This document shows, in pieces, positions 1 through 64,000 of a DNA stretch of 64,000 nt. The stretch spans positions 1-64,000 of the forward strand of contig NZ_WQPK01000019.1 of the NCBI RefSeq assembly GCF_018785265.1, in the 5' to 3' direction. This DNA comes from Collinsella aerofaciens. Its GTDB lineage: Bacteria > Actinomycetota > Coriobacteriia > Coriobacteriales > Coriobacteriaceae. Positions within the stretch are counted from its first letter, which is position 1. Each line of letters begins with the position of its first letter. Both the position numbers and the translations under genes were made by a program. The notes under the pieces are model-generated. The model was not told the DNA's origin. It ran no database searches and worked only from the letters and a program-made list of their open reading frames with translations.

Positions 1-1
1 T

Positions 2-118
2 CAGATTCTAGGACGAAGGCCGTTCTTCGTTAAACGGGCGCTAGAGCGTCACCCTTACACCAACATTTTCGACGCGATCGCTACAAAGCTCCGTGAAAAA
101 CAGCAGCCTGCTTGTTAA
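2..118 (+). CDS. possible 3' end of a gene cut by the window edge
   Basis: A reading frame is open from base 2 to a TAA at 116-118 and would encode about 38 C-terminal residues ending in REKQQPAC. It has no start inside the window. The residue mix (RRPFFVKRALERHPYTN) looks protein-like, but a frame this short can stay open by chance. I do not recognise the family. If real, its stop is followed by about 160 bases of unassigned sequence and then a terminator-like hairpin at 281-309. Confidence 0.4.
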   Translation, partial: QILGRRPFFVKRALERHPYTNIFDAIATKLREKQQPAC

Positions 119-280
119 GGCCAAAGTTTTGTAAGGGGGTTCCTTCCCAAGGGGGGGGCATCCCCTATGTTTATGGCATCTCGACTTGGGGGTCTCCGCT
201 GAAAGACGCGCCCGTAGACAAGCTAAGGATATCAACTAGAATAAAGTCAATTGCGGTGGAAGCCTTCGGGCGACACCTTA

Positions 281-309
281 AGAGGGTTGATGCGTCGGCC
301 CTCTTTTTT
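281..309 (+). terminator. rho-independent terminator-like hairpin
   Basis: AGAGGG at 281-286 pairs with CCCTCT at 299-304 across a 12-base loop and runs into a T tract to 309. It probably ends transcription from whatever lies upstream of base 280. Confidence 0.6.
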
Positions 310-526
310 GTTTGCATGTAAGATTCGGCCTGTCAAAACTTACATCCCAGCTGGAAAAAGGCGAAATTGCGGGTGTTTTTCTGCCGGCATGTAACTTTAC
401 TGATGCGTTGTTGCTCAGCCTTAATTCGCTACGGTTTGTCGGTAAAGGATTGACTGGGACTGGGCTTTTCCTTACAGTTCCAACCGTGATGAGGCCTTGC
501 GACGGTACGTCCGGCTTGGTCCGTGG

Positions 527-548
527 AAACCGCCTAAAGGCGGTTTTT
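527..548 (+). terminator. rho-independent terminator-like hairpin
   Basis: AAACCGCC (527-534) pairs with GGCGGTTT (539-546) around a TAAA loop, and the 3' arm merges with a T tract ending at 548. This is a compact 8-bp terminator. What is transcribed into it is not evident; no gene is recognisable between 310 and 527. Confidence 0.65.
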
Positions 549-648
549 GCGTTTAAGGGTTGTTTTCCAGCGGCTTTCGTAGCGGGTATTCATGGTTCGC
601 ATGGACTCTGCTCACATGACTTTTCCCGTAGTGGCGTAATTGATGCAG

Positions 649-695
649 GTCTCCTATCTCTTGCCGTAATATAATTACGGCAAGAGATAGGAGAC
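649..695. promoter_or_regulatory. 47-bp palindrome with TATAAT at its centre and an SD in its right arm
   Basis: Two 22-base arms (649-670 and 674-695) are exactly complementary around a 3-base centre. The centre contains TATAAT (670-675), and the right arm contains AGGAG (689-693) six bases before the ATG at 700. RNA made from upstream would fold the Shine-Dalgarno into a 22-bp stem. RNA started from the central TATAAT would carry only part of the right arm and leave it free. It may also be a repressor site. No good -35 lies 16-18 bases upstream of the TATAAT, so promoter function is inferred. Confidence 0.75.
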
Positions 696-699
696 TCTC

Positions 700-1800
700 A
701 TGCTTAAGCGTTTTACTGTTGATGGCTATAGGAATTTTTCGGCTCCGGTTTCATTTAATTTTGCAGCTTCTCGTGATTACCAGTTTGCAGAAAATAACGT
801 TAAAAACGGAACCGTGAAAACCGCACTTTTGATCGGCAGAAATGCGTCTGGTAAATCGAATTTCGGTTCAGCTTTATTTGACATTACGTTCGGCTTTCCA
901 GAGGCATTCGATTATTCTGACCAGGATGATCGTCTGTTTTTGAATGCTGATTGCGGGCGAGGTACGGCACAGTTCACCTATGTCTTTGAATTTGACGGTC
1001 GCGAAATCAATTACTGCTATGAGAAGACTTCTCCGACTACTTGGCTTCACGAGACCCTATCGATTGATGGGGAACGAATTTTCGATTTCAATAACGCACG
1101 CGGCGTTTTCGAAGAGAACCACCTTGAACGAATCGGTGCTGCTGGCATTAATTTTGAATTCTTCGACGCTTCGTTGAGCCTTCTTTCTTATATAACGAGC
1201 AGTCTTCCAACTAATGTTTTAGGTGTCTTGGCTGAATTACGCCGATTTGTCTCGCACATGAGGCTGATTCGCATGGACAGCTTTCGATTAAAAGGGGTTG
1301 AAACAAAAAAGGTAATCGACAAAATCATACGCGAGAACAAAGTTGCGGAATTTGAATCATTTATTCGCAATTTTGGAGTCGATGAGTCCCTGATCGTTAT
1401 TAAAGAGTCCGACGGCTCGCCTGTTCTATATTTCAATCATCCCATGCGATGCGTCCCGTTTGTCGAGGCATGTTCTAGCGGTACAAGAACCCTGGTTATG
1501 TTGTTCTCTGAGCTTGAGCTAAACGACTCGGCCAGTTTTTTGTTCATAGATGAGTTTGACGCTTTTTGCCACTTTGAGATGGCTGAGAGCCTTTTGAAGT
1601 TCTTTGGTTCCAAGGCCTCTTGTCAGATTTTGTGCTCCACCCACAACACTTCGCTTGTTAAGAATGGCGTAATGAGGCCCGACTGCGTTTATCAAATTTC
1701 TGCAAAAGAGGGTATTCGAACCTTGGCCGATTCCACCGATCGTGAGTTGAGGCTCGGCAACAATATCGAGAAGCTCCTCCGAGCCGGAGAGTTTGAGTAG
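700..1800 (+). CDS. ABC/AAA-type ATPase of a putative defence module
   Basis: A 366-residue ATPase of the RloA/AAA_15/AAA_21 kind. Walker A GRNASGKS lies at residues 46-53. An ABC-signature-like SSGTR, a Walker B run (FLFIDEFDAF) and a switch histidine (STHN) follow in the C-terminal third. There is no membrane segment. The ATG at 700 has AGGAG six bases upstream, inside the palindrome. The next gene starts two bases after the stop, so the pair is one operon. Such ATPases paired with TOPRIM-like proteins act in phage defence (RloAB, PARIS, OLD/Gabija-like systems); the role here is inferred. Codons are visibly AT-richer than in the rest of the window, which suggests horizontal acquisition. 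Confidence 0.75.
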   Translation: MLKRFTVDGYRNFSAPVSFNFAASRDYQFAENNVKNGTVKTALLIGRNASGKSNFGSALFDITFGFPEAFDYSDQDDRLFLNADCGRGTAQFTYVFEFDGREINYCYEKTSPTTWLHETLSIDGERIFDFNNARGVFEENHLERIGAAGINFEFFDASLSLLSYITSSLPTNVLGVLAELRRFVSHMRLIRMDSFRLKGVETKKVIDKIIRENKVAEFESFIRNFGVDESLIVIKESDGSPVLYFNHPMRCVPFVEACSSGTRTLVMLFSELELNDSASFLFIDEFDAFCHFEMAESLLKFFGSKASCQILCSTHNTSLVKNGVMRPDCVYQISAKEGIRTLADSTDRELRLGNNIEKLLRAGEFE

Positions 1801-1802
1801 CC

Positions 1803-2621
1803 ATGAACGGTGCGTCTGAAAAGAACGTCCTGCTCATTGTTGAAGGCGCTAAACGCGAGCCTCAGCTGATGGGGCGTTTATTTGAATCTTTTAGCCTCGC
1901 GGATGATCATCAAATTGTTCCTGTCGAGATCAATGTTCATGTCTTTCTTGATAAGCTCTTTCAAGAGTACGGTTGCGATTTCGAGTCCATTGATCTTAAG
2001 CCCTTTGTCGCTGAGCTTCTTTCGGATAAAGATGATGCGGCTCAGCTTCTCGAATCCAGTTTTACAGACACCTTGCTCATATTTGACTTAGATCCTCAGG
2101 ACAATCGGCTCGATTTTAAACGGCTTGAGCTAATGCAAGACTATTACTGCGATAGCACTGATATGGGTCAGCTATATCTGAGCTATCCATCGGTTGAAGC
2201 ATATCGTGATTTTGATCCCTTGAAGTGTCTCTCTCTGGATGACGCCCTTGTTCCTTCAGATGTGATTTTTGGCAAGCGATCTTACAAGGACTGGGTTGCC
2301 AGGAGGGGAGATTCGCTTGCGGATATTGGGCGTATTGATGGTTTTACATTTGCCTGCATTATTGCCGTCCATGCCCTGAGGTCGCTTTGGTTAACTAATG
2401 AGCAGATGATGCCAATTGCAAACGAGTCTCTGGCTGACTTAGCTGCGACCGTGGCGGGCATCAATCATTCTGAACTTCTGCTCAATGAGATCGAACGTCT
2501 GAACAATGATTCATTTTGCGCATGCTGCACCTGCCTTTTCTTTATTGCGAATTGGCCTAAGCGACTTAACGACGTTATGAACAAGGCGATTAAGAGGGGT
2601 TTGGGTATTCGTTTGTTCTAA
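1803..2621 (+). CDS. TOPRIM-like (RloB/PARIS-B-like) partner of the ATPase
   Basis: A 272-residue protein. It opens with LLIVEGAKREP, where E14 would be the TOPRIM glutamate. The acidic pair of a TOPRIM fold follows in IFDLDPQD (D95, D97), then YPSVEAY around residue 132, resembling the conserved segment of RloB-type proteins. The rest is predicted helical, with no known motif that I can see. It starts two bases after the ATPase stop and shares that gene's AT-rich composition. By analogy it would be the effector nuclease released or controlled by the ATPase. I am confident of the family resemblance, less so of nuclease activity, since the TOPRIM assignment rests on short motifs. Confidence 0.6.
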   Translation: MNGASEKNVLLIVEGAKREPQLMGRLFESFSLADDHQIVPVEINVHVFLDKLFQEYGCDFESIDLKPFVAELLSDKDDAAQLLESSFTDTLLIFDLDPQDNRLDFKRLELMQDYYCDSTDMGQLYLSYPSVEAYRDFDPLKCLSLDDALVPSDVIFGKRSYKDWVARRGDSLADIGRIDGFTFACIIAVHALRSLWLTNEQMMPIANESLADLAATVAGINHSELLLNEIERLNNDSFCACCTCLFFIANWPKRLNDVMNKAIKRGLGIRLF

Positions 2622-2644
2622 AGAGTCCCCTTCGCCACTTATCT

Positions 2645-2770
2645 CCGGAAGTGCGGGGAAAAATCGAAACTTGCCGAGCACACACCGATTTTTGCCAACA
2701 AAACCGCAGGTCGCGGATGCCCAAAACTGGGGTCTGGTCGACAGGTCTCGGTTTTTCACCGCACTTCCGG
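2645..2770. repeat. 126-base imperfect palindrome after the defence module
   Basis: Nineteen-base arms at 2645-2663 and 2752-2770 pair except for one position (2657/2758). Inside, AAAAATCG (2659-2666) can alternatively pair with CGATTTTT (2686-2693). There is no T tract after the right arm, so this is not a simple terminator. The region 2622-2917 has no gene. The arm sequence shares a GCGGTGAAA core with the palindrome at 56554-56622, which suggests a dispersed intergenic repeat family. Confidence 0.6.
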
Positions 2771-2917
2771 ATTGGGCGCTCATTTAGCACTCTCGATGTC
2801 CCCACATCCTCTAAAAAAGTTCTTAAAACAGCCTTAAAGGCGTTCTAGCTCGCGTTGACAGCGTAAAATACGCATGTTTGACTAGGACAAAAGTGGATTT
2901 TAGGGGAGGAATGCGCC

Positions 2918-5900
2918 ATGGAAGTGCTAGTTGTTGGCAACACCGCATATGTTGACGATGACTTTTGCGCCAAGGCGTTCCCCGGGGACCACGTTAAGGT
3001 CGTCGCTGCCGCGGAAGCGCGCCACGATGAGTCGTCGCCTCATGCTTCGTGGAAAGAGCTACTCCAGCACTTGGATCAGGCCTACGAGTTCGACCGCGTG
3101 GTCTATCTATCTAATTACCTTACCCCGCATACCGATACCGTGGGCGATATCGAGCTGCTGCGCTCGGTCTTTCGTACGTGCGCGGGTCGCCGGGTCCAAC
3201 TGCTGTATGTAGCGGGGCCCGCGGGTGCCGAGGGTGCCGCCGATGCCGCGGGGCGAACGGGCAAGGGAATTATCGCCCGCGCAGCCAACGACCTGTGCCG
3301 CTACTACGCTGCTAGCGAGGGCGTTCAGACCAAGATCCTGCGCGTGCCGTTCCTGTATACCGCGTCCGCCGCGCTGGAGGACCCGTTTTTGGTGCCGCTG
3401 TTCGACGCGTGCTCAACTGGATCGGTCGCTCTGCAGGGCGCGCAGGATGCGGCGTTTCCCCTGCTGTGTGCCGAGGAGCTTGCGGTGTTGGTACGCCGTA
3501 TCTTCGACAGCTGGGATGGTAACTTTGAGATGCTCGACGTTGCCGATACCTTCCATCACACGTCAGGTGAAGTTGGCGACGCCCTCAAGGCACTGTTCCC
3601 CGGCCTTGCCGTTGCCTATGGCGATTCTGCCGGCTACGCCCTGCCCGTCAGCGGCGTCGTTCGCGTGCGTTATGGTTGGTTTCAGCGCTACGACCTGCTG
3701 CGCGATCTTTCGACCATTCAAGCGCGTTGGGATGCTGGCCGCGCAAAGAAGGTTAACCCCTTGCGCGCCGCCATCGACCGCATCCAGATGCGCGCGCTGC
3801 CTATTAAATGCCTGGAGACGGGCGTTGCCTGGGTCCTGTTCGAGGTGCTGGAGCATCTGTTCTCCCAATCGGCCCAGCTCAACGTGCTTGATTATCGCCT
3901 GCTCTACGTGGTGCTGATCGGCACGCTGTATGGCTTGGACTTTGGCCTGGTTGCGGCGCTGCTGGCGTCGGTGGGTTTGGCCGCGAGCTACTTTACTCAG
4001 TACGGCTATACCTTCCAGGGCCTGTTCTACGAGCCGTCCAACTGGCTGCCGTTTATTGCGTACTTTGTGGTGGGTGCCGTGTGCGGCTATGTGCAGCTAC
4101 GCAACAGCGAAGCCATTAGGGCGGAGCGCGATCAAAATGAGCTCGTTCGCAACCGCAATACGTTCCTTACGCAGCTCTACCACGACGCGATCGAGGACAA
4201 GCGCGCGTACAGGCGCCAGATCGTGGGTCGCCACGACAGCTTTGGCAAGATCTTTGCCGTGACGCAGGAGCTCGACGTGCTCAACCCACGCGACATCTAT
4301 CGCAAGTGCTGCGAGCTTCTGGGCGAGATTCTCGAGAACGATTTGGTGGCGATCTACCATGTTTCGGGCGGGGCATTTGCACGCCTGGTGGCAGCAAGTC
4401 CCGCGATTGCCGAAGATGCCGCACGCTCGCTCACGCTTGAGCAGCTTGCGCCTCTTTTGGGCGACGGGGGTCGTTCGAGCCTGTGGGTGAATCGCGAGCT
4501 GACGCCGGGGCTTCCCATGTTTGGATACACGATCGAGCGCGACGGGGCACCCGCCGTGTTGATTTTTGTGCGTAGTGCGGCCGAAAACCAAATGACCCTC
4601 TATTATCAAAACCTGTTCCGCATCTTGTGCGGCCTGGTCGAAAGTGCGCTGGGCCGTGCTTTTGACTATGAGGCGGTGGCGCAGGATAAACGCTGCGTTG
4701 ACGGTACTTGCGTGCTCAAGCAGGCTGCCTTTGGCCAAGAGCTCGCGGCGGAGCAAGCGCTGGCAGATAGCAAGATGGGGAGTTTTTTGCTCCTGCGCGT
4801 GGTACCGGGCGTGGAGCCTGTTGGCGAGCTGGTGGGCGCAATTGGGTCGGCAATCCGCGAGAGCGACGCGGCGGGCTTGGTCGACGGCGACGTACTCTAC
4901 CTGCTTATGCGTCAGGCAAAGGCGTGCGATCTGCCCATTATCCGCGAGCGCCTGAGCGCAAAGCATATTGCGGTGGAACCCGTCGACGGCGAGGACATCG
5001 TGGCGTTGTTGCAGCACATCTCTTACACCGGTGACGGTGAGGGGGGGTGCCGCTTGATCTCGCTTGTCGTTGCTGCCGTCTTGCTGCTGATTCATGCGTT
5101 GGTTTGCCTGATGCTGTGGACGCTCATGAAGCTGGGCCTGCTGCCGGTGCGCGGGCACATGCTGGCTGTGATAGTGCTGGTGCCGCTGTGGGGTCCGTTG
5201 CTGGTGGTTCTGCTATCGGTCTGCAGCGCGATGTTTGGCGAGGGGCTGAAAGAGTCTGCGCTGGAGTCGCTGCGCTTCAACGACGACCTGCATCGCAGTA
5301 TGCCGGTACCGAGTGGTGAGGACGATGCAGGCGTAGTGCCGCTCGAGGAGGCGCTCATCGTCAATGACCCGGCATACCGGCGCCGCCTAATGCTCTCCAT
5401 GCTCACCGAGGAGCCCGACGCTTACCTGGCGCAGCTGCAGGTGGCTAAGCTTAACGACGACGTTGAGGTGGCGCACTATGCCGCGACGGCGGTGGCGCAG
5501 ATCTCCAAGGAGTCCGACCTTAAACTGCAGCAGCTGGAGCGTGCCTTTAAGACGGACCCGAGCGCGCAAAACCTCAACGAATACTGCGATTTTCTTGGTG
5601 AATACTTGGGCTCGGGCTTGGCCGAGGGGCGCGTGGCTCAGATTCAGCGCCAACAGTACGCGCGCCTGCTTGCGCGTCGCTGCGAGCGCGAGGATACCCT
5701 TGAGCTGCGCATTCGATACGCGACGGCTCTGGCCGATGTCGGACAGATCGACGAGGCGCAGGCCGTGACCGACCAGCTGGTGCTCGACGTGCCCGACGAG
5801 CAGGAGGTTTGGATGCTTTGCCTGCGCCTGGCCGTGATGCGCCGCGACGGTGACGAAGTCCACCGTGTGATCGATGCGATTGACAAGCAACATGTGTATT

Positions 5901-5959
5901 TGAGCGCCGACAACCGCGAAAAGTTGGCGTTTTGGCGCGACGGGGATGAGGTCCGATGA
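2918..5959 (+). CDS. SDR-PelD-PelE triple fusion, c-di-GMP receptor of a Pel-like system
   Basis: A 1013-residue protein. Residues 1-270 look like an NAD-dependent epimerase/SDR domain (N-terminal MEVLVVGNTAY, later YYAASEG). Membrane segments span about 304-390 and a GAF domain about 444-575. A degenerate GGDEF (about 590-705) reads DGDVL at 656-660, with RESD at 647-650 at the exact spacing of the RxxD c-di-GMP inhibitory site. Two more membrane helices (about 712-775) and a TPR-like tail complete the order PelD then PelE. PelD is the c-di-GMP receptor of Pel polysaccharide synthesis and PelE its membrane partner. The SDR part may supply or modify a UDP-sugar, or may be structural. The start has GGGGAGGA upstream. 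The stop overlaps the next ATG (ATGA). Confidence 0.75.
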   Translation: MEVLVVGNTAYVDDDFCAKAFPGDHVKVVAAAEARHDESSPHASWKELLQHLDQAYEFDRVVYLSNYLTPHTDTVGDIELLRSVFRTCAGRRVQLLYVAGPAGAEGAADAAGRTGKGIIARAANDLCRYYAASEGVQTKILRVPFLYTASAALEDPFLVPLFDACSTGSVALQGAQDAAFPLLCAEELAVLVRRIFDSWDGNFEMLDVADTFHHTSGEVGDALKALFPGLAVAYGDSAGYALPVSGVVRVRYGWFQRYDLLRDLSTIQARWDAGRAKKVNPLRAAIDRIQMRALPIKCLETGVAWVLFEVLEHLFSQSAQLNVLDYRLLYVVLIGTLYGLDFGLVAALLASVGLAASYFTQYGYTFQGLFYEPSNWLPFIAYFVVGAVCGYVQLRNSEAIRAERDQNELVRNRNTFLTQLYHDAIEDKRAYRRQIVGRHDSFGKIFAVTQELDVLNPRDIYRKCCELLGEILENDLVAIYHVSGGAFARLVAASPAIAEDAARSLTLEQLAPLLGDGGRSSLWVNRELTPGLPMFGYTIERDGAPAVLIFVRSAAENQMTLYYQNLFRILCGLVESALGRAFDYEAVAQDKRCVDGTCVLKQAAFGQELAAEQALADSKMGSFLLLRVVPGVEPVGELVGAIGSAIRESDAAGLVDGDVLYLLMRQAKACDLPIIRERLSAKHIAVEPVDGEDIVALLQHISYTGDGEGGCRLISLVVAAVLLLIHALVCLMLWTLMKLGLLPVRGHMLAVIVLVPLWGPLLVVLLSVCSAMFGEGLKESALESLRFNDDLHRSMPVPSGEDDAGVVPLEEALIVNDPAYRRRLMLSMLTEEPDAYLAQLQVAKLNDDVEVAHYAATAVAQISKESDLKLQQLERAFKTDPSAQNLNEYCDFLGEYLGSGLAEGRVAQIQRQQYARLLARRCEREDTLELRIRYATALADVGQIDEAQAVTDQLVLDVPDEQEVWMLCLRLAVMRRDGDEVHRVIDAIDKQHVYLSADNREKLAFWRDGDEVR

Positions 5960-7836
5960 GCGTGGCACAACATATCCGCGACCGTGCAGGCCGCTTTCGT
6001 TGGATGGGGCTCCTCGTGGTGTGGGCGGTCTTTATTGCCATGGCCGCCGTGCTGCTAGTGGAGCGTGCCGGCGTGCAGTACAGTGCGGGCCAGCATAAGC
6101 TGGGGATGCTTGCCGCCAACGATGCGGTGCCGGCCTCCTCGGCAATCTTTGGCCAAAAGCCCACGTGCCTGGTCATTACCGATTCCGATCAAGCTGGCGT
6201 CGAGGACGTAAAGGAACAGTTCGACCAGATTTTGCTGGACATGAAGATCGCGCACCGCGACGTGGACCTTGCCCTGGATGGTGCGGATGCCATTCCCTCG
6301 CTGACCTCCTTCGATCGCGTGATTTTGCTCATGCCGTCGCTCGATGGGCTCGGTACGCACCTGAGCGACATTATGGGTTGGGTGAGTGCCGGCGGTTCTC
6401 TTATGCTCGCCATGCCGCCGGATAACTCGAGCTATCTGCAAGTGATTGCCTCCAAGCTTGGCATTGAATCGGCCGGATATGACTATGTAAAAGCCGAAAG
6501 CATTGTGCCGAGTGAGGACTTTATGCTGGGCGGGGGAGAGCGCTACGAGTTCTCGGATCCCTTCGATTCTTCACTTTCGGTTTCATTGCGCGAAACGGCG
6601 CACGTCTGGGCAAATACCGGTGACGCGGGCACACCGCTCATTTGGTCTAACGATTGCGGCAGTGGTCACACCGTGGCGTGCAACATTGGCATCTACGACA
6701 AGGTCATGCGTGGGTTCTATGCTTCGGCCATAAGCTTGCTGGGTGAAGCCACGGCCTATCCGGTCATCAACAGCGCCGTGTTCTATTTGGACGACTTTCC
6801 CAGCCCTGTGCCCTCGGGCGACGGCACCTACATCAAGCGCGACTACGGGCTTTCCGTCGCCGATTTTTATGCCAAGGTCTGGTGGCCCGATCTGCAAGAG
6901 CTCGCGCAAAAATACGGCATTCGCTATACCGGCGTGATGATCGAAAACTACGAGGACGCGGTCAACCAGACCGAGCCTGCGCGCCAGGCCGATACCACGC
7001 AGTTTCGCTACTTTGGCGGCATGCTGCTGCAGATGGGCGGAGAGCTGGGCTTTCACGGCTACAACCATCAGCCGCTGGCGCTCTGGGACACCGACTACGG
7101 TACGCTGTACGACTACAAGACGTGGAAGAACAAAGAGACGCTCGTCGCTTCGCTCAACGAACTTATCGCGTTTCAGGACGAGGTCCTGCCCAATGCTCAT
7201 GGCTCGGTTTACGTGCCGCCGTCGAATATCCTTTCGGCCCGCGCGCGCAAGCTTATCGGTACCGATGTTCCGCGCATTAAGACCATTGCCAGTACGTATT
7301 TTGAGGATGGCACCGACCTGCCGTACGTGCAGGAGTTTGGCGTGGCGAGCGATGGCATTGTGGAGCAGCCACGTATTGTTTCGGGCGGCATGGTCGACGA
7401 TTCCTATATGCGCCTGGCAGCCGTGTCCGAGCTCAACATGCACTACGTGAGCACTCACTTTATGCACCCGGACGACCTGCTCGATCCCGATCGCGGCGCC
7501 AAGGAGGGCTGGGAAGTCTACAAGGGCGGCCTGGTCGACTACCTGGACTGGCTTACCAAGTCTGCGCCCGACCTGCGCCGCCAGACGGCGTCGGAGTGCT
7601 CCGGTGCCATCCAGCGCTTTTCGTCGGTTACGGTGAGCGTGGATACCAGTGCGGATGCCTGGACGCTCAGCCTGGGCAATTTCCACGACGAGGCGTGGTT
7701 CATGTTCCGCGCCAATAATGGCGAGCCGGGTGCGGTGACGGGTGGCGAACTGACGCACCTTACGGGCAATCTGTATCTGCTCAAGGCAAATGATAAGACC
7801 CTGACGATCGAGCGCAAGGAGGGTGGCGACAGATGA
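5956..7836 (+). CDS. DUF2194 polysaccharide deacetylase (PelA-like)
   Basis: A 626-residue membrane-anchored protein with one N-terminal helix (about residues 16-37). A Rossmann/amidotransferase-like segment (about 70-200) is followed by a deacetylase-like domain. That domain has YLDDFPSP (D279, D280) and FHGYNH (H367, H371): an aspartate and an HxxxH pair, the metal-binding pattern of PelA-type deacetylases. It probably de-N-acetylates the polymer outside the membrane. No glycoside hydrolase domain like that of Pseudomonas PelA is evident here or in a neighbouring gene. Four-base overlaps with both neighbours indicate translational coupling. Confidence 0.75.
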   Translation: MSVAQHIRDRAGRFRWMGLLVVWAVFIAMAAVLLVERAGVQYSAGQHKLGMLAANDAVPASSAIFGQKPTCLVITDSDQAGVEDVKEQFDQILLDMKIAHRDVDLALDGADAIPSLTSFDRVILLMPSLDGLGTHLSDIMGWVSAGGSLMLAMPPDNSSYLQVIASKLGIESAGYDYVKAESIVPSEDFMLGGGERYEFSDPFDSSLSVSLRETAHVWANTGDAGTPLIWSNDCGSGHTVACNIGIYDKVMRGFYASAISLLGEATAYPVINSAVFYLDDFPSPVPSGDGTYIKRDYGLSVADFYAKVWWPDLQELAQKYGIRYTGVMIENYEDAVNQTEPARQADTTQFRYFGGMLLQMGGELGFHGYNHQPLALWDTDYGTLYDYKTWKNKETLVASLNELIAFQDEVLPNAHGSVYVPPSNILSARARKLIGTDVPRIKTIASTYFEDGTDLPYVQEFGVASDGIVEQPRIVSGGMVDDSYMRLAAVSELNMHYVSTHFMHPDDLLDPDRGAKEGWEVYKGGLVDYLDWLTKSAPDLRRQTASECSGAIQRFSSVTVSVDTSADAWTLSLGNFHDEAWFMFRANNGEPGAVTGGELTHLTGNLYLLKANDKTLTIERKEGGDR

Positions 7837-9260
7837 GAATCTGCCTGGTACTCGAGGGTTGCTACCCCTATGTGCACGGCGGCGTATCTACCTGGATGCA
7901 TGGCTATATCCAGGCCATGCCCGAGCACGAGTTTGTGCTGTGGGTGATTGGCGCGCATGCTGCCGACCGCGGCAAATTTGTCTACGAGCTGCCCAGCAAC
8001 GTGGTCGAGGTGCACGAGGTGTTCCTGGACGATGCCCTGCGGCTTTCGGGCGAGCAACATGAAGCCAGTTTTAACGACCGCGAGCGCGAGGCGCTACGCC
8101 GCCTGGTGTCGCTCTCCAATCCGGACTGGGACGTGCTGTTCGATATCTTCCACCGCCGCCGCGTGCATCCGCTCTCGTTTTTGCAGAGCCGCACGTTTAT
8201 GGATATCTTCCGCGACGTGTGCCTTGCCGAGTACCCCTACACGCCCTTTGCCGACGCATTCCACACCATGCGCTCTATGCTGTTGCCGGTGCTCTACCTG
8301 CTGGGCAGCGAGGTGCCGGTTGCCGATGTGTACCACGCTATCTCGACCGGCTACGGCGGCCTGCTCGCTTGCCTGGGCTCAAGCGTTCACCATGCGCCGG
8401 TGCTGCTGACCGAGCATGGCATCTATACCCGCGAGCGCGAGGAAGAGATCATTCGCGCCGACTGGGTGGTGCCGTCGTTTAAGGACCGCTGGATCCGCTT
8501 TTTCTACCTGCTTTCGGAGGAGATCTACAGCCGCGCCTTCCGTGTGACGAGTTTGTTCCATAACGCCCGCAAGACGCAGATCGATATGGGCTGCGATGCG
8601 GGTAAATGCCTAGTCATCCCTAACGGCATCCAGTTCGACCGCTTTAAGGATATTCCTTTAAAGCCCGATGACGGCTGGGTGGACATTGGCGCGGTGGTGC
8701 GCCTGGCTCCCATCAAGGACGTCAAGACTATGATCTATGCCTTCTTTGAGCTGCACGAGCGCCTGCCTAAGGTGCGTCTGCACATCATGGGCGGCGTGGA
8801 CGACGAAGAGTACGGCGCCGAGTGCCACGCGCTGGTCGATACCCTGGGCGTGCGCGACCTGATCTTTACCGGTCGCGTCAACGTGGTCGAGTACATGGAA
8901 AAGCTCGACTTTACCATTTTGACGAGCATCTCCGAGGGCCAGCCGCTCAGCGTGCTGGAGTCGCTTGCAGCGCGCCGTCCCTGCGTGACGACCGAGGTGG
9001 GCTGCTGCCGCGAGCTACTCGAAGGCGCCCCGGGCGACGACTTTGGCGTGGCGGGTTTTGTGACGCCGCCCATGTATCGCAAGGGCTTGGCCGATGCCAT
9101 GGAGCGCATGTGCGTGAGCCGTGCCCGTCGCATTGAGATGGGGGAGCGCGGGCAGCGTCGAGTTGCCACGTACTTTTTGCACGAGCAGATGCTCGCCAAC
9201 TATCGCGCGCTGTACGACGAGACGGCGCGTGCGTTTAACCTGCCCAGAGAGGGGGAGTAG
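7833..9260 (+). CDS. pelF: PelF-like GT4 glycosyltransferase
   Basis: A 475-residue cytoplasmic glycosyltransferase. The N-terminus (LVLEGCYPYVHGGVSTW) is the hallmark of the PelF/DUF3492 family. The GT4 EX7E nucleotide-sugar motif appears as SEGQPLSVLES near residue 370. PelF polymerises UDP-sugars into the Pel chain and works with PelG and the PelD/PelE platform at the inner face of the membrane. It starts inside the stop of the deacetylase gene (ATGA), and pelG follows three bases after its stop. Confidence 0.88.
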   Translation: MRICLVLEGCYPYVHGGVSTWMHGYIQAMPEHEFVLWVIGAHAADRGKFVYELPSNVVEVHEVFLDDALRLSGEQHEASFNDREREALRRLVSLSNPDWDVLFDIFHRRRVHPLSFLQSRTFMDIFRDVCLAEYPYTPFADAFHTMRSMLLPVLYLLGSEVPVADVYHAISTGYGGLLACLGSSVHHAPVLLTEHGIYTREREEEIIRADWVVPSFKDRWIRFFYLLSEEIYSRAFRVTSLFHNARKTQIDMGCDAGKCLVIPNGIQFDRFKDIPLKPDDGWVDIGAVVRLAPIKDVKTMIYAFFELHERLPKVRLHIMGGVDDEEYGAECHALVDTLGVRDLIFTGRVNVVEYMEKLDFTILTSISEGQPLSVLESLAARRPCVTTEVGCCRELLEGAPGDDFGVAGFVTPPMYRKGLADAMERMCVSRARRIEMGERGQRRVATYFLHEQMLANYRALYDETARAFNLPREGE

Positions 9261-9263
9261 CCG

Positions 9264-10808
9264 GTGGCCGGAATTGGTTTTGAGCTCAAGCGCCTGTTTA
9301 GGCGCAAAGGCCTGTTTGCCACGATGCGCGCTTACGGCTACGCCGGCATTGTGTGCACGGGCCCCATGCTGTTGGGCGTGCTACTCCAGGTGGGTATCTT
9401 GGTGCTGTGCGGTCTGTGGGGCGTGGGGCGCGCCAACCAGGACCTGCTGGTGTGCATGGTGACCTATACGCTGCTGGCGTCGCTCACGCTCACGAGCTTT
9501 TTCTCTATGCCGGTCACGCGTTTTTTGGCCGATATGCTCTTTGCCGAGCGCGAGGATGAGATCCTACCTTCGTTTTGGGGCTCCAACGCCATCATGCTCG
9601 TTGCGGGCACGGTGCTCTACGGCGTCTTTTTGCTGTTCTCGGGCGCCACGCTGCTGCAGGGGCTGCTGTGCCTGTGGCTGTTCAACATTATGATCGTCAA
9701 CTGGAACGGCATGAGTTACCTCACGGCCATCAAGGATTACCGCGGCGTCCTGTGCAGCTTTGCGGCTGCCATTGGCGTGGCGTGCCTGTGCGCCCTGGCC
9801 GCGCTGGCGCTGGGACTGCCGCCGGTCGAGGGCCTGTTGGCGTCAATTGCTCTGGGCTACGGCGTCATGCTCGCCTGGGACGTGGTGCTGCTGTACCGGT
9901 ATTTTCCTCAGAGCGACCGCAGCCCCTGGCCCTTTTTGCGGTGGCTCGATCAGTTTATGCCGCTGGCGCTCACGGGTCTGTTAACCAATCTGGGACTCTT
10001 TGCGCACCTGGTGATTATTTGGACCGGTCCCATTGGCGTGCAGGTCAAGGGCTTCTTTTATGGTGCGCCCTACTACGATGTGCCGGCGCTCATCGCGTTT
10101 TTGACCATCCTGGTCACGACCGTCAACTTTGTGGTCTCGGTCGAGGTCAACTTCTATCCGCGCTACCGCGACTACTACAGCCTGTTCAACGACGGCGGCG
10201 TGGTGGGCGACATTGTGGTGGCCGAGGAGGAGATGCTCTCCACGCTCAACAGCGAACTGCGCTTTTGCGCGCTCAAGCAGCTGTTTGTGACCGCTGCGGT
10301 CATTTCGCTCGAGACCACGGTGCTCTCGGCCCTGCCGCTGGGCTTTAACAACCTTATGCACGGGTATTTTCGCACGCTGTGCGTGGGCTATGGCTTGTAT
10401 GCCGTGGGCAATACGGTGATGCTCATCTTGCTGTACTTTACCGACTACAAGGGAGCCGTGCTGGCTTCGGGCCTGTTTGGCGGTGTGGCCGGGCTGGCGA
10501 CTGCCGTGTCGTTGCTTTTGCCGCAGCAGTTTTACGGCTTTGGCTTTTTGTTGGGTGCGGCGGTGTTTTTTATCGTGGCGCTGCTGCGGCTCGATACCTA
10601 TACCGCCAACTTGCCGTATCGTATCCTGAGCCAGCAGCCTATTGTGGCGACCGACAAATCGGGCTGGTTTACCGAACTTGGCCGGGTGCTCGACCGTGTT
10701 GAGCAATGCTACGAGGACAAGCGCGCGGGCGGTGAGCCGCGCAGTGCGTTTGAACGTATGGTGGTTCGCCTGTACCAAAAACATTGGGGAGGTTCTGATG
10801 ATCGATAA
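9264..10808 (+). CDS. pelG: PelG-like polysaccharide transporter
   Basis: A 514-residue polytopic membrane protein with about twelve hydrophobic segments. Its N-terminus (MAGIGFELKRLF) is typical of PelG, the MOP/Wzx-like flippase-type transporter of Pel systems. The GTG start has GGGGGAG just upstream. The C-terminus is cytoplasmic and hydrophilic. It would export the chain made by PelF. The last 11 bases overlap the start of the CotH gene. Confidence 0.85.
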   Translation: MAGIGFELKRLFRRKGLFATMRAYGYAGIVCTGPMLLGVLLQVGILVLCGLWGVGRANQDLLVCMVTYTLLASLTLTSFFSMPVTRFLADMLFAEREDEILPSFWGSNAIMLVAGTVLYGVFLLFSGATLLQGLLCLWLFNIMIVNWNGMSYLTAIKDYRGVLCSFAAAIGVACLCALAALALGLPPVEGLLASIALGYGVMLAWDVVLLYRYFPQSDRSPWPFLRWLDQFMPLALTGLLTNLGLFAHLVIIWTGPIGVQVKGFFYGAPYYDVPALIAFLTILVTTVNFVVSVEVNFYPRYRDYYSLFNDGGVVGDIVVAEEEMLSTLNSELRFCALKQLFVTAAVISLETTVLSALPLGFNNLMHGYFRTLCVGYGLYAVGNTVMLILLYFTDYKGAVLASGLFGGVAGLATAVSLLLPQQFYGFGFLLGAAVFFIVALLRLDTYTANLPYRILSQQPIVATDKSGWFTELGRVLDRVEQCYEDKRAGGEPRSAFERMVVRLYQKHWGGSDDR

Positions 10809-12567
10809 GTTGATGTCTCGCCGCTGCCTGATCGAGGCGGCTGCCGGCGCGCTGTTGCTTTCGGGCTGCTCGTCTCAGGACGAATCCTCGACTAAAAAGG
10901 TCAAAAAGCAGGGCAAGATTAAAAAGGCCGAGGCCTCCGACCAGTCCAAGCACCTGCGCGATAAGGACGAGCTGTACGAGGTCTACGACGACTCGGGCAT
11001 TGTGACCATGTACCTGACGGTCTCGCGCGGTAACAGCTCCGAGAACACCGATCATAGCTGGGCCGAGATCAATACGTACTCGGTGTATGACTACGCCGAC
11101 ATGGGCGTGACGCGCTATCAGGTAATGGGGCTTTTGCAGGCGGGCGACGAAGACGGCCCGGTGGCCGGTGAGGTTGGCTATGGCGAGGAAGCGCCCAATG
11201 CTACCGTGCAGGTGTGTGGCCAGACGTCGAGCATGAACTCGCAAAAGAATTACAAGGTTGAGCTCAAAAAGGGCAAGGGTAGCTGGCGCCAACAGCGCGC
11301 GATTGCGCTCAACAAGCACATGGGCGAGGGTATGCGTTTTCGCAACAAGATGGCCTACGACCTTATCCGCGGGATTCCCCAGATGATGGGCCTGCGCACG
11401 CAGTTTGTGCATCTGTGGGTGTGCGACCAGACCGAAAAGTCCAACGACACCTTTGAGGACTACGGCCTGTTTACGCAGGTTGAACAGCTCAACAAGACGG
11501 CGCTTAAGGCACATGGCCTGGATAAGAGCGGGCATCTGTACAAGGTGAACAGCTTTGATTTCCATCGCTACGAGGATACCATTAAGCTTGCTGACGACCC
11601 CGACTACAACCAGGCAAGCTTTGAGGGCATGCTCGAGATTAAGGGCGATTCGGACCACACCAAGCTCATCGAGATGCTCGATGCGCTCAACGACGAATCG
11701 CAAAAGATCGATGACGTGCTCGACACCTACTTTGATACCGAGAATCTGGTCTATTGGTTGGCGTTTCAGATCCTGACGGGCAACTGCGATACGCAGAACC
11801 GCAACTGCTATCTGTACAGCCCGCTTAACTCCAAGGTCTGGTACATCCTGGATTGGGATAACGACGGCATGCTGCGTAAGCTTGAGCTGAGCCTGACGGG
11901 GTTCTCGGATTATGCGAGCTGGGAGCGCGGCGTAAGCAACTACTGGGGCAACGTGCTATTCAATCGTGCGCTGCGCAGCAAGGCGTTCCGCGGTGAGCTC
12001 GATCGCGCCGTCAAGGACCTGCGCTCGTATATGACCGAGGCACGCCTGACCAAGATGATCAAGCACTACCGCGAGGTGACTGAATCCCTGGTCTTTGCTT
12101 CGCCCGATATCGACAATCTGCCTGTCACCAAGGACCAATACGAGCAGATCGCCGCGTCGATTCCCTCCGAGATCGAGGAGAACTACAAGAGCTTTCGCGA
12201 GAGTTTTAAAAAGCCCATGCCGTTCTACATCGGCGTGCCGCAGATCGATAACGGTAAGCTGCGCATTAACTGGGATGCGTCCTACGACTTTGAGGCGCGC
12301 GACATTCGCTACACCGTAGAGCTTGCGCGCGACTATGCCATAAGCGACGTGTTCTTTAAGGCCGAGGACGTGCTGCTTCCCGAGGTGACCTGCGATGCGC
12401 CCGATGCCGGCCAGTATTTTGTGCGCGTGCGTGCCGCCAACTCCGACGGCTTTACGCAAGATGCGTTTGACTACTATGTGACTGACGACGGTAAGCACTA
12501 CGGCATGAAGTGTTTTTACGTGCAAGACGGCGGTAAGGTCGTGGAGGACACGTATGAGGAGGGCTAG
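10798..12567 (+). CDS. CotH kinase-family lipoprotein
   Basis: A 589-residue secreted lipoprotein. Residues 1-24 form a signal peptide ending in the lipobox LLSGC (C24). A CotH-like domain follows, with ILDWDNDG (D352, D354, D356) corresponding to the metal-binding aspartates of CotH kinases. The C-terminal 100 residues look like a fibronectin-III or Ig-like domain. The ATG at 10798, seven bases after GGGGAGG, is preferred over an upstream in-frame start, because only this start gives a proper signal peptide. CotH proteins are atypical extracytoplasmic kinases, first known from Bacillus spore coats. Linkage to pel genes suggests a role in surface attachment or modification of the polymer; this is inference. 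Confidence 0.8.
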   Translation: MIDKLMSRRCLIEAAAGALLLSGCSSQDESSTKKVKKQGKIKKAEASDQSKHLRDKDELYEVYDDSGIVTMYLTVSRGNSSENTDHSWAEINTYSVYDYADMGVTRYQVMGLLQAGDEDGPVAGEVGYGEEAPNATVQVCGQTSSMNSQKNYKVELKKGKGSWRQQRAIALNKHMGEGMRFRNKMAYDLIRGIPQMMGLRTQFVHLWVCDQTEKSNDTFEDYGLFTQVEQLNKTALKAHGLDKSGHLYKVNSFDFHRYEDTIKLADDPDYNQASFEGMLEIKGDSDHTKLIEMLDALNDESQKIDDVLDTYFDTENLVYWLAFQILTGNCDTQNRNCYLYSPLNSKVWYILDWDNDGMLRKLELSLTGFSDYASWERGVSNYWGNVLFNRALRSKAFRGELDRAVKDLRSYMTEARLTKMIKHYREVTESLVFASPDIDNLPVTKDQYEQIAASIPSEIEENYKSFRESFKKPMPFYIGVPQIDNGKLRINWDASYDFEARDIRYTVELARDYAISDVFFKAEDVLLPEVTCDAPDAGQYFVRVRAANSDGFTQDAFDYYVTDDGKHYGMKCFYVQDGGKVVEDTYEEG

Positions 12568-13345
12568 CGCGCTGCTTGAGCGCTTGGCGGCCCCGCCTGT
12601 GCGTGCCACGCAGGAGCGTTACCGCCATGAGCTCAAATATCTCATTAACGAGGGCGAGCACGCCGCGCTTGCCTGTCGCATGGCGCCGGTGTTTAAGCTG
12701 GACAAGCATGCGCGGGCGGGCGGTTACACTATTCGCAGCCTGTATTTTGATGACTACCGAAACTCGGCCTACGAGGAAAAAGACGCCGGCATTCTCATGC
12801 GCAAAAAGTATCGCGTGCGCATCTATAACGGCAGCGACAAGGTGATTAAGCTTGAGCGCAAAAAGAAGTACGGCAGCTGGATCTACAAGGAGGACGCGCC
12901 GCTTACGCGCGGTGAGTTTGAGCAGATTCTGGCTGGCGACTACGACTTTTTGCTGAGGAGCCCTTATCCGCTCTGTCGCGAGTTCTACATCGAGTGCATC
13001 TGCAACATGATGCGCCCGCGGACCATCGTGGACTACGAGCGCGAGCCGTGAGTGATGGATGAGGGCACCGTGCGCATTACGTTTGACATGAACGTGCGTG
13101 CCGCGGTGGGAAGCTTCGATATCTTTGACGCGACGCTGCCCGCGCTGCCGGTCCTGGAGCCCGGCAAGCTGGTGATGGAGGTCAAGTTTACGGAGTTTTG
13201 CCCGCAGCTGGTGCGCGATATTGTGCCGCCGGGAGCGGCCGAGCTTACGGCGGTCTCCAAGTACTGTCTGTGTTACGAAAAGACCGCCTACCTGCGCGGA
13301 TTTAATTACTGGGAATCGGATTTTGAGAACCGAGGGGATATTTAG
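12554..13345 (+). pseudogene. VTC-domain (polyphosphate polymerase-like) gene interrupted by in-frame TGA
   Basis: Two halves of one VTC domain lie in the same frame, separated only by a TGA at 13049-13051. The 5' half (12554-13051, 165 residues) carries RHELKYLI, IRSLYFDDYRN, RKKYRVRIY and KLERKKKYG, the basic tunnel strands of VTC4-like polymerases. The 3' half (from GTG 13052 or ATG 13055) carries VRITFD, LVMEVKF and KYCLCYEK. In this family the region reads continuously. It may be a nonsense mutation, read-through, or a split gene restarted at the adjacent GTG/ATG. It overlaps the cotH end by 14 bases. VTC proteins here are usually small cytoplasmic partners of CotH and DUF4956. Confidence 0.75.
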
Positions 13346-13348
13346 ACC

Positions 13349-14014
13349 ATGAGCACCAGGGACTTTTTTAAGAACTCCGTCTTGGAGGCGTTTGGCCAGG
13401 TCGACCCTGCCAAGATTGGCCTTTCGCTGCTCGTGGCGCTCGCCATGGGCATCCTGATCTATTGCGTGTACAAGCGCTTTTTTACCGGCGTGGTGTATTC
13501 GCGCAGCTTTGCCGTGACGCTTGTGGGCATGTGCGTGCTCACCTGCATGGTCACGCTCGCGATTTCGACCAACGTGGTCATCTCGCTCGGTATGGTCGGT
13601 GCTCTGTCAATCGTCCGCTATCGTACGGCGGTTAAGGACCCGCTCGACCTGCTGTATCTTTTTTGGGCCATTACCACAGGCATTACGGCAGGCGCCGGCA
13701 TGTACGCGCTCGTGGGGCTTACGGCAGTGGTGATTGTGGTGATGATTGCCGGCTTTGCGAGCCGCCAGGACAAGGCGCGCGTGTACATGATGGTCATCCA
13801 CTACACGGGCCAGACTACTGGCGACGATATCGTGCGCGCATTTGGGCGCACCAAGTTTACGGTGAAGTCCAAGACCATGCGCGGTGACAAGGTGGAGATG
13901 GCCGCCGAGGTGTTCTCGGACGGTGTAGATATGCCCTATGCTGACGCCATTCGCGCGCTCGACGGCGTGGAAGACCTAACGTTGATCCAATACAACGGCG
14001 AATATCACGGGTAG
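13349..14014 (+). CDS. DUF4956 membrane protein
   Basis: A 221-residue protein with four or so hydrophobic helices in the first 140 residues, including the conserved LGMVGALSIVRYRTAVKDP segment, then a soluble C-terminal domain of about 75 residues. This is the DUF4956 family, whose biochemical function is unknown; it commonly accompanies VTC-domain and CotH genes. It starts three bases after the stop of the VTC gene, with GAGGGGA upstream, and closes the Pel-like operon. A hairpin at 14064-14087 without a T tract follows. Confidence 0.8.
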   Translation: MSTRDFFKNSVLEAFGQVDPAKIGLSLLVALAMGILIYCVYKRFFTGVVYSRSFAVTLVGMCVLTCMVTLAISTNVVISLGMVGALSIVRYRTAVKDPLDLLYLFWAITTGITAGAGMYALVGLTAVVIVVMIAGFASRQDKARVYMMVIHYTGQTTGDDIVRAFGRTKFTVKSKTMRGDKVEMAAEVFSDGVDMPYADAIRALDGVEDLTLIQYNGEYHG

Positions 14015-14063
14015 AACCCTAGCGAGCAGATCGCCCGGCAGATGCCCGCGCAGCGTCGAGCAG

Positions 14064-14087
14064 TCCGGCGTTCGTCAGAACGCCGGA
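14064..14087. other. 10-bp intergenic hairpin
   Basis: TCCGGCGTTC (14064-14073) and GAACGCCGGA (14078-14087) are perfectly complementary around GTCA. No T tract follows, so a rho-independent terminator is doubtful. It lies between the Pel-like operon and the lacI-type gene and may mark the operon end. Confidence 0.5.
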
Positions 14088-14104
14088 ACGAACAGGTATC
14101 ATGG

Positions 14105-14118
14105 TGAAAGCGATTTCA
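14105..14118. promoter_or_regulatory. LacI-family operator before the regulator gene
   Basis: TGAAAGCGATTTCA has the central CG and flanking AAA/TTT of LacI/GalR-family operators. It sits just upstream of the probable GTG start at 14134, which suggests that the regulator controls its own gene. Two related sites precede the PTS gene. Confidence 0.7.
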
Positions 14119-14133
14119 ATGACAGGGGTGCTC

Positions 14134-15114
14134 GTGGTAAAGATGAAAGATGTGGCCGAGCTGGCGGGCGTTTCGAGCGCCGCCGTCTCGCGCTACCTCA
14201 ACGGTGGATACATATCGGCGGACAAGGCCGAGCGCATTAAGAAAGCGATTGAGCTGACAGGATACGTGCGGTCCAGCCAGGCTCGCGCGCTGCGCACCGG
14301 TTCCACCAAGCTCATCGGCGTCATCGTCCCCAAGATCAACTCGGAATCCGTGAGCCGCATTACTGCCGGCATTGGCCAGGTGCTCGGTCGCCGTGGCTAC
14401 CAGATGCTGCTTGCCAATACCGACAACGCCCCCGATCGTGAGCTTGAATACCTCGACCTGTTCCAGAACCATCCGGTCGATGGCATCGTGCTGGTAGCGA
14501 CCATGATTACCGACGAGCACCGTCGTGCGATTGGGTCTTGTCGCGTACCCCTTGTGGTCATTGGTCAAAACGTCGAGGGCACGGCCTGTGTTTATCACGA
14601 CGATTACGAGGCTGCCTTTGAGCTGGGCCATGCGCTTGCGGGCCGCGTGGACGGCAAGATCGCCTACATTGGAGTTACCGAAGAGGACCGCGCGGCCGGT
14701 TATGACCGCCGTCGCGGTTTTGAGGCCGGCTTGCGCGCCGCGGGTAACCCGCTCGATGCCGCCTTGATTCGCCTGGGCTCGTTTACGCTCGACTCAGGCT
14801 ATGGTGCAGCACGTGAACTGCTTTCCGTCGCTCCCGATGTTTCGTTTATCGCGTGCGCGACCGATACCATGGCGGCGGGCGCGCTTCGTGCCATCGATGA
14901 GGTTCGCGGCGTGGGCGAGGGCATGCATCGCGTAAGCGGTTTTGGCGACAACGCGTTTTTGCGCGCGCTGACGGGCGGTATTCCCACCGTGCATTATGGC
15001 TACCTGACCAGTGGCGTCGAGGCGACCAATATGTTGCTCAACGCGCTCGATGGCGTGGAGGGGGAGAGCGGTCTAAAGACGCTCAAACTCGGCCATCAGC
15101 TTATGAATGTCTAG
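14134..15114 (+). CDS. LacI-family sugar regulator (probable sucrose/fructoside)
   Basis: A 326-residue regulator. The N-terminal helix-turn-helix (KMKDVAELAGVSSAAVSRYLNG) and hinge are typical of LacI/GalR, followed by a periplasmic-binding-like effector domain (LIGVIVPKINSES onward). GTG 14134 is preferred to the in-frame ATG at 14101: AGGGG lies five bases before it, and the operator at 14105-14118 would otherwise be inside the coding region. It is next to a sucrose-type PTS and a GH32 hydrolase, so the effector is likely sucrose or a phosphorylated fructoside. Confidence 0.85.
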   Translation: MVKMKDVAELAGVSSAAVSRYLNGGYISADKAERIKKAIELTGYVRSSQARALRTGSTKLIGVIVPKINSESVSRITAGIGQVLGRRGYQMLLANTDNAPDRELEYLDLFQNHPVDGIVLVATMITDEHRRAIGSCRVPLVVIGQNVEGTACVYHDDYEAAFELGHALAGRVDGKIAYIGVTEEDRAAGYDRRRGFEAGLRAAGNPLDAALIRLGSFTLDSGYGAARELLSVAPDVSFIACATDTMAAGALRAIDEVRGVGEGMHRVSGFGDNAFLRALTGGIPTVHYGYLTSGVEATNMLLNALDGVEGESGLKTLKLGHQLMNV

Positions 15115-15201
15115 ATTTTGGGCACGTCTGCCTGCCTCTGAGCCCTTATGTTTGTCTCAAAACTACCATTCGCCCGCTATTTCCTACCGTTCACCCTACT
15201 A

Positions 15202-15241
15202 TGAAAACGATTACAGACATATGAAACTGAAATCGATTACA
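15202..15241. promoter_or_regulatory. tandem LacI-type operators before the PTS gene
   Basis: TGAAAACGATTACA (15202-15215) and TGAAATCGATTACA (15228-15241) match each other at 13 of 14 positions and share the central CG with the site at 14105. Their centres are 26 bp apart. They lie 57 bases or more before the PTS start, where a repressor of the operon would bind. I could not place a clear -35/-10 pair. Confidence 0.75.
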
Positions 15242-15297
15242 GTGTAAGTGTCAAAGATGGCCGGGTGCACGTGCGCCCGTTTGAGGAAAGGGAAGTC

Positions 15298-16698
15298 ATG
15301 GACTACCGCAAATCAGCCCAAGAGGTGCTCGACAACATCGGTGGCGCCGGCAACGTTGTTTCGGCCGCACACTGCGCCACGCGTCTGCGCCTGGTGATTG
15401 CCGATAACGCCAAGGTCGACAAGGAGGCCCTCGAGAATATCGACGGCGCCAAGGGCGTCTTTGAGGCCCAGGGCCAGCTCCAGATTATTTTTGGCACCGG
15501 TACCGTCAATAAGGTCTACGAAGAGTTCATCGCGCTCAGTGGCGTCGAAGCTGCCACCAAGGCCGAGGTCAAGGAGGCCGCGGCTCAGCAGCAGAACATC
15601 TTTATGCGTGCCATTAAGGTGCTCGGCGATGTCTTTGTCCCCATCATCCTCGCCATCGTGGCTTCGGGCTTGCTGCTGGGCATTATGAGCGCCCTCAACT
15701 TTATGGCCTCCAACGACTTTATCGCGCTCGACACTAATAACTTTATTTATAAGATCGCCGACCTGGTCTCGGGAACGTCCTTTGGCATTCTGCAGATCCT
15801 GATCGGCTACTCCGCCGCCAAGGCCTTTGGCGCCAACCCGTATCTGGGTGCCGTCGTCGGCGGTGCGTTCATTAACTCCTCGCTGCAGAGCGCCTACACG
15901 GTTGCCTCCGAGGGCGTACAGACCATGGTTACCGTCATTCCCGGTGTGTATAGCTTTGAGTGGGTCGGCTATCAGGGCCATGTGATCCCCATCGTTATCG
16001 CCTGTGCCATTCTGGCCTTCCTCGAGAAGCGCCTGCACAAGATCGTTCCCGAGATGTTCGACCTCTTTGTGACCCCGCTCGTCTCGGTGTTCGTGACCGT
16101 GCTCGTGACGCTCGTTGCCGTCGGCCCCATCTTCGTGTGGGCCGAGAACGCCATCCTCGGTCTGATCCAGGCCCTGCTGACCCTGCCCTTCGGCATCGGT
16201 TCCTTTATCGTCGGCCTGTTCTATGCTCCCACGGTCGTTACCGGTATCCACCAGATGTACACCGCCATCGACCTGGGCCAGCTCGCCCAGTACGGCGTGA
16301 CCTACTGGCTGCCCATCGCCAGCGCTGCCAACATCGCCCAAGGTGGCGCCGCGCTTGCCGTTGCCTTTAAGACCCGCGATGCCAAGATTAAGGGCCTGGC
16401 GCTTCCTTCGGCTCTGTCCGCTTTCATGGGCATTACCGAGCCTGCCATCTTCGGCGTGAACCTTCGCTTCTTTAAGCCCTTCATCGCCGGCTGCATCGGC
16501 GGCGGTTGCGGTGCCTTGGTCTGCGCGCTCACTTCGCTGGCTGCCTCCGGCACGGGCGTTACCGGTATCTTCGGTATCCTGCTGTGCCTGGCCCAGCCCG
16601 TGCAGTACGCGATCATGTTTGCGGTCGCCGCGCTGGTTTCCTTTGCCGTCTCGTTTGTCCTGTACAAGGACGAGCCCAAGGCTTCCGAGCAGGCCTAA
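15298..16698 (+). CDS. PTS sugar transporter EIIBC, sucrose/beta-glucoside type
   Basis: A 466-residue permease. The EIIB domain (residues 1-85) has the phosphorylated cysteine in SAAHCATRLR (C26). The EIIC domain follows, with about ten membrane segments and the conserved GITEPAIFG. There is no EIIA domain, so it must borrow one from elsewhere, as sucrose EIIBC proteins commonly do. ATG 15298 with AGGAAAGGGA upstream is chosen over an in-frame start at 15265. It takes up and phosphorylates a sugar, probably sucrose, for the GH32 enzyme encoded downstream. Confidence 0.85.
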   Translation: MDYRKSAQEVLDNIGGAGNVVSAAHCATRLRLVIADNAKVDKEALENIDGAKGVFEAQGQLQIIFGTGTVNKVYEEFIALSGVEAATKAEVKEAAAQQQNIFMRAIKVLGDVFVPIILAIVASGLLLGIMSALNFMASNDFIALDTNNFIYKIADLVSGTSFGILQILIGYSAAKAFGANPYLGAVVGGAFINSSLQSAYTVASEGVQTMVTVIPGVYSFEWVGYQGHVIPIVIACAILAFLEKRLHKIVPEMFDLFVTPLVSVFVTVLVTLVAVGPIFVWAENAILGLIQALLTLPFGIGSFIVGLFYAPTVVTGIHQMYTAIDLGQLAQYGVTYWLPIASAANIAQGGAALAVAFKTRDAKIKGLALPSALSAFMGITEPAIFGVNLRFFKPFIAGCIGGGCGALVCALTSLAASGTGVTGIFGILLCLAQPVQYAIMFAVAALVSFAVSFVLYKDEPKASEQA

Positions 16699-16720
16699 GA
16701 GCTTTTGGATTAAGGGAATG

Positions 16721-16743
16721 CCCGCGGGCTGTATGCTCGCGGG
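16721..16743 (+). other. intercistronic hairpin between PTS and GH32 genes
   Basis: CCCGCGGGC (16721-16729) pairs with GCTCGCGGG (16735-16743), nine pairs including one G-T, around TGTAT. Only a short T run follows. It may lower or stabilise downstream expression rather than end the transcript. Confidence 0.5.
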
Positions 16744-16806
16744 TGTTTCCAGCATCGGGCGCCGATCTCTGGTGCCTTGTAACTTTCGATCTGTTAGGAC
16801 TTTGAT

Positions 16807-18348
16807 ATGTCTAATGCACTTGGTCGCGATCTTGCAAAGCTGGTTGCCGCTGTTGACGCCGCCGCCACTGAGTACGGTCATGGCGCGTATGGCCAGCGCT
16901 TCCATATTATGCCGCCGGCGGGTTGGCTCAACGACCCCAACGGTCTTTGCCAAGCGGGCGGCGTGTTCCACGCTTATTTTCAATATGCGCCGTTTGATGT
17001 CGAGGGCGGCGTTAAGGCCTGGGGTCATGCCACAAGCCGCGACCTTATGAACTGGGAATATGTTGGCGCCCCGCTGTTGCCCGACGAGCCGTTCGATTGC
17101 CATGGCGTGTATTCGGGCTCCGCGCTTGCCGAGGACGGCCGCATTCGCGTACTGTACACAGGCAACGTTAAGCTTTCCGATGCGGACGGCACGTACGACT
17201 ACGTCAATACCGGCCGCCGCGCCGATACTGTTTATGTCGAGAGCGTTGATGGCCTTGCCGGTCGGGAGTTCAGCCAAAAGTGCGTGGTGCTGGCGTCCGA
17301 TGATTATCCCGAGGATTTGACCTGCCACGTGCGCGACCCCAAGGTGTGGCGTGATGCGGACGGGCGTTATCACATGGTGCTGGGCGCGCGTCGTCGCGTT
17401 GACGGTCCTCATGTCGAGAGCCGTTTTTGTGCCATGCACGGCGAGGGTGCCGGGCGCGATGTGGGCGAGATCCTGGTGTATGGCTCGGCCGATATGCTGA
17501 GTTGGGAGCTCGAGAGCCGCGTGTCTACGCCCGAGCGTTTTGGCTTTATGTGGGAGTGTCCGGGATACCTTGAGCTCGAGGCGAATGGCGGTGTACCGGC
17601 GAAGTGGCTGTCCTTCTCGCCCCAGGGTCTTGAGGGCGGTCGTTGGGACCGCGGCAATGTGTATGCCGCTGGCTACATGCCTGTAACGGGCGACATTACG
17701 GGTGGCAATGACGCTTATGAGCTGGGCGAGTTCCGCCTGTGGGACGCCGGTTTTGACTTCTATGCGCCGCAGGAGTTCACGGCCGAGGACGGTCGCCATA
17801 TTCTGATTGGCTGGATGGGCATGCCCGATGAGCCGACCTATGGCAACGCACCGACCGTGGTGTGCGGCTGGCAGCACTGCATGACGGTGCCGCGCGAGCT
17901 TACGGCCGGTGCTGGTGGCGTGGTGCTACAGCAGCCGGCGCGCGAGATTGAGCACCATTATGCCTCGGTGCGTGTAGGGGAGGGCTCGTTGGAGGTTGCC
18001 GGCGATACCTGCTTTGACGTTGTTGTCGACGGTGTTGACGGTGCGTTCACCGCGACCGTTGATGGCGAGCTGAAACTGGCGTTTGTGCCCGCTGGGGATG
18101 AACTGCCCTCTCGCTTTGAGATTCGATTTACCGATGAGGGTCGCGTTTCTGCCGGCTGCGGTCGTACCGTGCGCTGGGAGCCCGTCGACGAGGTTCGTAA
18201 CGTGCGCATTGTCGGCGATGTCTCGTCGGTCGAGGTGTTTGTGAACGATGGCGCGCTCGTGTTTTCGACGCGCATCTATCCCGAGGCCTATGGCGTGACC
18301 GTTGACGCTCCGGGTGCGAGCGTGAACTATCACACGCTCATCATCTAG
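16807..18348 (+). CDS. GH32 beta-fructosidase / sucrose-6-phosphate hydrolase
   Basis: A 513-residue glycoside hydrolase family 32 enzyme. The nucleophile motif WLNDPNG (D43), the RDPK motif (D177, transition-state stabiliser) and ECPGY (E250, acid/base) are all present. The last 150 residues form the usual beta-sandwich. There is no signal peptide, so it acts in the cytoplasm, most likely splitting sucrose-6-phosphate delivered by the EIIBC. A hairpin and about 110 bases separate it from the PTS gene, and a strong terminator follows it. Confidence 0.88.
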   Translation: MSNALGRDLAKLVAAVDAAATEYGHGAYGQRFHIMPPAGWLNDPNGLCQAGGVFHAYFQYAPFDVEGGVKAWGHATSRDLMNWEYVGAPLLPDEPFDCHGVYSGSALAEDGRIRVLYTGNVKLSDADGTYDYVNTGRRADTVYVESVDGLAGREFSQKCVVLASDDYPEDLTCHVRDPKVWRDADGRYHMVLGARRRVDGPHVESRFCAMHGEGAGRDVGEILVYGSADMLSWELESRVSTPERFGFMWECPGYLELEANGGVPAKWLSFSPQGLEGGRWDRGNVYAAGYMPVTGDITGGNDAYELGEFRLWDAGFDFYAPQEFTAEDGRHILIGWMGMPDEPTYGNAPTVVCGWQHCMTVPRELTAGAGGVVLQQPAREIEHHYASVRVGEGSLEVAGDTCFDVVVDGVDGAFTATVDGELKLAFVPAGDELPSRFEIRFTDEGRVSAGCGRTVRWEPVDEVRNVRIVGDVSSVEVFVNDGALVFSTRIYPEAYGVTVDAPGASVNYHTLII

Positions 18349-18386
18349 GCGATTCGTCGCATATCGGCGCTATACTGCAGCCGTTG

Positions 18387-18422
18387 CCCACGATGCGGGG
18401 AACACCCGCATCGTGGGTTTTT
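18387..18422 (+). terminator. rho-independent terminator of the sucrose operon
   Basis: CCCACGATGCGGG (18387-18399) and CCCGCATCGTGGG (18405-18417) form a perfect 13-bp stem with a 5-base loop, followed by five T residues. Confidence 0.92.
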
Positions 18423-18444
18423 GCTTATGAAGGGATGGTGCCGT

Positions 18445-19449
18445 GTGGGCGTACAGCAGCTAGAAGAGGCTTGGGCTTTGAGGACCGGCGCGCGTGAGGC
18501 GCGGTTGCTTGCGGCCCCGCATGTGCCGGCAGGGCTGTCGCAGCTGGGGATTGTGCGTCCTGGTGACCGCCTGGTGGCCTTTGCGGACGACTTTGTCGAT
18601 GCGTTTGCGAGCGGCTTTGATTGCTGCGATGTCGCGCTGGTGGGCTCGCCGTCCGCCGATGCGTTTACCGCCGCGTCCGAGGTCTTTGATGCTTCGTTTG
18701 ATGCCGAGGGGCCGCACCTGTGGTGGTTCGTCAACTCCATCGGCGGGTTTGGACTGCGCGTGCCCGATCTGCGTACGCTGGGTCGAGCGGCTCGCGAGGC
18801 CCATGCGCTGCTGGTTGTGGACAACACCGTGGCGTCGGCTTTTGGCTGCGATCCGTTGCGCTTGGGTGCCGTGCTGTCGCTCGAAGCGCTCGACCGTGTG
18901 TGCGCCGGTAACGCTTCACGCAAGTTGGTTGCCGTATCGGTCGCGCGCTCGCAGCTCAAACGCCATCGTGTGGATGCTGCTGCTGAGTGCGCGCATGCCC
19001 TGCTTGGGGGCCGTGGCTTGGCCAAGCTTGATTTGACTGCTGACGAGGCCGCTGCGCTGGAGCGGGGACTGGACTCGCTCGACGCCCGCATGCAGGCGCA
19101 TTTCGACCGCGCCCGTGCGCTGGCCGAGTATCTGGCCGCCAACGAGATGGTGCGCAACGTGCGCTATCCCGGGCTGAGCTCGCACCCCGATCATGCGGTT
19201 GCAACGGGAATCCTCGAGCACGGCTTTGGCCCGGCAGTTGAATTTGGCCTTATCGAGCGTAGCGCGGGAGAGCTGTTCGATGTTTTGCCGGGGGAGTTCC
19301 GCACATCGCCGGCCGGCGGCGCAACGACGCGCCTTTCGGCCCCACGCGGCAAGCAGGGGAGCACCGTCCGCCTCTTCGCCGGCACCGACGACCCCTTGAT
19401 CGTGGCCGCCACCCTAGACAACGCCCTCCGTAAATTAGCTACTCTTTGA
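18445..19449 (+). CDS. Cys/Met-metabolism lyase-like protein without the PLP lysine
   Basis: A 334-residue protein resembling the Cys/Met gamma-synthase/lyase family: LVVDNTVASAF matches the PLP-binding VDNTFATP region, and YPGLSSHPDHAVA and FGPAVEFGL match later family segments. The expected SATKY-GGH segment carrying the catalytic lysine is replaced by unrelated sequence (about residues 155-180). It is also shorter than the usual 380 or so residues. It may be a catalytically dead relative with another job. GTG 18445 has AAGGGA nine bases upstream; earlier in-frame starts fall next to the terminator. Its last 11 bases overlap the convergent ModE-type gene. Confidence 0.6.
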   Translation: MGVQQLEEAWALRTGAREARLLAAPHVPAGLSQLGIVRPGDRLVAFADDFVDAFASGFDCCDVALVGSPSADAFTAASEVFDASFDAEGPHLWWFVNSIGGFGLRVPDLRTLGRAAREAHALLVVDNTVASAFGCDPLRLGAVLSLEALDRVCAGNASRKLVAVSVARSQLKRHRVDAAAECAHALLGGRGLAKLDLTADEAAALERGLDSLDARMQAHFDRARALAEYLAANEMVRNVRYPGLSSHPDHAVATGILEHGFGPAVEFGLIERSAGELFDVLPGEFRTSPAGGATTRLSAPRGKQGSTVRLFAGTDDPLIVAATLDNALRKLATL

Positions 19450-19783
19450 TGCTGGCGATGAGGGCGTTGGCTTTGGTGGCGATGACGTTGTTGATGTCGG
19501 CCTGCAGCTCCTCGTAGGCCGCTATGGCTCGCTCGCCGGCGGGGGTGAGGGTGGATCCGCGGGCGCCGTCGCGCTCGATGAGCTTGCAGCCCAGCTGGCC
19601 TTCTGCCTCGTTCACGATGCGCCAGGCCTTGGAATACGCCATACCCATGCTTTTGGCGGCGCGGTTGAGCGAGTGCTCGCGGGCAATACCCTGCAGCAGC
19701 AAGACACAGCCGTGACCGAAGACGCCCGGCAAATCCTTGTCGCGCGCTTGAATGACCAACTTTGCCGTCGTCTTGTACTCCAT
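19439..19783 (-). CDS. ModE-type winged-helix regulator (DNA-binding domain only)
   Basis: About 114 residues matching the N-terminal LysR-like winged helix of ModE: SLNRAAKSMGMAYSKAWRIVNEAEGQLGCKLIER, then GARGSTLTPAGE. The molybdate-binding TOBE/MOP domain is missing, as in many short ModE-like proteins. An in-frame GTG at 19792 is an alternative start, but the ATG at 19783 has better spacing to GGGGAG. No molybdate transport genes are in the window, so the effector is unknown. Confidence 0.75.
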   Translation of the reverse strand: MEYKTTAKLVIQARDKDLPGVFGHGCVLLLQGIAREHSLNRAAKSMGMAYSKAWRIVNEAEGQLGCKLIERDGARGSTLTPAGERAIAAYEELQADINNVIATKANALIASIKE

Positions 19784-19976
19784 GTGCTCCACGTCTCCCC
19801 GCTAAAGTGTTTGCTGGGCAAACGCAAAGCCTGCGTCAAACCCTCGTGTGCTCTTCTTAAATCATGCATTGTAGCAGTCAAAGTGCGTTAAGATACTTCC
19901 CCAGTATTGGGCGCCCAAGGTTGGGCTGGGTCCTACGAGGCCTGCAGCCGACCGGTCGCATGGAAAAAGGAGAAAC

Positions 19977-21488
19977 ATGGCTACGTTCTTTCCCGGTGAG
20001 TCCCACACGTTTTCGGAGTATCTGCTGGTCCCTGGTTACTCGTCCTCGCAGTGCATCCCCAACAACGTCTCTCTTAAGACGCCGCTAACCCGCTTTAAGC
20101 GCGGTGAGAAGCCGGCAATCACCCTGAACATCCCCATGGTTTCCGCCATCATGCAGTCCGTCTCGGGCGTCGATATGGGTGTCGCGCTCGCTACCGAGGG
20201 TGGCCTGTCCTTCATTTACGGTTCCCAGAGCGCCGAGTCCGAGGCCGCTATGGTCAAGGCCGTCAAGGATCACAAGGCTGGCTTCGTTCAGTCCGATTCC
20301 ACGCTGACCCCCGATATGACCATGGAGCAGGTCATTGAGCTCAAGGATAAGACCGGTCACTCCACCATGCCGGTCACCGACGACGGCACTCCCAAGGGCA
20401 AGCTCCTGGGTATCGTCACCAGCCGTGACTATCGCCCCAGCCGCGATGACCACCAGACGAAGGTCTCCGAGTTCATGACCCCGCGTGAGCAGCTCATCGT
20501 GGGCGACAAGAACATCAGCCTCAAGGTTGCCAACGACGTCATCTGGGACAATAAGCTCAACGCCCTGCCCATCGTCGACGACTACGATCACCTGATGGGC
20601 ATCGTCTTCCGCAAGGACTACGACAGCCACAAGACCAACCCCAACGAGCTGCTCGACGGCGATAAGCGCTACATGGTCGGCGCTGGCATCAACACCCGCG
20701 ACTATGCCGAGCGCGTGCCGCTGCTCATCGAGGCCGGTGCCGATGTTCTGTGCATCGACTCTTCCGAGGGCTTCAGCGAGTGGCAGAAGCGCACCATCGA
20801 GTGGATCCGCGCCAACTACGGCGAGGACGTCAAGGTCGGTGCCGGTAACGTTGTCGACGCCGAGGGCTTCCGCTTCCTGGCAGACTGCGGTGCCGACTTC
20901 ATCAAGGTCGGCATCGGCGGCGGTTCCATCTGCATTACCCGCGAGACCAAGGGTATCGGCCGCGGTCAGGCCACCGCGCTGATCGACGTCTGCCGCGCTC
21001 GTGACGAGTACTACGAGGAGACCGGCGTCTACGTGCCCGTGTGCTCCGACGGCGGTATCGTCTACGACTACCACATGACGCTCGCCCTTGCCATGGGTGC
21101 CGACTTTATGATGCTGGGCCGCTACTTCGCGCGCTTTGACGAGAGCCCGACCGAGCGCGTCAACGTCAACGGTCAGTACATGAAGGAGTACTGGGGCGAG
21201 GGTTCTGCGCGTGCCCGCAACTGGCAGCGCTACGACCTTGGCGGCGCCGCGAAGCTCAGCTTCGTCGAGGGCGTCGACTCCTACGTCCCGTACGCCGGTT
21301 CCCTCAAGGACGGCGTGGGCGGCACGCTTTACAAGGTCAAGTCCACGATGTGCAACTGCGGTGCCCTCTCGATCCCCGAGCTCCAGGAAAAGGCACGCCT
21401 GACCTTGGTGAGCTCCACCTCAATCGTCGAAGGCGGCGCCCACGACGTTGTAGTTAAAGATTCGCAGCAGTCCGTATCTTATCGATAA
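19977..21488 (+). CDS. guaB: IMP dehydrogenase
   Basis: A 503-residue enzyme that oxidises IMP to XMP with NAD, the first step of GMP synthesis. The catalytic loop [10 protein letters not shown] puts the active cysteine at C319. Two CBS domains occupy roughly residues 100-220 ([13 protein letters not shown] and neighbours), inserted in the TIM barrel. The start has AAAAAGGAG upstream. A monocistronic unit is likely, since a hairpin follows 50 bases after the stop. Confidence 0.93.
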
Positions 21489-21537
21489 GGTTAGAGCTGC
21501 ATATCAAAGGTTGAGTATCAACCACGTTATTTAGATA

Positions 21538-21572
21538 AAGCGAGATGCCTGCAAGTCGCAGGCATCTCGCTT
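21538..21572 (+). terminator. hairpin after guaB, probable terminator
   Basis: Perfect 15-bp arms 21538-21552 and 21558-21572 around AAGTC. The following sequence is T-rich (CTTGTCGTATTTGTT) rather than a clean T run, so termination may be partial. Confidence 0.7.
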
Positions 21573-21606
21573 GTCGTATTTGTTATCATCAGTCAAGTTA
21601 ACCTTA

Positions 21607-21725
21607 GGGTCGGTCGGCTTGGCTTTGTTCGCTACAAGTTCCGCACGCAAAGAAGAGCACTTAATGTGCTCTTCGTCTTGCGCAGGACTGTCCGCAGTAG
21701 CGAACAAAGCCAAGCCGACCGACCC
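21607..21725. repeat. 119-base nested hairpin before leuS
   Basis: Outer arms 21607-21635 and 21697-21725 are 29 bases and perfectly complementary. Inside, GAAGAGCAC (21652-21660) pairs with GTGCTCTTC (21666-21674), and CGCAA (21646-21650) pairs with TTGCG (21678-21682). Further out, TTAACCTTAG and CTAAGATTAA nearly pair. It ends 23 bases before the leuS ATG. It could be a leader structure, a MITE-like element or a dispersed palindrome. No T-box or specifier is evident, and there is no direct repeat at its edges. Confidence 0.75.
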
Positions 21726-21748
21726 CAGCTAAGATTAAAGGAGCTGAT

Positions 21749-24325
21749 ATGTGCGATTGCACAGATCATAAGGACGAGATCCCTGCCTACGACGCGCAGG
21801 CCATTGAGTCCAGGTGGATGAAGGCCTGGGAGGACTCCAACCTCTTTGCCGTCGACACCGACGACAGTAAGCCCAAGAAGTATGTGCTCGAGATGTTCCC
21901 GTATCCGTCGGGCGACCTGCACATGGGCCACGCGCGCAACTACACTATCGGCGATGCCATGGCCCGTCAGGCCCGCATGCGCGGCTACGACGTGCTGCAC
22001 CCCATCGGCTTTGACGCCTTTGGCCTGCCTGCCGAGAACGCCGCCATCAAGCACAACACGCAGGCTGCCGCCTGGACGTATAAGAACATGGACCAGGCGC
22101 TCGCCACGATGAAGCGCATGGGCTTCTCCTACGATCTGGATCGTATGGTTAAGACCTGCAGTCCTGACTACTACCGTTGGGGTCAGTGGATCTTTGAGAA
22201 GATGTGGGAAAAGGGCCTGGTCTACCGCAAGAAGAACCCGGTCAACTGGTGCCCCACCTGCAAGACCGTTCTGGCCAACGAGCAGGTTACCGAGGGCAAG
22301 TGCTGGCGCTGCGGCACCGAGCCCGAGAAGCGCGACCTTGAGCAGTGGTACTACAAGATTACCGAGTACTCTCAGGAGCTGCTCGACGACTTGGAGAAGC
22401 TCCCCGGCTGGCCCGAGCGCGTCAAGCAGATGCAGGCCAACTGGATCGGTCGCTCCGAGGGCGCTGAGGTCGACTTTACCCTGTGCGACCAGGATGGTGA
22501 GCCCATCGAGGGCGATGAGGGCAAGATTACCGTCTTTACCACGCGTGCCGATACCCTTTTTGGCGTCTCCTTCTTTGTCCTGGCTCCCGAGTACGCAGGC
22601 CTGCACGAGCTCGTCGAGGGCACGGAGTACGAGGAGGCCGTCACCAAGATCGTCGAGGACTCCAAGCATATTTCTGCCGTCGAGCGTGCCCAGGGCACCC
22701 TCGAGAAGCACGGTGCCTTCACGGGCCGCTATGTGGTAAACCCCGTCAACGGCGAGAAGGTCCCCGTTTGGGTTGCCGATTATGTCGTTGCCGACTACGG
22801 TACCGGTGCCGTCATGGCCGTTCCCTGTGGCGACCAGCGCGACTTTGAGTTTGCCCGTAAGTACGACCTGCCGATCGTGCCGATCATCCTGGACGATGAC
22901 GATCGCGCTGCCATCGAGGCCAGCGGCGAGACCATCGATACCTTCCATGCCGAGACCGTCGACTGGGATTGCGCCCACGCTGCCGAGGGCACGCTCGTCC
23001 AGTCCGGCAAGTACACCGGCATGCGCGGCGGTAAGCACTCCGAGGGCGAGGCTGCGATCGTGGCTGACCTCGAGGTCATGGGCTGCGGTCGTCGCAAGGT
23101 CGAGTTCCGTCTGCGCGACTGGCTCATCAGCCGCCAGCGCTATTGGGGCAACCCCATCCCGGCCATCCACTGCGAGCACTGCGGCATCGTTCCCGTGCCC
23201 GAGGACCAGTTGCCGGTGACGCTGCCCGAGAACCTTGACCTGGGCGCCGGCGAGACCCTCGCCGAGTGCAAGGAGTTCTACGAGACCACCTGCCCGGTCT
23301 GCGGCCGTCCGGCCAAGCGCGAGACCGATACCATGGACACCTTCACCTGCTCCAGCTGGTATTACCTGCGCTATACCGATCCGCACAACACCGAGCTGCC
23401 TTTCTCCCGCGAGGCTGCCGACCGTTGGATGCCCGTCGATAACTACATTGGCGGCATCGAGCACGCCATTCTGCACCTGCTCTACAGCCGTTTCTTTACC
23501 AAGGCGCTGCGCGACCTGGGCCTGCTGAGTGTGGACGAGCCCTTCACCAACCTGCTGTGCCAGGGCATGGTCAAGGACGAGAACGGCGACACCATGTCCA
23601 AGTCCAAGGGCAATGTCGTGCCCCCGAGCTCGGTCATCGAGCCCTACGGCGCCGACACCATGCGTCTGGCGATCCTGTTTATCGCTCCGCCCGAGAAGGA
23701 CTTCGACTGGGATCCCAAGGCCGTTGAGGGCGCCAACCGCTTCATCAAGCGCGCCTGGCGTATCGTTTGGCAGCTCGTCCAGTCCGGTGACGCCAACTTG
23801 GCCTTCGACAAGTCCGCGCTCGACGAGGTTGCGATGAAGCTCTATCGCGAGCGTCACCGCACCATCGCCAAGTGCACCGAGGACTTCGACCGCGGCCAGT
23901 TCAACACCGCCATCTCGGCCGTCATGGAGCTCGTCAACGCGGCGAGCGCCTACCTCAACGCCACCGAGGGTACCGCCCGCGACAAGGCTTTGTGCTACGG
24001 CGTGGCCAAGGATATCGTGAGCGTCCTTGCCCCCATCTGCCCGTTCTGGGCCGACGAGCTGTGGCACGAGGCGCTCGGCTGCGAGGGCAACGCCTACACC
24101 GCCGCTTGGCCCGAGTTCGACCTGGCCGAGTCCGTTGAGGACACGGTGCAGATCGTGGTCCAGGTGCTCGGCAAGGTCCGCGGCCGCGTCGACGTGGCCC
24201 GCGATGCCTCCAACGAGGAAATGCAGGCTGCCGCCGAGGCCGCTGTCGCCAAGTGGACCGAGGGCAAGACTGTCGTCAAGGCCATCTGCGTGCCCGGCAA
24301 GCTGGTCAACCTGGTGGTCAAGTAA
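21749..24325 (+). CDS. leuS: leucyl-tRNA synthetase
   Basis: An 858-residue class I synthetase that charges tRNA-Leu. HMGH (residues 58-61) and MSKSKGN (616-622) are the ATP-binding signatures. A zinc-ribbon-like CPTC...CWRC lies near residues 168-190, followed by the CP1 editing domain and a C-terminal anticodon-binding region. The ATG has AAAGGAG upstream, outside the long hairpin. Confidence 0.95.
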
Positions 24326-24354
24326 GTGCTGCGCACTTAACTGACGCATAAAAG

Positions 24355-24389
24355 ACGAGGGACGGTCCGGTTGGGTCGTCCCTCGTTTT
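24355..24389 (+). terminator. rho-independent terminator after leuS
   Basis: ACGAGGGACG (24355-24364) pairs with CGTCCCTCGT (24377-24386), followed by TTTT. Confidence 0.85.
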
Positions 24390-24476
24390 GCATGTACCTG
24401 CCTAGGTACCTTCGGTCAATTGTCTTCTTCTTGTGGAGAAGCTGTGCGCACGCTGACCTGCAGATTCGTACTGTGC

Positions 24477-24505
24477 TTGCACGTTTCCGCAGCTATTGGT
24501 ATAGT
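24477..24505 (+). promoter_or_regulatory. promoter of the rimP-nusA-infB operon
   Basis: TTGCAC (24477-24482), 17 bases, then TATAGT (24500-24505): a near-consensus housekeeping promoter. Transcription would start about 24512 and run at once into the hairpin at 24531. Confidence 0.75.
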
Positions 24506-24530
24506 TTGCTTGCAAATGAAGTTGTAATTG

Positions 24531-24563
24531 AAAGAAGTGGGGTTTCGGCCCCGCTTCTTTTTT
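24531..24563 (+). terminator. attenuator-like terminator in the rimP leader
   Basis: A 12-bp stem (24531-24542 with 24549-24560, one G-T pair) around a 6-base loop merges into a T run ending at 24563. It sits between the promoter and the rimP Shine-Dalgarno (GGAGGTG, 24572-24578), so most transcripts would have to pass it. It may be controlled, for example by NusA feedback. Confidence 0.75.
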
Positions 24564-24583
24564 GTATGGATGGAGGTGCCGCA

Positions 24584-25078
24584 ATGGTCAAGACCAAGAC
24601 CGAGCAGGCGATCATCGACGCGCTCGAGGCCGTCGCTCCCCAGCACGATATCGACATCGTCGACGTCGAGCTCGTGGGTGCCACCAAGGCCCCCTGCGTG
24701 CGCGTGCGTATCGAGGGTGCCGAGGGTCAGAGCCTGTCGCTCAACGACGTCACGGCCAACACCAAGTGGGTCGGCGATGTGATTGAGGAGCTCGACCCCA
24801 TCTCTTCGAGTTATACGCTCGAGGTGTCGAGCCCTGGCATGGCGCGCCCGCTACGCCGCCCGTGCGACTTTGCCCGCTTTGTGGGCGAGAACTGCGAGCT
24901 CACCTCCTCCGCTACCGAGGGCCGTCGCAAGTACGCCGGCAAGATTGCCGCCGCCACCGAGACGAACGTGACCCTCGAGCTCGAGGACTGCGAGTCCGTC
25001 ACCCTCGATTTCTCTGATGTTAAAAAGTGCAAGTTGAAGCCCACCTACGACTTCAAGCCCGCGAAGGAAGGAAAGTAA
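24584..25078 (+). CDS. rimP: ribosome maturation factor RimP
   Basis: A 164-residue protein that helps assemble the 30S subunit. The family pattern is present: DIVDVELVGATKAPCVRVRIEG, then YTLEVSSPGMARPLRRPCDFARFVG. ATG 24584 follows GGAGGTG at ideal spacing; longer in-frame starts run back through the hairpin and promoter. nusA begins two bases after its stop. Confidence 0.9.
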   Translation: MVKTKTEQAIIDALEAVAPQHDIDIVDVELVGATKAPCVRVRIEGAEGQSLSLNDVTANTKWVGDVIEELDPISSSYTLEVSSPGMARPLRRPCDFARFVGENCELTSSATEGRRKYAGKIAAATETNVTLELEDCESVTLDFSDVKKCKLKPTYDFKPAKEGK

Positions 25079-25079
25079 G

Positions 25080-26327
25080 ATGGCAGCATCCGACATGATG
25101 TCCGCCCTGATGGAGCTTTGCCAGGAGAAGCACATCGACCAGCTCTACCTGATCGACCGCCTGGAGCAGTCGCTCGCCAAGAGCTATGCCGAGATCCTGC
25201 ATCTTGAGTGGGGCGCCAAGGTGACCATCGACCGCACCACCGGCAAGATCTACGTCTACCGCCTGGAGCCGATCGACGATTCCATGGACGAGGAGGGCAA
25301 CTTCACCGAGTTCGAGGAGATCGACGTCACCCCCAAGAACACGAGCCGCATCGCTGCCCAGCACGCCAAGGCCGAGATCAACGCCATCGTGCGTAACTCC
25401 GCCCGCGAGCAGATCTACGAGGAGTTCTCCGGCCGCATCGGTGACCTCATCAGCGGTACCGTGCTGCAGTCCACGCCCGACTTCACGATCGTCAAGATTC
25501 GCGAGGGCGTCGAGGCCGAGCTGCCGCACTTCGACCAGCGCCGTTACGAGAACGAGCGCAACGAGCGTCCGATGGGCGAGCGCTACCTGCACAACCAGCA
25601 CATCAAGGCCGTGATCATCGACGTTCGCGACCCCAACTCCAACCTGCAGCCGGTTCGTGGCGAGCACAGCCGTCCGCCGATTGTCATCTCCCGTACCCAC
25701 CCCGAGCTCATGCGTCGTCTGTTTGAGCAGGAGGTGCCCGAGATCTATGAGGGCACCGTCCAGATCAAGTCGATCGCCCGCGAGCCCGGCCAGCGCTCCA
25801 AGGTCGCCGTCCACTCGCTCGACGACCGTCTGGATCCCGTGGGCGCCTGCGTCGGCCCCAAGGGCAGCCGTGTTCGCGCTGTCGTGGGCGAGCTCCGTGG
25901 CGAGCGCGTCGACGTCATCCTGTGGGATGCCGATCCTGCCGTCTACGTCGCCAACGCCCTGTCGCCCGCTAAGGTCACCCGCGTCCTCATCGACGAGGAG
26001 AAGGCCTACGCCGGCGTCATCGTGCCCGACGACCAGTTGTCCCTCGCCATCGGCAAGGAGGGCCAGAACGCCCGCCTCGCCGCGCGCCTGACCGGCTGGC
26101 ACATCGACATCAAGTCCGAGACGCTTGCCGCCGACATCCTCAAGAACGTTCCTGTTCACGAGGAGCCCGCTGCCGACCTGATCGGTGACGAGGAGGACGA
26201 GGACGTCCGCCGCTGCGAGTACGTGTCCGAGGACGGCATCCAGTGCCGCAACCAGGCTCGTCCCGGCTCCCGTTTCTGCGGTGTCCACGACACCGACGCC
26301 TTCGATGATGCGGAGGACCTGATCTAG
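25080..26327 (+). CDS. nusA: transcription factor NusA with a C-terminal zinc-ligand motif
   Basis: A 415-residue NusA. The N-terminal RNA-polymerase-binding domain, an S1 domain ([17 protein letters not shown]) and two KH domains ([38 protein letters not shown]) are in order. The last 40 residues add C379-X9-C389-X10-C400-X2-H403, resembling the short CCCH zinc motif seen at the ends of unrelated actinobacterial proteins. No ylxR gene lies between nusA and infB, where many bacteria have one. NusA controls pausing, termination and antitermination. Confidence 0.92.
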
Positions 26328-26418
26328 CGCGCGATCGCGCCGGGCGGGTCCCGGCGCGTCTCCCACGCTCGTTCAGTCTCTAGGCACCCAAGGTGCCAGA
26401 AAGGGTAGGTGAAGTCAT

Positions 26419-29133
26419 ATGGCAAAAGTCCGTGTGTCCACCCTGGCCAAAGAGTTCGGCATGACCTCCAAGGAACTGATGGGTCATCTCGCCGATATGA
26501 AGATTCCCGCTAAGTCCGCTTCCTCCACCTTGGAGGACGCCTATGTCGCTATGGTCCGCAAGCAGCTCGCCTCGGTGATCGAGGCCCGCGCCCAGGAAGT
26601 CGAGGCCGCCAAGCAGGCCGAGGAGCAGGCAGCTGCCGCCGAGGAGGCCGCACGCGCTGCCGAGGCCGAGCGCGAGCGCATCGCCGCCGAGAAGGCACGC
26701 GAGGAGGAGCGCCGCCAGTTTGCCGCAGCCCAGGCTGCCGAGGAGGCCGCCCGCGCCGAGGCCGAGGCCAAGAAGAAGGCCGAGCAGGAGCGCCTTGCCC
26801 GCGAGAAGGAGGAGGCTGCCCGCGAGGCCCAGCGCCGCGCCGTTCCCGCTTCCGACTCCGGTTCGCGCTTCCGTTCGCTGCTCGACCAGATCGCCGCACA
26901 GGAGACCGTGCTCAAGGAGAAGAAGGACGCCGAGGACAAGGCCAAGGCCGAGCGCGCCGCAGAGCGCGGTAACCGTCGTGGCGGCAACAACGATCGCCGC
27001 GGTGGCCGTCGTAACGATCGCAATGCTTCCGACAACAACTCCGAGCGCAACGCCTCCGAGAGCCGTCCGCACAGCCATCGTACCAACGCCAGCAACAACG
27101 TCGCTGCCGGCATGGACTTCCCCAACCCCGATAAGCAGGGCAAGGGCAAGAAGCGTAAGGGCAGTCACAACAACGAAGAGGATCACTACAGCCGCATGGC
27201 TCGCGAGGCCGAGGAGTACAGCCGCGAGAAGGTGCTCGAGGAGGCTCGTGCCGCCGTTGAGGAGGCCTCTCGCGAGTCCACCGGTCGCCGCAAGAAGCGC
27301 AAGGAGAAGCGCGAGCGCGAGGCTGCCAAGGCTCAGGAGGAGCGCAAGATAGAGGAGGCGCTGGCCCAGGGCGTGAACCCCGAGGACCTCGACGCCATCA
27401 AGGTCTCCCAGGGCGTTACCGTCCAGGAGCTTGCCGAGGCGCTCGACGTTCCGGCCAACGACATCATCAAGCGCCTGTTCCTGCTGGGTACGCCGCTCAC
27501 CATGACGCAGTCCATGTCCGACGACCTCGTCGAGCTCGTCGCCGACGACCTGGGCCGTCAGATCAAGATCATCACCCCCGAGGAGGAGAACACCTTCTCG
27601 TTCTACGACGATCCCGCCGACCTTAAGCCGCGCGCCCCGGTCGTCACCGTCATGGGCCACGTCGACCACGGTAAGACGTCGCTGCTCGACGCCATCCGTC
27701 ACACCGGCGTTGCCGCCGGCGAGGCGGGCGGCATTACGCAGGCCATCGGCGCTTCGCAGGTTATGATCAACGACCGCAAGATCACCTTTATCGATACCCC
27801 GGGTCACGCCACCTTTACGGCTATGCGTGCCCGTGGCGCCAAGGTTACCGACATCGTCATTCTGATCGTGGCCGCCGACGACGGCGTCATGCCCCAGACC
27901 ATCGAGTCGATCAACCACGCCAAGGCCGCCGGCGTTCCCATCGTCGTCGCCGTCAACAAGATCGATAAGCCGGGTGCCAACCCCGACCGTGTGCGCCAGG
28001 AGCTCACCGAGTACGGCATCATCCCCGAGGAGTGGGGCGGACAGAACATGTTCGTCAACATCTCGGCCAAGCAGAAGATCGGTATCGACGACCTGCTCGA
28101 GACCGTGCTGCTCCAGGCCGACGTGCTCGAGCTCAAGGCCAACCCTGACACCTTCGCTTCGGGCAACGTCCTCGAGGCTAAGCTCGACAAGGGCCGCGGC
28201 TCGGTTGCCACCGTGCTCGTGACCCGCGGTACCCTGCACGTGGGCGACACGCTGGTCGCCGGCCTCACCTATGGCCGCGTCCGTGCCATGCTCGATCCCA
28301 AGGGTAACGCCGTCACCGAGGCCGGTCCCTCCGACGCCGTCGAGATCTTGGGCCTGCAGTCCGTCCCCAACGCTGGCGATGAGTTCCGCGTGTTCGAGGA
28401 CGAGCGTGAGGCTCGCGCCCTGGCCGACGAGCGTTCGCTCAAGGCTCGTATCGAGGAGCAGAGCCGCGTGAAGCACGTGACGCTCGAGAACCTCTTCGAG
28501 ACCATCGCCGACGCCGAGGTCAAGGAGCTCAACCTGATCATCAAGGCCGACGTCCAGGGCTCCATCGAGGCCCTTCAGGACTCCCTCGACAAGATGGATC
28601 AATCCGAGGTGCGCATCAACACGATCCACTCCGCCGTTGGTGCCATCAACGAGACCGACGTGGTCCTGGCCGACGCCTCCAACGCCATCATCATCGGCTT
28701 TGGCGTTCGTCCCGACGGCAAGGCCCGCTCCGCCGCCGAGCGCGAGGGCGTTGAGATCCGTTGCTACGACGTCATCTACAAGTGCCTCGAGGACCTCGAC
28801 GCTGCCCGTATCGGCATGCTCAAGCCCACCGAGGTTGAGGTCTCCACGGGCACTGCGACCGTTCTGGACACCTTCAAGGTGCCCAAAGTCGGCATCGCCG
28901 CCGGTGTCCGCGTCGAAGAGGGCGAGATCGCCGCGACCGATTCCGTACGCCTGGTGCGCGACGGCATCGTGGTCTTCAACGGTAAAATCGCCTCGATGCG
29001 CCACTACAAGGACGAGGCCAAGAGCCTCAAGAGCGGCTCCGAGGGCGGTATTGGCCTGGAGAACTTCCAGGACATCAAGCCTGGCGACACCATTGAGGGC
29101 TACCGCATTGACCAGGTTGCCCGTACCGAGTAG
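26419..29133 (+). CDS. infB: translation initiation factor IF-2
   Basis: A 904-residue GTPase that brings initiator tRNA to the ribosome. A charged, Ala/Glu/Arg-rich coiled-coil region (about residues 50-150) and an Asn/Arg-rich linker precede the GTPase. That domain has GHVDHGKT (413-420), DTPGHATF and NKID, followed by domains II-IV. It starts 91 bases after nusA, with no gene between, and is followed 11 bases later by rbfA. Confidence 0.95.
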
Positions 29134-29144
29134 GGGGTAGCGCT

Positions 29145-29555
29145 ATGAAGCAAACGCAGGCAACCCGCCGTCTGGGCGAGCAGCTTCGCGAGAAGCTCGG
29201 TTATATCCTGCTCTTTGAGGTTTCCGATCCGCGTCTCGACCTGGTCACCCTGACCGCGGTCGAGGTCGCGGTGGACCGCTCGTTCGCGCGCGTGTACGTG
29301 TCGTGCGACGCGAGCCGCTACGACGAGGTCATGGAGGCGCTCGCAAGCGCCAAGGGCCGTATTCGTAGCCTGTTGGCTCGCTCGCTCGATTGGCGTGTCA
29401 CGCCCGAGCTCGATTTTCGCATCGATCGCTCGACCGATGAGGCCGAGCGCATCACGCGTGCGCTGGAAAACGTTCCCGCCACGCTTGCGATCGAAAAGGA
29501 CGAGGACGGCTATCCGATAGCGGATGCCGCCCAGGAGGCAGCTTTAGATGACTAA
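29145..29555 (+). CDS. rbfA: ribosome-binding factor A
   Basis: A 136-residue KH-like cold-shock and 30S maturation factor. It has the family features: an N-terminal RLGEQLREKLGYILL helix, then DPRLDLVTLTAVEVAVDRSFARVYVS, and RVTPELDFRIDRSTDEAERI near the end. Its last eight bases overlap the nrnA-like gene, so the two are translationally coupled. Confidence 0.92.
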   Translation: MKQTQATRRLGEQLREKLGYILLFEVSDPRLDLVTLTAVEVAVDRSFARVYVSCDASRYDEVMEALASAKGRIRSLLARSLDWRVTPELDFRIDRSTDEAERITRALENVPATLAIEKDEDGYPIADAAQEAALDD

Positions 29556-30591
29556 TTCCGCCGACCTCGCCTCGTGCGAGTCTGCAGATATTCAGCGACG
29601 CATCCTCGAGCTCATCGAGGGTGCGTCCTCCATTGCGATTTCGGGACATACTTCTCCCGATGGCGATGCCTTGGGCTCCGTATTGGGTCTGGGCCTTTCG
29701 CTCATGAAGTTTTTCCCCAACAAGGACATTGCGCTGCTGCTGGCAGACGATGACCCGGTTCCGCGTATCTACCGCTTTATGGAAGGCTCCGATCGCCTGG
29801 TGCCGGCATCTGCGTACGCCGGCAATCCTGACCTGTTCATCTCGGTGGACGTACCGGTCGTCGAGCGCCTCAATAATTCCGCCGAGGTGCTTCGTCGCTC
29901 CAAGCATGTGGTGTGCTTCGATCATCATCCGGCGCGCGAGGAGTTTGCCGAGCTGAGCCTGAGGCGCGTCGATGCCGCGGCCTGCGCCATGATCATCGAC
30001 CGCTTCTTGGACAATTGCGGCATTGTCGCACGTGATAGCGTTGCGACCTGCCTGCTGTGTGGCTTGGTTACCGATACCGGCCGTTTTCAGTACCAAAACG
30101 CCGATGCTGCCGCGTTCCATGCAGCCTCGCGCCTGGTGGCGCACGGTGCCGATCCGGCGCGCGTTGCGCTCGAGGTCTACCAGAGCATGCGCGTTGAGTT
30201 TTTGCACCTCAAGTCCATTGTCATGGGTCGTATCAAGACGGTCGCGCATGGGCGCGTGGCGTATAGCTATGCCTACCAGAGCGACCTTGAGGCCTGCGGC
30301 GTCACCTCGGACGAGTGCGACGGCCTGGTCGATGTGGTGCGTTCGGTGATGGGCGTCGAGGTCTGCATGTTCTTAAAGGGCATTGAGGGCGATACCAAGG
30401 TGCGTGGCAACCTGCGCTCCAAGGGCGACCTCGATGTGTCCGAGATTGCTGCCAACTTTGGCGGTGGCGGGCATCATGCCGCCGCCGGCTTTTCCAACAA
30501 CGGAACAATTCGCGAGACGCTCGCCGTGGCACTTCCCATGCTGGCCGAGCTGGTGGGGGAGGATCCCGCTTCGGTGACCGTCGAGCTTTAA
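29548..30591 (+). CDS. DHH-family phosphoesterase (NrnA-like)
   Basis: A 347-residue DHH/DHHA1 protein. GHTSPDGDALGS near residue 34 and DHHP near residue 130 are the metal-binding motifs, and GGGGHHAAAGF near the C-terminus is the DHHA1 substrate motif. NrnA enzymes degrade nano-RNA and the nucleotide pAp. The position between rbfA and truB matches the conserved order in Firmicutes and Actinobacteria. Confidence 0.88.
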   Translation: MTNSADLASCESADIQRRILELIEGASSIAISGHTSPDGDALGSVLGLGLSLMKFFPNKDIALLLADDDPVPRIYRFMEGSDRLVPASAYAGNPDLFISVDVPVVERLNNSAEVLRRSKHVVCFDHHPAREEFAELSLRRVDAAACAMIIDRFLDNCGIVARDSVATCLLCGLVTDTGRFQYQNADAAAFHAASRLVAHGADPARVALEVYQSMRVEFLHLKSIVMGRIKTVAHGRVAYSYAYQSDLEACGVTSDECDGLVDVVRSVMGVEVCMFLKGIEGDTKVRGNLRSKGDLDVSEIAANFGGGGHHAAAGFSNNGTIRETLAVALPMLAELVGEDPASVTVEL

Positions 30592-30606
30592 CTTTTTGGA
30601 TGGTAC

Positions 30607-31539
30607 ATGGCTCGTCGTACGCCTTCTCAACTGAATATGCTGCTCGCCGTCGATAAGCCGGTGGGCTGCACGTCCCACGATGTGGTCTCGCAATGCCGAC
30701 GCGCCCTCCATGAGCGGCGCGTCGGCCATGCCGGCACGCTCGACCCCATGGCATCCGGCGTCATGGTGGTGGGCGTGGGCCAGGCTACTCGTCTGCTGGG
30801 CATGCTAACCCTCGATACCAAAAGCTATGTCGCCGACATCTCGTTTGGCGCCGAGACCAATACCGATGATGCGGAGGGCGAGGCGGTCCGCACGGTGGCT
30901 GTTGCCAACGAGCTCCGCGATCCTGCCTATGCCCGTGAGCACTTGGCCGCTATGCTGGGCCCGCAGATGCAGGTGCCGCCGGCGTTTTCTGCTATCTCGG
31001 TCAATGGCGTTCGCGCCTACAAGTCTGCTCGCGAGGGCAATGCGGTGGACCTACCTCCGCGCCCCGTCGAGGTATATGCCGCCGACCTGATCGCCGTGGG
31101 CGGCGAAGGTGATACGTGTGTGTGGACCGTGGCGTTCTCGGTGAGCAAGGGCACCTATATCCGTGCGCTCGCTCGCGACCTGGGCCGCGCTTGCGATAGC
31201 GCCGCGCATATTTCCGCGCTGCGCCGCACGGCTTCCGGTGTTGTTTCCATTGGCGCTTGTCATGCGGTCGAGGAGCTTTCTCCCGAGTCCGCGGCTGGCT
31301 TTGCCCTGGATCCCATTGCGGCCCTGGGCGCCACACGTGTTGACTTGCCGGGCAATCTTGCCGACGACCTGCTCTGCGGCCGACGCATTCCCGTTGAGCG
31401 TGCGCTTGCCGATTTCGATTCCTTGAAGGCGCCGTTTGCGTTGGTGCTCGATGGGGGACTCAAGGCGCTCGCCCGCATTGAGGGCGGCCGCTTTGTCATG
31501 GAGCACGTGTTTCCGCAGGCAATCGGCGGTGTTCGATGA
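30607..31539 (+). CDS. truB: tRNA pseudouridine-55 synthase
   Basis: A 310-residue pseudouridine synthase acting on the T loop of tRNAs. The catalytic aspartate lies in GHAGTLDPMASGVM (D46). Later family segments include KGTYIRALARDLG and a C-terminal PUA-like part. It starts 15 bases after nrnA and its end overlaps ribF by four bases. Confidence 0.93.
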   Translation: MARRTPSQLNMLLAVDKPVGCTSHDVVSQCRRALHERRVGHAGTLDPMASGVMVVGVGQATRLLGMLTLDTKSYVADISFGAETNTDDAEGEAVRTVAVANELRDPAYAREHLAAMLGPQMQVPPAFSAISVNGVRAYKSAREGNAVDLPPRPVEVYAADLIAVGGEGDTCVWTVAFSVSKGTYIRALARDLGRACDSAAHISALRRTASGVVSIGACHAVEELSPESAAGFALDPIAALGATRVDLPGNLADDLLCGRRIPVERALADFDSLKAPFALVLDGGLKALARIEGGRFVMEHVFPQAIGGVR

Positions 31540-32543
31540 TGTTGTCCGCTCGCGAGCTCGCGCGTATCTTTTTCGCGGGCGAGTCGGACGAGGCTCGCAT
31601 CGTTGCTGCCGATACGTTTGATGAGTGTGAGCACTTGGGTGCCGCTTCAATCGCCATTGGCGTGTTCGACGGCGTTCACCGTGGACACCAGGAACTCATC
31701 GAAGCGCTTGTCCGTGATGCCCGTGCCCATGGCTGTAAGGCGGTCGTGGTTACCTTCGATCCCGACCCGGACGTTGTGGTGAGCCCTTCGCCCGCTCAAA
31801 AATTGATGACGACGGCCGACCGTCTGCATGCCTTGGCTCAAACCGGGGTCGATGCGGTGGTGGCCGTTCCCTTTACGCCTGAGGTTGCGGCACTCGACCA
31901 TGTCGGTTTTCTCGCACTGCTGTCACGCGTAGTCGACATTCGCTCGATTCGCGTTGGAAGTGACTTTAGGCTGGGTCGTGGCGGTGCTTCTGGTGTTGCC
32001 GAGATGCGCGCCTGGGGTTCCGAGCACGGCGTTGACGTGTATGGTCACGACCTGCTTTGCGAGGGCGGTGAGGCCATTTGCGCCACCCGCATTCGTCATG
32101 AGCTGGGACAGGGCCATGTGGAGCTTGCTGCTGGGTTACTCGGCCGTCCGTATATGGTGCGTGGCGGTGTTATTCGCGGCCGTCACGAGGGTTCTGGCAT
32201 GGGCTTTCCCACGGCAAACTTGCAGGTTCCCGACGGCATTCAGGTGCCAGCCGATGGCGTGTATGAGGGTCTGGTGCTGGTCGATGACACCGTGTGGCCC
32301 GCTGCTGTGAACGTCGGCCTGCCGCCAACGTATGCTGACGATGCGGCATCTGCGCATCTCGAGGCTAATTTAATTGGTTATACGGGCGACCTGTACGGCG
32401 CTTCCGTTTCGCTGGCGTTTACGCGCTGGCTGCGTCCCTCGCGTGTGTTCGATTCGCTGGATGAGTTGATCGCGACCGTCGAGGGTAATATCGAGGATAT
32501 TCGTCACAACTTGGGCGATCAGGGGGTGAGCATCCGTGATTAG
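31536..32543 (+). CDS. ribF: bifunctional riboflavin kinase / FAD synthetase
   Basis: A 335-residue enzyme making FMN and FAD. The N-terminal FAD synthetase has GVFDGVHRGHQELI; the C-terminal riboflavin kinase has GSGMGFPTANL and a following YEG segment. It overlaps truB at its start and dnaG at its end (eight bases), so it belongs to the same operon. Confidence 0.92.
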   Translation: MMLSARELARIFFAGESDEARIVAADTFDECEHLGAASIAIGVFDGVHRGHQELIEALVRDARAHGCKAVVVTFDPDPDVVVSPSPAQKLMTTADRLHALAQTGVDAVVAVPFTPEVAALDHVGFLALLSRVVDIRSIRVGSDFRLGRGGASGVAEMRAWGSEHGVDVYGHDLLCEGGEAICATRIRHELGQGHVELAAGLLGRPYMVRGGVIRGRHEGSGMGFPTANLQVPDGIQVPADGVYEGLVLVDDTVWPAAVNVGLPPTYADDAASAHLEANLIGYTGDLYGASVSLAFTRWLRPSRVFDSLDELIATVEGNIEDIRHNLGDQGVSIRD

Positions 32544-34644
32544 CGATGAGGAAAAAGACCAGGTACGCGCTGCGTCTGACCTGGTTGCCATCGTGCAGGA
32601 AACGGTCGAGCTCAAGCCTCGCGGCCATGAGTTTTGGGGATGCTGCCCCTTCCATGGCGAGAAGACGCCGTCCTTCCACATTATCCCCGCCACGCAGGTG
32701 TGGCATTGCTTTGGTTGCGGCGAGGGTGGCGACGTTTTCACGTATATCATGAAGCGCGAGAACCTGAGCTTTCCCGAGTCAATCCGTTACTTGGCCGATC
32801 GCGCGGGTATTGAGCTGCATGACACCGGAGATCGCCGCGAGCGCGGCACCAAGCGTGCCCGCATCTACGATCTGTGCGCCGAGACCGCCCAGTTCTACCA
32901 CACCATGCTCATGCGCGGTAAGGACGGCCGTCCGCGCGAGTACTTTGCCAGCCGCGGCATGGGCGGCGACGTCTGCCGCCGCTACTGCCTGGGCTTTGCA
33001 CCGGGCCGTAACGCGCTGGTGTCGCACCTGTCCCAGGCGGGTTTTACCCCGCAGGAGATGATCGACGCCAACGTTGCCGTGAGTCGCGGGCGCGGGCAGC
33101 TTGCCGACCGCTTTTACGACCGCGTGATGTTCCCCATCTTTGACGAGCAGGGTCACAACATTGCCTTTGGCGGTCGCATTATGGGCGACGGCCAGCCTAA
33201 GTATCTCAACACCGCCGAGACGAGCGTGTTTCATAAAAAGCGAAACCTCTACGGCTTTAATTGGGCCAAGGAGTTTATCGTCGCGCAGGATACCGCCATC
33301 GTGGTAGAGGGCTATACCGATTGCATCGCCTGCTGGGAGGCGGGGATTAAAAACGTTGTCGCCACGCTGGGCACCGCCCTCACGGAGCATCACGTCAAGA
33401 CGCTCACTCGCTTTGCCAAGCGCATCGTGTATATGTTCGACGGCGATGCAGCGGGCCAGAAGGCCGCCCGTCGCGCGATTCAGTTTATCGAGCAGGATTC
33501 CATGGACCTGCGCTGCGTGGTACTGCCCGACGGCAACGACCCTATGGAGTTTATTACGGCGCACGGCGGCCAGGAGCTGCAGGCGCGCATCGACGCGGCC
33601 GAGCCGCTTATGGACTTTGTCTACCGTTCGCTGCAGGAGTCGAGTGACATCACCACGCCGGGCGGTCGCGCTAAGGCGCTGGAAGATGCGCTGACGCTTA
33701 TCTATCCGTTGCGCAACAGCTATATGATCGACACGTACTTTATCCAGATTGCCGATCTGCTGGGTTTGGATCTGGAGACGGTGCGCGCGAGCTCGGGTCG
33801 TGTGTTTCGCGATGTCGCCAAGCGCGAGGATGCGGAACGACGTCGTGAGCAGAACTATGAGCGCCAGCGGGCACAGACTGAGCGGTCCGGTAGCGCGGGC
33901 GGTCGGGCGTCGGGTTCTCGCGATGCCGGTCGCGGTGCTTGGGCATCGGGCGCGACGCCGCCGGTGTCCGCGCCGGTCGAAGAAGAGCCGTACGACTACG
34001 TCCCGCTCGATGCCTACGGCGCCGCGCCCGTGGAGGTCGTCGACGACCTGCCGCCGATCGATGTGCCTGATGGTATGGGCGCTGTGCCTGTGGCTGACGG
34101 TTCGGGCGCACCGGCTGCGGCGGCGCCGATGGTTCTTACCGATCTTGAACGCAAGTCCTTGGCAGGGGAGCGCGAGCTGTTGACGATGCTCACGAGCTAC
34201 CCCGACCTGTTCCGCACGTATGCCGACCGCATCTGCTCCATCGAGTGGGTTGACCCGCGTCACGAGTCCATTGCATGGGCCGTTCTGGCAACGCCGCCGG
34301 GAACCGATCCTGCAGCCTGCATGGATGCGGCGCGCTCAGTGTGTTCCGATGCGGCAACGCTTGTGAGTGCCGGGCGCATCTCCGCGACGAGCAAGCACCC
34401 CACCGAGACGAACATCGTGTTTATGCTTGATACGCTTGAGCTCTACACCATCAAGCGTCGCATGCGTGCCGCACAGGCCAAGCTGCGCCAGGACCGTTCA
34501 CTCGATGATGAGGCCCGTCGCGCGCTGACCGTTCAGGCCGCGCAGGATTCGCAGCGTCAACGCGAGCTGCAAAAGTCGATCGGCGGCGTGGCGGACCCGT
34601 TCCGTTTGATCGGCCTGGAGGCCGCAGGCACCGAACAGGCCTAG
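32536..34644 (+). CDS. dnaG: DNA primase
   Basis: A 702-residue primase that lays RNA primers at replication forks. The N-terminal CHC2 zinc-binding domain has CPFH (C37, H40) and CFGC (C58, C61). The TOPRIM catalytic core has VVEGYTDCIA and later FDGDAAG. A low-complexity linker (about residues 440-530) leads to the helicase-binding C-terminal domain. GTG start inside the ribF stop. The dnaG-rpoD order is a classic macromolecular synthesis arrangement. Confidence 0.93.
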   Translation: MISDEEKDQVRAASDLVAIVQETVELKPRGHEFWGCCPFHGEKTPSFHIIPATQVWHCFGCGEGGDVFTYIMKRENLSFPESIRYLADRAGIELHDTGDRRERGTKRARIYDLCAETAQFYHTMLMRGKDGRPREYFASRGMGGDVCRRYCLGFAPGRNALVSHLSQAGFTPQEMIDANVAVSRGRGQLADRFYDRVMFPIFDEQGHNIAFGGRIMGDGQPKYLNTAETSVFHKKRNLYGFNWAKEFIVAQDTAIVVEGYTDCIACWEAGIKNVVATLGTALTEHHVKTLTRFAKRIVYMFDGDAAGQKAARRAIQFIEQDSMDLRCVVLPDGNDPMEFITAHGGQELQARIDAAEPLMDFVYRSLQESSDITTPGGRAKALEDALTLIYPLRNSYMIDTYFIQIADLLGLDLETVRASSGRVFRDVAKREDAERRREQNYERQRAQTERSGSAGGRASGSRDAGRGAWASGATPPVSAPVEEEPYDYVPLDAYGAAPVEVVDDLPPIDVPDGMGAVPVADGSGAPAAAAPMVLTDLERKSLAGERELLTMLTSYPDLFRTYADRICSIEWVDPRHESIAWAVLATPPGTDPAACMDAARSVCSDAATLVSAGRISATSKHPTETNIVFMLDTLELYTIKRRMRAAQAKLRQDRSLDDEARRALTVQAAQDSQRQRELQKSIGGVADPFRLIGLEAAGTEQA

Positions 34645-34754
34645 ATGTTGTGGTCAACCAGCGTATTCTCGCCTATATCCAGTCCTCTTTTTGGGTATAG
34701 ACGTCTATGTGTGTGCTAAAGTATTGAGTCCTGTGGACTATGAAGGGAGAATCT

Positions 34755-36104
34755 GTGCCAAAAAAGACTGAGAGCACGGGTACTGGGCTGGAATCCTACG
34801 TTGCAAAGCTCATGGGCAACGGCTCAAACAGGACTTCGGTAACCGAGGACGAGATTCAGGTCGCCCTGAAGGATATCGATGTTTCTGACGAGCAGCTCAC
34901 CGCGGTGTATTCCGCGCTGCGCAACAGCGGCATCCAGATTATCTCCGCGAGCGGTAACGACGACGCCCCTATGGACGTCGACGATGACGATAACGATACC
35001 GATACCGATGATTTCGATGACGACGACGAGCACGATTCCGGCTCGCTCGATGATCACGAGCTCAAGATGGCCCGCCAGGCCGACGCCGAGATGGGTTCTT
35101 CCAAGAGCAAGAAGAAGCGCACCGTGCGCACGTCCCGTTCGCGTTCGCGCGTGCGCGGCATCGATGCCTCCACGGTGATGCTGACCGGCGACCCGGTCCG
35201 TATGTACCTCAAGGAGATCGGCAAGGTCGACCTGCTGACCGCCTCCGAAGAGGTCGATTTGGCCATGAAGATCGAGGCCGGTCTTGAGGCCACTGAGAAG
35301 CTCGAGGCTGCCGATGCTGGTGAGCTCGAACTCACGCGTGCCGAGATGCGTCGTCTTACGCGCATTGAGAACGTGGGCCTCGAAGCCAAGCAGGCACTCA
35401 TCAGCGCAAACCTGCGTCTGGTCGTCTCCATCGCCAAGCGTTATGTCGGTCGCGGCATGCTGTTCCTGGACCTGATCCAGGAGGGCAACCTCGGTCTGAT
35501 TCGCGCCGTCGAGAAGTTCGACTACCAGAAGGGCTTTAAGTTCTCCACGTACGCCACGTGGTGGATCCGTCAGGCTATCACGCGCGCTATCGCCGACCAG
35601 GCCCGTACCATCCGTATTCCCGTGCACATGGTCGAGACCATCAACAAGCTCGTCCGTGTGCAGCGCCAGCTCCTTCAGGACCTGGGTCGCGACCCGACCC
35701 CCGAGGAGATCGGTGCCGAGATGGACATGAGTGCCGACCGCGTCCGCGAGATCCAGAAGATCTCGCAGGAGCCCGTGTCGCTCGAGACCCCCATCGGCGA
35801 GGAAGAGGATTCCCAGCTGGGCGACTTCATCGAGGACTCCCAGGCCATCGTTCCGCCCGATGCGGCCAGCTTCTCCATGCTGCAGGAGCAGCTCACCCAG
35901 GTGCTCGACTCGCTTGCCGATCGTGAGCGCAAGGTTATCGAGCTGCGCTTTGGCCTTGTCGACGGACATCCCCGTACGCTCGAGGAAGTCGGCCGCGAGT
36001 TTGGCGTCACGCGCGAGCGTATCCGCCAGATCGAGTCCAAGACCCTGGCCAAGCTCCGCCACCCGAGCCGTTCGAGCAAGCTGAAAGACTATATTGAGTC
36101 TTAA
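34755..36104 (+). CDS. rpoD: primary sigma factor RpoD
   Basis: A 449-residue sigma-70 housekeeping factor. Region 1.1 is followed by a strongly acidic stretch ([18 protein letters not shown]). Region 1.2 begins [11 protein letters not shown]. Regions 2.1-2.4 contain [20 protein letters not shown] and [12 protein letters not shown]. Region 4.2 contains [23 protein letters not shown] 34755 with AAGGGAGA upstream is preferred to the ATG at 34740. About 110 bases separate it from dnaG, so it may have its own promoter. A strong terminator follows. Confidence 0.95.
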
Positions 36105-36119
36105 CCTCGCAAGCAAGAA

Positions 36120-36152
36120 GCGCCCTCAAGCACATCCGCTTGAGGGCGCTTT
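36120..36152 (+). terminator. rho-independent terminator after rpoD
   Basis: GCGCCCTCAAGC (36120-36131) pairs perfectly with GCTTGAGGGCGC (36138-36149), followed by TTT. Confidence 0.88.
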
Positions 36153-36162
36153 CATGTAGTTG

Positions 36163-36206
36163 TTGGGGACGTTCTTGAATGACTGGTCGTTTAAGAACGT
36201 TCCCAA
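36163..36206. repeat. 44-base intergenic palindrome
   Basis: Fourteen-base arms 36163-36176 and 36193-36206 pair with one G-T wobble (36168/36201). No T tract follows. It lies between the rpoD terminator and the tRNA promoter and may be one of several dispersed intergenic palindromes in this genome. Confidence 0.6.
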
Positions 36207-36238
36207 TGATTAGGTCGGAAAATTTCTTAAAAAAGTTC

Positions 36239-36266
36239 TTGCCCTTAGCGGATTCGTCCGTATAAT
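36239..36266 (+). promoter_or_regulatory. promoter of the tRNA-Asn genes
   Basis: TTGCCC (36239-36244), 16 bases, then a perfect TATAAT (36261-36266), about 30 bases before the first tRNA. Confidence 0.75.
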
Positions 36267-36296
36267 AAACTTCGTTGCTTGAGAGCACGCACCTAT

Positions 36297-36371
36297 TCCT
36301 CGGTAGCTCAATGGTAGAGCACGCGGCTGTTAACCGCGCTGTTGTAGGTTCGAGTCCTACCCGGGGAGCCA
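36297..36371 (+). tRNA. tRNA-Asn (GTT), copy 1
   Basis: A 75-base tRNA with encoded CCA. Acceptor TCCTCGG/CCGGGGA (one T-G pair), D arm GCTCAATGGTAGAGC, anticodon loop CTGTTAA giving GTT, and T arm with GGTTCGAGTCC. It reads Asn codons AAC and AAT. Confidence 0.95.
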
Positions 36372-36404
36372 GAATTTTCCAGCCCTTTCCGTTGGGCTTT
36401 AAAT

Positions 36405-36479
36405 TCCTCGGTAGCTCAATGGTAGAGCACGCGGCTGTTAACCGCGCTGTTGTAGGTTCGAGTCCTACCCGGGGAGCCA
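36405..36479 (+). tRNA. tRNA-Asn (GTT), copy 2
   Basis: Identical over all 75 bases to the copy at 36297-36371, 108 bases downstream, separated by a 33-base unrelated spacer. Probably co-transcribed from the same promoter. Confidence 0.95.
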
Positions 36480-36487
36480 GGTTGTAA

Positions 36488-36515
36488 AACCCGTCGCTTA
36501 TGCGGCGGGTTTTTT
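36488..36515 (+). terminator. rho-independent terminator after the tRNA genes
   Basis: AACCCGTCGC (36488-36497) pairs with GCGGCGGGTT (36502-36511; one T-G pair) around TTAT and runs into a T tract to 36515. Confidence 0.9.
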
Positions 36516-36674
36516 CATGCCGCGATCGCCGTTCGCAAACGTTACCGTATCAACATTTCGTGTCGAGGATGTAATCCCGAGGCCCGCCACCTCAACATGG
36601 CGCGGTCGTTGTAGAATATTGCAATGATTGCTCCCACGACATGGTGCCGCGAGCACCAAGAAAAGGAGATTCTT

Positions 36675-37031
36675 GTGTCTGAGACCATTAACGGCAGCCT
36701 GAGCGTCTCGAACGACGTTATTGCCGATATTGCCGGTTATGCCGCGATGACGTGCTATGGCGTTGTCGGTATGGCTGAGCAGCTCCAGGGCGCCGAGAGC
36801 GTGCGCCTGCTTGCCGGTCAACGCCTCCGCAAGGGCGTGCTTGTTTCCGCCGACGAGAACGGCCTTACGGTCGATCTTCACGTCGTGCTCGAGAACGGCG
36901 TCAACATGAAGTCCGTCTGCCACAATCTTTCGAGTTCCGTTGCCTTCACTCTGCAGGAGATCGCCCAGATCGATCCCGCCAGCCTTAAGATCGGCATCCA
37001 TATCGACGCGCTCAAGAGCCGTCTGAACTAG
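36675..37031 (+). CDS. Asp23/Gls24 family protein
   Basis: A 118-residue Asp23 (DUF322) envelope-stress-type protein: GSLSVSNDVIADIAGYAAMTCYGVVGM is typical. GTG 36675 follows AAAGGAG at good spacing; the earlier in-frame ATG at 36624 has no such site. In Firmicutes and Actinobacteria this small gene regularly precedes a fakA/yloV gene, as it does here. Confidence 0.85.
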   Translation: MSETINGSLSVSNDVIADIAGYAAMTCYGVVGMAEQLQGAESVRLLAGQRLRKGVLVSADENGLTVDLHVVLENGVNMKSVCHNLSSSVAFTLQEIAQIDPASLKIGIHIDALKSRLN

Positions 37032-37058
37032 CATCCGAAAACGGAGATTCAAATACCC

Positions 37059-38720
37059 ATGATTGCAAAGACCATTCGCACCTGTTTTCCGATCGCTGCG
37101 GCTGCCGTTTCCGACAAGGCCGAGGAGATCAACAAGCTCAACGTCTTCCCCGTACCCGACGGCGACACCGGCACCAACATGTCGCTCACGCTCGCCTCGG
37201 TGACCAAGGAGCTTTCTGCTCTTCCTGCCGACGCTGACATGGAAGCCATCGCCGGCGCCATCACCCACGGCTCCCTGATGGGCGCCCGCGGTAACTCCGG
37301 CGTCATCACGTCGCAGATTCTGCGCGGCGTGGCCGAGGGCCTTGTCTCTGCCGATGAGCCCATTACGTCCGCCAACATCGCCTTCGCCTTCCGTCGCGCC
37401 GTCAAGGTCGCCTTCCAGGCCGTCCGCAAGCCCATCGAGGGCACGATCCTCACGGTGCTGCGTGATGTCTCGACCAAGGCCGACGAGTGCGAAAAGAAGA
37501 AGTTCTCGGCCGAGGACGCGCTCGATGCCATCGTCGTCGAGGCCTACCAGTCCGTCGCCCGCACGCCCGACCTGCTGCCCGTTCTGAAGGAGAACGGCGT
37601 CGTCGACTCCGGCGCCTTTGGCTTTGCCATCTTCCTGGAGAACTTTGTTGCCGCCGCGCTTGGCCGCAGCACCGTTGTCGAGGATTTCTCCGCCACGTTT
37701 GATTCTGCCGGCTCTGCCCGCGACGCTGCCCTCGGTCGCGTTGAGATCGAGGCCAACGACGATTGGGAGGGTTCGGAGTTCCGCTACTGCAACGAGTTCC
37801 TCTTTAAGGCCGACGCCCCGTTTGACGAGGACGAGTGCCTTAAGTTCCTGGGCTCCATGGGCGACTGCGAGCTGCTCGTGGGTGCCTACCCCGATTACAA
37901 GATCCATGTGCACTCCAACACCCCCAACCTGGTGCTTGAGCACATGCTGCAGCTTGGTCAGATCTACGAGGTCTTTATCCACAACATGGAGATGGAGGCC
38001 CACGACCGCACCGCCAAGATTCACGAGGACCAGGAAAAGGCCGCCGAGCCCGCCAAGGCGCTGGGCTTTGTCGCCGTTGCCGCCGGTTCGGGCGAGGCCG
38101 ACATCCTCAAGTCCCTCGGCGTTGACGTGATCGTCTCGGGCGGTCAGACCATGAACCCCTCGACTGCAGACCTGCTGGGCGCCGTTGACCAGGTCAACGC
38201 GACCTCGGTCATCATTTTGCCCAACAACGGCAACATCCGTTTGGCCGCTGAGGCCGCTGCCTCAGCCTGCACCGACAAGAAGGTCGCCGTCGTTCCCACC
38301 AAGACCGTTCCGCAGGCCTTCTCCGCGCTGTTCGCGGTCCTGCCCGATTCCGAGCTCGAGGACGCCGTCGCCGCCATGGTCGACGCCATCAGCGAGGTTC
38401 GCGATGGCGAGGTCACCCGCGCCGTGCGCGATTCCAGCGCCTCTGACGGCTCTCCGATTCACTCTGGTGATGTCATGGGTATCATCGCCGGCTCCATCGA
38501 CGTGGTCGGCTCCGACGTGAAACAGGTCACGCTCGACTGCATCAACCGCATGCAGGAGGAAGAGGAGGGCGACGCGCTGACGATTCTGGCCGGCGAGGAG
38601 CTGTCCGATGAGGCATTCCAGGAGATCGTCGACGCCATCGAGGAGGCTCAGCCCGATCTGGAGATTGACGCCCATCGTGGCGAGCAGCCGCTCTATCCCG
38701 TGATCTTCTCGATCGAGTAG
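37059..38720 (+). CDS. DAK2/FakA-type kinase (YloV family)
   Basis: A 553-residue protein. The N-terminal DhaL/DAK2 domain has NVFPVPDGDTGTNM and GSLMGARGNSGVITSQI, the metal- and ATP-binding loops. A central domain and a C-terminal DegV-like lobe follow. FakA phosphorylates fatty acids bound to FakB proteins so that they can enter phospholipid synthesis. Neighbouring plsX and acpP are consistent with this, but the exact substrate is inferred. Confidence 0.85.
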   Translation: MIAKTIRTCFPIAAAAVSDKAEEINKLNVFPVPDGDTGTNMSLTLASVTKELSALPADADMEAIAGAITHGSLMGARGNSGVITSQILRGVAEGLVSADEPITSANIAFAFRRAVKVAFQAVRKPIEGTILTVLRDVSTKADECEKKKFSAEDALDAIVVEAYQSVARTPDLLPVLKENGVVDSGAFGFAIFLENFVAAALGRSTVVEDFSATFDSAGSARDAALGRVEIEANDDWEGSEFRYCNEFLFKADAPFDEDECLKFLGSMGDCELLVGAYPDYKIHVHSNTPNLVLEHMLQLGQIYEVFIHNMEMEAHDRTAKIHEDQEKAAEPAKALGFVAVAAGSGEADILKSLGVDVIVSGGQTMNPSTADLLGAVDQVNATSVIILPNNGNIRLAAEAAASACTDKKVAVVPTKTVPQAFSALFAVLPDSELEDAVAAMVDAISEVRDGEVTRAVRDSSASDGSPIHSGDVMGIIAGSIDVVGSDVKQVTLDCINRMQEEEEGDALTILAGEELSDEAFQEIVDAIEEAQPDLEIDAHRGEQPLYPVIFSIE

Positions 38721-38730
38721 GCAACTGCCC

Positions 38731-40908
38731 ATGTCCGAGCTGTGCTCCGTGCCGCGCGTCTCGGTGCGCTTTGCCCAGAGCAATGCGCTCGACGAGGATA
38801 TCGCGCGACTCAAATATGTTTCGGGTAAACGTGAGGAGGCCCTTCGCCGTCTGGGAATTCGGACGGTGGGGGACCTCCTTCTCCATATCCCTCATCGATA
38901 TCTCGACTTTACGCGCTCCTGGTCCATTGAGATGGCGCCCATTGGTACCGTGTGCACGATTGTCGCTACGGTCGATCGTATCGTCCAAAAGCAGCCCCGC
39001 CCGCGTATGCAGGTGACCGAGGTCTCGCTGGTGGACGAGACGGGCGTGCTGCAAGTCGCCTTTTTCCGTCAGCCCTGGATTGCCCAGCAGTTTAAGCAGG
39101 GCGACCGCCTGGCCGTGATGGGTAAGGTCGAGTTTGCCTACGGCTTTAAGCAGATGGTCTCGCCGCACTTTGAAAAGCTCGAGGACGGGCGTGCCGCGGG
39201 CACCATTCTGCCGGTCCATTACGTGAGCGATGGCGTGAGCCAGGCGTGGATGCGCCGCATCGTTAGCGGCGCGCTCGAGGCTGTCGGCAATCCCTTCGAT
39301 CCGATTCCCGCACGTTTACGTGTCAAGCGCCGCCTGATGAGCAATGCCCGTGCACTGCGCTCAATTCACTTTCCCTCGAGTATGGCCGAGCGCGATATCG
39401 CGCGCCGCCGCCTTGCCTATGAGGAGTGCCTCTACCTGCAGCTGGCGCTGCGCTTGCGCAACGACGGCGGCTTGGTCGAAGTCGCTCCCTACGCCCACGC
39501 CGCGGGCGAACACCTGGCGGCGCTCAAAGAGGCCCTGCCGTTTTTGCTGAGCGACGAGCAGGAGGCCGCGTTCCAAGACATCCTGCACGACATGTGCGAT
39601 GGCGGGCGCGTGATGAACCGTCTGCTGCTGGGCGACGTCGGTACCGGCAAGACGGCTGTCGCCGCCTGCGCGCTGGCCGTCGCGGCCGATTCGGGTACCC
39701 AGTCCTGCGTTATGGCGCCTACGGGCGTGCTGGCGCGCCAATATGCCGATAAGACCGGCCCCTTGCTCTCGCAGGCTGGCATGTCCTGGGCGCTCCTGAC
39801 GGGTGCCACGCCGGCCGCAGAGCGCGAACGCATCCATGCCCAGCTGGAATCGGGTGAGCTTGACGTGCTCTTTGGCACCCATGCGGTGCTTTCGGATAAC
39901 GTTGCGTTCAAGCATCTGTCGCTTGTCGTCATCGACGAGCAGCACCGGTTTGGCGTCGGCCAACGCAACGCCCTACGCGCGAAGGGCCCCGGTGCCGATC
40001 TGCTCGTTATGACGGCAACGCCCATCCCGCGTACGCTGGCGCTTTCGGTTTACGGCGATCTTGACACGAGCATCATCCGCCATCGGCCCGTCCCTGGCGC
40101 TGGCGTGACGACACGCGTACTCACCGAGTCGAGCCGTGACCTCGCCTATGGAGCCATCCGCGAGGCGCATGAAAAGGGTCAGCAGGCCTACGTGATTTGC
40201 CCGCTCGTGGAGCCGAGTGACTCGGCCGATGAGCTGGAAGACGTGCCCGGTATTGCCCGCGACGATGAGGGCCGCGTGACCGTCCCCGTGCCGCTGCACG
40301 ATACGGCGACCGAGCTCGATCGCCTGCGTCTGGCGTTGCCGGGTCTTGCCATCGAGCGCCTTCACGGCCGTATGCCAGCGGGGGAGAAGGACCAGGTTAT
40401 CGATGCCTTTAAGCGTGGCGAGATTGACGTGCTCGTCTCGACTACGGTGGTCGAGGTGGGCGTCGACGTGCCTAACGCCACCGTCATGGTCATCGAAAAC
40501 GGCGAGCGCTTTGGTTTGGCTGCCCTGCACCAGCTGCGCGGCCGCGTGGGCCGTGGCGGCGTGTCGGGCACGTGCCTGGTCATGACGCACTCCAAGGGCA
40601 ACGGCGGCGCATCGGCGGCACAAGAACGTCTCCAGTCGCTCGAAAAGACCTCGGACGGCTTTACGCTCGCCCAGATGGACCTGCGCCTGCGCCACGAGGG
40701 CGAGATCCTGGGTTATCGCCAGCACGGCGGCGTGACCCTGCGCTTTGTGGACCTGGACGCCGACGAGGATCTTATCGAATGGGCCCATTTGGACGCGGTC
40801 GAGCTCTTGCGGTATGCTTGCAACCTTGACTCCGTGGCGACGCGTCCCTTGCGCGATGCAGTCGCCACGCGTTATCGACATATCTTTAAGGAGGTCAGCG
40901 GAGGATGA
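38731..40908 (+). CDS. recG: ATP-dependent DNA helicase RecG
   Basis: A 725-residue branch-migration helicase for stalled forks and recombination. The N-terminal wedge/OB domain is followed by Walker A GDVGTGKT, the DEQH box (VIDEQHRFGVGQR), TATPIPRTLALS and the C-terminal TRG motif region (QLRGRVGRGGVSGTC). It starts ten bases after the kinase gene and overlaps rsmD by four. Confidence 0.93.
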   Translation: MSELCSVPRVSVRFAQSNALDEDIARLKYVSGKREEALRRLGIRTVGDLLLHIPHRYLDFTRSWSIEMAPIGTVCTIVATVDRIVQKQPRPRMQVTEVSLVDETGVLQVAFFRQPWIAQQFKQGDRLAVMGKVEFAYGFKQMVSPHFEKLEDGRAAGTILPVHYVSDGVSQAWMRRIVSGALEAVGNPFDPIPARLRVKRRLMSNARALRSIHFPSSMAERDIARRRLAYEECLYLQLALRLRNDGGLVEVAPYAHAAGEHLAALKEALPFLLSDEQEAAFQDILHDMCDGGRVMNRLLLGDVGTGKTAVAACALAVAADSGTQSCVMAPTGVLARQYADKTGPLLSQAGMSWALLTGATPAAERERIHAQLESGELDVLFGTHAVLSDNVAFKHLSLVVIDEQHRFGVGQRNALRAKGPGADLLVMTATPIPRTLALSVYGDLDTSIIRHRPVPGAGVTTRVLTESSRDLAYGAIREAHEKGQQAYVICPLVEPSDSADELEDVPGIARDDEGRVTVPVPLHDTATELDRLRLALPGLAIERLHGRMPAGEKDQVIDAFKRGEIDVLVSTTVVEVGVDVPNATVMVIENGERFGLAALHQLRGRVGRGGVSGTCLVMTHSKGNGGASAAQERLQSLEKTSDGFTLAQMDLRLRHEGEILGYRQHGGVTLRFVDLDADEDLIEWAHLDAVELLRYACNLDSVATRPLRDAVATRYRHIFKEVSGG

Positions 40909-41549
40909 GAATCATCGGCGGTGAATGGCGCGGCCGCAAGATCGAAGAGCCGCGTGGGCGCGATGTCACCCGTCCCACGACCGATCGCGTGCGCGAGGCA
41001 TGTGCATCCATGGTCATGTCGGCGTTCGATTTCGATTTGGACGAGGTCCGCGTGCTGGATGCCTTTGGCGGCTCCGGTGCCTTGGGAATCGAGATGCTCT
41101 CGCGTGGCGCCCGCTCGCTCACCACGTTCGAGATCGATCGCAACGCCGCCCGTCTGATCACCAAGAATATCGAGTCGCTGTGCCGCGACCGCTCGCGCTG
41201 GCGCATCGTTACCGGCGATGTGCTGACAAGTGCCTCGCGCGGCCGTGTGCCGGGCGGTCCTTTTGACTTGGTCCTGCTCGACCCGCCCTATGCCTTTGGC
41301 GCCGAGCCGGTCGAGGAGTTGCTGCAAAATCTTTCCCAGCAAGGACTGCTGGCTCCGGGGGCCTACGCGCTCTTTGAGCATGCCGCATCCGATGCGGGCG
41401 CTCATCCAGCTGGTTTTGAGACCGTGCGGGAGAAGCGCTACGGCATTACCTCGGTTGACTTGCTGTGCTGGGTGGCCGGGGACGAGAACGACCATGGTGA
41501 CGAGAACGAAAATGACGAGGATGTGCCATCGGAGGACACCCATGAATGA
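40905..41549 (+). CDS. rsmD: 16S rRNA m2G966 methyltransferase
   Basis: A 214-residue SAM-dependent methyltransferase. MRIIGGEWRGRKI is the family N-terminus, DAFGGSGALGIE the SAM loop, and LLDPPYAFG the catalytic DPPY. The C-terminus is acidic and Asn/Glu-rich. It overlaps recG and coaD, as in many bacteria. Confidence 0.92.
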   Translation: MRIIGGEWRGRKIEEPRGRDVTRPTTDRVREACASMVMSAFDFDLDEVRVLDAFGGSGALGIEMLSRGARSLTTFEIDRNAARLITKNIESLCRDRSRWRIVTGDVLTSASRGRVPGGPFDLVLLDPPYAFGAEPVEELLQNLSQQGLLAPGAYALFEHAASDAGAHPAGFETVREKRYGITSVDLLCWVAGDENDHGDENENDEDVPSEDTHE

Positions 41550-42039
41550 CACCATCAACCGCGTAATCGTCCCGGGCACCTTCGATCCCATCACCTTTGG
41601 TCATATCGACGTGATTCGCCGTGCCCGCCGCATCTTTCCCAGCGTGATCGTCGCCGTGGCCGAATCACAGGGTAAAAACGGCGTGGGTACCACCTTTATG
41701 CTCGACGAGCGCGTGGCGCTGGCCCGCGAGGCCCTCGGCGATTTGGACGGCATCGAGGTACTGCCTTTCACTGGTCTGCTGGTCGACTTTGCACGTGAAC
41801 AGGGGGCAGGTGCCGTTGTTAAGGGTCTGCGCGCCATGACCGACTTTGAGTACGAACTGCAGCAGGCCGACCTCAACTACCGCCTGGATAACGAGCTGGA
41901 GTCCATCTTTGTCATGAGTGCTCCGCAGTACGGCTATATCTCGAGCTCGGTGGTGCGCCAAATCGCGTCGCTTGGCAGCGACGTGTCGACGTTTGTGCCG
42001 CCCAACGTGGTCGAAGCGCTCAAACATCGCTTTTCGTGA
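41542..42039 (+). CDS. coaD: phosphopantetheine adenylyltransferase
   Basis: A 165-residue nucleotidyltransferase of coenzyme A synthesis. The signature PGTFDPITFGHIDVIRRA contains the HxGH-like loop, and the YISSSVVRQIA motif is near the end. ATG 41542 lies inside the end of rsmD and follows GGAGG. Longer in-frame openings upstream are not part of the family. Confidence 0.93.
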   Translation: MNDTINRVIVPGTFDPITFGHIDVIRRARRIFPSVIVAVAESQGKNGVGTTFMLDERVALAREALGDLDGIEVLPFTGLLVDFAREQGAGAVVKGLRAMTDFEYELQQADLNYRLDNELESIFVMSAPQYGYISSSVVRQIASLGSDVSTFVPPNVVEALKHRFS

Positions 42040-42107
42040 CGTTTTTTAATGCCTGGTGGCATGTGGTAAACTTACACGATGATATGTTACCTATGAAAGG
42101 AGACCGG

Positions 42108-42605
42108 ATGCCGGGCGAGAATTTTCCTGGCGACAGGATCGTGAGTCTTGTCGACGAGCTCGAGGGGCTCATCGAAGAGGCTAAGACGCCGTTCGGCAAG
42201 AACGCCCAGATGAAGGTTATCGACGCTGACGTCTTCTTTAACATCCTCGATGAGATCCGCATGAGCTATCCCGAGGAGTGGCAGAAGTCCCGCCGTATCC
42301 TCAAAGAGCGCGAGGAGCTTATGGCTTCCGCTGCCGCTCAGGCCGATTCCATCATTGCCGATGCTCAGCAGCAGGCGCTCACCATTGCCGGTGAGCAGGA
42401 GATTGTCCGCTTGGCGCAGCAACAGGCCGACGACATCCGCGACCGTGCCCAGCAGTACGAGCGCGAGACGCGCTATGCCGCCGAGGATTACGCCGAGCAG
42501 GTCTTTACGCACCTCGAGGAGAACCTCAAGAGCCTGACCGGCACCGTCACCCGTTGCCGTCAGCAGCTCAACGAGGGTGCCGCACAGCAGAACGGTCAGT
42601 GGTAA
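42108..42605 (+). CDS. coiled-coil protein, DivIVA/ATP-synthase-b-like
   Basis: A 165-residue, mostly helical protein. Residues 60-140 are rich in Ala, Gln, Glu and Arg with coiled-coil spacing (AAAQADSIIADAQQQALTI). The N-terminal part (IVSLVDELEGLIEEAKTPFG) is conserved in small coriobacterial and actinobacterial proteins in this position. Function unknown; a division or scaffold role is only a guess. ATG 42108 follows AAAGGAG. The stop overlaps the next ATG by one base. Confidence 0.7.
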   Translation: MPGENFPGDRIVSLVDELEGLIEEAKTPFGKNAQMKVIDADVFFNILDEIRMSYPEEWQKSRRILKEREELMASAAAQADSIIADAQQQALTIAGEQEIVRLAQQQADDIRDRAQQYERETRYAAEDYAEQVFTHLEENLKSLTGTVTRCRQQLNEGAAQQNGQW

Positions 42606-43159
42606 TGGCTGAGTTCCCGAGCGTAACCGTCGATCTTTCCGAGCAGCTCGAGTTTCCCGGAGACTCTTATCCGCTGACCGGCAAGGTCGATGTCGCCACC
42701 TACACGGTGGGCGAGAAGGAGTACCGGCTGCAGGACGGTATTGCCTACGATGTGGTCTTTACCAACGCCGGTACCGGCGTTCTGCTCTCGGGCATGGTCC
42801 GCGCCCACGCCACCGGCGAGTGCGACCGCTGCCTGGAGCCCGCCTCGTTTGACATCGCAGGCGAGATCGAGGAGTTCTACCTCTTTGAGGAGCCCGAGGA
42901 TCCCGAGGCCTACGAGGACGGCTACGAGCTCCTGGGCGAGGATCGCATCGTCGATCTGGGAGAGCCCATCAACGACGCGGTCGTCATGGACACGCCGTTC
43001 GTTGTCCTGTGCAAGCCCGATTGCCGCGGCCTTTGCCCCACTTGCGGTTGCAATCTCAACGTCGAGCAATGCGATTGCGCCGCCCAGGCAGAGGCAGAAT
43101 GGGCCGCTGCCACGGAAAATCCATTTGCAGCATTGAAGAATCTCAAGCTTGATGAGTAA
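42605..43159 (+). CDS. DUF177 (YceD-like) protein
   Basis: A 184-residue DUF177 protein with the family's CDRCLEP near residue 77 and a cysteine-rich end (CKPDCRGLCPTCGCNL). YceD-type proteins are linked to 23S rRNA or L32 maturation and almost always precede rpmF, as here. ATG 42605 overlaps the previous stop. Confidence 0.88.
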   Translation: MAEFPSVTVDLSEQLEFPGDSYPLTGKVDVATYTVGEKEYRLQDGIAYDVVFTNAGTGVLLSGMVRAHATGECDRCLEPASFDIAGEIEEFYLFEEPEDPEAYEDGYELLGEDRIVDLGEPINDAVVMDTPFVVLCKPDCRGLCPTCGCNLNVEQCDCAAQAEAEWAAATENPFAALKNLKLDE

Positions 43160-43223
43160 AACTGTGGTAGTATCGCTACTTGCGCGTAATCGCCACACTG
43201 GATAGTTCATAAGGAAGGTCACT

Positions 43224-43403
43224 ATGCCCGTACCTAAACAAAAGCAGGGTCGTATCCGCACTCACACCCGTCGTTCCGCCAACATGAAGATCTCGGCTGC
43301 GGCTCAGTCCACGTGCCCCCGTTGCGGCGCTGTTAAGCTTCCGCACCACGTGTGCCCCAGCTGCGGTTTCTACAAGGACCGCGAGGTTATCGTTACCGAG
43401 TAA
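43224..43403 (+). CDS. rpmF: 50S ribosomal protein L32
   Basis: A 59-residue L32 of the zinc-binding type. It starts MPVPKQKQGRIRTHTRRSAN and has CPRC and CPSC pairs. The ATG follows AAGGAAGG. A terminator follows at 43444-43473. Confidence 0.95.
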   Translation: MPVPKQKQGRIRTHTRRSANMKISAAAQSTCPRCGAVKLPHHVCPSCGFYKDREVIVTE

Positions 43404-43443
43404 CGGTATACTCTGGATGCGATGCCGTTCCAAATGGAACCAC

Positions 43444-43473
43444 AATGGCCGGCTCAATGAGTCGGCCATTTTT
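43444..43473 (+). terminator. rho-independent terminator after rpmF
   Basis: AATGGCCGGCT (43444-43454) pairs with AGTCGGCCATT (43460-43470; one G-T pair) around CAATG and runs into five T residues. It may partly separate rpmF from plsX. Confidence 0.85.
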
Positions 43474-43490
43474 GTATAAGGAGCATGTAT

Positions 43491-44510
43491 ATGAGTAACG
43501 TTCGCGTTTGTGTAGACGTTGTGGGCGGAGACGAGAAACCTCAGGTTGTTCTCGATGGTATCGAAGCTGCGCTTGCCGCCGATCCCGATATCGAGGTCTT
43601 GGCAGCTGGTCCCGCCGAAATCGTCAATCCCTTTGCAGCTTCCCATGCACGTGTTGAGGCCCTTGAGGCGCCTGACGTTATCGCCATGGATGACGATCCC
43701 ATTCGCGCCGTGATGACCAAGCGTAAGTCGTCGATCGTGCTTTCTTGCCGCGCCATTAAGAAGGGCAACGCGGATGCGTTCTTCTCCGCCGGCTCCACCG
43801 GTGCCATGACCGCCGCCGCCACCGCCTATGTGACGCCGTTTAGGTATCAGGCCGAAGGCAAGAAGCAGCCGGTGCGCCCCTGTCTGACCAATGCGCTGCC
43901 CAATCGCGCCGGCGGTCTGACGGTGCTGTGCGACATGGGTGCCAACCCCGATGTGGAGGTCGATGACATGGTGCGTTTTGCCCAGATGGGTAGCGCCTAT
44001 GCCCGCGTCGTCCTGGGCATCGAGCATCCTCGCGTGGGCCTGCTTGCCAATGGCACCGAGGATGAGAAGGGCTCCAACTTTACCAAGGCCTGTTTCCCTG
44101 CTATGAAGGCCGCCGTTCCCGGCTTTGTTGGTAACTGCGAGGGCACCGACCTCACCTCAGGTAACTTCGATGTCGTCGTTGCCGATGGCATGTCGGGTAA
44201 TATCGCTCTCAAAGCTACCGAGGGCGCTGCCAAGTTTTTGCTGCAGGAGCTCAAGGGCGCCTTTATGGCCTCGCTCGGCACCAAGATCGCCGCGCTGCTC
44301 ATCAAAAAGCAGATGCGCGAGATTAAGGCCAAGCTCTCTGGCGACGCCAAGGGCGGCGCGATTCTTCTGGGCCTGCGCGGTGTGGTCCTGATCGGCCATG
44401 GCGCCACCTCGGTCGAGGCTGTCAAAAACGGTACGCTCGCGGCGGCCGAAGCCGTGCGCGCCGGGCTGGTCGAGAATGTCGCCAACTCTATGGACAGTAT
44501 CGTTTTGTAA
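43491..44510 (+). CDS. plsX: phosphate acyltransferase PlsX
   Basis: A 339-residue enzyme that turns acyl-ACP into acyl-phosphate for phospholipid synthesis. Family segments include VCVDVVGGDEKPQVVLDGI, FFSAGSTGAMTAAAT and GFVGNCEGTDL. ATG 43491 is seven bases after AAGGAG; the ATG at 43485 is too close to it. acpP follows. Confidence 0.92.
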   Translation: MSNVRVCVDVVGGDEKPQVVLDGIEAALAADPDIEVLAAGPAEIVNPFAASHARVEALEAPDVIAMDDDPIRAVMTKRKSSIVLSCRAIKKGNADAFFSAGSTGAMTAAATAYVTPFRYQAEGKKQPVRPCLTNALPNRAGGLTVLCDMGANPDVEVDDMVRFAQMGSAYARVVLGIEHPRVGLLANGTEDEKGSNFTKACFPAMKAAVPGFVGNCEGTDLTSGNFDVVVADGMSGNIALKATEGAAKFLLQELKGAFMASLGTKIAALLIKKQMREIKAKLSGDAKGGAILLGLRGVVLIGHGATSVEAVKNGTLAAAEAVRAGLVENVANSMDSIVL

Positions 44511-44577
44511 GAGCGAGTTAGAGCGCTGTTATGTGCTTCGCGGCGCACGTCGTGGGGTAGAATCAGAACCGTGTCTT

Positions 44578-44597
44578 GGTACCGCCCGGGCGGTACC
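44578..44597. promoter_or_regulatory. 20-bp perfect palindrome before acpP
   Basis: GGTACCGCCC followed directly by its reverse complement. ATTCTTTT follows, so it could be a weak terminator, or a binding site for a fatty-acid regulator. It lies 37 bases before the acpP ATG. Confidence 0.55.
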
Positions 44598-44634
44598 ATT
44601 CTTTTGGTATTCATGTACTATGAGAGGAAGCGCT

Positions 44635-44877
44635 ATGGACCGCTCCGAAATCTTCGACAAGATCGCCGAGGTCGCTGCTGACGTTCTGGGCGTCGATGTT
44701 GCCGAAATTAGCGAGGAGACCACCTTTGACGACCTCGATGCCAACTCGCTCGAGCGCCTGCAGCTGGTTACGGCTATCGAGGACGAGTTCAACCTCGAGA
44801 TCGATGACGAGACCCTGCTCTCGCTCAACTCTGTCGCCGACGCCGTCGACGCTATCGAAGCTGCCAAGGAGGCCTAA
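44635..44877 (+). CDS. acpP: acyl carrier protein
   Basis: An 80-residue acidic ACP. The phosphopantetheine serine is S38 in DANSLERLQLV, where most ACPs have DSL. ATG 44635 follows GAGAGGAAG. It is the acyl carrier used by PlsX and fatty acid synthesis. rnc starts three bases after its stop. Confidence 0.92.
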   Translation: MDRSEIFDKIAEVAADVLGVDVAEISEETTFDDLDANSLERLQLVTAIEDEFNLEIDDETLLSLNSVADAVDAIEAAKEA

Positions 44878-44880
44878 GTC

Positions 44881-45606
44881 TTGGCTTTATCCGAACGACT
44901 TACGCGCGCCCAGGAAATCCTGGGCCACGAGTTCAACAATAAGGTGCTGCTGCGCGCGGCCCTTACGCATCCCTCGGCAGTCGAGGGCCAGCCGGTTTCT
45001 GCCAGCTATGAGCGCCTTGAGTTCTTGGGCGATTCCATTTTGGGCGCTGTGGTCGCACGCTCCCTGTTTGAGTCCTATCCCGAGTTTGACGAGGGCAAGC
45101 TCACTCGCTTGAAGGTGTCGCTCGTCTCGGGCGCCACGCTATCCGAGGTTTCTCACGAGTTGGGCATCGACGACATCATTATCTTTGGTGCCTCCGAGAC
45201 CGGTACCGGTGCGCGCGGCCTGCATTCGGCCCTCGAGAACGTCTATGAGTCGCTCGTGGGCGCGCTGTACCTGGATGCCGGCTGGGACGTTGCGGCGGAG
45301 TTCATTCACCGTACGCTTAAGCCGCATTTGGCTTCCGAGCGTGCCGAGCATCCTGCGAACCCCAAGTCGTTTTTGCAGGAGTGCGTGCAAGCCGACGGTC
45401 ACGAGCCCCCGGCGTACAAGCTCGTTGGCTCCGAGGGCCCGGCGCATGCGCCCACCTTTACCGCTGTGGTTTTGATCGATGGTATTCGCCAGGGTCGCGG
45501 CTCCGGCTCCTCAAAGAAGGAAGCCGAGGGAGCTGCCGCGCTTGAAGCGCTCGACCGCATGGGTTACACCACCAACGGCGTGATTCTGAACAAGAAGCAC
45601 GTGTAA
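44881..45606 (+). CDS. rnc: ribonuclease III
   Basis: A 241-residue double-strand-specific RNase for rRNA processing. The signature ERLEFLGDSILG with its acidic residues and the C-terminal dsRNA-binding domain (PKSFLQECVQADGHEPPAYKLV, then KKEAEGAAALEAL) are clear. TTG start with AAGGAGG seven bases upstream, overlapping the end of acpP. Confidence 0.93.
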   Translation: MALSERLTRAQEILGHEFNNKVLLRAALTHPSAVEGQPVSASYERLEFLGDSILGAVVARSLFESYPEFDEGKLTRLKVSLVSGATLSEVSHELGIDDIIIFGASETGTGARGLHSALENVYESLVGALYLDAGWDVAAEFIHRTLKPHLASERAEHPANPKSFLQECVQADGHEPPAYKLVGSEGPAHAPTFTAVVLIDGIRQGRGSGSSKKEAEGAAALEALDRMGYTTNGVILNKKHV

Positions 45607-45616
45607 GCGAGGAACC

Positions 45617-48600
45617 GTGTATCTCAAGTCCCTTACGCTCAAGGGGTTCAAGTCGTTTGCCGACCGCGCCCATATGACGTTTGAGCCGGGCCTGACCGTC
45701 ATCGTCGGTCCAAACGGCTCGGGAAAATCGAACATCTCTGACTCGATTCTGTGGGTCCTGGGCGAGCAGAGCGCCAAGCAGCTGCGCGGCCAGGCCATGG
45801 AGGATGTCATCTTCTCGGGCTCGTCGGCGCGCAAGCCGGTGGGTGTCGCCGAGGTCACGCTGGTGCTCGATAACTCGGACCATATGTTGCCCGTCGACTT
45901 TGACGAGGTCGCCATCACCCGTCGCATGTATCGCTCGGGCGAAAGCGAGTACCTCATCAACTCGAGTCCGTGCCGCCTGATGGACATTCAGGACATCCTG
46001 CACGATTCGGGCCTGGGCAAGGATACGCATTCCATCATCAGCCAGGGCAAGCTCGACGCCATTTTGCAGAGCCGCCCCGAGGAGCGCCGCGCCCTCATCG
46101 AGGAGGCCGCCGGCATCTCCAAGCACAAGCGCCGCAAGGAGCGTGCGCTCAAAAAGATTAAGTCGATGGACGAGCACCTGACGCGTGCCCGCGACATCAA
46201 TAAGGAAATCGCCCGTCAGCTGCGACCGCTGGAGCGTCAGGTCGATCGTGCGCGCAAGTACAAAGAGTTGTCCTCGCGCGCGAACGAGCTTACGCAGATG
46301 CTGGCCGTCGATGAGCTGCGTTCGCTGCAGTCGCAGTGGAACGACCTGGAGAGCCGCTCCAAGGAGGGCGCGGCCGAGCTTGAGCTTGCGCAGTACCGCT
46401 TGGGCGAAAAGGAGCGCGAGCTCGAGAAGCTCCAGGTCATGCTCGAGGAAAAGGGCCTGTTTGTGGGCGACCTGGGCGAGCAACGCCGCCATATGCAAGA
46501 TGTGGTCGGCCGCATTAACTCCGACATGCGCCTGCTCGAAGAAAAGGGCCACAACATGGTGTCGCGCCTGTCTGACATGCGCGGTCAGATTTCGAGCTCC
46601 GAGCATCAGCGTCGTCGCGTGGTCGAGGAGCTTGAGGACGCGCGTGCGCAGCTTGAGGAAGTGACCGGTGCGCATATGCAGGCCCAGGAGGACGTTGACG
46701 CCGCTGGTCCTGCCGCCGCCGAGCTCCACGAGCGGCGCGTGGCGCTCGACAATCAGATTTCGAAGCTTACGCGCGAACAACGCGATGTGCAGCGCGTAGC
46801 CGATAACGCCGCGCTCGAGCTCGCCAAGGTGAAGGATTCCTTGAGCAATGCCGAGGTCGAGGACAACATGTATGCCTCGCGCCTGGAGCAGATCGATGAA
46901 CAGCTCGAGGAGGTCACGGCCTCGCTCGAGAGCCGTCGCGACCGCGCCGAGGAGCTTGAGGGCGCTCTTGAGGAAGCGCGCCAGGCCCAGGCCGATGCGC
47001 GTGAGGCCACCGAGGTCGCCCGTGTAGCCCTGAAGGACTTGCGTAATCGTGAGAGTGAGGCGCGCAACAAGCTGTCCGAGGTGCGCTCGGAGCTTGCCAG
47101 CCAAAAGAAACTCGATGCCCGCATGGCCGACAGCTCGCCGCTCGTGAGCCGTCTGGTGGGTGCGCTGGGCGATGATGTTTCGGGCCGCCTGGGTGACGTG
47201 CTCGAAGCCCCGCGCGAGCTTGAGGGCCTGGTTGAGCAATTGCTCGCCGGCGATATCGATGCGCTGCTGTTTGATGACGCCGCCACGCTTGAGCGTGCCG
47301 GTCGTGCGGCTCTGGACCAAAAGAAGGCCTCGGGCGAGGCACTGCTGGTGGCGCGCGGCGTGAGCGGCTCTACCGCCGCTGAGGGCGCTGCCGGTACCCG
47401 CCTGGTTGATCGTCTGTCCGTGCGCGCAGGCTACGGACCCGTCGTCGAGGCGCTGCTCGGCGGCTATTACGTAGTGGACGATCTTTCTGCCGCGCTTTCG
47501 GCGCCGGTCGTTGACGGCGTGACTTACGTGACCCCCGATGGCGCCCGCGTCGCCTGCGGCGGCCTGGTGCGTGTGGGCCTCGATGCCGGCGAGGCGTCGG
47601 GTGCTCTGGAGCGTAAGCGTCGCATTCGCGAGCTGGAGGGGCTTGAGCCCGATTTGGCCGCTGTGTTTGAGCATGTGTCGGATCAGGTCGTCGAGGCCAA
47701 TGCGGCCGTTGAGGAAGCGCGTGCCGCTGAGGGCGATGCCGCCGGTGAGATTGCCCGCCTTGAGGGCGAGCGCCGCTCCCTGTTGTCCGAGATCGGCCGT
47801 CTGGAGCAAAGCGCCAACAATGCCGAGGTCGAGCGCGTGCGTATCTCCAAGCGCCGTGAGCAGGCTGCCGAGGCCGTTCGCGCCGCGCGCCCGCGCGTGG
47901 ACGAGCTCACCCGTTCGCGTGACGAGGCCCGTGCGCAGGCAAGCGATCTGGGCTTGCAGATTGCCGAGGCCAACGACGAACTCGACCGCGTTCGCCGTGA
48001 CGATTCCGAGGCTGCCGGCAAGCTCGCCGACGCCAAGGTTCGCCTAGCCCAGACGAGTGAACGCCTGCGTTCGCTGAAGGGCCGCGTGCCCGACCTGGAG
48101 CATCGTCTTGAGGGCATCGACCGTCGTATCCGCGGAACACGCCAGGCGTCGCGCTCGCTCGAGCTGCTGCGCCTGCGCGTCGATCCCATGCACGAACGCT
48201 ATTCTGCCCTGTTGGAACGCGCGTCGGATTGGGCAGCGCGCCTGCGTGACCAGGCCTCTCTGGAGGAGGCGGACTCCGCTTCGCTCAAGAAGACCATCGA
48301 GGATGCCAAGGCAGAGGTTGCCCGCGCTAAGGAGCGAGTCGATACCGCCTCTGCCACGCAAAACGAGTTCAAGGTCGCACGCGGCAAGCTCGAGGTGCAG
48401 GTGGAGGCGGCCATCAAGGCCATCACCGCCGATGGCACCACGGTACTCGAGGAAGCGCTCATGCTTCCCGCGCCCACCGACCGCGACGCCGCCGAGCGCG
48501 AGCTCAACCAGCTTGTGCGCCAGATCAACAACCTTGGTCCCGTTAACCAAGTTGCCATGGAGGAGTACGAGCAGCTCAAGCGCCGCGCCGACTACATCGA

Positions 48601-49153
48601 GGAGCAGCTGGCCGATCTGGAGAGCGCGCGCAAGGCGCTCACCAAGATCACGGTGGCCATTGATCGCAAGATGCGCAAGGCGTTCCTGGTGACGTTTGAG
48701 AAGGTCGACGCGAACTTCCGCGAGATCTTCGCTATGCTCTTCCCGGGCGGCCAGGCTCATCTGGAGATGACCGATCCCGAGCATCCTGCCGAGACGGGTA
48801 TCGAGGTCGTGGCGCAGCCGCGCGGCAAGCGCATCACCAAGATGATGCTCATGTCGGGCGGCGAGAAGAGCCTGACGGCGCTCGCCCTGCTCTTTGCTGT
48901 GTACCGCACGCGCACGGTGCCGTTCTATGTGCTGGACGAGGTCGAGGCGGCACTCGATGACGCCAACCTGTCCAAGCTCATCGGCGCACTCGACGTGTTG
49001 CGTTCCGATACGCAGCTCTTGGTTATCTCGCATCAACGCCGTACTATGGAGGACGCTGACGTCCTCTACGGCGTCTCGATGCAAGCCGACGGCGTCAGTC
49101 GCGTCGTCTCGCAAAAACTCGATCGCGAAACCGGAAAGGTCGTGAATGCATAA
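45617..49153 (+). CDS. smc: chromosome segregation protein SMC
   Basis: A 1178-residue SMC ATPase that compacts and helps separate chromosomes. Walker A GPNGSGKS (31-38), long coiled coils from about 165 to 500 and 690 to 1000, a hinge near 510-680 (VVEALLGGYYVVDD), signature LMSGGEKSLTALALL and Walker B FYVLDEVEAALDD. GTG start after GAGGAA. It shares one base with ftsY. Confidence 0.94.
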   Translation: MYLKSLTLKGFKSFADRAHMTFEPGLTVIVGPNGSGKSNISDSILWVLGEQSAKQLRGQAMEDVIFSGSSARKPVGVAEVTLVLDNSDHMLPVDFDEVAITRRMYRSGESEYLINSSPCRLMDIQDILHDSGLGKDTHSIISQGKLDAILQSRPEERRALIEEAAGISKHKRRKERALKKIKSMDEHLTRARDINKEIARQLRPLERQVDRARKYKELSSRANELTQMLAVDELRSLQSQWNDLESRSKEGAAELELAQYRLGEKERELEKLQVMLEEKGLFVGDLGEQRRHMQDVVGRINSDMRLLEEKGHNMVSRLSDMRGQISSSEHQRRRVVEELEDARAQLEEVTGAHMQAQEDVDAAGPAAAELHERRVALDNQISKLTREQRDVQRVADNAALELAKVKDSLSNAEVEDNMYASRLEQIDEQLEEVTASLESRRDRAEELEGALEEARQAQADAREATEVARVALKDLRNRESEARNKLSEVRSELASQKKLDARMADSSPLVSRLVGALGDDVSGRLGDVLEAPRELEGLVEQLLAGDIDALLFDDAATLERAGRAALDQKKASGEALLVARGVSGSTAAEGAAGTRLVDRLSVRAGYGPVVEALLGGYYVVDDLSAALSAPVVDGVTYVTPDGARVACGGLVRVGLDAGEASGALERKRRIRELEGLEPDLAAVFEHVSDQVVEANAAVEEARAAEGDAAGEIARLEGERRSLLSEIGRLEQSANNAEVERVRISKRREQAAEAVRAARPRVDELTRSRDEARAQASDLGLQIAEANDELDRVRRDDSEAAGKLADAKVRLAQTSERLRSLKGRVPDLEHRLEGIDRRIRGTRQASRSLELLRLRVDPMHERYSALLERASDWAARLRDQASLEEADSASLKKTIEDAKAEVARAKERVDTASATQNEFKVARGKLEVQVEAAIKAITADGTTVLEEALMLPAPTDRDAAERELNQLVRQINNLGPVNQVAMEEYEQLKRRADYIEEQLADLESARKALTKITVAIDRKMRKAFLVTFEKVDANFREIFAMLFPGGQAHLEMTDPEHPAETGIEVVAQPRGKRITKMMLMSGGEKSLTALALLFAVYRTRTVPFYVLDEVEAALDDANLSKLIGALDVLRSDTQLLVISHQRRTMEDADVLYGVSMQADGVSRVVSQKLDRETGKVVNA

Positions 49154-50070
49154 TGGGATTCTTCGATGCTCTCTCGCGCGGACTTGAGCGCAGCCGCGAG
49201 GCCCTCAACGAGGTCTTCTACTTTGGCGGCGAGGTCGACGAGGATTTTTGGGAGGACCTGGAGGACACCCTCGTCATGGGTGACATGGGCGCCGAGGTCG
49301 CTATCAAGGTCTCCGATGACCTGCGCGATGCCGCGGCCAAGAAGAACCTCAAGACCGCTCCGCAGCTTCGCCGTGCCCTGGCCGAGCAGCTTGAGCAGCA
49401 CTTTGTGCCCATCGAGCGAGATCCGTTCTCCGATACGCCGAGTTGCGTGCTGTTTGTGGGCATTAACGGTGCCGGCAAGACCACGACGGTCGGTAAGATC
49501 GCGAGCGCCATGGCTGCCCGCGGCAAGAACGTGGTGATCGGTTCGGCCGACACCTTCCGCGCCGCCGCCATCGAGCAGCTCGATGTGTGGGGGCAGCGTG
49601 CCGGCGTACCGGTTATCAAGCGTGACCGCGGCTCCGATCCGGCGAGCGTGTGCTATGACGTGCTCGACGAGGCCGATAAGCGCGGCAGCGACCTGGTGCT
49701 CATCGATACCGCCGGCCGTCTGCACACGAGCCCTGAGCTCATGCGCGAGCTTGCCAAGGTGGTCAATGTGACCCGTAAGCGCGCCGCCAATATGGCCGCC
49801 GGTCCCATGCCGGTTTCGGTCGTGCTTGTGATCGACGCCGCGACGGGCCAAAACGGTCTGAACCAGGCGCTCGAGTTTAACGAGGCGCTGGGCCTGGACG
49901 GTATTATCATGACTAAGCTCGACGGCACGGCTAAGGGCGGTATCGCCATGGCCGTGGCCGAGAAACTCAAGCTCCCGATCCTGCGCGTGGGCGTGGGCGA
50001 GCAGGTCGATGACCTGCAGGAGTTCAATGCCAAAGATTTCTGCCGCGCCCTGGTGGGCGAGTCCAATTAA
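49153..50070 (+). CDS. ftsY: signal recognition particle receptor FtsY
   Basis: A 305-residue SRP-type GTPase lacking the long acidic N-terminus of Gram-negative FtsY. GINGAGKTTT, DTFRAAA, DTAGRL and TKLDGTAKGG are in order. It delivers ribosome-SRP complexes to the membrane and pairs with Ffh, encoded next. Confidence 0.94.
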   Translation: MGFFDALSRGLERSREALNEVFYFGGEVDEDFWEDLEDTLVMGDMGAEVAIKVSDDLRDAAAKKNLKTAPQLRRALAEQLEQHFVPIERDPFSDTPSCVLFVGINGAGKTTTVGKIASAMAARGKNVVIGSADTFRAAAIEQLDVWGQRAGVPVIKRDRGSDPASVCYDVLDEADKRGSDLVLIDTAGRLHTSPELMRELAKVVNVTRKRAANMAAGPMPVSVVLVIDAATGQNGLNQALEFNEALGLDGIIMTKLDGTAKGGIAMAVAEKLKLPILRVGVGEQVDDLQEFNAKDFCRALVGESN

Positions 50071-50080
50071 GGAGTGACTA

Positions 50081-51556
50081 GTGTTTGATTCCCTGAGCGA
50101 TCGCCTCAACGACACATTTGACCGCCTGCGCGGCAAGGGCAAGCTTACCGAGGCCGATATTACTTCGGCCATGCGCGATATTCGCATGGCGCTGCTCGAG
50201 GCCGACGTTAACTTTAAGGTCGTCAAGGAGTTTGTCGCCAAGACCAAGGAGCGCTGCATGACCGCCGAGGTCATGGAGTCGCTGTCGCCGGCGCAAAACG
50301 TCGTCAAGATCGTGCTCGACGAGCTCACCGAGATGCTCGGCTCCACCGAGAGCAAGCTCGTCTTTAGCAACCGCATCCCCAACGTCATCATGCTCGTGGG
50401 CCTGCAGGGCTCTGGTAAGACCACGGCGGCCGTAAAGCTTGCCTACCTGCTCAAGAAGCAGGGCCGCTCGCCGCTGCTCGCCGCTTGCGACGTCTACCGT
50501 CCCGCCGCTGCCGACCAGCTGGCCACGCTCGGCGGAGAGATCGGTGTCCCGGTCTTCCGAGGCGACGGTGCGCACCCGGTCGACATCGCCAAGGGAGCCA
50601 TTCAGGAGGCCGTCGACCACCTGCGCGATGTGGTCATCGTCGATACCGCCGGACGTCTTCAGATCGATGAGCAGATGATGCAGGAGGCCGTGGACATCAA
50701 GAAGGCCGTCAAGCCCGATCAGGTGCTGATGGTCGTCGATGCCATGACCGGTCAGGATATCGTCAACGTCGTCTCGACCTTCGCCGAGCGCACCGACTTT
50801 GACGGCGTGATCATCTCTAAGCTCGACGGCGACGCCCGTGGCGGCGGCGCGCTTTCCGTGCGCCAGGTGACCGGCAAGCCCATCAAGTTTGTGAGCATGG
50901 GCGAGAAGCCCGATTCGCTGGAGCCGTTCTACCCCGATCGTATGGCCAAGCGCATTCTGGGTATGGGCGACGTTGTCGGCATTATCGAGAAGGCCCAGGA
51001 GGCGGCCGACGCCGAGCAGCTCGAGGCCGCCGAGCGCATGCTGCGCGAGGGCTTTACCATGAACGACATGCTCGACCAGATGAAGGCCGTCAAGAAGATG
51101 GGCGGCATGAAGGGCATTCTGGGCATGCTCCCCGGTGGCCAGCGTGCGCTTAACCAGATGGGTGGTAACCTGGACGAAGGTATCTTCGATAAGAACGAGG
51201 CCATCATCATGTCGATGACCAAGGAGGAGCGCCTTCGCCCCTCCATCATCAACGGCCAGCGCCGTGCCCGCATTGCCAAGGGCGCCGGCGTGACCCCCAC
51301 CGAGGTCAATAGCCTTATGAAGCAGTGGGGCGAGATGAATAAGATGATGGGCCGCATGCGCACGATGGCCAATCAGGCGCAGGCCGGCGGCAAGAAGGGC
51401 AAGAAGGGTAAGAAGGGCAAAAAGATGCGCATGCCCAATATTCCCGGTCTGGATGCCATGGGGCTGGGCGGCATGGGCGGCCTGGGAACGGGCGGCCCCA
51501 AGTCCGATATGGACCTGCTGCGCCAGATGGAAGCGCAGATGCGCAACAAGAAGTAA
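50081..51556 (+). CDS. ffh: signal recognition particle protein Ffh
   Basis: A 491-residue SRP54 GTPase with NG domain (GLQGSGKTT, DVYRPAAADQL, DTAGRL) and a methionine-rich M domain at the end (MRTMANQAQAGG, then GLDAMGLGGMGGL). GTG start with AAGGAG upstream. The SRP RNA gene is not in this window as far as I can see. A strong terminator follows. Confidence 0.94.
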   Translation: MFDSLSDRLNDTFDRLRGKGKLTEADITSAMRDIRMALLEADVNFKVVKEFVAKTKERCMTAEVMESLSPAQNVVKIVLDELTEMLGSTESKLVFSNRIPNVIMLVGLQGSGKTTAAVKLAYLLKKQGRSPLLAACDVYRPAAADQLATLGGEIGVPVFRGDGAHPVDIAKGAIQEAVDHLRDVVIVDTAGRLQIDEQMMQEAVDIKKAVKPDQVLMVVDAMTGQDIVNVVSTFAERTDFDGVIISKLDGDARGGGALSVRQVTGKPIKFVSMGEKPDSLEPFYPDRMAKRILGMGDVVGIIEKAQEAADAEQLEAAERMLREGFTMNDMLDQMKAVKKMGGMKGILGMLPGGQRALNQMGGNLDEGIFDKNEAIIMSMTKEERLRPSIINGQRRARIAKGAGVTPTEVNSLMKQWGEMNKMMGRMRTMANQAQAGGKKGKKGKKGKKMRMPNIPGLDAMGLGGMGGLGTGGPKSDMDLLRQMEAQMRNKK

Positions 51557-51576
51557 CGACTAGTTGAGTCGTGTAT

Positions 51577-51616
51577 GGCGAAGGCCGCCTGGATGGTATT
51601 CCAGGCGGCCTTCGCC
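51577..51616 (+). terminator. terminator after ffh
   Basis: Perfect 16-bp arms (51577-51592 and 51601-51616) around an 8-base loop, followed by GTTTGTT. It could also act on transcripts from the opposite strand. Confidence 0.8.
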
Positions 51617-51672
51617 GTTTGTTCGCTGGTTGTCGCACGCGTGGAAGCGCGTTCTCGACGAGGTGCTTGCCG

Positions 51673-52437
51673 CTAGTGGCAGCCGCAGCCTTCGTGCCCG
51701 TCATGGTCGTGGTGACCGTGGCAGCCGCAGGACTCGCCATGCTCGTGGATGTGCTCGTGATCATGTCCATGGCAGTCGCAGGTGGCCTCGCCGTTCTGTG
51801 CGAGCGTGCCGGCAATGAGGGCCTCGACGCAGGCATCGCAGCTGCCTTGGGCGCCCGCATAGACCGTGATGCCGGCTTGGGCAAGCGCGTTGATAGCGCC
51901 GCCGCCGATACCGCCGCAAATGAGCGTGTCAACGCCACCGTTGGCAAGCAGGCCCGCCAAGGCGCCGTGGCCGGTGCCACCGGTGCCTACGACCTGCTCG
52001 TTGAGCACCTTGCCATCCTGGATGTCGTAGATCTTGAACTGCTCGCTGCGGCCAAAGTGCATAAAGATGTTGCCGTTGTCGTACGTCGTTGCCACCCTCA
52101 TGGTGCCGACCTCCTTTGCTGGCCATGCGGCCGTCGTCGTGGCGATGGGGGAGTACGCGATATTGCCGCCCGCGATGACGAGCGCTCGTCCGTTGACCAG
52201 CGCTTCGGCCACCTTGCGATGCGCGCGGCTGCAAATGGCCGCCACCGTTGCGCGGGCGATGCCCATCTGCTGGGCGACCGCCTCTTGGTTGAGACCTTCC
52301 AGGTCGCACAGGCGCAGCACCTCAAGCTCGTCGACGGTCATGTCGATGGCATCACCGCTGGCAAGGCCATCGGGGGTAAAGCCGCGATATTCGGGGATGA
52401 TCCCAACGCGGCGCAGTTTTTCGCGTCTTCCTGCCAT
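51673..52437 (-). CDS. DUF134 / NifX-like cofactor-binding fusion with His-rich tail
   Basis: A 254-residue protein. Residues 1-95 are a DUF134 regulator-like domain (MTVDELEVLRLCDLEGLNQEAVAQQMGIARATV, a helix-turn-helix). Residues about 113-215 match the dinitrogenase iron-molybdenum cofactor family (NifX/NifB C-terminal-like: GTGGTGHGALAGLLANGGVDTLICGGIGGGA). The tail alternates His, Cys and Gly. An internal ATG at 52101 (minus strand) has AAGGAGGT seven bases before it and could give a separate 142-residue cofactor protein. ATG 52437 is chosen over GTG 52443 by spacing. Probably binds an Fe-S or Mo cluster or metal; regulatory role inferred. Confidence 0.75.
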   Translation of the reverse strand: MAGRREKLRRVGIIPEYRGFTPDGLASGDAIDMTVDELEVLRLCDLEGLNQEAVAQQMGIARATVAAICSRAHRKVAEALVNGRALVIAGGNIAYSPIATTTAAWPAKEVGTMRVATTYDNGNIFMHFGRSEQFKIYDIQDGKVLNEQVVGTGGTGHGALAGLLANGGVDTLICGGIGGGAINALAQAGITVYAGAQGSCDACVEALIAGTLAQNGEATCDCHGHDHEHIHEHGESCGCHGHHDHDGHEGCGCH

Positions 52438-52451
52438 GCACACTCCTTATC

Positions 52452-52463
52452 TGACATATGTCA
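52452..52463. promoter_or_regulatory. TGACATATGTCA palindrome, operator candidate 1
   Basis: A perfect 12-bp palindrome just upstream of the DUF134 gene. A near copy (TGTCATATGTCA) lies 53 bp away, about five helical turns, in the gap before thyA. Likely binding sites for the DUF134 regulator. Confidence 0.6.
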
Positions 52464-52503
52464 ACAATAGGATAACGCGTTAGTCGTTGGGCGCAAGGCA
52501 TTT

Positions 52504-52517
52504 CTGTCATATGTCAG
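52504..52517. promoter_or_regulatory. TGTCATATGTCA near-palindrome, operator candidate 2
   Basis: CTGTCATATGTCAG differs by one base from the first site in its 12-base core, with TTCTG/CAGAA flanks that extend the symmetry. It is in the divergent region between the DUF134 gene and thyA. Confidence 0.55.
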
Positions 52518-52655
52518 AAAAAGGCTAAGATGCCTCGTTGCCGCATGCGGAGCCGCGCTGCCGTGCATTGCGTGTGCCGGACTAAGTGTCCAATTCGACA
52601 CTCGCGCGCCTGGGCTACAATAAATCTCGCTTGTAGGCGACTGACAGGAGGGTCA

Positions 52656-53504
52656 ATGAGCAAAGCTGATCAACAGTTTGTAACCATGTGCCGCGATATC
52701 TTGGACCATGGCACCACCACCGAGGGCCAAAAGGTCCGCCCGGTGTGGGAGGACGGCACCCCTGCCTATACCATTAAAAACTTTGGTGTCACGGCGCGCT
52801 ATGATCTGCGCGAGGAGTTCCCCGCGCTCACCCTGCGCCGTACGGCGCTTAAGTCTGCCATGGACGAGATTCTGTGGATCTATCAAAAGAAGTCCAATAA
52901 CGTGCATGATCTCAACAGCCATATTTGGGATGAGTGGGCCGATGAGACCGGTTCCATCGGTAAAGCCTACGGCTATCAGATTGGTCAGAAGAGCCATTAC
53001 GTCGAGGGCGACTTCGACCAGATGGACCGTGTGCTGTACGACCTTAAGCACACGCCGTATAGTCGCCGCATTATGACCAATACGTACGTGTTTAGCGATC
53101 TGTCTGAGATGCACCTTTATCCGTGCGCCTATAGCGTGACCTATAACGTGACGCAGCGTCCTCAGGACGACAAGCCGACGCTCAACATGATTCTCAACCA
53201 GCGCAGCCAGGACATTTTGGCCGCGAACAACTGGAACGTGTGCCAGTACGCCATTTTGCTGATGATGGTCGCGCAGTCGGTCGATATGATTCCCGGTGAG
53301 CTGCTGCACGTGATCGCCGACGCCCATATCTATGATCGTCATGTCGATATCGTCCGCGAGCTTATCGAGCGTCCGCAGTTTGCGGCACCCAAGGTAACGC
53401 TCAACCCCGATGTGCATGACTTCTATGCGTTTACGACCGATGACCTGATCGTCGAGGGCTATGAGCACGGCCCGCAGGTCAAGAACATTCCCATTGCGGT
53501 GTAG
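52656..53504 (+). CDS. thyA: thymidylate synthase
   Basis: A 282-residue ThyA that methylates dUMP to dTMP with methylene-tetrahydrofolate. The nucleophile is in LYPCAYS (C157), and the conserved LNQRSQDILAANNWNVCQYA segment binds substrate. ATG 52656 follows CAGGAGGG. folA begins just after it, so the oxidised folate can be reduced by the next gene's product. Confidence 0.93.
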   Translation: MSKADQQFVTMCRDILDHGTTTEGQKVRPVWEDGTPAYTIKNFGVTARYDLREEFPALTLRRTALKSAMDEILWIYQKKSNNVHDLNSHIWDEWADETGSIGKAYGYQIGQKSHYVEGDFDQMDRVLYDLKHTPYSRRIMTNTYVFSDLSEMHLYPCAYSVTYNVTQRPQDDKPTLNMILNQRSQDILAANNWNVCQYAILLMMVAQSVDMIPGELLHVIADAHIYDRHVDIVRELIERPQFAAPKVTLNPDVHDFYAFTTDDLIVEGYEHGPQVKNIPIAV

Positions 53505-53513
53505 GTGGTGCTC

Positions 53514-54032
53514 ATGACGTGTAAGCTATCTGCTATCGTCGCCGTGTGTGACGATTGGGGTATTGGCTGCGAGGGCGATATGGTGGTGTCCAATCGCGCC
53601 GATATGCGCCATTTTGTGGCCTGCACCAAGGGCTGCCCGGTTATCATGGGACGCAAGACGCTGCTGAGTTTTCCCGGCGGGCGTCCTCTCAAGAACCGCC
53701 GCAATATCGTGCTTACGCGCGACGATAGCTTTGCGCCCAAGGGCGTTGACGTGGTACACAGCGTGGACGAGGCTCTAGCGGCTGTGGCCGATGAGCCCGT
53801 CGCGTGGGTGATTGGCGGCGGTGAGGTGTATCGGCAGTTCTTGCCATATTGCGCCGAGGCCGAGGTCACGCACAACCATTGCACCCATGCCGTGGACACG
53901 TACTTTCCCGACTTGGATGTCGATCCCGCGTGGGAGATTGTGAGGCGTGGCGGTGTTGCCACGATTGCCGCGGGCGAGGGTGACGAGGGTCTCGATTATG
54001 AGTTCGTGACGTATCATCGCGTTGAGGCGTAA
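53514..54032 (+). CDS. folA: dihydrofolate reductase
   Basis: A 172-residue DHFR. SAIVAVCDDWGIGCEGDM is the N-terminal substrate and cofactor loop, VIMGRKTLLSFPGGRPL binds NADPH, and WVIGGGEVYRQFLP is a typical late motif. Upstream in-frame GTGs at 53505 and 53508 are alternative starts, and no strong Shine-Dalgarno decides between them. Confidence 0.88.
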   Translation: MTCKLSAIVAVCDDWGIGCEGDMVVSNRADMRHFVACTKGCPVIMGRKTLLSFPGGRPLKNRRNIVLTRDDSFAPKGVDVVHSVDEALAAVADEPVAWVIGGGEVYRQFLPYCAEAEVTHNHCTHAVDTYFPDLDVDPAWEIVRRGGVATIAAGEGDEGLDYEFVTYHRVEA

Positions 54033-54141
54033 ATCGTCTGGCGTGAACGGTATCATCGGGTTGATTGAATGCATGGGGCGGCGCTTAGCGTCGCCTCGTT
54101 TGGTATAGATGTGCTGTAAAGAAGGGTGCGGGCTGGCTGCT

Positions 54142-55056
54142 ATGACTGATGCCGTTGAGGTTCTGCGAATTGATTCGCTCGAGGACGAGCGGCTCGATGC
54201 CTATGTGCGACTGACCGAGCGTGAGCTTCGCTGCGTGCTGGAGCCGCAGAAGGGCATTTTTATCGCTGAGAGTGCCAAGGTCATCGAGCGTGCGGTTCGC
54301 GCCGGATATGAGCCGGTGAGCTTTCTTTTGGGCGAGCGCTGGCTCGACCAGATGATGCCGCTGTTTGACCAGCTTGTCGTGCGCGAGGGAGCGGGTCCGG
54401 TTCCCGTGTTCGTGGCCTCCATGGAGCTCATGGAGCAGTTGACGGGCTTTAACGTGACGCGCGGCGCGCTGGCGGCGTTCCGTCGCCCGCGTCAGATTCC
54501 GGTTGATGAGTTCTTGGGCGGCGTCGTCGAGGCGGCGGGGGATCGTCCGGTGCGCGTGTGCGTGCTTGAGGGTATTGTCGACCACACCAATGTTGGCGCG
54601 ATTTTCCGCTCGGCGGCTGCGCTGAACGTCGATGGCATTTTGGTGAGCCCCACTTGCTGTGACCCGCTGTACCGTCGCTCGGCCCGCGTGAGCATGGGCA
54701 CGGTTTTCCAGGTGCCTTGGACGCGCATTGGCAGCGAGGCGCGCGTATGGCCGCATGATGGGCTGGCGGCGCTGCACGATGCCGGCTTTTCGTGTGCCGC
54801 CATGGCGTTGACGGACGATTCCGTATCGTTGGACGATTCCGCGCTGCAGGAGATTGATCGCCTGGCAATCTTTATGGGCACCGAGGGTGCTGGCTTGGGC
54901 GCCAAGACCATTGCGGGCTGCGACCGAGCCGTGCGTATTCCGATGGCGCACGGGGTCGATTCGCTCAACGTGGCCGCGGCGAGCGCCGTCGCCTTTTGGC
55001 AGCTGTGCCCGCACGTGAGTAATGAGTATCACTACCAGCCAGGTTTGTATCACTAG
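54142..55056 (+). CDS. TrmH-family RNA 2'-O-methyltransferase
   Basis: A 304-residue SpoU/TrmH methyltransferase with an N-terminal substrate-binding domain and a knotted SPOUT domain: VLEGIVDHTNVGAIFRSAAAL, MGTEGAGLGAKT and IPMAHGVDSLNVAAASAVA. Target (tRNA or 23S rRNA) unknown. ATG 54142 is preferred over the in-frame ATG at 54109, which overlaps a TATAGA-like box and has no ribosome site; this start is uncertain. Confidence 0.85.
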   Translation: MTDAVEVLRIDSLEDERLDAYVRLTERELRCVLEPQKGIFIAESAKVIERAVRAGYEPVSFLLGERWLDQMMPLFDQLVVREGAGPVPVFVASMELMEQLTGFNVTRGALAAFRRPRQIPVDEFLGGVVEAAGDRPVRVCVLEGIVDHTNVGAIFRSAAALNVDGILVSPTCCDPLYRRSARVSMGTVFQVPWTRIGSEARVWPHDGLAALHDAGFSCAAMALTDDSVSLDDSALQEIDRLAIFMGTEGAGLGAKTIAGCDRAVRIPMAHGVDSLNVAAASAVAFWQLCPHVSNEYHYQPGLYH

Positions 55057-55180
55057 GCAGTTTTCCGCACCGTGCTCTAATTCGGGGTGTTTCGGTCGCC
55101 GCCAGTCGGTGCTAAGCTAGTATTGGCTTTGGTCTTAAATTGCCGTTATGTTGTTTGACGTACGCTGGCGGGGAGGGCGT

Positions 55181-56530
55181 GTGGCTAAGAAATCTACGGC
55201 TATCGATGTAACGCAGGGTGTCATTTGGCAGCAGCTGCTTTCGCTGTGCGTTCCCATCTTCTTTAGCTCGTTTTTTCAGCAGGCCTACACGCTTATCGGT
55301 ACCTATATCGTCGGCCAGTTTGGCGGCAAGCTCGCATTGGGCGGCATCCAGGCCACGATGGTGCTCACCGAGCTCTGCATTGGCTTTTGCGTTGGCGTCG
55401 GCGCCGGCTGCGCGGTCATTACCGGTCAGTATTTTGGCCAGCACGATGATGAGCGACTGAGTCGTTCGGTCCATACGGCCATGACGCTCGCGCTGGTGGG
55501 TGGTATCGTTTTCTCGATTCTTGGCATAGTGTTCGTTGAGCCCATGCTGGTGCTTATGAACACGCCGCATGAACTATTGGCCGAGGGCGTGGCCTATGCT
55601 CGCTGTTATTTCGCCGCGATGGTTGCGGCACTGCTGCTTAATATGGGAACCGCACTGCTGCGTGCCGTGGGCGACACGCGCGGCCCCGCCGTGATCATTG
55701 CCTCTGGCTGCCTGGTTAACGTGGTGCTGGATATCATCTTTGTCGCTGTGTTGCATATGGAGGCGCTGGGCTGCGGCATCGCAGTGGCTCTGACCATTTG
55801 CTCCAATGCAACGATGATCGTGTTGCGCATGATGCGCGCTCCGGGTGCATGGCGTCTTTCGCTGTCTAAGCTCGGCATCGATCGCGGTATTTGCAAGAGT
55901 ATGATCTCGTGTGGTCTGCCACTCGGTTTTCAATCGGCTGCCTATTCGATCTCGAACGTGCTGATCCAGGTGTCGGTTAATTCGTTTGGCGCCGATGTCA
56001 CGACTGCTTGGGGTCTATCTGGGCGCCTGGATGGCATTATCTGGATGGTGACCGAGGCGCTCGGCGTATCGATCACCACGTTCTCGGCGCAGAACTTTGG
56101 CGCGCGCAATTACGAGCGCATGCGCAAGGGATATCACACGTCGCTCGTGCTTTCGTTTATGCTCATTGGTGGCCTGTCTGCCGTGCTCCTGGCGTTCTCG
56201 GGTCCTCTGTCGCGTTTGTTTGTCGACGATGCTTCGATTTCGGCGTACACCACGACGATTCTTCATTTCATCGCGCCGTTCTACGCGATCTTCTCGATTA
56301 TCGAGAACGCGTCGGGCTCCATTCGCGGCGCCGGCGTGAGTCTGCAGCCTATGATGCTCACCATCTTTGGCACCGTTATCTTGAGGGTGATCTGGGTGTT
56401 TGCGATCATGCCCTTCGATCCGTCGCTCGAGCATCTACTGCTGGTCTACCCCGTAACCTGGCTCATTACGGCCGCGATGTTCACCATCTACCACCACAGC
56501 GGCAACTGGCTTGGCCGCGCCACCGCCTAG
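55181..56530 (+). CDS. MATE-family efflux transporter
   Basis: A 449-residue membrane protein with about twelve hydrophobic segments. FFQQAYTLIGTYIVGQF and ALLRAVGDTRGPAVI are typical of the MATE/DinF families. It probably exports drugs or cationic compounds using an ion gradient. GTG 55181 after GGGGAGGG is preferred to the ATG at 55148. Confidence 0.82.
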   Translation: MAKKSTAIDVTQGVIWQQLLSLCVPIFFSSFFQQAYTLIGTYIVGQFGGKLALGGIQATMVLTELCIGFCVGVGAGCAVITGQYFGQHDDERLSRSVHTAMTLALVGGIVFSILGIVFVEPMLVLMNTPHELLAEGVAYARCYFAAMVAALLLNMGTALLRAVGDTRGPAVIIASGCLVNVVLDIIFVAVLHMEALGCGIAVALTICSNATMIVLRMMRAPGAWRLSLSKLGIDRGICKSMISCGLPLGFQSAAYSISNVLIQVSVNSFGADVTTAWGLSGRLDGIIWMVTEALGVSITTFSAQNFGARNYERMRKGYHTSLVLSFMLIGGLSAVLLAFSGPLSRLFVDDASISAYTTTILHFIAPFYAIFSIIENASGSIRGAGVSLQPMMLTIFGTVILRVIWVFAIMPFDPSLEHLLLVYPVTWLITAAMFTIYHHSGNWLGRATA

Positions 56531-56553
56531 CTCATCCGTCGGGTTCCCCTGAT

Positions 56554-56622
56554 AAGTTGCGGTGAAATAGTTCCTGAAAAGCCCTTGCGGACCGTCAAAC
56601 AAGTTCTATTCCACCGCAACTT
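56554..56622. repeat. 69-base intergenic palindrome
   Basis: Seventeen-base arms 56554-56570 and 56606-56622 pair except at one position (56565/56611). The arm AAGTTGCGGTGAAATAG shares AAGT and GCGGTGAAA with the palindrome at 2645-2770. No T tract follows. It looks like a member of a dispersed palindrome family. Confidence 0.6.
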
Positions 56623-56659
56623 CCTTATGAGCTGTAGGTGTTGGCGGAAAACGAATCAA

Positions 56660-56973
56660 TTAGTATTCGATGCCTTGGCGGGCTAGGAGACCTTCATCGA
56701 AGTAGTGTTTGACGGGGCGCATTTCGGTTACTAGGTCGGCAAGGTCGGCGAGGGGTAGCAGGCCTCGGGCGTGTCGTGGTCGGCTTGTACGGTGCGCAGA
56801 CCCAAACGGGGCGCCGCATCATGCTCGGCGCAGTGAAGTTTCTTGGCAGACTGCAGCCTAAGAACGTTAAGTCCATAGCCCGTCGCGCGCAGCGCGAGCC
56901 CCAGCGCAGCCTTCGTCTTGCCCTTGCCGTCTCCCGTATAGATTTGAACCTTGCCGACTTACAGTGATGCCAT
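56660..56973 (-). pseudogene. decayed cobO/btuR (cob(I)alamin adenosyltransferase) fragment
   Basis: On the minus strand, the first part reads GKVQIYTGDGKGKTKAALGL, the P-loop N-terminus of CobO/BtuR, from about 56958. Near its end, in another frame, it reads LVTEMRPVKHYFDEGLLARQ before a TAA at 56660-56662, the CobO C-terminus. The roughly 100 residues between are missing, the frames differ, and an in-frame TAA sits at codon 5 after the ATG at 56973. A deletion and frameshift have killed the gene. It once adenosylated corrinoids. Confidence 0.75.
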
Positions 56974-57050
56974 CTCTGTCCTTTCGTGCCCGGCGTCGGT
57001 TTATCACCGCTCGGGTTGGGTATTCTAGAAACCATTATCAACCCCAGTAG

Positions 57051-58958
57051 ATGGAGTTCAAGCAGATGGAGATGGATGACAACAAGCGTAGACGGAATAT
57101 GATCCTCTACGTGCTCATCGCCTTCGTCGTCTACCTCGTGCTCTCGACCGTTCTGTTCCCCAACATCGGTCACACGCAGCAGATTACGAAGACCGATTAC
57201 TCGACGTTTGTCAAAGCCCTCGATAAGAAGAGTGTCGACAAGGTCGAGTACAACACCGACGACTATACGATTTATTACACCAAGAAGGGCGAGGACGAGA
57301 ACATCGCCTATAAGACGACCGGTGTGCCGAACGATGTGGGCTTTACCGATCGCGTGCTTGAGTCTGGCGCTTCGCTGGAGTCGGTCGTTCCCGATAAGAG
57401 CTCGGGTTTGATGACCTACTACCTGCTCACACTCATTCTTCCCATGGCGATTTTCTTCCTCATCGGTTGGTGGCTCAACCGCCGCATGAAGAAGGCTATG
57501 GGCGATGACGGCCCGTCGATGAACTTTGGCGGCGGCGGTTTTGGCGGCGGCGGACTGGGTAAGTCCGGCGCGCGCGTGATCGCCTCCAAGGACGTGGGCG
57601 TGACCTTTAAGGATGTCGCCGGCCAGGAAGAGGCCAAGGAGTCTCTCAAGGAGGTCGTCGACTTTCTGGAGAAGCCGCAGCGCTACGAGGAGATCGGCGC
57701 CAAGCTGCCGCGTGGTGCTCTCCTTGTTGGCCCTCCGGGTACCGGTAAGACCCTGCTTGCCAAGGCTGTTGCCGGCGAGGCCGGTGTTCCGTTCTTTAGC
57801 ATTTCGGGCTCTGAGTTCGTTGAGATGTTTGTCGGTCGCGGCGCTGCTAAGGTTCGTGACCTGTTTAAGCAGGCCAAGGAAAAGGCACCGTGTATCGTCT
57901 TTATCGATGAGATCGATACCATCGGTAAGAAGCGCGATGGCGGCGGCTTTAGCGGCAACGACGAGCGCGAGCAGACGCTCAATCAGTTGCTGACCGAGAT
58001 GGATGGCTTCGATAACCATAAGGGTATCGTTGTCCTTGCCGCAACCAACCGCCCCGACAGTCTCGATCCCGCTCTACTGCGCCCCGGTCGTTTTGACCGC
58101 CGCATCCCCGTCGAGCTGCCCGATCTGACCGGCCGCAAGAACATCCTCGAGCTGCATGCCAAGAGCGTGAAGACCGAGCCGCCGATCGACCTGACCGCGA
58201 TTGCCCGCGCCACGCCCGGTGCCTCGGGCGCCGACCTGGCCAATATCATCAACGAGGGCGCCCTGCGCGCCGTTCGCGAGGGTCGCAAGCGTGCAACCCA
58301 GGACGACTTCGAGGAGTCGGTGGAGGTCGTCATTGCCGGCCAACAGCGTAAGTCCACGGTGCTGTCCGACCACGAGAAGCAGGTCGTTTCTTATCACGAG
58401 ATCGGCCATGCCATCGTTGCCGCTCGCCAGAAGGGCTCTGCGCCGGTCACGAAGATCACCATCGTGCCGCGCACGAGCGGTGCTCTTGGTTATACCATGC
58501 AGGTCGAGGAGGACGAGCGCTTCCTGACGACGCGCCAGGAGGTCTTGGACAAGCTCGCTGTCTATTGCGGTGGCCGCGCAGCCGAGGAGCTCATCTTTGG
58601 AGAGATGACGACCGGCGCCGCCAACGACATCGAGCAGGCCACCAAGCTCGCCCGTAATATGGTGACGCGCTTTGGTATGTCCGACGAGTTTGGCATGATG
58701 GCGCTCGGTACCGTGCAGAACGCGTATCTCAATCAGGACACGTCGCTCACCTGCGCCCCCGGTACGGCCGAGCGCGTGGACGCGATTGTCGCCAAGCTGA
58801 TCGAGGATGCGCACGACCGCGCTTTGCAGATTCTGAAGGAGAACAAGTTTAAGCTCCACGAGCTGGCTCGTTATCTGTATAAGAAGGAGACCATCACGGG
58901 CGAGGAGTTCATGAACCTCCTCACGCGCGAGAATCCGCTGATGCCCAAGCAGCAGTAA
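57051..58958 (+). CDS. ftsH: ATP-dependent zinc metalloprotease FtsH
   Basis: A 635-residue membrane protease: two N-terminal helices around a periplasmic loop, an AAA domain with GPPGTGKT (227-234) and the SRH region, then HEIGH (449-453), the zinc site. It removes damaged or short-lived membrane and regulatory proteins. In-frame ATGs at 57066 and 57072 are alternative starts; none has a strong Shine-Dalgarno. Confidence 0.93.
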
Positions 58959-58984
58959 AGCCGCGGCCGAGCCAGTAAACGCCG

Positions 58985-59022
58985 ACGCCCCATTTGAGCA
59001 GCTTTCTCAAATGGGGCGTTTT
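58985..59022 (+). terminator. rho-independent terminator after ftsH
   Basis: Perfect 14-bp arms (58985-58998 and 59006-59019) around CAGCTTT, followed by TTTT. Confidence 0.9.
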
Positions 59023-59039
59023 GCTTGAGAGGGATGGAA

Positions 59040-59495
59040 ATGAAGATCGTGGTGAGCGCCTGCTTGATGGGCGAGAGCTGCAAGTATAACGGGCTCGACA
59101 ACTACCATCGCGAGTTGGTCGAGGCCTGCGAGCGTACAGGGACCGAGGTCCTCTTGGTGTGCCCTGAGGTCTTTGGGGGCCTGCCCACGCCGCGCAAGCC
59201 GTCCGAGATTGTGAACGGAGAGGTTCGTACCTGCGAGGGCATATCGGTCGATCGCGAATTTCGCCTGGGTGCCCAACGAGCGCTCGATATGTGCGAGCAG
59301 GCGGGCGGGCCGGAAGAGATCGCCGCGTGCATCCTGCAGGACCGTAGTCCCTCGTGCGGCGCGGGTCGCATCTACGACGGAACATTCAGCGGCACCCTTA
59401 CGGCGGGCAACGGCGTCTTCGTTGATTTACTGCTCCGCCACGGTTATCGCGTGATCCCGGCTAGCGAGTTCGACCCCAGCATGCTGGAGCAATAA
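59040..59495 (+). CDS. DUF523 protein
   Basis: A 151-residue DUF523 protein with its conserved cysteines: SACLMGESCKYNG, CPEVFGGLPTPR and CILQDRSPSCG. The function is unknown; the cysteines may bind a metal or cluster. ATG 59040 follows GAGGGA at good spacing; the earlier in-frame TTG at 59025 is less likely. Confidence 0.82.
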   Translation: MKIVVSACLMGESCKYNGLDNYHRELVEACERTGTEVLLVCPEVFGGLPTPRKPSEIVNGEVRTCEGISVDREFRLGAQRALDMCEQAGGPEEIAACILQDRSPSCGAGRIYDGTFSGTLTAGNGVFVDLLLRHGYRVIPASEFDPSMLEQ

Positions 59496-59534
59496 AAAAC
59501 CACCACAAAGGTGCTGCTCCCTTGTGGTGGTTTT
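59496..59534. terminator. bidirectional terminator between convergent genes
   Basis: AAAACCACCACAA (59496-59508) pairs with TTGTGGTGGTTTT (59522-59534). With A and T runs at the outer ends it can serve the DUF523 gene and the convergent dehydrogenase gene. Confidence 0.85.
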
Positions 59535-59543
59535 GGCCTGGGT

Positions 59544-60626
59544 CTAGAGCGTGTGGCCGTAGGCGTTGGCGGCCTTGATGGCGGCGGCGAATTTTTCGTC
59601 GGTGAAGGGCTCCGGGTTGCCTTGCTTCCACTCGTTGGTGGCGTGCGCGTGCTCGCACAGGGCAGGGATATCGGTCTCGGAAAGCCCGACCTGCTCAAGC
59701 GTTACGGGCAGCCCCATCTGCTTGTTGAAGTCAGCATAGCGCTTAAGGTTCTCGGTGTCGCCCGTGTAGGCGAACAACACCAGCACGCCCAGGCTTACGA
59801 CTTCGCCGTGCAGGTAGGTGCCCTCACGCGGAATGCTGCAGGCGGCGTTGTAGAACGCGTGCGCCACGCTCGAGTTGTAGTAGTAATCGTTCTGGTTGGT
59901 CAGGTTCGAGACATAGCCCGTGTTGACCACGATGTCGAGCGCGATCTGCTTGACGGCCTCGCTCGACAGATTCTGACGAACGTCCTCAAGACCCTGAACA
60001 CCGTAGGTAAACAGCGGCTCGGAACAGGTGTGGGCAAGAGCCAGGCCAAGGCCGGCGGTGTGCTCCAGGTCGCCGGCGCTCGTGGCGTACTCGACTTCGG
60101 GCTGCTTGGACAGGGCGTCGCCCACGCCGGCCCAGAAGTACTCCGCCGGAGCCTCGGCGATGATCTTGGGATTGATGAAGATGTGCGCCGGTCGGTTGGG
60201 GTACGAATAGCCCTCGAGCGATCCATCGTCGTTGTAGACGACGGCAATGGCGGTCGCGGCGGAACAGTTAGAGCAAATCGTCGGCACCGTAAAGACAATC
60301 TTCTTGAGCTCGATTGCCGCTGTCTTGACGGTGTCGAGTGCCTTGCCGCCGCCACAGGCGATAAGCACGTCTGCCTGCTGGCAAGCGGGGGAGTTCACGA
60401 CCTTGGCGATATTGGCGCGCGTACTGTTGGTGCCGTAGACGCGCGTCTCCAGAATCTCGACGTCGGTACCTTCAAGCGCCGCCTCGATGCCCGGCAGCGC
60501 CGCAGCTAGGGCTCGCTTGCCACCAATGATGGCGACTTTCTTCGCGCCGTACTCCGCCAGTGCGGCGGGCAGCTCGGTAAAGCAATCCTCGCCGACGGTG
60601 TAGTCGCTCATTCCGATTGTGCGCAT
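59544..60626 (-). CDS. iron-containing alcohol dehydrogenase, GldA-like
   Basis: A 360-residue glycerol-dehydrogenase-like enzyme. The NAD region includes ACGGGKALDTVKT; probable metal ligands are the Asp of VGDALSK and the histidines of SSVAHAF and YLHGEV. AGAAGG precedes the ATG. The substrate (glycerol or another hydroxy compound) is not decided by the sequence. Confidence 0.8.
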   Translation of the reverse strand: MRTIGMSDYTVGEDCFTELPAALAEYGAKKVAIIGGKRALAAALPGIEAALEGTDVEILETRVYGTNSTRANIAKVVNSPACQQADVLIACGGGKALDTVKTAAIELKKIVFTVPTICSNCSAATAIAVVYNDDGSLEGYSYPNRPAHIFINPKIIAEAPAEYFWAGVGDALSKQPEVEYATSAGDLEHTAGLGLALAHTCSEPLFTYGVQGLEDVRQNLSSEAVKQIALDIVVNTGYVSNLTNQNDYYYNSSVAHAFYNAACSIPREGTYLHGEVVSLGVLVLFAYTGDTENLKRYADFNKQMGLPVTLEQVGLSETDIPALCEHAHATNEWKQGNPEPFTDEKFAAAIKAANAYGHTL

Positions 60627-60764
60627 GGCAGCCTTCTTTCGTTAGTTAAAGTGCTTTCAGGTATTTTGCTCCTAGAGAAGGCTAACGACCACGAGAAATT
60701 TCTTACGTATGAAACCAGTGTTGAGGGTTTTTCGCCGGCGCGGAACGTGCTAGCATACTCCGCA

Positions 60765-61069
60765 TAAGCGTTGATGGGGACGAGTAGTCGGCCGTCCGCA
60801 TGCCACAGAGAGCGGGGAGCGCTGAGAACCCGTGCATGCGACCGATGAAAATCACCCCGGAGCTGCGGTCCCAACGGACGTGCCGCGCAGGCACGTCTTA
60901 GTAGATATCGCCGAGATGGTCGTCGATACAGGCCAGCCGAGTAACGGATGCGAGCGCGCGAATACGCGGGCGAGGGCATCTAAGCTGGGTGGTTAAACGA
61001 AGAGCTTTTACGGGCGTATAGCCCGTTTTGTGGCGCTTCGTCCCAGCTTGTAGGGACGGGCGCTTTTTT
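60765..61069 (+). ncRNA. Ile T-box leader of ileS with terminator
   Basis: A T-box riboswitch that reads the charging state of tRNA-Ile. Stem I begins near GGGGACGAGTAG. The specifier ATC is at 60851-60853, in GATGAAAATCACCCC, the usual context. The T-box core TGGGTGG starts at 60986. AAGCTGGG can pair with CCCAGCTT (61042-61049) to form an antiterminator. The competing terminator is 61033-61044 with 61053-61063, one bulge, then TTTTTT. Stem boundaries are approximate. Confidence 0.85.
61033..61069 (+). terminator. T-box-controlled terminator
   Basis: GCGCTTCGTCCC (61033-61044) pairs with GGGACGGGCGC (61053-61063) with one bulged base, followed by six T residues. A second small hairpin (CGGGC/GCCCG, 61011-61025) lies just before it. 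Confidence 0.82.
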
Positions 61070-61112
61070 GGTGCCCAACGGGCGTGCGCGCCCACGACAT
61101 GAAAGGGGTACC

Positions 61113-63914
61113 GTGGCAAACGAGTACAAGCAGACGATGAATCTGCCCAAGACCGGTTTTCCCATGCGTGCCGGTCTTTCCAAGTCCGAGCCCAAGCGAC
61201 TCAAGGACTGGCAGGACAACAAGGTCTACGAGCAGGTTCTGAAGAAGAACGAGGGTCACAAGAAGTTCGTGCTGCACGACGGCCCTCCGTACGCCAACGG
61301 CCCGATTCACATCGGCCACGCCATGAACAAGATCTCCAAGGACATGATCAACCGTTACTGGATGATGCAGGGCTATGAGGTTCCCTATGTCCCCGGTTGG
61401 GACTGCCATGGCCAGCCGATCGAGCATAAGGTCGAGGAGAAGCTCGGCACCGAGAAGTTCAACCAGACCTCCACGGCTAAGATCCGCGAGCTTTGCAACA
61501 AGTTCGCCGTCGAGAACATCGAGCTGCAGAAGGCCGGCTTCCGTCGCCTGGGCGTGCTCGGCGACTGGGATAACCCCTACCTGACGCTCTATCACCAGCA
61601 TGACGCTGCCGACATCGAGGTCTTCAAGGCCATGTTCGATAAGGGTATGATCTATCGCGGTCACAAGCCCGTCCATTGGTGCAAGCACTGCCACACCGCA
61701 CTCGCTGAGGCCGAGATTGAGTACTCCGACGAGACGAGCCCGTCCATCTTCGTGCGCTTTGAGATGACCTCCAAGCCCGCAGGCCTCGAGAACTTCGACG
61801 GCCCGGTCGACTTTATCATCTGGACGACCACGCCGTGGACCATCCCCTCCGACCAGGCAGTTTCTCTCAAGCCCGGCGCCGCCTATGTCGCCGTTGAGCA
61901 CGAGGGTCGTGCCGAGGTCTTGCTCGAGGACCTGGCTCCCAAGTGCTGCGAGGAGTTTGGTTGGGAGTACACCCCGGTTATGGTCGACGGTAAGCCCTAT
62001 GTGGTTCCCGCCGAGACCTTCCACCACATCCACTACAAGCAGCCGATCTTTGATGGTGTCGAGGGCGTGGCGCTGCTGGCCGATTACGTCGGTGTCGATG
62101 ACGGTACCGGTATTGTCCACAACTCGCCCGGCCACGGCGTCGACGACTACTTTGCCTGCCTCAAGGAGGGCATCACCGACATCTGCATGCCGGTCGATGA
62201 CGACGGCAAGTTCTACACCGGCGAGGAGTTTGGCACCGGTGGCCCCTTCAGCGGTATGGACACCGATGAGGCCAACCCGCACATCATCGAGTTCCTGCGC
62301 GAGCGCGGTACCCTAGTCCTCGAGAAGAAGATCACGCACAGCTATCCGCACTGCTGGCGTTGCAAGCACCCGGTGCTCTTCCGTGCTACCGACCAGTGGT
62401 TTGTCTCGATGGACAAGACCGGTTTGCGCGAGCAGGCTGGCAAAGAGGTCCGCGAGAACGTCAAGTGGTATCCGGCCCACGCGGCCAACCGCATCGGCGC
62501 CATGGTCGAGCAGCGTCCCGACTGGTGCATCAGCCGTCAGCGCAACTGGGGCGTGCCTATCCCCAGCTACACTTGCGCCGACTGCGGCGAGAAGGTCATG
62601 AACGACGCCACGCTCGACGCCGTCATCAAGCTCTTCCACGAGAAGGGCTCCGACGCCTGGTTCACCGACGCTCCCGAGAGTTACCTGGGCGAGGCTTGCG
62701 TTTGCCCCAAGTGTGGCGGCCATCACCTCAAGGCTGATAAGGACATTCTCGACGTGTGGTGGGACTCCGGCGTGTCCTGGAAGGCCGTCTGCGAGTATCG
62801 ACCCGAGCTTGAGTACCCGGCTGACGTGTATCTCGAGGGCTCCGACCAGCATCGCGGTTGGTTCCAGAGCTCGCTGCTCACCTCGGTGGGTGCCAACGGC
62901 CATGCTCCGTACAAGGCGGTCGTCTCGCAGGGCTTCACGCTCGATGGCCAGGGCCGCAAGATGTCCAAGTCGCTCGGCAACGTCATCGACCCCAACAAGG
63001 TCTGCGACGAGATGGGCGCTGACATCATCCGTCTCTGGGTTGCCTCCGTCGACACCAGCTCCGACGTCTCCATCGACCATGAGATTCTCGCTCGTACGTC
63101 CGATGCCTATCGTCGTTTCCGCAACACGCTGCGCTTCTTGCTCTCCGAGCTCGAGGGTCAGTTTGAGCCCGAGACCGACGGCGTCGCCTTTGCCGACCTG
63201 CTGCCGCTCGACAAGCTCATGGTTGCCCGTCTGACCCAGGTCCAGGCCGAGGTCGACGACGCCTACGCCAGCTATGAGTTCCCGCGCGCCTACCGTGCGC
63301 TCTATGACTTCGTGGTTACCGAGCTTTCCAACGTGTATCTCGACGCCCTGAAGGATCGTCTGTACTGCGACAAGCCCGGCTCGCTCGAGCGCCGCAGTGC
63401 CCAGACCGTGCTGGCCGAGCTCTTCTCGATGCTCATGCGCGACCTGCAGCCGATCCTGTCCTATACCGTCGACGAGGCCATGGCATATGCGCCCGCCGGC
63501 TGCGTCGATCACCAGAAGTACGCCGCGCTGCTCGATTGGTACAAGTCGCCCATCACGGTCGACGAGGCCAATGAGTTTGAGGGCGTGCTCGAGGCTTCGC
63601 TCGAGCTCCGTAGCGCCGTGACCAAGGCCCTTGAGGATGCCCGTTCTGCCGGCACCTTCACTAAGAGCCAGCAGGTCCGCGTCAAGGCGGTCGTTCCCGC
63701 CGAGATGTACGCGCTGCTGACCGGTGATAAGGCCGTCGACCTGGCCGAGTTCTACATCGTCTCCGATGTTGAGCTGACCCAGGGCGAGGAACTCTCCGTT
63801 GCCATTGAAGCTGCCGAGGGCGAGTGCTGCGACCGTTGCTGGAACTACCGCACCACCGTTGGCGAGTACAACGGCCACGCTCATATTTGCAAGAGGTGTG
63901 CGAATGCCCTTTAA
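61113..63914 (+). CDS. ileS: isoleucyl-tRNA synthetase
   Basis: A 933-residue class I synthetase. HIGH is at residues 66-69 and KMSKS at 616-620. The editing domain has the WTTTPWTIPSDQAV segment. A C-terminal zinc-binding CDRCW...CKRC is present. GTG 61113 follows AAAGGGG at good spacing. Expression is set by the T-box leader upstream. No further gene begins before the window ends. Confidence 0.95.
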   Translation: MANEYKQTMNLPKTGFPMRAGLSKSEPKRLKDWQDNKVYEQVLKKNEGHKKFVLHDGPPYANGPIHIGHAMNKISKDMINRYWMMQGYEVPYVPGWDCHGQPIEHKVEEKLGTEKFNQTSTAKIRELCNKFAVENIELQKAGFRRLGVLGDWDNPYLTLYHQHDAADIEVFKAMFDKGMIYRGHKPVHWCKHCHTALAEAEIEYSDETSPSIFVRFEMTSKPAGLENFDGPVDFIIWTTTPWTIPSDQAVSLKPGAAYVAVEHEGRAEVLLEDLAPKCCEEFGWEYTPVMVDGKPYVVPAETFHHIHYKQPIFDGVEGVALLADYVGVDDGTGIVHNSPGHGVDDYFACLKEGITDICMPVDDDGKFYTGEEFGTGGPFSGMDTDEANPHIIEFLRERGTLVLEKKITHSYPHCWRCKHPVLFRATDQWFVSMDKTGLREQAGKEVRENVKWYPAHAANRIGAMVEQRPDWCISRQRNWGVPIPSYTCADCGEKVMNDATLDAVIKLFHEKGSDAWFTDAPESYLGEACVCPKCGGHHLKADKDILDVWWDSGVSWKAVCEYRPELEYPADVYLEGSDQHRGWFQSSLLTSVGANGHAPYKAVVSQGFTLDGQGRKMSKSLGNVIDPNKVCDEMGADIIRLWVASVDTSSDVSIDHEILARTSDAYRRFRNTLRFLLSELEGQFEPETDGVAFADLLPLDKLMVARLTQVQAEVDDAYASYEFPRAYRALYDFVVTELSNVYLDALKDRLYCDKPGSLERRSAQTVLAELFSMLMRDLQPILSYTVDEAMAYAPAGCVDHQKYAALLDWYKSPITVDEANEFEGVLEASLELRSAVTKALEDARSAGTFTKSQQVRVKAVVPAEMYALLTGDKAVDLAEFYIVSDVELTQGEELSVAIEAAEGECCDRCWNYRTTVGEYNGHAHICKRCANAL

Positions 63915-64000
63915 GGCACGGTAACTCGGCATTTTAGTTATAGGGAGAATTTGAGCGCCTTCGGCTCATATGCTTCGCTGAATTAAAGCGGCATTCTGTT

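Follow-up and report, generated by a model that had tools for sequence, protein, structure and literature searches.

We analysed a 64,000-nucleotide stretch of Collinsella aerofaciens DNA (the window), which carries a two-gene module preceded by a long palindrome. The features of the locus and of the genes that follow it are listed below.

527-551, plus strand: terminator-like hairpin (AAACCGCCT-AA-AGGCGGTTT) and T run, from the sequence and a repeat search
575-648, plus strand: upstream stretch common to four Collinsella-group copies, whose more distal flanks mostly differ
649-695, no strand: perfect palindrome of 47 bp with 22-bp arms and loop ATA, kept in three congeners
655-660, plus strand: TATCTC, a weak -10-like hexamer 3 bp upstream of the core, tentatively assigned by inspection
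664-680, no strand: candidate operator core CCGTAATATAATTACGG, a 17-bp cross-phylum element, the only exact match in its own genome
670-675, plus strand: TATAAT at the palindrome centre, with no -35, conserved solely in close relatives
689-692, plus strand: GGAG, Shine-Dalgarno-like by sequence, inside the right arm and buried in the predicted read-through RNA fold
700-1800, plus strand: PDC-M12A, 366 aa, ABC-ATPase head (AAA_21; AbiLi/AriA/PtuA-like), from profiles and predicted fold
1803-2621, plus strand: PDC-M12B, 272 aa, RloB/Toprim-like putative effector with EG, FDxD and YPxxE motifs, from profiles and alignment
2918-10808: Pel-like exopolysaccharide operon (DUF4118/TPR protein, DUF2194 protein, DUF3492 glycosyltransferase and PelG exporter), then a CotH kinase-like gene

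The first protein of the module, M12A, matches the PADLOC profile PDLC04426 over residues 1-366 (E 3.5e-89, profile search) and scores 64.9 bits against PF13304 (cut-off 27), in keeping with the AAA_15/AAA_21 ATPase of PARIS. Its AlphaFold model (pLDDT 90) is a head of the Rad50/SMC/PtuA/AriA type, with VIA Z values of 16-19 to PtuA, retron ATPases, Rad50 and AriA. Neither Pfam nor the predicted fold, which consists of the ABC head alone, shows a helix-turn-helix. The second gene begins 2 bases past the M12A stop codon and its product, M12B, matches PADLOC profile PDLC04430 (E 3.7e-27). The AlphaFold model of M12B (pLDDT 80) has weak best matches that include the OLD C-terminal region (Z 4.5) and AriB (Z 4.0), and Foldseek returned nothing below E 0.001. 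As regards the Glu and DxD motifs typical of Toprim nucleases, E14 and D95 are invariant in the M12B alignment and D97 is nearly so; the EG, FD and YP..E motifs are invariant too. The matches to the PDC-M12A and PDC-M12B profiles bear out a preliminary description of this DNA, which had assigned the two genes to a defence module.

Both proteins match the PDC-M12 profiles along much of their length. PDC-M12 is a candidate defence system that PADLOC defines by proteins only, and our literature searches found no paper naming it. As in AbiL (AbiLi and the RloB/Toprim protein AbiLii) and PARIS (AriA and AriB), an ABC ATPase is followed by a Toprim-family partner, and all aligned M12A proteins match the AbiLi and AriA profiles. 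The AbiLi profile PDLC02335 matches 43 of 43 M12A proteins, the match of the window protein (E 3.4e-35) being weaker than its PDC-M12A match. The partner proteins differ: PARIS has a DUF4435 partner (PMC9122126), whereas DUF4435 matched neither the window's M12B nor any of 49 M12B proteins (E 0.01), and the AbiLii profile PDLC02337 matches few of them (3/49), the window's M12B not included. The Pfam RloB family matches 9 of the 49. As judged from these profiles, the module is an AbiL/PARIS-like ATPase-effector pair. The consulted portions of the AbiL and PARIS literature describe no operator, whereas the M12 module has a conserved candidate, set out below.

M12B is presumably toxic, and toxicity in E. 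coli is reported for an AbiLii of Fusobacterium (PMC3985639). At 13 loci M12A is intact and M12B is lost or truncated, and nearly all of these loci keep the core. At L044, L068, L069, L081 and L103, M12B carries apparently independent internal deletions with both ends kept and M12A intact, the pattern expected if a toxin-antitoxin-like pair sheds an effector that is costly to keep. A 71-aa remnant of an M12A C-terminus in a congener (48% identical; L009, G037:C1:2280581-2280781) is a probable relic of a lost module. Module and operator were also found aboard Vibrio filamentous phages of ~10 kb (L040, PQ189355.1), and the module with a degenerate operator takes up almost half the length of mobilisable E. 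coli plasmids of 4.4 kb (L035, NZ_CP123265.1).

The palindrome upstream of M12A is composed of a left arm (649-670) and a right arm (674-695) of 22 nt each, 100% complementary and separated by a 3-nt spacer, and the M12A ATG at 700 lies downstream of its end at 695. It is real and far above chance expectation. The coordinates agree with the preliminary description, which had reported a 47-bp palindrome with TATAAT at its centre and the Shine-Dalgarno sequence in the right arm of a 22-bp stem. A genome search found the palindrome in single copy in its own 2.25-Mb genome. The same description had suggested looking for the palindrome before homologous gene pairs, and there it recurs: it lies upstream of M12A in three congeners whose proteins are 92-94% identical, two of them with the same palindrome as the window and the third (G011) with one lengthened by compensating changes. 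It is kept in these congeners while their flanks beyond ~130 bp upstream are mostly unlike. A 39%-identical homologue within the genus is preceded by a different, equally perfect palindrome, which has only the middle in common with that of the window.

The promoter of the module presumably sits within the shared stretch at 575-648, and the hairpin and T run at 527-551 would limit read-through into the module in this genome. The central TATAAT had been taken for the module's own promoter, a proposal that was not supported: the palindrome centre varies, only four close relatives have TATAAT, and it pairs with no -35. Because of the missing -35 and the lack of conservation beyond close relatives, TATAAT is probably not a promoter element. 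The promoter scan found no -35 in range of 670-675, for which reason a sigma-70 promoter at this position was rejected; the sole scan match lies far upstream, at 450-478. The TATCTC hexamer at 655-660 was not picked up by the scan.

The biological unit of the palindrome is smaller than 47 bp. The middle shared by homologues is a 17-bp core, an inverted repeat, CCGTA-N7(A/T)-TACGG, with a centre that is usually A7- or T7-like. The homologue search was widened to plasmids, phages, 84,980 species genomes and viral contigs, and the sample comprised 105 distinct M12A upstream regions from at least eight bacterial phyla. The core is exact in 67 of these regions and has one mismatch in 17 and two mismatches in 8; with at most one mismatch it is present in 84 of 105, compared to 0.4% of shuffled upstream sequences. 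Within the same loci, 89 core matches were found in 22 kb of upstream sequence and 18 in 659 kb elsewhere, and core density in the 200 bp upstream of M12A is ~150-fold higher than elsewhere. A clear site is missing from ~12% of the upstream regions (e.g., L106, L107, and L082), and several loci scored as core-less carry an altered form of the same symmetry. The core of Streptococcus suis, GTGTAAAAAAATTACAC, is compensated, with changes on both sides, and is unique in that genome.

Bacterial carriers of the core belong to Actinomycetota, Bacillota, Bacteroidota, Pseudomonadota, Campylobacterota, Fusobacteriota, Bdellovibrionota and Delongbacteria. It was also found in one archaeal MAG, in Acinetobacter and Pectobacterium plasmids, in Vibrio filamentous phages and, in degenerate form, in E. 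coli plasmids. None of 15 remote viral ATPases (~22-35% identity over the best segment) has a core at two or fewer mismatches, and a first viral scan with a single protein query found no relative. Among 20 additional genomes with M12, the A/T-centred core is almost exclusively located at M12A; extra core matches are mostly random-centred, and a reversed control pattern was overall no rarer. Since the A/T-centred form is almost confined to M12A upstream regions, we regard the core as a module-specific element, and a host regulon was ruled out. Literature searches found no description of this conserved site upstream of PDC-M12. Two database labels call for comment. On a 4527-bp scaffold labelled Marinifilum (L119, NZ_RZNH01000072.1) the M12A upstream region is nearly that of Raoultella plasmid p23_F (L036), and the scaffold is probably a contaminant contig. 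A record labelled as a Fusobacterium vincentii plasmid (L034, NZ_CP084075.1) is chromosome-sized, at 2.1 Mb.

The spacing between the core and predicted promoters is fixed inside lineages and varies among them, from ~-51 to +2..+18. For Bacillota, 28 sites have TTGAxx 6 bp after the core (centre ~-51), and TTGAxx is mostly followed after 17 bp by a -10 of the TATAAT/TATACT type. In Bacteroidota, TAnnTTTG lies mostly 17-19 bp past the core, which is centred at ~-39 and replaces the -33 element, and in Proteobacteria the core is upstream of extended -10 hexamers. Streptococcus suis has TTGACA-17-TATGAT and then the core at ~+2..+18. Hexamers better than the TATCTC of the window (TATACT, TATCAT, TATCCT) are present in G004, L195, L196 and L198, with 2 bp between hexamer and core, and in several Coriobacteriia transcription would start inside the core from a -10-like hexamer at that distance. 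L194 has a tandem pair of cores at ~-93 and ~-71 relative to the start of M12A, with centres 22 bp apart. Many sites are not transcribed from their own promoter, and the core is therefore a DNA site first. The site, its conservation and module specificity, the promoter spacing within lineages and the compensatory changes can all be read from the sequences.

The long arms of the window palindrome require a separate account. Long arms were defined as at least 8 of 10 flanking pairs, which swapped arms reach in 0.3%, and they occur in 8 of 89 sites, most sites having arms of just 5-8 bp. Across all 74 unique sites, arm symmetry beyond the core is in weak excess over shuffling, so long arms are not family-wide. 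In nine long-arm sequences, which were selected for being palindromic, 94% of cells pair, 14 of 20 pairs are changed on both sides, double-compensated cells number 53 against 17 expected, and the covariation score is above every shuffle. In these sequences the covariation shows symmetry that is kept or regenerated while the sequence changes, which does not imply an RNA function. The arms, as opposed to the core, may have a mutational origin, in which a short operator hairpin nucleates template switching during replication so that arms are perfected and lengthened without selection on any RNA or DNA role of their outer parts. Arm sequences that are unrelated between lineages and nearly perfect in symmetry agree with such an origin, as do the long arms of L115 and L136, which are located far ahead of the gene and probably lie outside the transcript. 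It does not explain by itself the near-identical palindrome in congeners, nor the concentration of long arms near the start codon (6 of 12 sites within 45 nt vs. 2 of 77 others, Fisher p 4e-5), an association that is not independent, since a single class, the Coriobacteriia, supplies five of these six long-arm sites. We consider an unselected origin of the arms possible but lean against it; it is compatible with the operator model.

A second alternative is that of the preliminary description, in which the palindrome acts in the RNA: a hairpin hides the Shine-Dalgarno sequence in read-through mRNA, and only transcripts started inside the palindrome are translated. Fold prediction supports this for the window, with a read-through RNA of -42.4 kcal/mol (z = -10), whereas RNA from 667 or 673, which lacks the left arm, is weakly structured (-8.2 kcal/mol, z ~-0.5) and no better than shuffled sequence. 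In G004 the CCTCC/GGAGG pairing is preserved with wholly different arms, and the enrichment of long arms near the start codon and the changes on both sides of pairs also count in its favour. As a general feature the proposal is not supported. Long arms are limited to few sites, the TATAAT promoter is not conserved, and most Bacillota cores are upstream of the -35 and untranscribed; L115 and L136 have their long arms away from the gene, and the near-start examples come largely from one class. The comparison to RNA thermometer or riboswitch-like control is similarly divided: the Shine-Dalgarno sequence is paired and compensated in the window group and in G004, but lies outside the arms in G052, G257, G232 and L049. 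Burial of the ribosome site is thus physically sound for read-through RNA and applies to few lineages. An RNA switch as the primary function of the palindrome is doubtful, and a two-state RNA as a second layer in the lineage of the window is possible.

The range of core positions from -51 to +18, as placed on predicted promoters, would suit a repressor better than an activator, and repression fits best because one site type also overlies the transcription start. The symmetry of the palindrome had been noted earlier as suiting a repressor, and with a 17-bp core conserved across phyla this reading is favoured. In Bacillota the site lies upstream of complete -35 and -10 elements, an unusual location for a simple repressor. 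Outside Bacillota, moreover, the core takes over the -35/-33 position, which could suit an activator: in Bacteroidota and Proteobacteria it fills this region beside TAnnTTTG or an extended -10, and core centres at ~-38/-39 or -51 would allow a module or host protein to aid RNA polymerase at promoters without a good -35. Against activation, the Bacillota promoters have both elements complete, and in S. suis and probably in Coriobacteriia the core is at or downstream of the transcription start, from where activators do not normally act. A host activator is further disfavoured by the single genomic site. Activation is therefore the less attractive choice, and we judge it unlikely.

That a mobile element ends or inserts at the core (a transposon end or recombinase site) is very improbable: the module is found in unlike contexts, including plasmids and filamentous phages, but there is no second core copy at its 3' end, the spacing to promoter elements is fixed, and in the Collinsella group ~100 bp upstream of the palindrome travels with the module. 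A type III toxin-antitoxin RNA was ruled out, as there is no partner repeat and many sites are upstream of the -35. Titration of the binder by phages was not supported, despite the occurrence of CCGTAAAAAAATTACGG at 69 viral places versus 3 for one control pattern, itself depleted by in-frame stops; the other core centre gave 12 versus 15. Many of the CCGTAAAAAAATTACGG matches have coding-like (Arg-Lys-Lys reading) or terminator-like flanks, and only five precede M12A.

Taken with its promoter positions, the core is a candidate operator of PDC-M12, and we think it probable, with some reserve, that M12A binds it and represses its own operon. The 17-bp core at 664-680 would then be the functional unit and a property of the module itself, and its binder would be a product of the module, with a symmetric dimer or oligomer of M12A as the likeliest form. 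Bound M12A would lower transcription of its own operon and hold the presumably toxic M12B low until infection, and titration or a conformational change of M12A would lead to derepression. In the lineage of the window, where the operator is near the start codon, the flanks would have grown into a perfect palindrome of 22-28 bp, and a transcript reading through from upstream may fold and bury the ribosome site, which a transcript started in the core could not do. The existence of the operator and its module specificity are much more certain than its binder or the sign of regulation; the binder, repression rather than activation, and an effect of the hairpin on translation are what we infer from the pattern.

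M12A and M12B are everything that the loci have in common, and if the binder is encoded by the module it is probably M12A, which is favoured because the core persists where M12B is lost or truncated. If M12B was lost only recently at these loci, the core may have stayed in place passively. Without a recognisable helix-turn-helix in M12A, DNA would have to be read by the ABC head, or else the assignment of M12A as binder is wrong; to our knowledge, sequence-specific DNA binding by an ABC head of this type is not established. The closest worked example of autogenous repression is AbiE, an abortive-infection operon that likewise has two genes and is preceded by a long inverted repeat; there the antitoxin AbiEi represses its own operon via inverted repeats ahead of it (PMC3985639). 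AbiEi binds by a winged helix-turn-helix, whereas M12A has none that is recognisable, and the AbiE repeats are of other sequence with exact arms much wider spaced. With autorepressing toxin-antitoxin-like operons in general the M12 module shares a conserved, operon-specific inverted repeat at the promoter. In PARIS, AriA holds AriB in an inactive state that ends when Ocr, a DNA mimic, binds (PMC12409363, PMC12409349). Because this relative of M12A is triggered by DNA-mimicking Ocr, operator DNA and phage DNA mimics may compete for one surface of M12A, so that derepression and activation would be the same event. M12A would then be sensor, toxin-holder and repressor in one, an ABC-ATPase reading a 17-bp operator without a helix-turn-helix, which we offer as a tentative idea. 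Against the model of autogenous repression by M12A we counted that a Fusobacterium AbiLi failed to neutralise its AbiLii in one test (PMC3985639).

The finding is broader than first stated, namely a cross-phylum operator of PDC-M12 that is elaborated into a long palindrome in this lineage. Operators normally drift along with their regulators, and it is unusual for a single operator sequence to accompany a mobile defence module through many phyla and on differing promoter types. The operator offers a handle on the silencing of ABC-ATPase/Toprim defence modules, a DNA signature for locating them, and a testable route to the question whether the ATPase itself may be both repressor and phage sensor.

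Follow-up and report, generated by a model that had tools for sequence, protein, structure and literature searches.

We find that the window, a stretch of 64,000 nucleotides from Collinsella aerofaciens (contig NZ_WQPK01000019.1), contains a complete Gram-positive pel operon, pelD-pelE-pelA(DA)-pelF-pelG, followed by cotH, VTC and DUF4956 genes, and that the fusion of PelD to PelE seen there comes down to a single base in a homopolymer, a difference that only the window sequence shows among the genomes compared. The explanation of the whole locus that we regard as very probably correct is a Gram-positive pel operon with PelD as a c-di-GMP receptor, a separate PelE, and an apparent fusion arising from a change of G6 to G7. 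In this mechanism, PelD would be a membrane receptor whose I-site (R647 and D650, plus R678) binds c-di-GMP, and the bound receptor would switch on the PelD-PelE-PelF-PelG synthase/exporter, with polymer presumably made. PelE would be a TM-TPR scaffold in its own right, whose usual synthesis depends on translational coupling through a TTGA overlap and a G-rich Shine-Dalgarno sequence, and the N-terminal SDR head of PelD may have a structural role. The extra G of the window brings both frames into register.

Layout of the pel operon

The initial annotation described a single protein joining an SDR-like domain to PelD and PelE, and its reading of the frame was accurate. Positions 2918-5959 on the forward strand form a single open frame with an ATG start encoding 1013 aa (frame listing and translation), and the domain order, RESD at 647-650 and DGDVL at 656-660 fall where it had placed them. 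Five residues separate R647-E-S-D650 from D656-G-D-V-L660, the RxxD-x5-GGDEF spacing that it had pointed out. The segments of the frame are:

aa 1-270 of the 1013-aa frame: SDR-like head
aa ~295-400: TM region (DUF4118-like match at 303-397)
between the TM region and GAF: coiled coil
aa ~440-590: GAF
aa ~600-705: degenerate GGDEF-like domain with I-site
aa ~714-775 of the 1013-aa frame: two TM helices (PelE part)
C-terminal tail of the 1013-aa frame: TPR (PF14559, E=3.8e-5)

The features of the operon are:

2918-5047, + strand: pelD portion (SDR head, TM, coiled coil, GAF, degenerate GGDEF); residues 1-710 are 97% identical to the PelD of relative G030, which is intact at 711 aa
4856-4867, + strand: I-site RxxD (R647-E-S-D650), R and D invariant in 12 homologues of several genera
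4883-4897, + strand: DGDVL (656-660) at the site of the GGDEF motif, which varies in alignments of homologues
4949-4951, + strand: R678, invariant in 12 homologues, positional counterpart of B. cereus R395 and P. aeruginosa R402, which act in c-di-GMP binding (PMC7112168)
5042-5048, + strand: G7 run (DNA alignments and run counts), also the likely Shine-Dalgarno sequence of pelE
5054-5959, + strand: pelE, TTG start, two TM helices and TPR tail (TPR matches), ~300 aa, a separate ORF in all relatives found
5956-7836, + strand: pelA(DA), DUF2194, deacetylase-like (PF09960, E=2.3e-172), operon position as in PMC7112168, ATGA overlap with pelE
7833-9260, + strand: pelF glycosyltransferase (NF038011 PelF, 319.7 bits against a cut-off of 100)
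9264-10808, + strand: pelG transporter (PF16933, E=3.9e-137)
10795-12567, + strand: cotH-like kinase gene (PF08757, E=4.1e-64)
12554-13345, + strand: VTC polyphosphate-polymerase gene (PF09359 on the N-terminal part; DNA alignment)
13349-14014, + strand: DUF4956 membrane protein (PF16316, E=2.3e-12)

The genes are tightly packed, with ATGA overlaps at pelE-pelA and pelA-pelF and the others nearly overlapping. As in the Gram-positive pelDEA(DA)FG arrangement, pelF and pelG are adjacent (NF038011 and PF16933, both well over cut-off) and pelD is followed by pelE, the two being separate genes in relatives. Between pelE and pelF lies a DUF2194 protein (PF09960), a putative deacetylase. The nearest named database records are those of Collinsella. 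The region upstream of pelD gave no match to a c-di-GMP riboswitch or any other RNA family, and a consensus search there found no sigma-70-like promoter. An ATPase and a partner gene upstream of the operon (700-2621) match PDC-M12A and PDC-M12B (E=3.5e-89 and 3.7e-27), a pair that is a candidate for phage defence.

The whole operon was also observed, in the same order, in Faecalibacterium (L058), with PelF 78% and PelG 72% identical to those of Collinsella and PelD and PelE just 41-42% identical. These identities point to transfer between phyla, with PelD and PelE appearing to change far faster than the synthase.

PelD and its predicted c-di-GMP docking site

A profile check for PelD and PelE gave a negative result: Pfam and NCBIfam hold no PelD or PelE model that matches this protein. 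No solved PelD structure was found among the PDB sequence-profile matches or among the 50 fold matches listed. PelD is known to drift in sequence, and a direct profile or structure match is not strictly defining. We base the PelD/PelE assignment on operon context (PelF by NF038011, PelG by PF16933), fold matches and the I-site triad.

Fold prediction agreed with the SDR-like head of the initial annotation. We modelled nine homologues with AlphaFold (mean pLDDT 63), and Foldseek placed the head with extended SDRs, GDP-fucose synthase, RmlB and GalE being examples (E ~1e-7 to 1e-6). A model of the C-terminal part by itself (pLDDT 69) gave matches to GGDEF and GAF structures; both models are only moderate. 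The head has no TGxxGxxG glycine motif, reading VVGNTAYVDDDF at the N-terminus, and no catalytic Tyr and Lys, with the YGISK of the matched enzymes aligning to KGIIA. It does not qualify as an active SDR epimerase and is catalytically dead, with a fold that is still that of an extended SDR. The missing glycine motif, Tyr and Lys are in line with the probable inactivity of actinobacterial heads (PMC7112168).

The TM region, GAF and degenerate GGDEF of a PelD are present, with the GAF and GGDEF matches coming from the moderate structure models. Pfam matches the GAF in one homologue, and a profile of the GAF-GGDEF part of 12 homologues finds PDB diguanylate cyclases with the I-site RxxD in register, although the match is weak (best E=0.0096). 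Only 10 columns are invariant in these 12 homologues, which reach down to 22% identity, and R647, D650 and R678 are among them, while the GGDEF motif varies freely across the same proteins. Because the three residues are invariant over such distances, the RxxD I-site and third arginine of PelD are present as more than a chance motif. Because the triad is invariant while the GGDEF motif varies, it is well supported that the window PelD is a receptor and not a cyclase; the intact I-site and the unlikely cyclase activity, with DGDVL at the motif site, had both been proposed at the outset. Judged by motif and spacing, the counterparts of the triad in B. cereus PelD are R363, D366 and R395, each of which that bacterium requires for c-di-GMP binding and biofilm (PMC7112168), and we infer from the sequence that the window PelD would bind c-di-GMP as well.

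Two GGDEF proteins of the genome, 521 and 391 aa long, keep the motif intact. The genome also encodes a response regulator that combines a degenerate GGDEF (GCDKF) with an HD-GYP domain, the latter read from motifs in the translation and not from a profile, one GGDEF protein with a broken frame, and an EAL remnant covering domain positions 171-236 only. Given these intact cyclases and the HD-GYP protein, c-di-GMP turnover is likely. The initial annotation had linked c-di-GMP to polysaccharide synthesis in a coriobacterium and had counted a genome lacking c-di-GMP enzymes as evidence against itself; the enzymes are present, and the link holds. The EAL fragment sits immediately upstream of a GGDEF gene that is intact (L075, G000:C32:85500-92500), the picture that loss of a phosphodiesterase would leave.

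The pelD-pelE junction and the seventh G

In same-genus relatives, the matches to PelD (1-714) and PelE (708-1013) lie in different frames with a TGA between them (search of 101 genomes). PelE is its own ORF in 11 of the 11 other Collinsella genomes having the junction, and a separate ORF of ~300-350 aa in other Coriobacteriia matches of clear score, other Actinomycetota and Faecalibacterium. A search of 45 genomes of the genus, 400 of the class and 397 of the phylum gave a 1025-aa frame from the window alone, with PelE separate in the remaining Coriobacteriia and Actinomycetota matches. We therefore reject a conserved SDR-PelD-PelE fusion family: the ORFs are separate everywhere else in these three sets, and the comparison of domain order over Coriobacteriia and others gave a single fused ORF in no other genome. 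A second candidate fusion, G017, has a match that spans both query parts in one frame; it was rejected, as a TAG parts two adjacent same-frame genes.

The relatives' junction reads GAGGGGGGTGCCGCTTGATCTCG, with the pelD end ...GEGGAA-TGA in the junction DNA alignment. In close relatives the pelD TGA overlaps the pelE TTG as TTGA, downstream of a G-rich Shine-Dalgarno sequence. Because the pelE frame of the relatives contains no ATG or GTG from the preceding stop to this TTG, we infer that the TTG of TTGA is the pelE start. The window has G7 at the junction, one G above all aligned Collinsella except G037 (G8); with the seventh G, the pelD frame therefore misses the TGA and enters pelE. Run counts in 12 genomes, the window included, gave a pure G6 in five (G002, G030, G018, G019, G016) and a run interrupted as GGGGGA or GGGAGG in another five (G013, G011, G040, G027, G043), all of which keep the frames apart. 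The G8 of G037 takes the pelD tail 88 codons into the third frame, with pelE still open as a separate ORF (loci L062, L047). G002 is 98% identical to the window over 499 bp and, around the junction, identical except for its G6. When nine relatives are aligned along the 11-kb operon, the window departs from them by a net frameshift at the G run and nowhere else.

The single-gene fusion of PelD and PelE was thus not borne out: relatives hold two ORFs, and the frames are joined only by the seventh G at 5042-5048. Separate genes in relatives, parted through a frameshift, are what the initial annotation had named as evidence against a fusion. Part of its architecture stands, namely PelD then PelE with an added SDR head, and the conserved triple fusion in one protein does not. 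We also rejected a conserved mechanism in which the ribosome would make a fusion by -1 frameshifting at the G run, as the slippery heptamer needs pure G and is broken in 5 of 12 genomes.

What the seventh G represents can be read in several ways. Tentatively, it may be a sequencing or assembly error in a strain with ordinary pelD and pelE, since G002, which is near-identical at the junction, has G6 and homopolymers are where such errors occur. However, a 7-G run is usually read correctly by short-read machines, the operon has no second net frameshift, the rest of the window shows few isolated indels against two relatives, hardly any in homopolymers, and G037, a different assembly, has G8.

Somewhat doubtful is a pel operon decaying in this strain, with the fusion as one lesion among several. 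An in-frame TGA at 13049-13051 cuts the VTC gene of the window where 9 of 9 aligned relatives have TGG (DNA alignment), and relatives contain a pelD remnant (G006) and further truncations; yet the window keeps pelA, pelF, pelG, cotH and DUF4956 intact. Across the loci compared, truncating lesions number four in pelD (an IS element and a T6-to-T5 frameshift in G002, a TGA in G356, a frameshift in G325), one in VTC (the window) and one in DUF4956 (a frameshift in G013), with none in pelE, pelA, pelF, pelG or cotH. By gene length alone, at least 4 of 6 lesions would fall in pelD with P=0.014, a value for a pattern spotted post hoc in few genomes, some of them drafts, and we take the excess as a lead only.

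The apparent insertion element that splits G002 pelD (L057:1-180, L054:9690-9769) has the inverted ends GGCTCTGTTAGACC and a target duplication of 8 bp, ATTATCAA. Two further genomes of coriobacteria have a TGA (L087:9895-12024) or a frameshift (L088:8971-11063) between the SDR head and the rest of PelD; these breaks could be lesions or a split gene.

It is unlikely that the seventh G is real in the strain and that a fused PelD-PelE is made and works. Both parts are complete in one frame with no conserved residue lost, and the topology would permit it: PelE, whose N-terminus is predicted to be cytoplasmic, is the partner of PelD in one complex, and the cytoplasmic end of PelD would meet that N-terminus. 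The sequence also does not look error-ridden, because the G run is the sole net frameshift in the operon. However, such a fusion is seen in no other genome, pelE keeps its own Shine-Dalgarno sequence and TTG, and the operon may not be under full selection here because VTC carries a stop.

We consider very improbable a phase-variable tract in which slippage shifts pelD among three forms, separate at G6, fused at G7 and extended at G8, and thereby tunes Pel production: lengths of 6, 7 and 8 do occur inside one group of close relatives, and a natural pelD nonsense mutation in S. intermedius AP2 turns off aggregation (PMC12345266), but the run is short and interrupted in 5 of 12 genomes, as expected of a Shine-Dalgarno sequence and not of a kept contingency tract. 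Still more remote is a G run acting as a slippery switch, giving two proteins, one fused protein or an altered PelD tail, that underlies strain-level Pel variation in gut Collinsella.

Comparison with known Pel systems

With separate pelD and pelE genes as the preferred reading, a false gene fusion is corrected before entering annotation. Gut Collinsella and other Coriobacteriia carry an SDR-type pel operon, an intact predicted c-di-GMP docking site and c-di-GMP-making enzymes, and Pel under c-di-GMP control is therefore testable in a common gut genus. Judged by title or abstract, none of the six papers found to name both Collinsella and c-di-GMP concerns c-di-GMP-controlled Pel.

A degenerate SDR head on PelD with CotH, VTC and DUF4956 companions is already published for Gram-positives including actinobacteria (PMC7112168) and was taken up again for streptococci (PMC12345266). 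The PelD proteins that Whitfield et al. (2020) reported to have an SDR head come from Brevibacillus, where it is possibly active, and from streptococci, clostridia and actinobacteria, where it is probably inactive; genes for CotH, polyphosphate polymerase and DUF4956 lie downstream (PMC7112168). The main text of that paper does not mention the genus Collinsella. Raju et al. (2025) reported a degenerate SDR head in S. intermedius PelD and cited four PelD classes (PMC12345266).

Pseudomonas aeruginosa, like the window, has a TM-GAF-degenerate GGDEF receptor (PelD) beside a TM-TPR partner (PelE); however, its PelD has no SDR head, its pelD and pelE are separate genes, and we found no significant sequence match of the window protein to either product. 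Bacillus cereus ATCC 10987 (pelDEADAFG) shares the RxxD I-site, the third arginine and the operon order, whereas PelD of most bacilli, including B. cereus, has no SDR head. c-di-GMP binding has been measured for B. cereus PelD (KD 103 nM; PMC7112168) and is predicted for the window PelD. The class IV PelD of Streptococcus intermedius shares the degenerate SDR head, TM region, GAF and CotH companion but has no GGDEF, while the window PelD keeps a GGDEF with an intact I-site (PMC12345266). The Gram-positive SDR-PelD of actinobacteria, clostridia and streptococci has the same degenerate SDR/epimerase head, TM region and GAF as the window, a GGDEF that is kept outside streptococci, and the same operon order with CotH, polyphosphate polymerase and DUF4956 companions (PMC7112168). 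The window differs from it in that the frame continues into pelE through one extra G. Altogether, the window PelD combines a degenerate SDR head with an I-site GGDEF, and the locus is an ordinary one except for the G run, which may be slippery, and the repeated lesions in pelD.

Follow-up and report, generated by a model that had tools for sequence, protein, structure and literature searches.

Does the open reading frame at positions 2918 to 5959 of a Collinsella aerofaciens contig (NZ_WQPK01000019.1, assembly GCF_018785265.1; the window analysed here is its first 64,000 nucleotides) encode a new kind of Pel protein, in which an SDR-like domain, PelD and PelE are fused, as a sequence-only reading had proposed? 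We think it very probable that it does not, and that the locus is a conventional pel operon with an SDR-extended, probably c-di-GMP-binding PelD and a separate, overlapping pelE, whose frames are joined in this genome by one extra G that turns a run of six (G6) into one of seven (G7). What is tempting to announce as a new fusion protein is corrected to a one-base event.

The frame itself is real as written, a single + strand open reading frame of 1013 residues, and it appears to contain all the domains that had been named in it (SDR, membrane helices, GAF, degenerate GGDEF, further helices and TPRs). Its features are as follows.

2918 to 5047, + strand: pelD portion, residues 1-710, delimited by SDR and DUF4118 matches, the secondary structure of the model and alignment with separate PelD proteins.
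4856 to 4867, + strand: I-site RESD, residues 647-650, of which R647 and D650 are invariant in PelD homologues and equivalent to the Bacillus cereus ligand residues R363 and D366.
4883 to 4897, + strand: degenerate GGDEF motif DGDVL, residues 656-660, varying among homologues.
4949 to 4951, + strand: third ligand residue, R678, invariant and equivalent to B. cereus R395.
5041 to 5047, + strand: G-run of seven bases, against six in the closest relatives and eight in locus L032, resembling with its flanks a ribosome-binding site for pelE.
5054 to 5959, + strand: pelE, with a TTG start, its 301-residue product having two N-terminal membrane helices and TPRs; separate in all relatives examined.

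Within the pelD portion, a degenerate SDR domain (residues 1 to ~279) is followed by predicted membrane helices (~293-390), a coiled coil, a putative GAF domain (~457-592) and a putative degenerate GGDEF domain (~600-704). The profile searches that had been suggested bore out the SDR part (E 9e-11) but not the Pel parts, as no PelD or PelE model of Pfam and NCBIfam matched the frame. Searched on the full frame, a DUF4118-like membrane block (residues 303-397) and TPR_19 (residues 923-968) scored slightly below the Pfam cut-offs, and TPR_19 rose above its own when pelE was searched alone. GAF was matched weakly in one PelD homologue, and matches to diguanylate cyclase profiles were also weak (best E 0.011). 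The predicted identity of PelD is thus based on synteny, domain order, conserved ligand residues and this weak GGDEF profile match, and that of PelE on its N-terminal membrane helices and TPRs, encoded directly 3' of pelD; the order of PelD followed by PelE, as first read, agrees with operon synteny and with the separate genes of relatives. The predicted model of PelD had a mean pLDDT of 78, and a single-sequence fold of the whole frame (mean pLDDT 44) was set aside. An alignment that combined PelD with PelE rows was left out, because near-identical PelE rows scored low identities in it and it was judged misaligned. No relative of the GAF-GGDEF part turned up in a plasmid collection.

What joins the two genes is the G-run. 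In relatives with six Gs, pelD ends in GDGEGGAA, its TGA stop overlaps the TTG start of pelE (TTGA), and GAGGGGGG lies just before. Setting the window DNA to six Gs gives a 712-residue PelD with the same ending, plus a PelE of 301 residues from the TTG at 5054. When run lengths from five to nine were tried, only seven joined the frames; with eight, PelD runs on out of frame to a length of 800 residues. The most similar junction sequence (L040, genome G002) is 99.7% identical and has six Gs, L032 (genome G062) has eight, and other relatives read GGGGGA or GGGAGG; in an alignment of the 11.2-kb operon from nine genomes, the G-run is the sole coding site with frame-changing indels.

Wider comparisons gave the same picture. 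Across 60 relatives searched, the frame splits at residue ~712, with pelE starting in another frame; pelE is separate at all the other pelD loci that were examined among 398 Coriobacteriia genomes; and among 396 Actinomycetota genomes, strong PelE matches are frames of about 300 residues, one long frame excepted. The joined frame is absent from every other locus examined, in Collinsella, in other Coriobacteriia and in one Faecalibacterium, and the available portions of PMC7112168, its companion and PMC12345266 make no mention of a PelD-PelE fusion. Since the other loci keep pelD and pelE separate, the comparison of these sequences identifies the joined frame as a one-genome, one-base event, not a conserved architecture. 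The sequence-only reading had itself set beforehand that a frameshift with separate genes in relatives should count against its triple fusion, and because this is what we find, the frames being joined here by one G, that claim fails its own test.

Some loci had looked like further joins and were rejected. Genomes G017 and G303, selected by frame length, have a TAG and a TGA, respectively, between the two genes. In genome G441, an 825-residue frame covers PelE, and pelD lies in a different frame that ends before the ATG of pelE.

How the seventh G arose is a matter on which our weights are judgements, not calculations, and the run at 5041-5047 is known from the assembly sequence alone. We favour a recent slippage mutation as the probable origin. 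A sequencing or assembly error, in a strain that really has separate genes, appears to us somewhat unlikely: the site is a homopolymer, and the same assembly has another 1-bp difference in a cyclase gene, yet the operon holds no other frame-changing indel, and an independent assembly shows G8 at the same site. Very improbable, in our view, is a stable and selected PelD-PelE fusion protein, which would have to be reconciled with its presence in one genome only, its dependence on one homopolymer base and the G6 of the nearest sequence; on its side are the open frame, a compatible topology, the P. aeruginosa complex of PelD, PelE and PelG (reviewed in PMC8461298) and the purifying selection under which the pel genes remain. 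The joined protein may work, since the two helices of PelE would put both of its ends, towards the GGDEF domain and the TPRs, in the cytoplasm.

Slippage could also serve a function, and we counted as a subset of it the idea that the run switches PelD/PelE among three states, separate at G6, joined at G7 and tail-extended at G8, by which Pel biofilm production would vary in phase. In favour of such a switch, the run has three different lengths in close relatives, at this site only, and the homopolymer frameshifts of mycobacteria escape NucS repair and can act as reversible switches (PMC10159617, PMC11551767). Moreover, neither known mismatch-repair route was detected in this genome, as MutS_V and NucS_C had no match in the whole of it, with both models found in control genomes. 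Nevertheless, one genome per species was sampled, the ribosome-binding site accounts for the G-run, and in most relatives the run is interrupted or G6; we hold a functional switch to be unlikely. Such switching, if it occurs, would give gut actinobacteria a simple route to phase variation of their biofilm.

The seventh G may mark a further stage of degeneration, or be harmless. Substitution patterns indicate purifying selection on the pel genes, the dN/dS of 0.31 between the pelE of the window and that of L031 being above most pairs. The VTC gene of the cluster is split in this genome by an in-frame TGA at 13049-13051, where eight relatives have TGG. In genome G002, pelD (L037/L040) is broken at two contig ends that share 8 bp, beyond each of which lie 77 bp of other sequence, and a T6 to T5 change lies further on; the 8-bp overlap of the contig ends suggests an insertion element.

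Downstream of pelE, the genes of the cluster are the following.

5956 to 7836, + strand: pelA_DA, a deacetylase-type PelA with DUF2194 (PF09960, E 2e-172), named by synteny with PMC7112168.
7833 to 9260, + strand: pelF glycosyltransferase (NF038011, E 4e-95, above cut-off).
9264 to 10808, + strand: pelG exporter (PF16933, E 4e-137).
10798 to 12567, + strand: CotH-type kinase, secreted or a lipoprotein, 589 residues (PF08757, E 5e-64), its start set by comparison with L032.
12554 to 13345, + strand: the interrupted VTC gene, of polyphosphate polymerase type (PF09359 on both halves).
13349 to 14014, + strand: DUF4956 membrane protein (PF16316, E 2e-12), last gene of the cluster.

With pelF, pelG and a deacetylase-only pelA in the order D-E-A-F-G, the locus has what defines a Gram-positive pel operon, and its gene content and order classify it as a conventional pelDEA_DAFG operon with CotH, VTC and DUF4956, the second of the accessory sets of Whitfield et al. 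2020 (PMC7112168), who place these genes downstream. The claim of a polysaccharide operon in a coriobacterial genome therefore stands, the profiles PF09960, NF038011 and PF16933 occurring in order. A sigma-70 consensus scan reported no promoter-like site upstream of pelD. At 2855-2885 lies the motif TTGACAGCGTAAAATACGCATGTTTGAC, with an inverted repeat GCGTA-TACGC, which is largely kept in Collinsella relatives and is possibly a promoter or an operator. Directly upstream of the operon, at 700-2621, an ATPase and a small partner match the PADLOC candidate defence pair PDC-M12A and PDC-M12B.

The added N-terminal domain has the fold that had been read into it, in degenerate form. Over residues 1-264, a profile of PelD homologues matched epimerases and dehydrogenases of the SDR family (best E 9e-11), and the predicted model of PelD aligned over residues 1 to ~279 with UDP-sugar epimerases (Z about 20-21, rmsd about 3.0-3.3 Å); a structure search with the whole model listed SDR chains alone. 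Active extended SDRs of the UDP-glucose 4-epimerase type have motifs that this domain lacks, with VGNTAYVDD at the glycine motif and GIIARAAND in place of YGxxK. Because the glycine-rich and YxxxK motifs are missing, the domain is probably a non-catalytic scaffold; PMC12345266 likewise gives the role of the PelD SDR domain as unknown. An SDR-extended PelD in actinobacteria is not new, as Whitfield et al. 2020 (PMC7112168) already describe an N-terminal SDR with altered active-site residues on the PelD of streptococci, clostridia and actinobacteria. In two other Coriobacteriia, G349 (L085) and G313 (L086/L097), PelD is divided between two frames, the SDR in one and the membrane-GAF-GGDEF part in the other, through an in-frame TGA and a frameshift, respectively; these are possibly pseudogenes, assembly errors or a real separation.

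The I-site, in turn, is intact. R647-E-S-D650 precedes D656-G-D-V-L660 by five residues, which is the canonical spacing of I-site and GGDEF motif, as had been noticed from the letters. R647, D650, G653 and R678 are invariant in PelD homologues of identity as low as about 20%, and residues 656-660 vary, which upholds the view of an intact I-site beside a dead GGDEF. The best PDB matches of the C-terminal profile were diguanylate cyclases, with RxxD aligned, although weakly (E 0.011). By alignment, R647, D650 and R678 correspond to R363, D366 and R395 of the B. cereus PelD, on which both c-di-GMP binding (KD 103 nM) and biofilm depend there. Since the ligand residues are invariant and the GGDEF motif is not, and since the B. 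cereus equivalents are proven, the Collinsella PelD is likely to bind c-di-GMP without cyclase activity.

Enzymes of c-di-GMP, the absence of which was to count against the first reading, are encoded in the genome. GGDEF genes with an intact motif lie on contigs C24 (a 391-residue frame) and C32 (518 residues), and a gene on C7 combines a degenerate GGDEF (CDKF) with an HD_5 domain. In comparison with G002 and G013, a diguanylate cyclase gene on C32 (L066, G000:C32:29387-29832) is frameshifted by a 1-bp indel just ahead of the GGDEF motif, and the EAL gene (L065, G000:C32:88853-89059) is a 194-codon remnant of what in other Collinsella is a full GGDEF-EAL gene of 906-974 codons. The remnant is common to five genomes (this one, G030, G032, G009 and G013), which have no other EAL match. 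With one cyclase gene frameshifted and the EAL gene a remnant, c-di-GMP signalling in this genome may be impaired. GGDEF matches occur in all 13 pel-positive Collinsella genomes and in 16 of the 32 pel-negative ones (Fisher p 0.0014, phylogeny not corrected). The 64-kb window was found to contain no c-di-GMP riboswitch, and only two tRNAs.

A working model may be drawn by analogy with P. aeruginosa and B. cereus, where c-di-GMP binding to PelD activates the PelDEFG membrane complex (PMC8461298). The diguanylate cyclases of the cell would make c-di-GMP, which would bind PelD at R647, D650 and R678; PelD so loaded would activate the PelD-E-F-G membrane synthase, with the SDR domain serving as a non-catalytic scaffold; and the synthase would make and export a GalNAc-rich Pel polymer, to be deacetylated by PelA_DA. 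The literature searched yielded no paper on Collinsella and Pel polysaccharide, and this common gut genus is shown here to have a pel operon whose c-di-GMP site is intact.

Comparison with known systems places the locus among its kin. Bacillus cereus ATCC 10987 shares the core pelDEA_DAFG operon and the corresponding c-di-GMP ligand residues, but its PelD has no SDR domain and its locus no CotH/VTC/DUF4956 set. The class IV PelD of Streptococcus intermedius (PMC12345266) has a degenerate N-terminal SDR, membrane helices and GAF, with CotH and other phosphate-type accessory genes, as in Collinsella; the streptococcal protein has no GGDEF domain, whereas the Collinsella PelD retains one with an invariant I-site. 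In Faecalibacterium sp. I4-3-84, the SDR-PelD is 41% identical and the gene order is the same through DUF4956, but pelE overlaps pelD as a gene of its own and VTC is intact, unlike in the window. The SDR-extended PelD systems of PMC7112168 have the same degenerate SDR, membrane helices, GAF and degenerate GGDEF, the same pelDEA_DAFG order and the same CotH, polyphosphate polymerase and DUF4956 genes; from these the locus differs only in the joined pelD-pelE frame, by one base in this genome.
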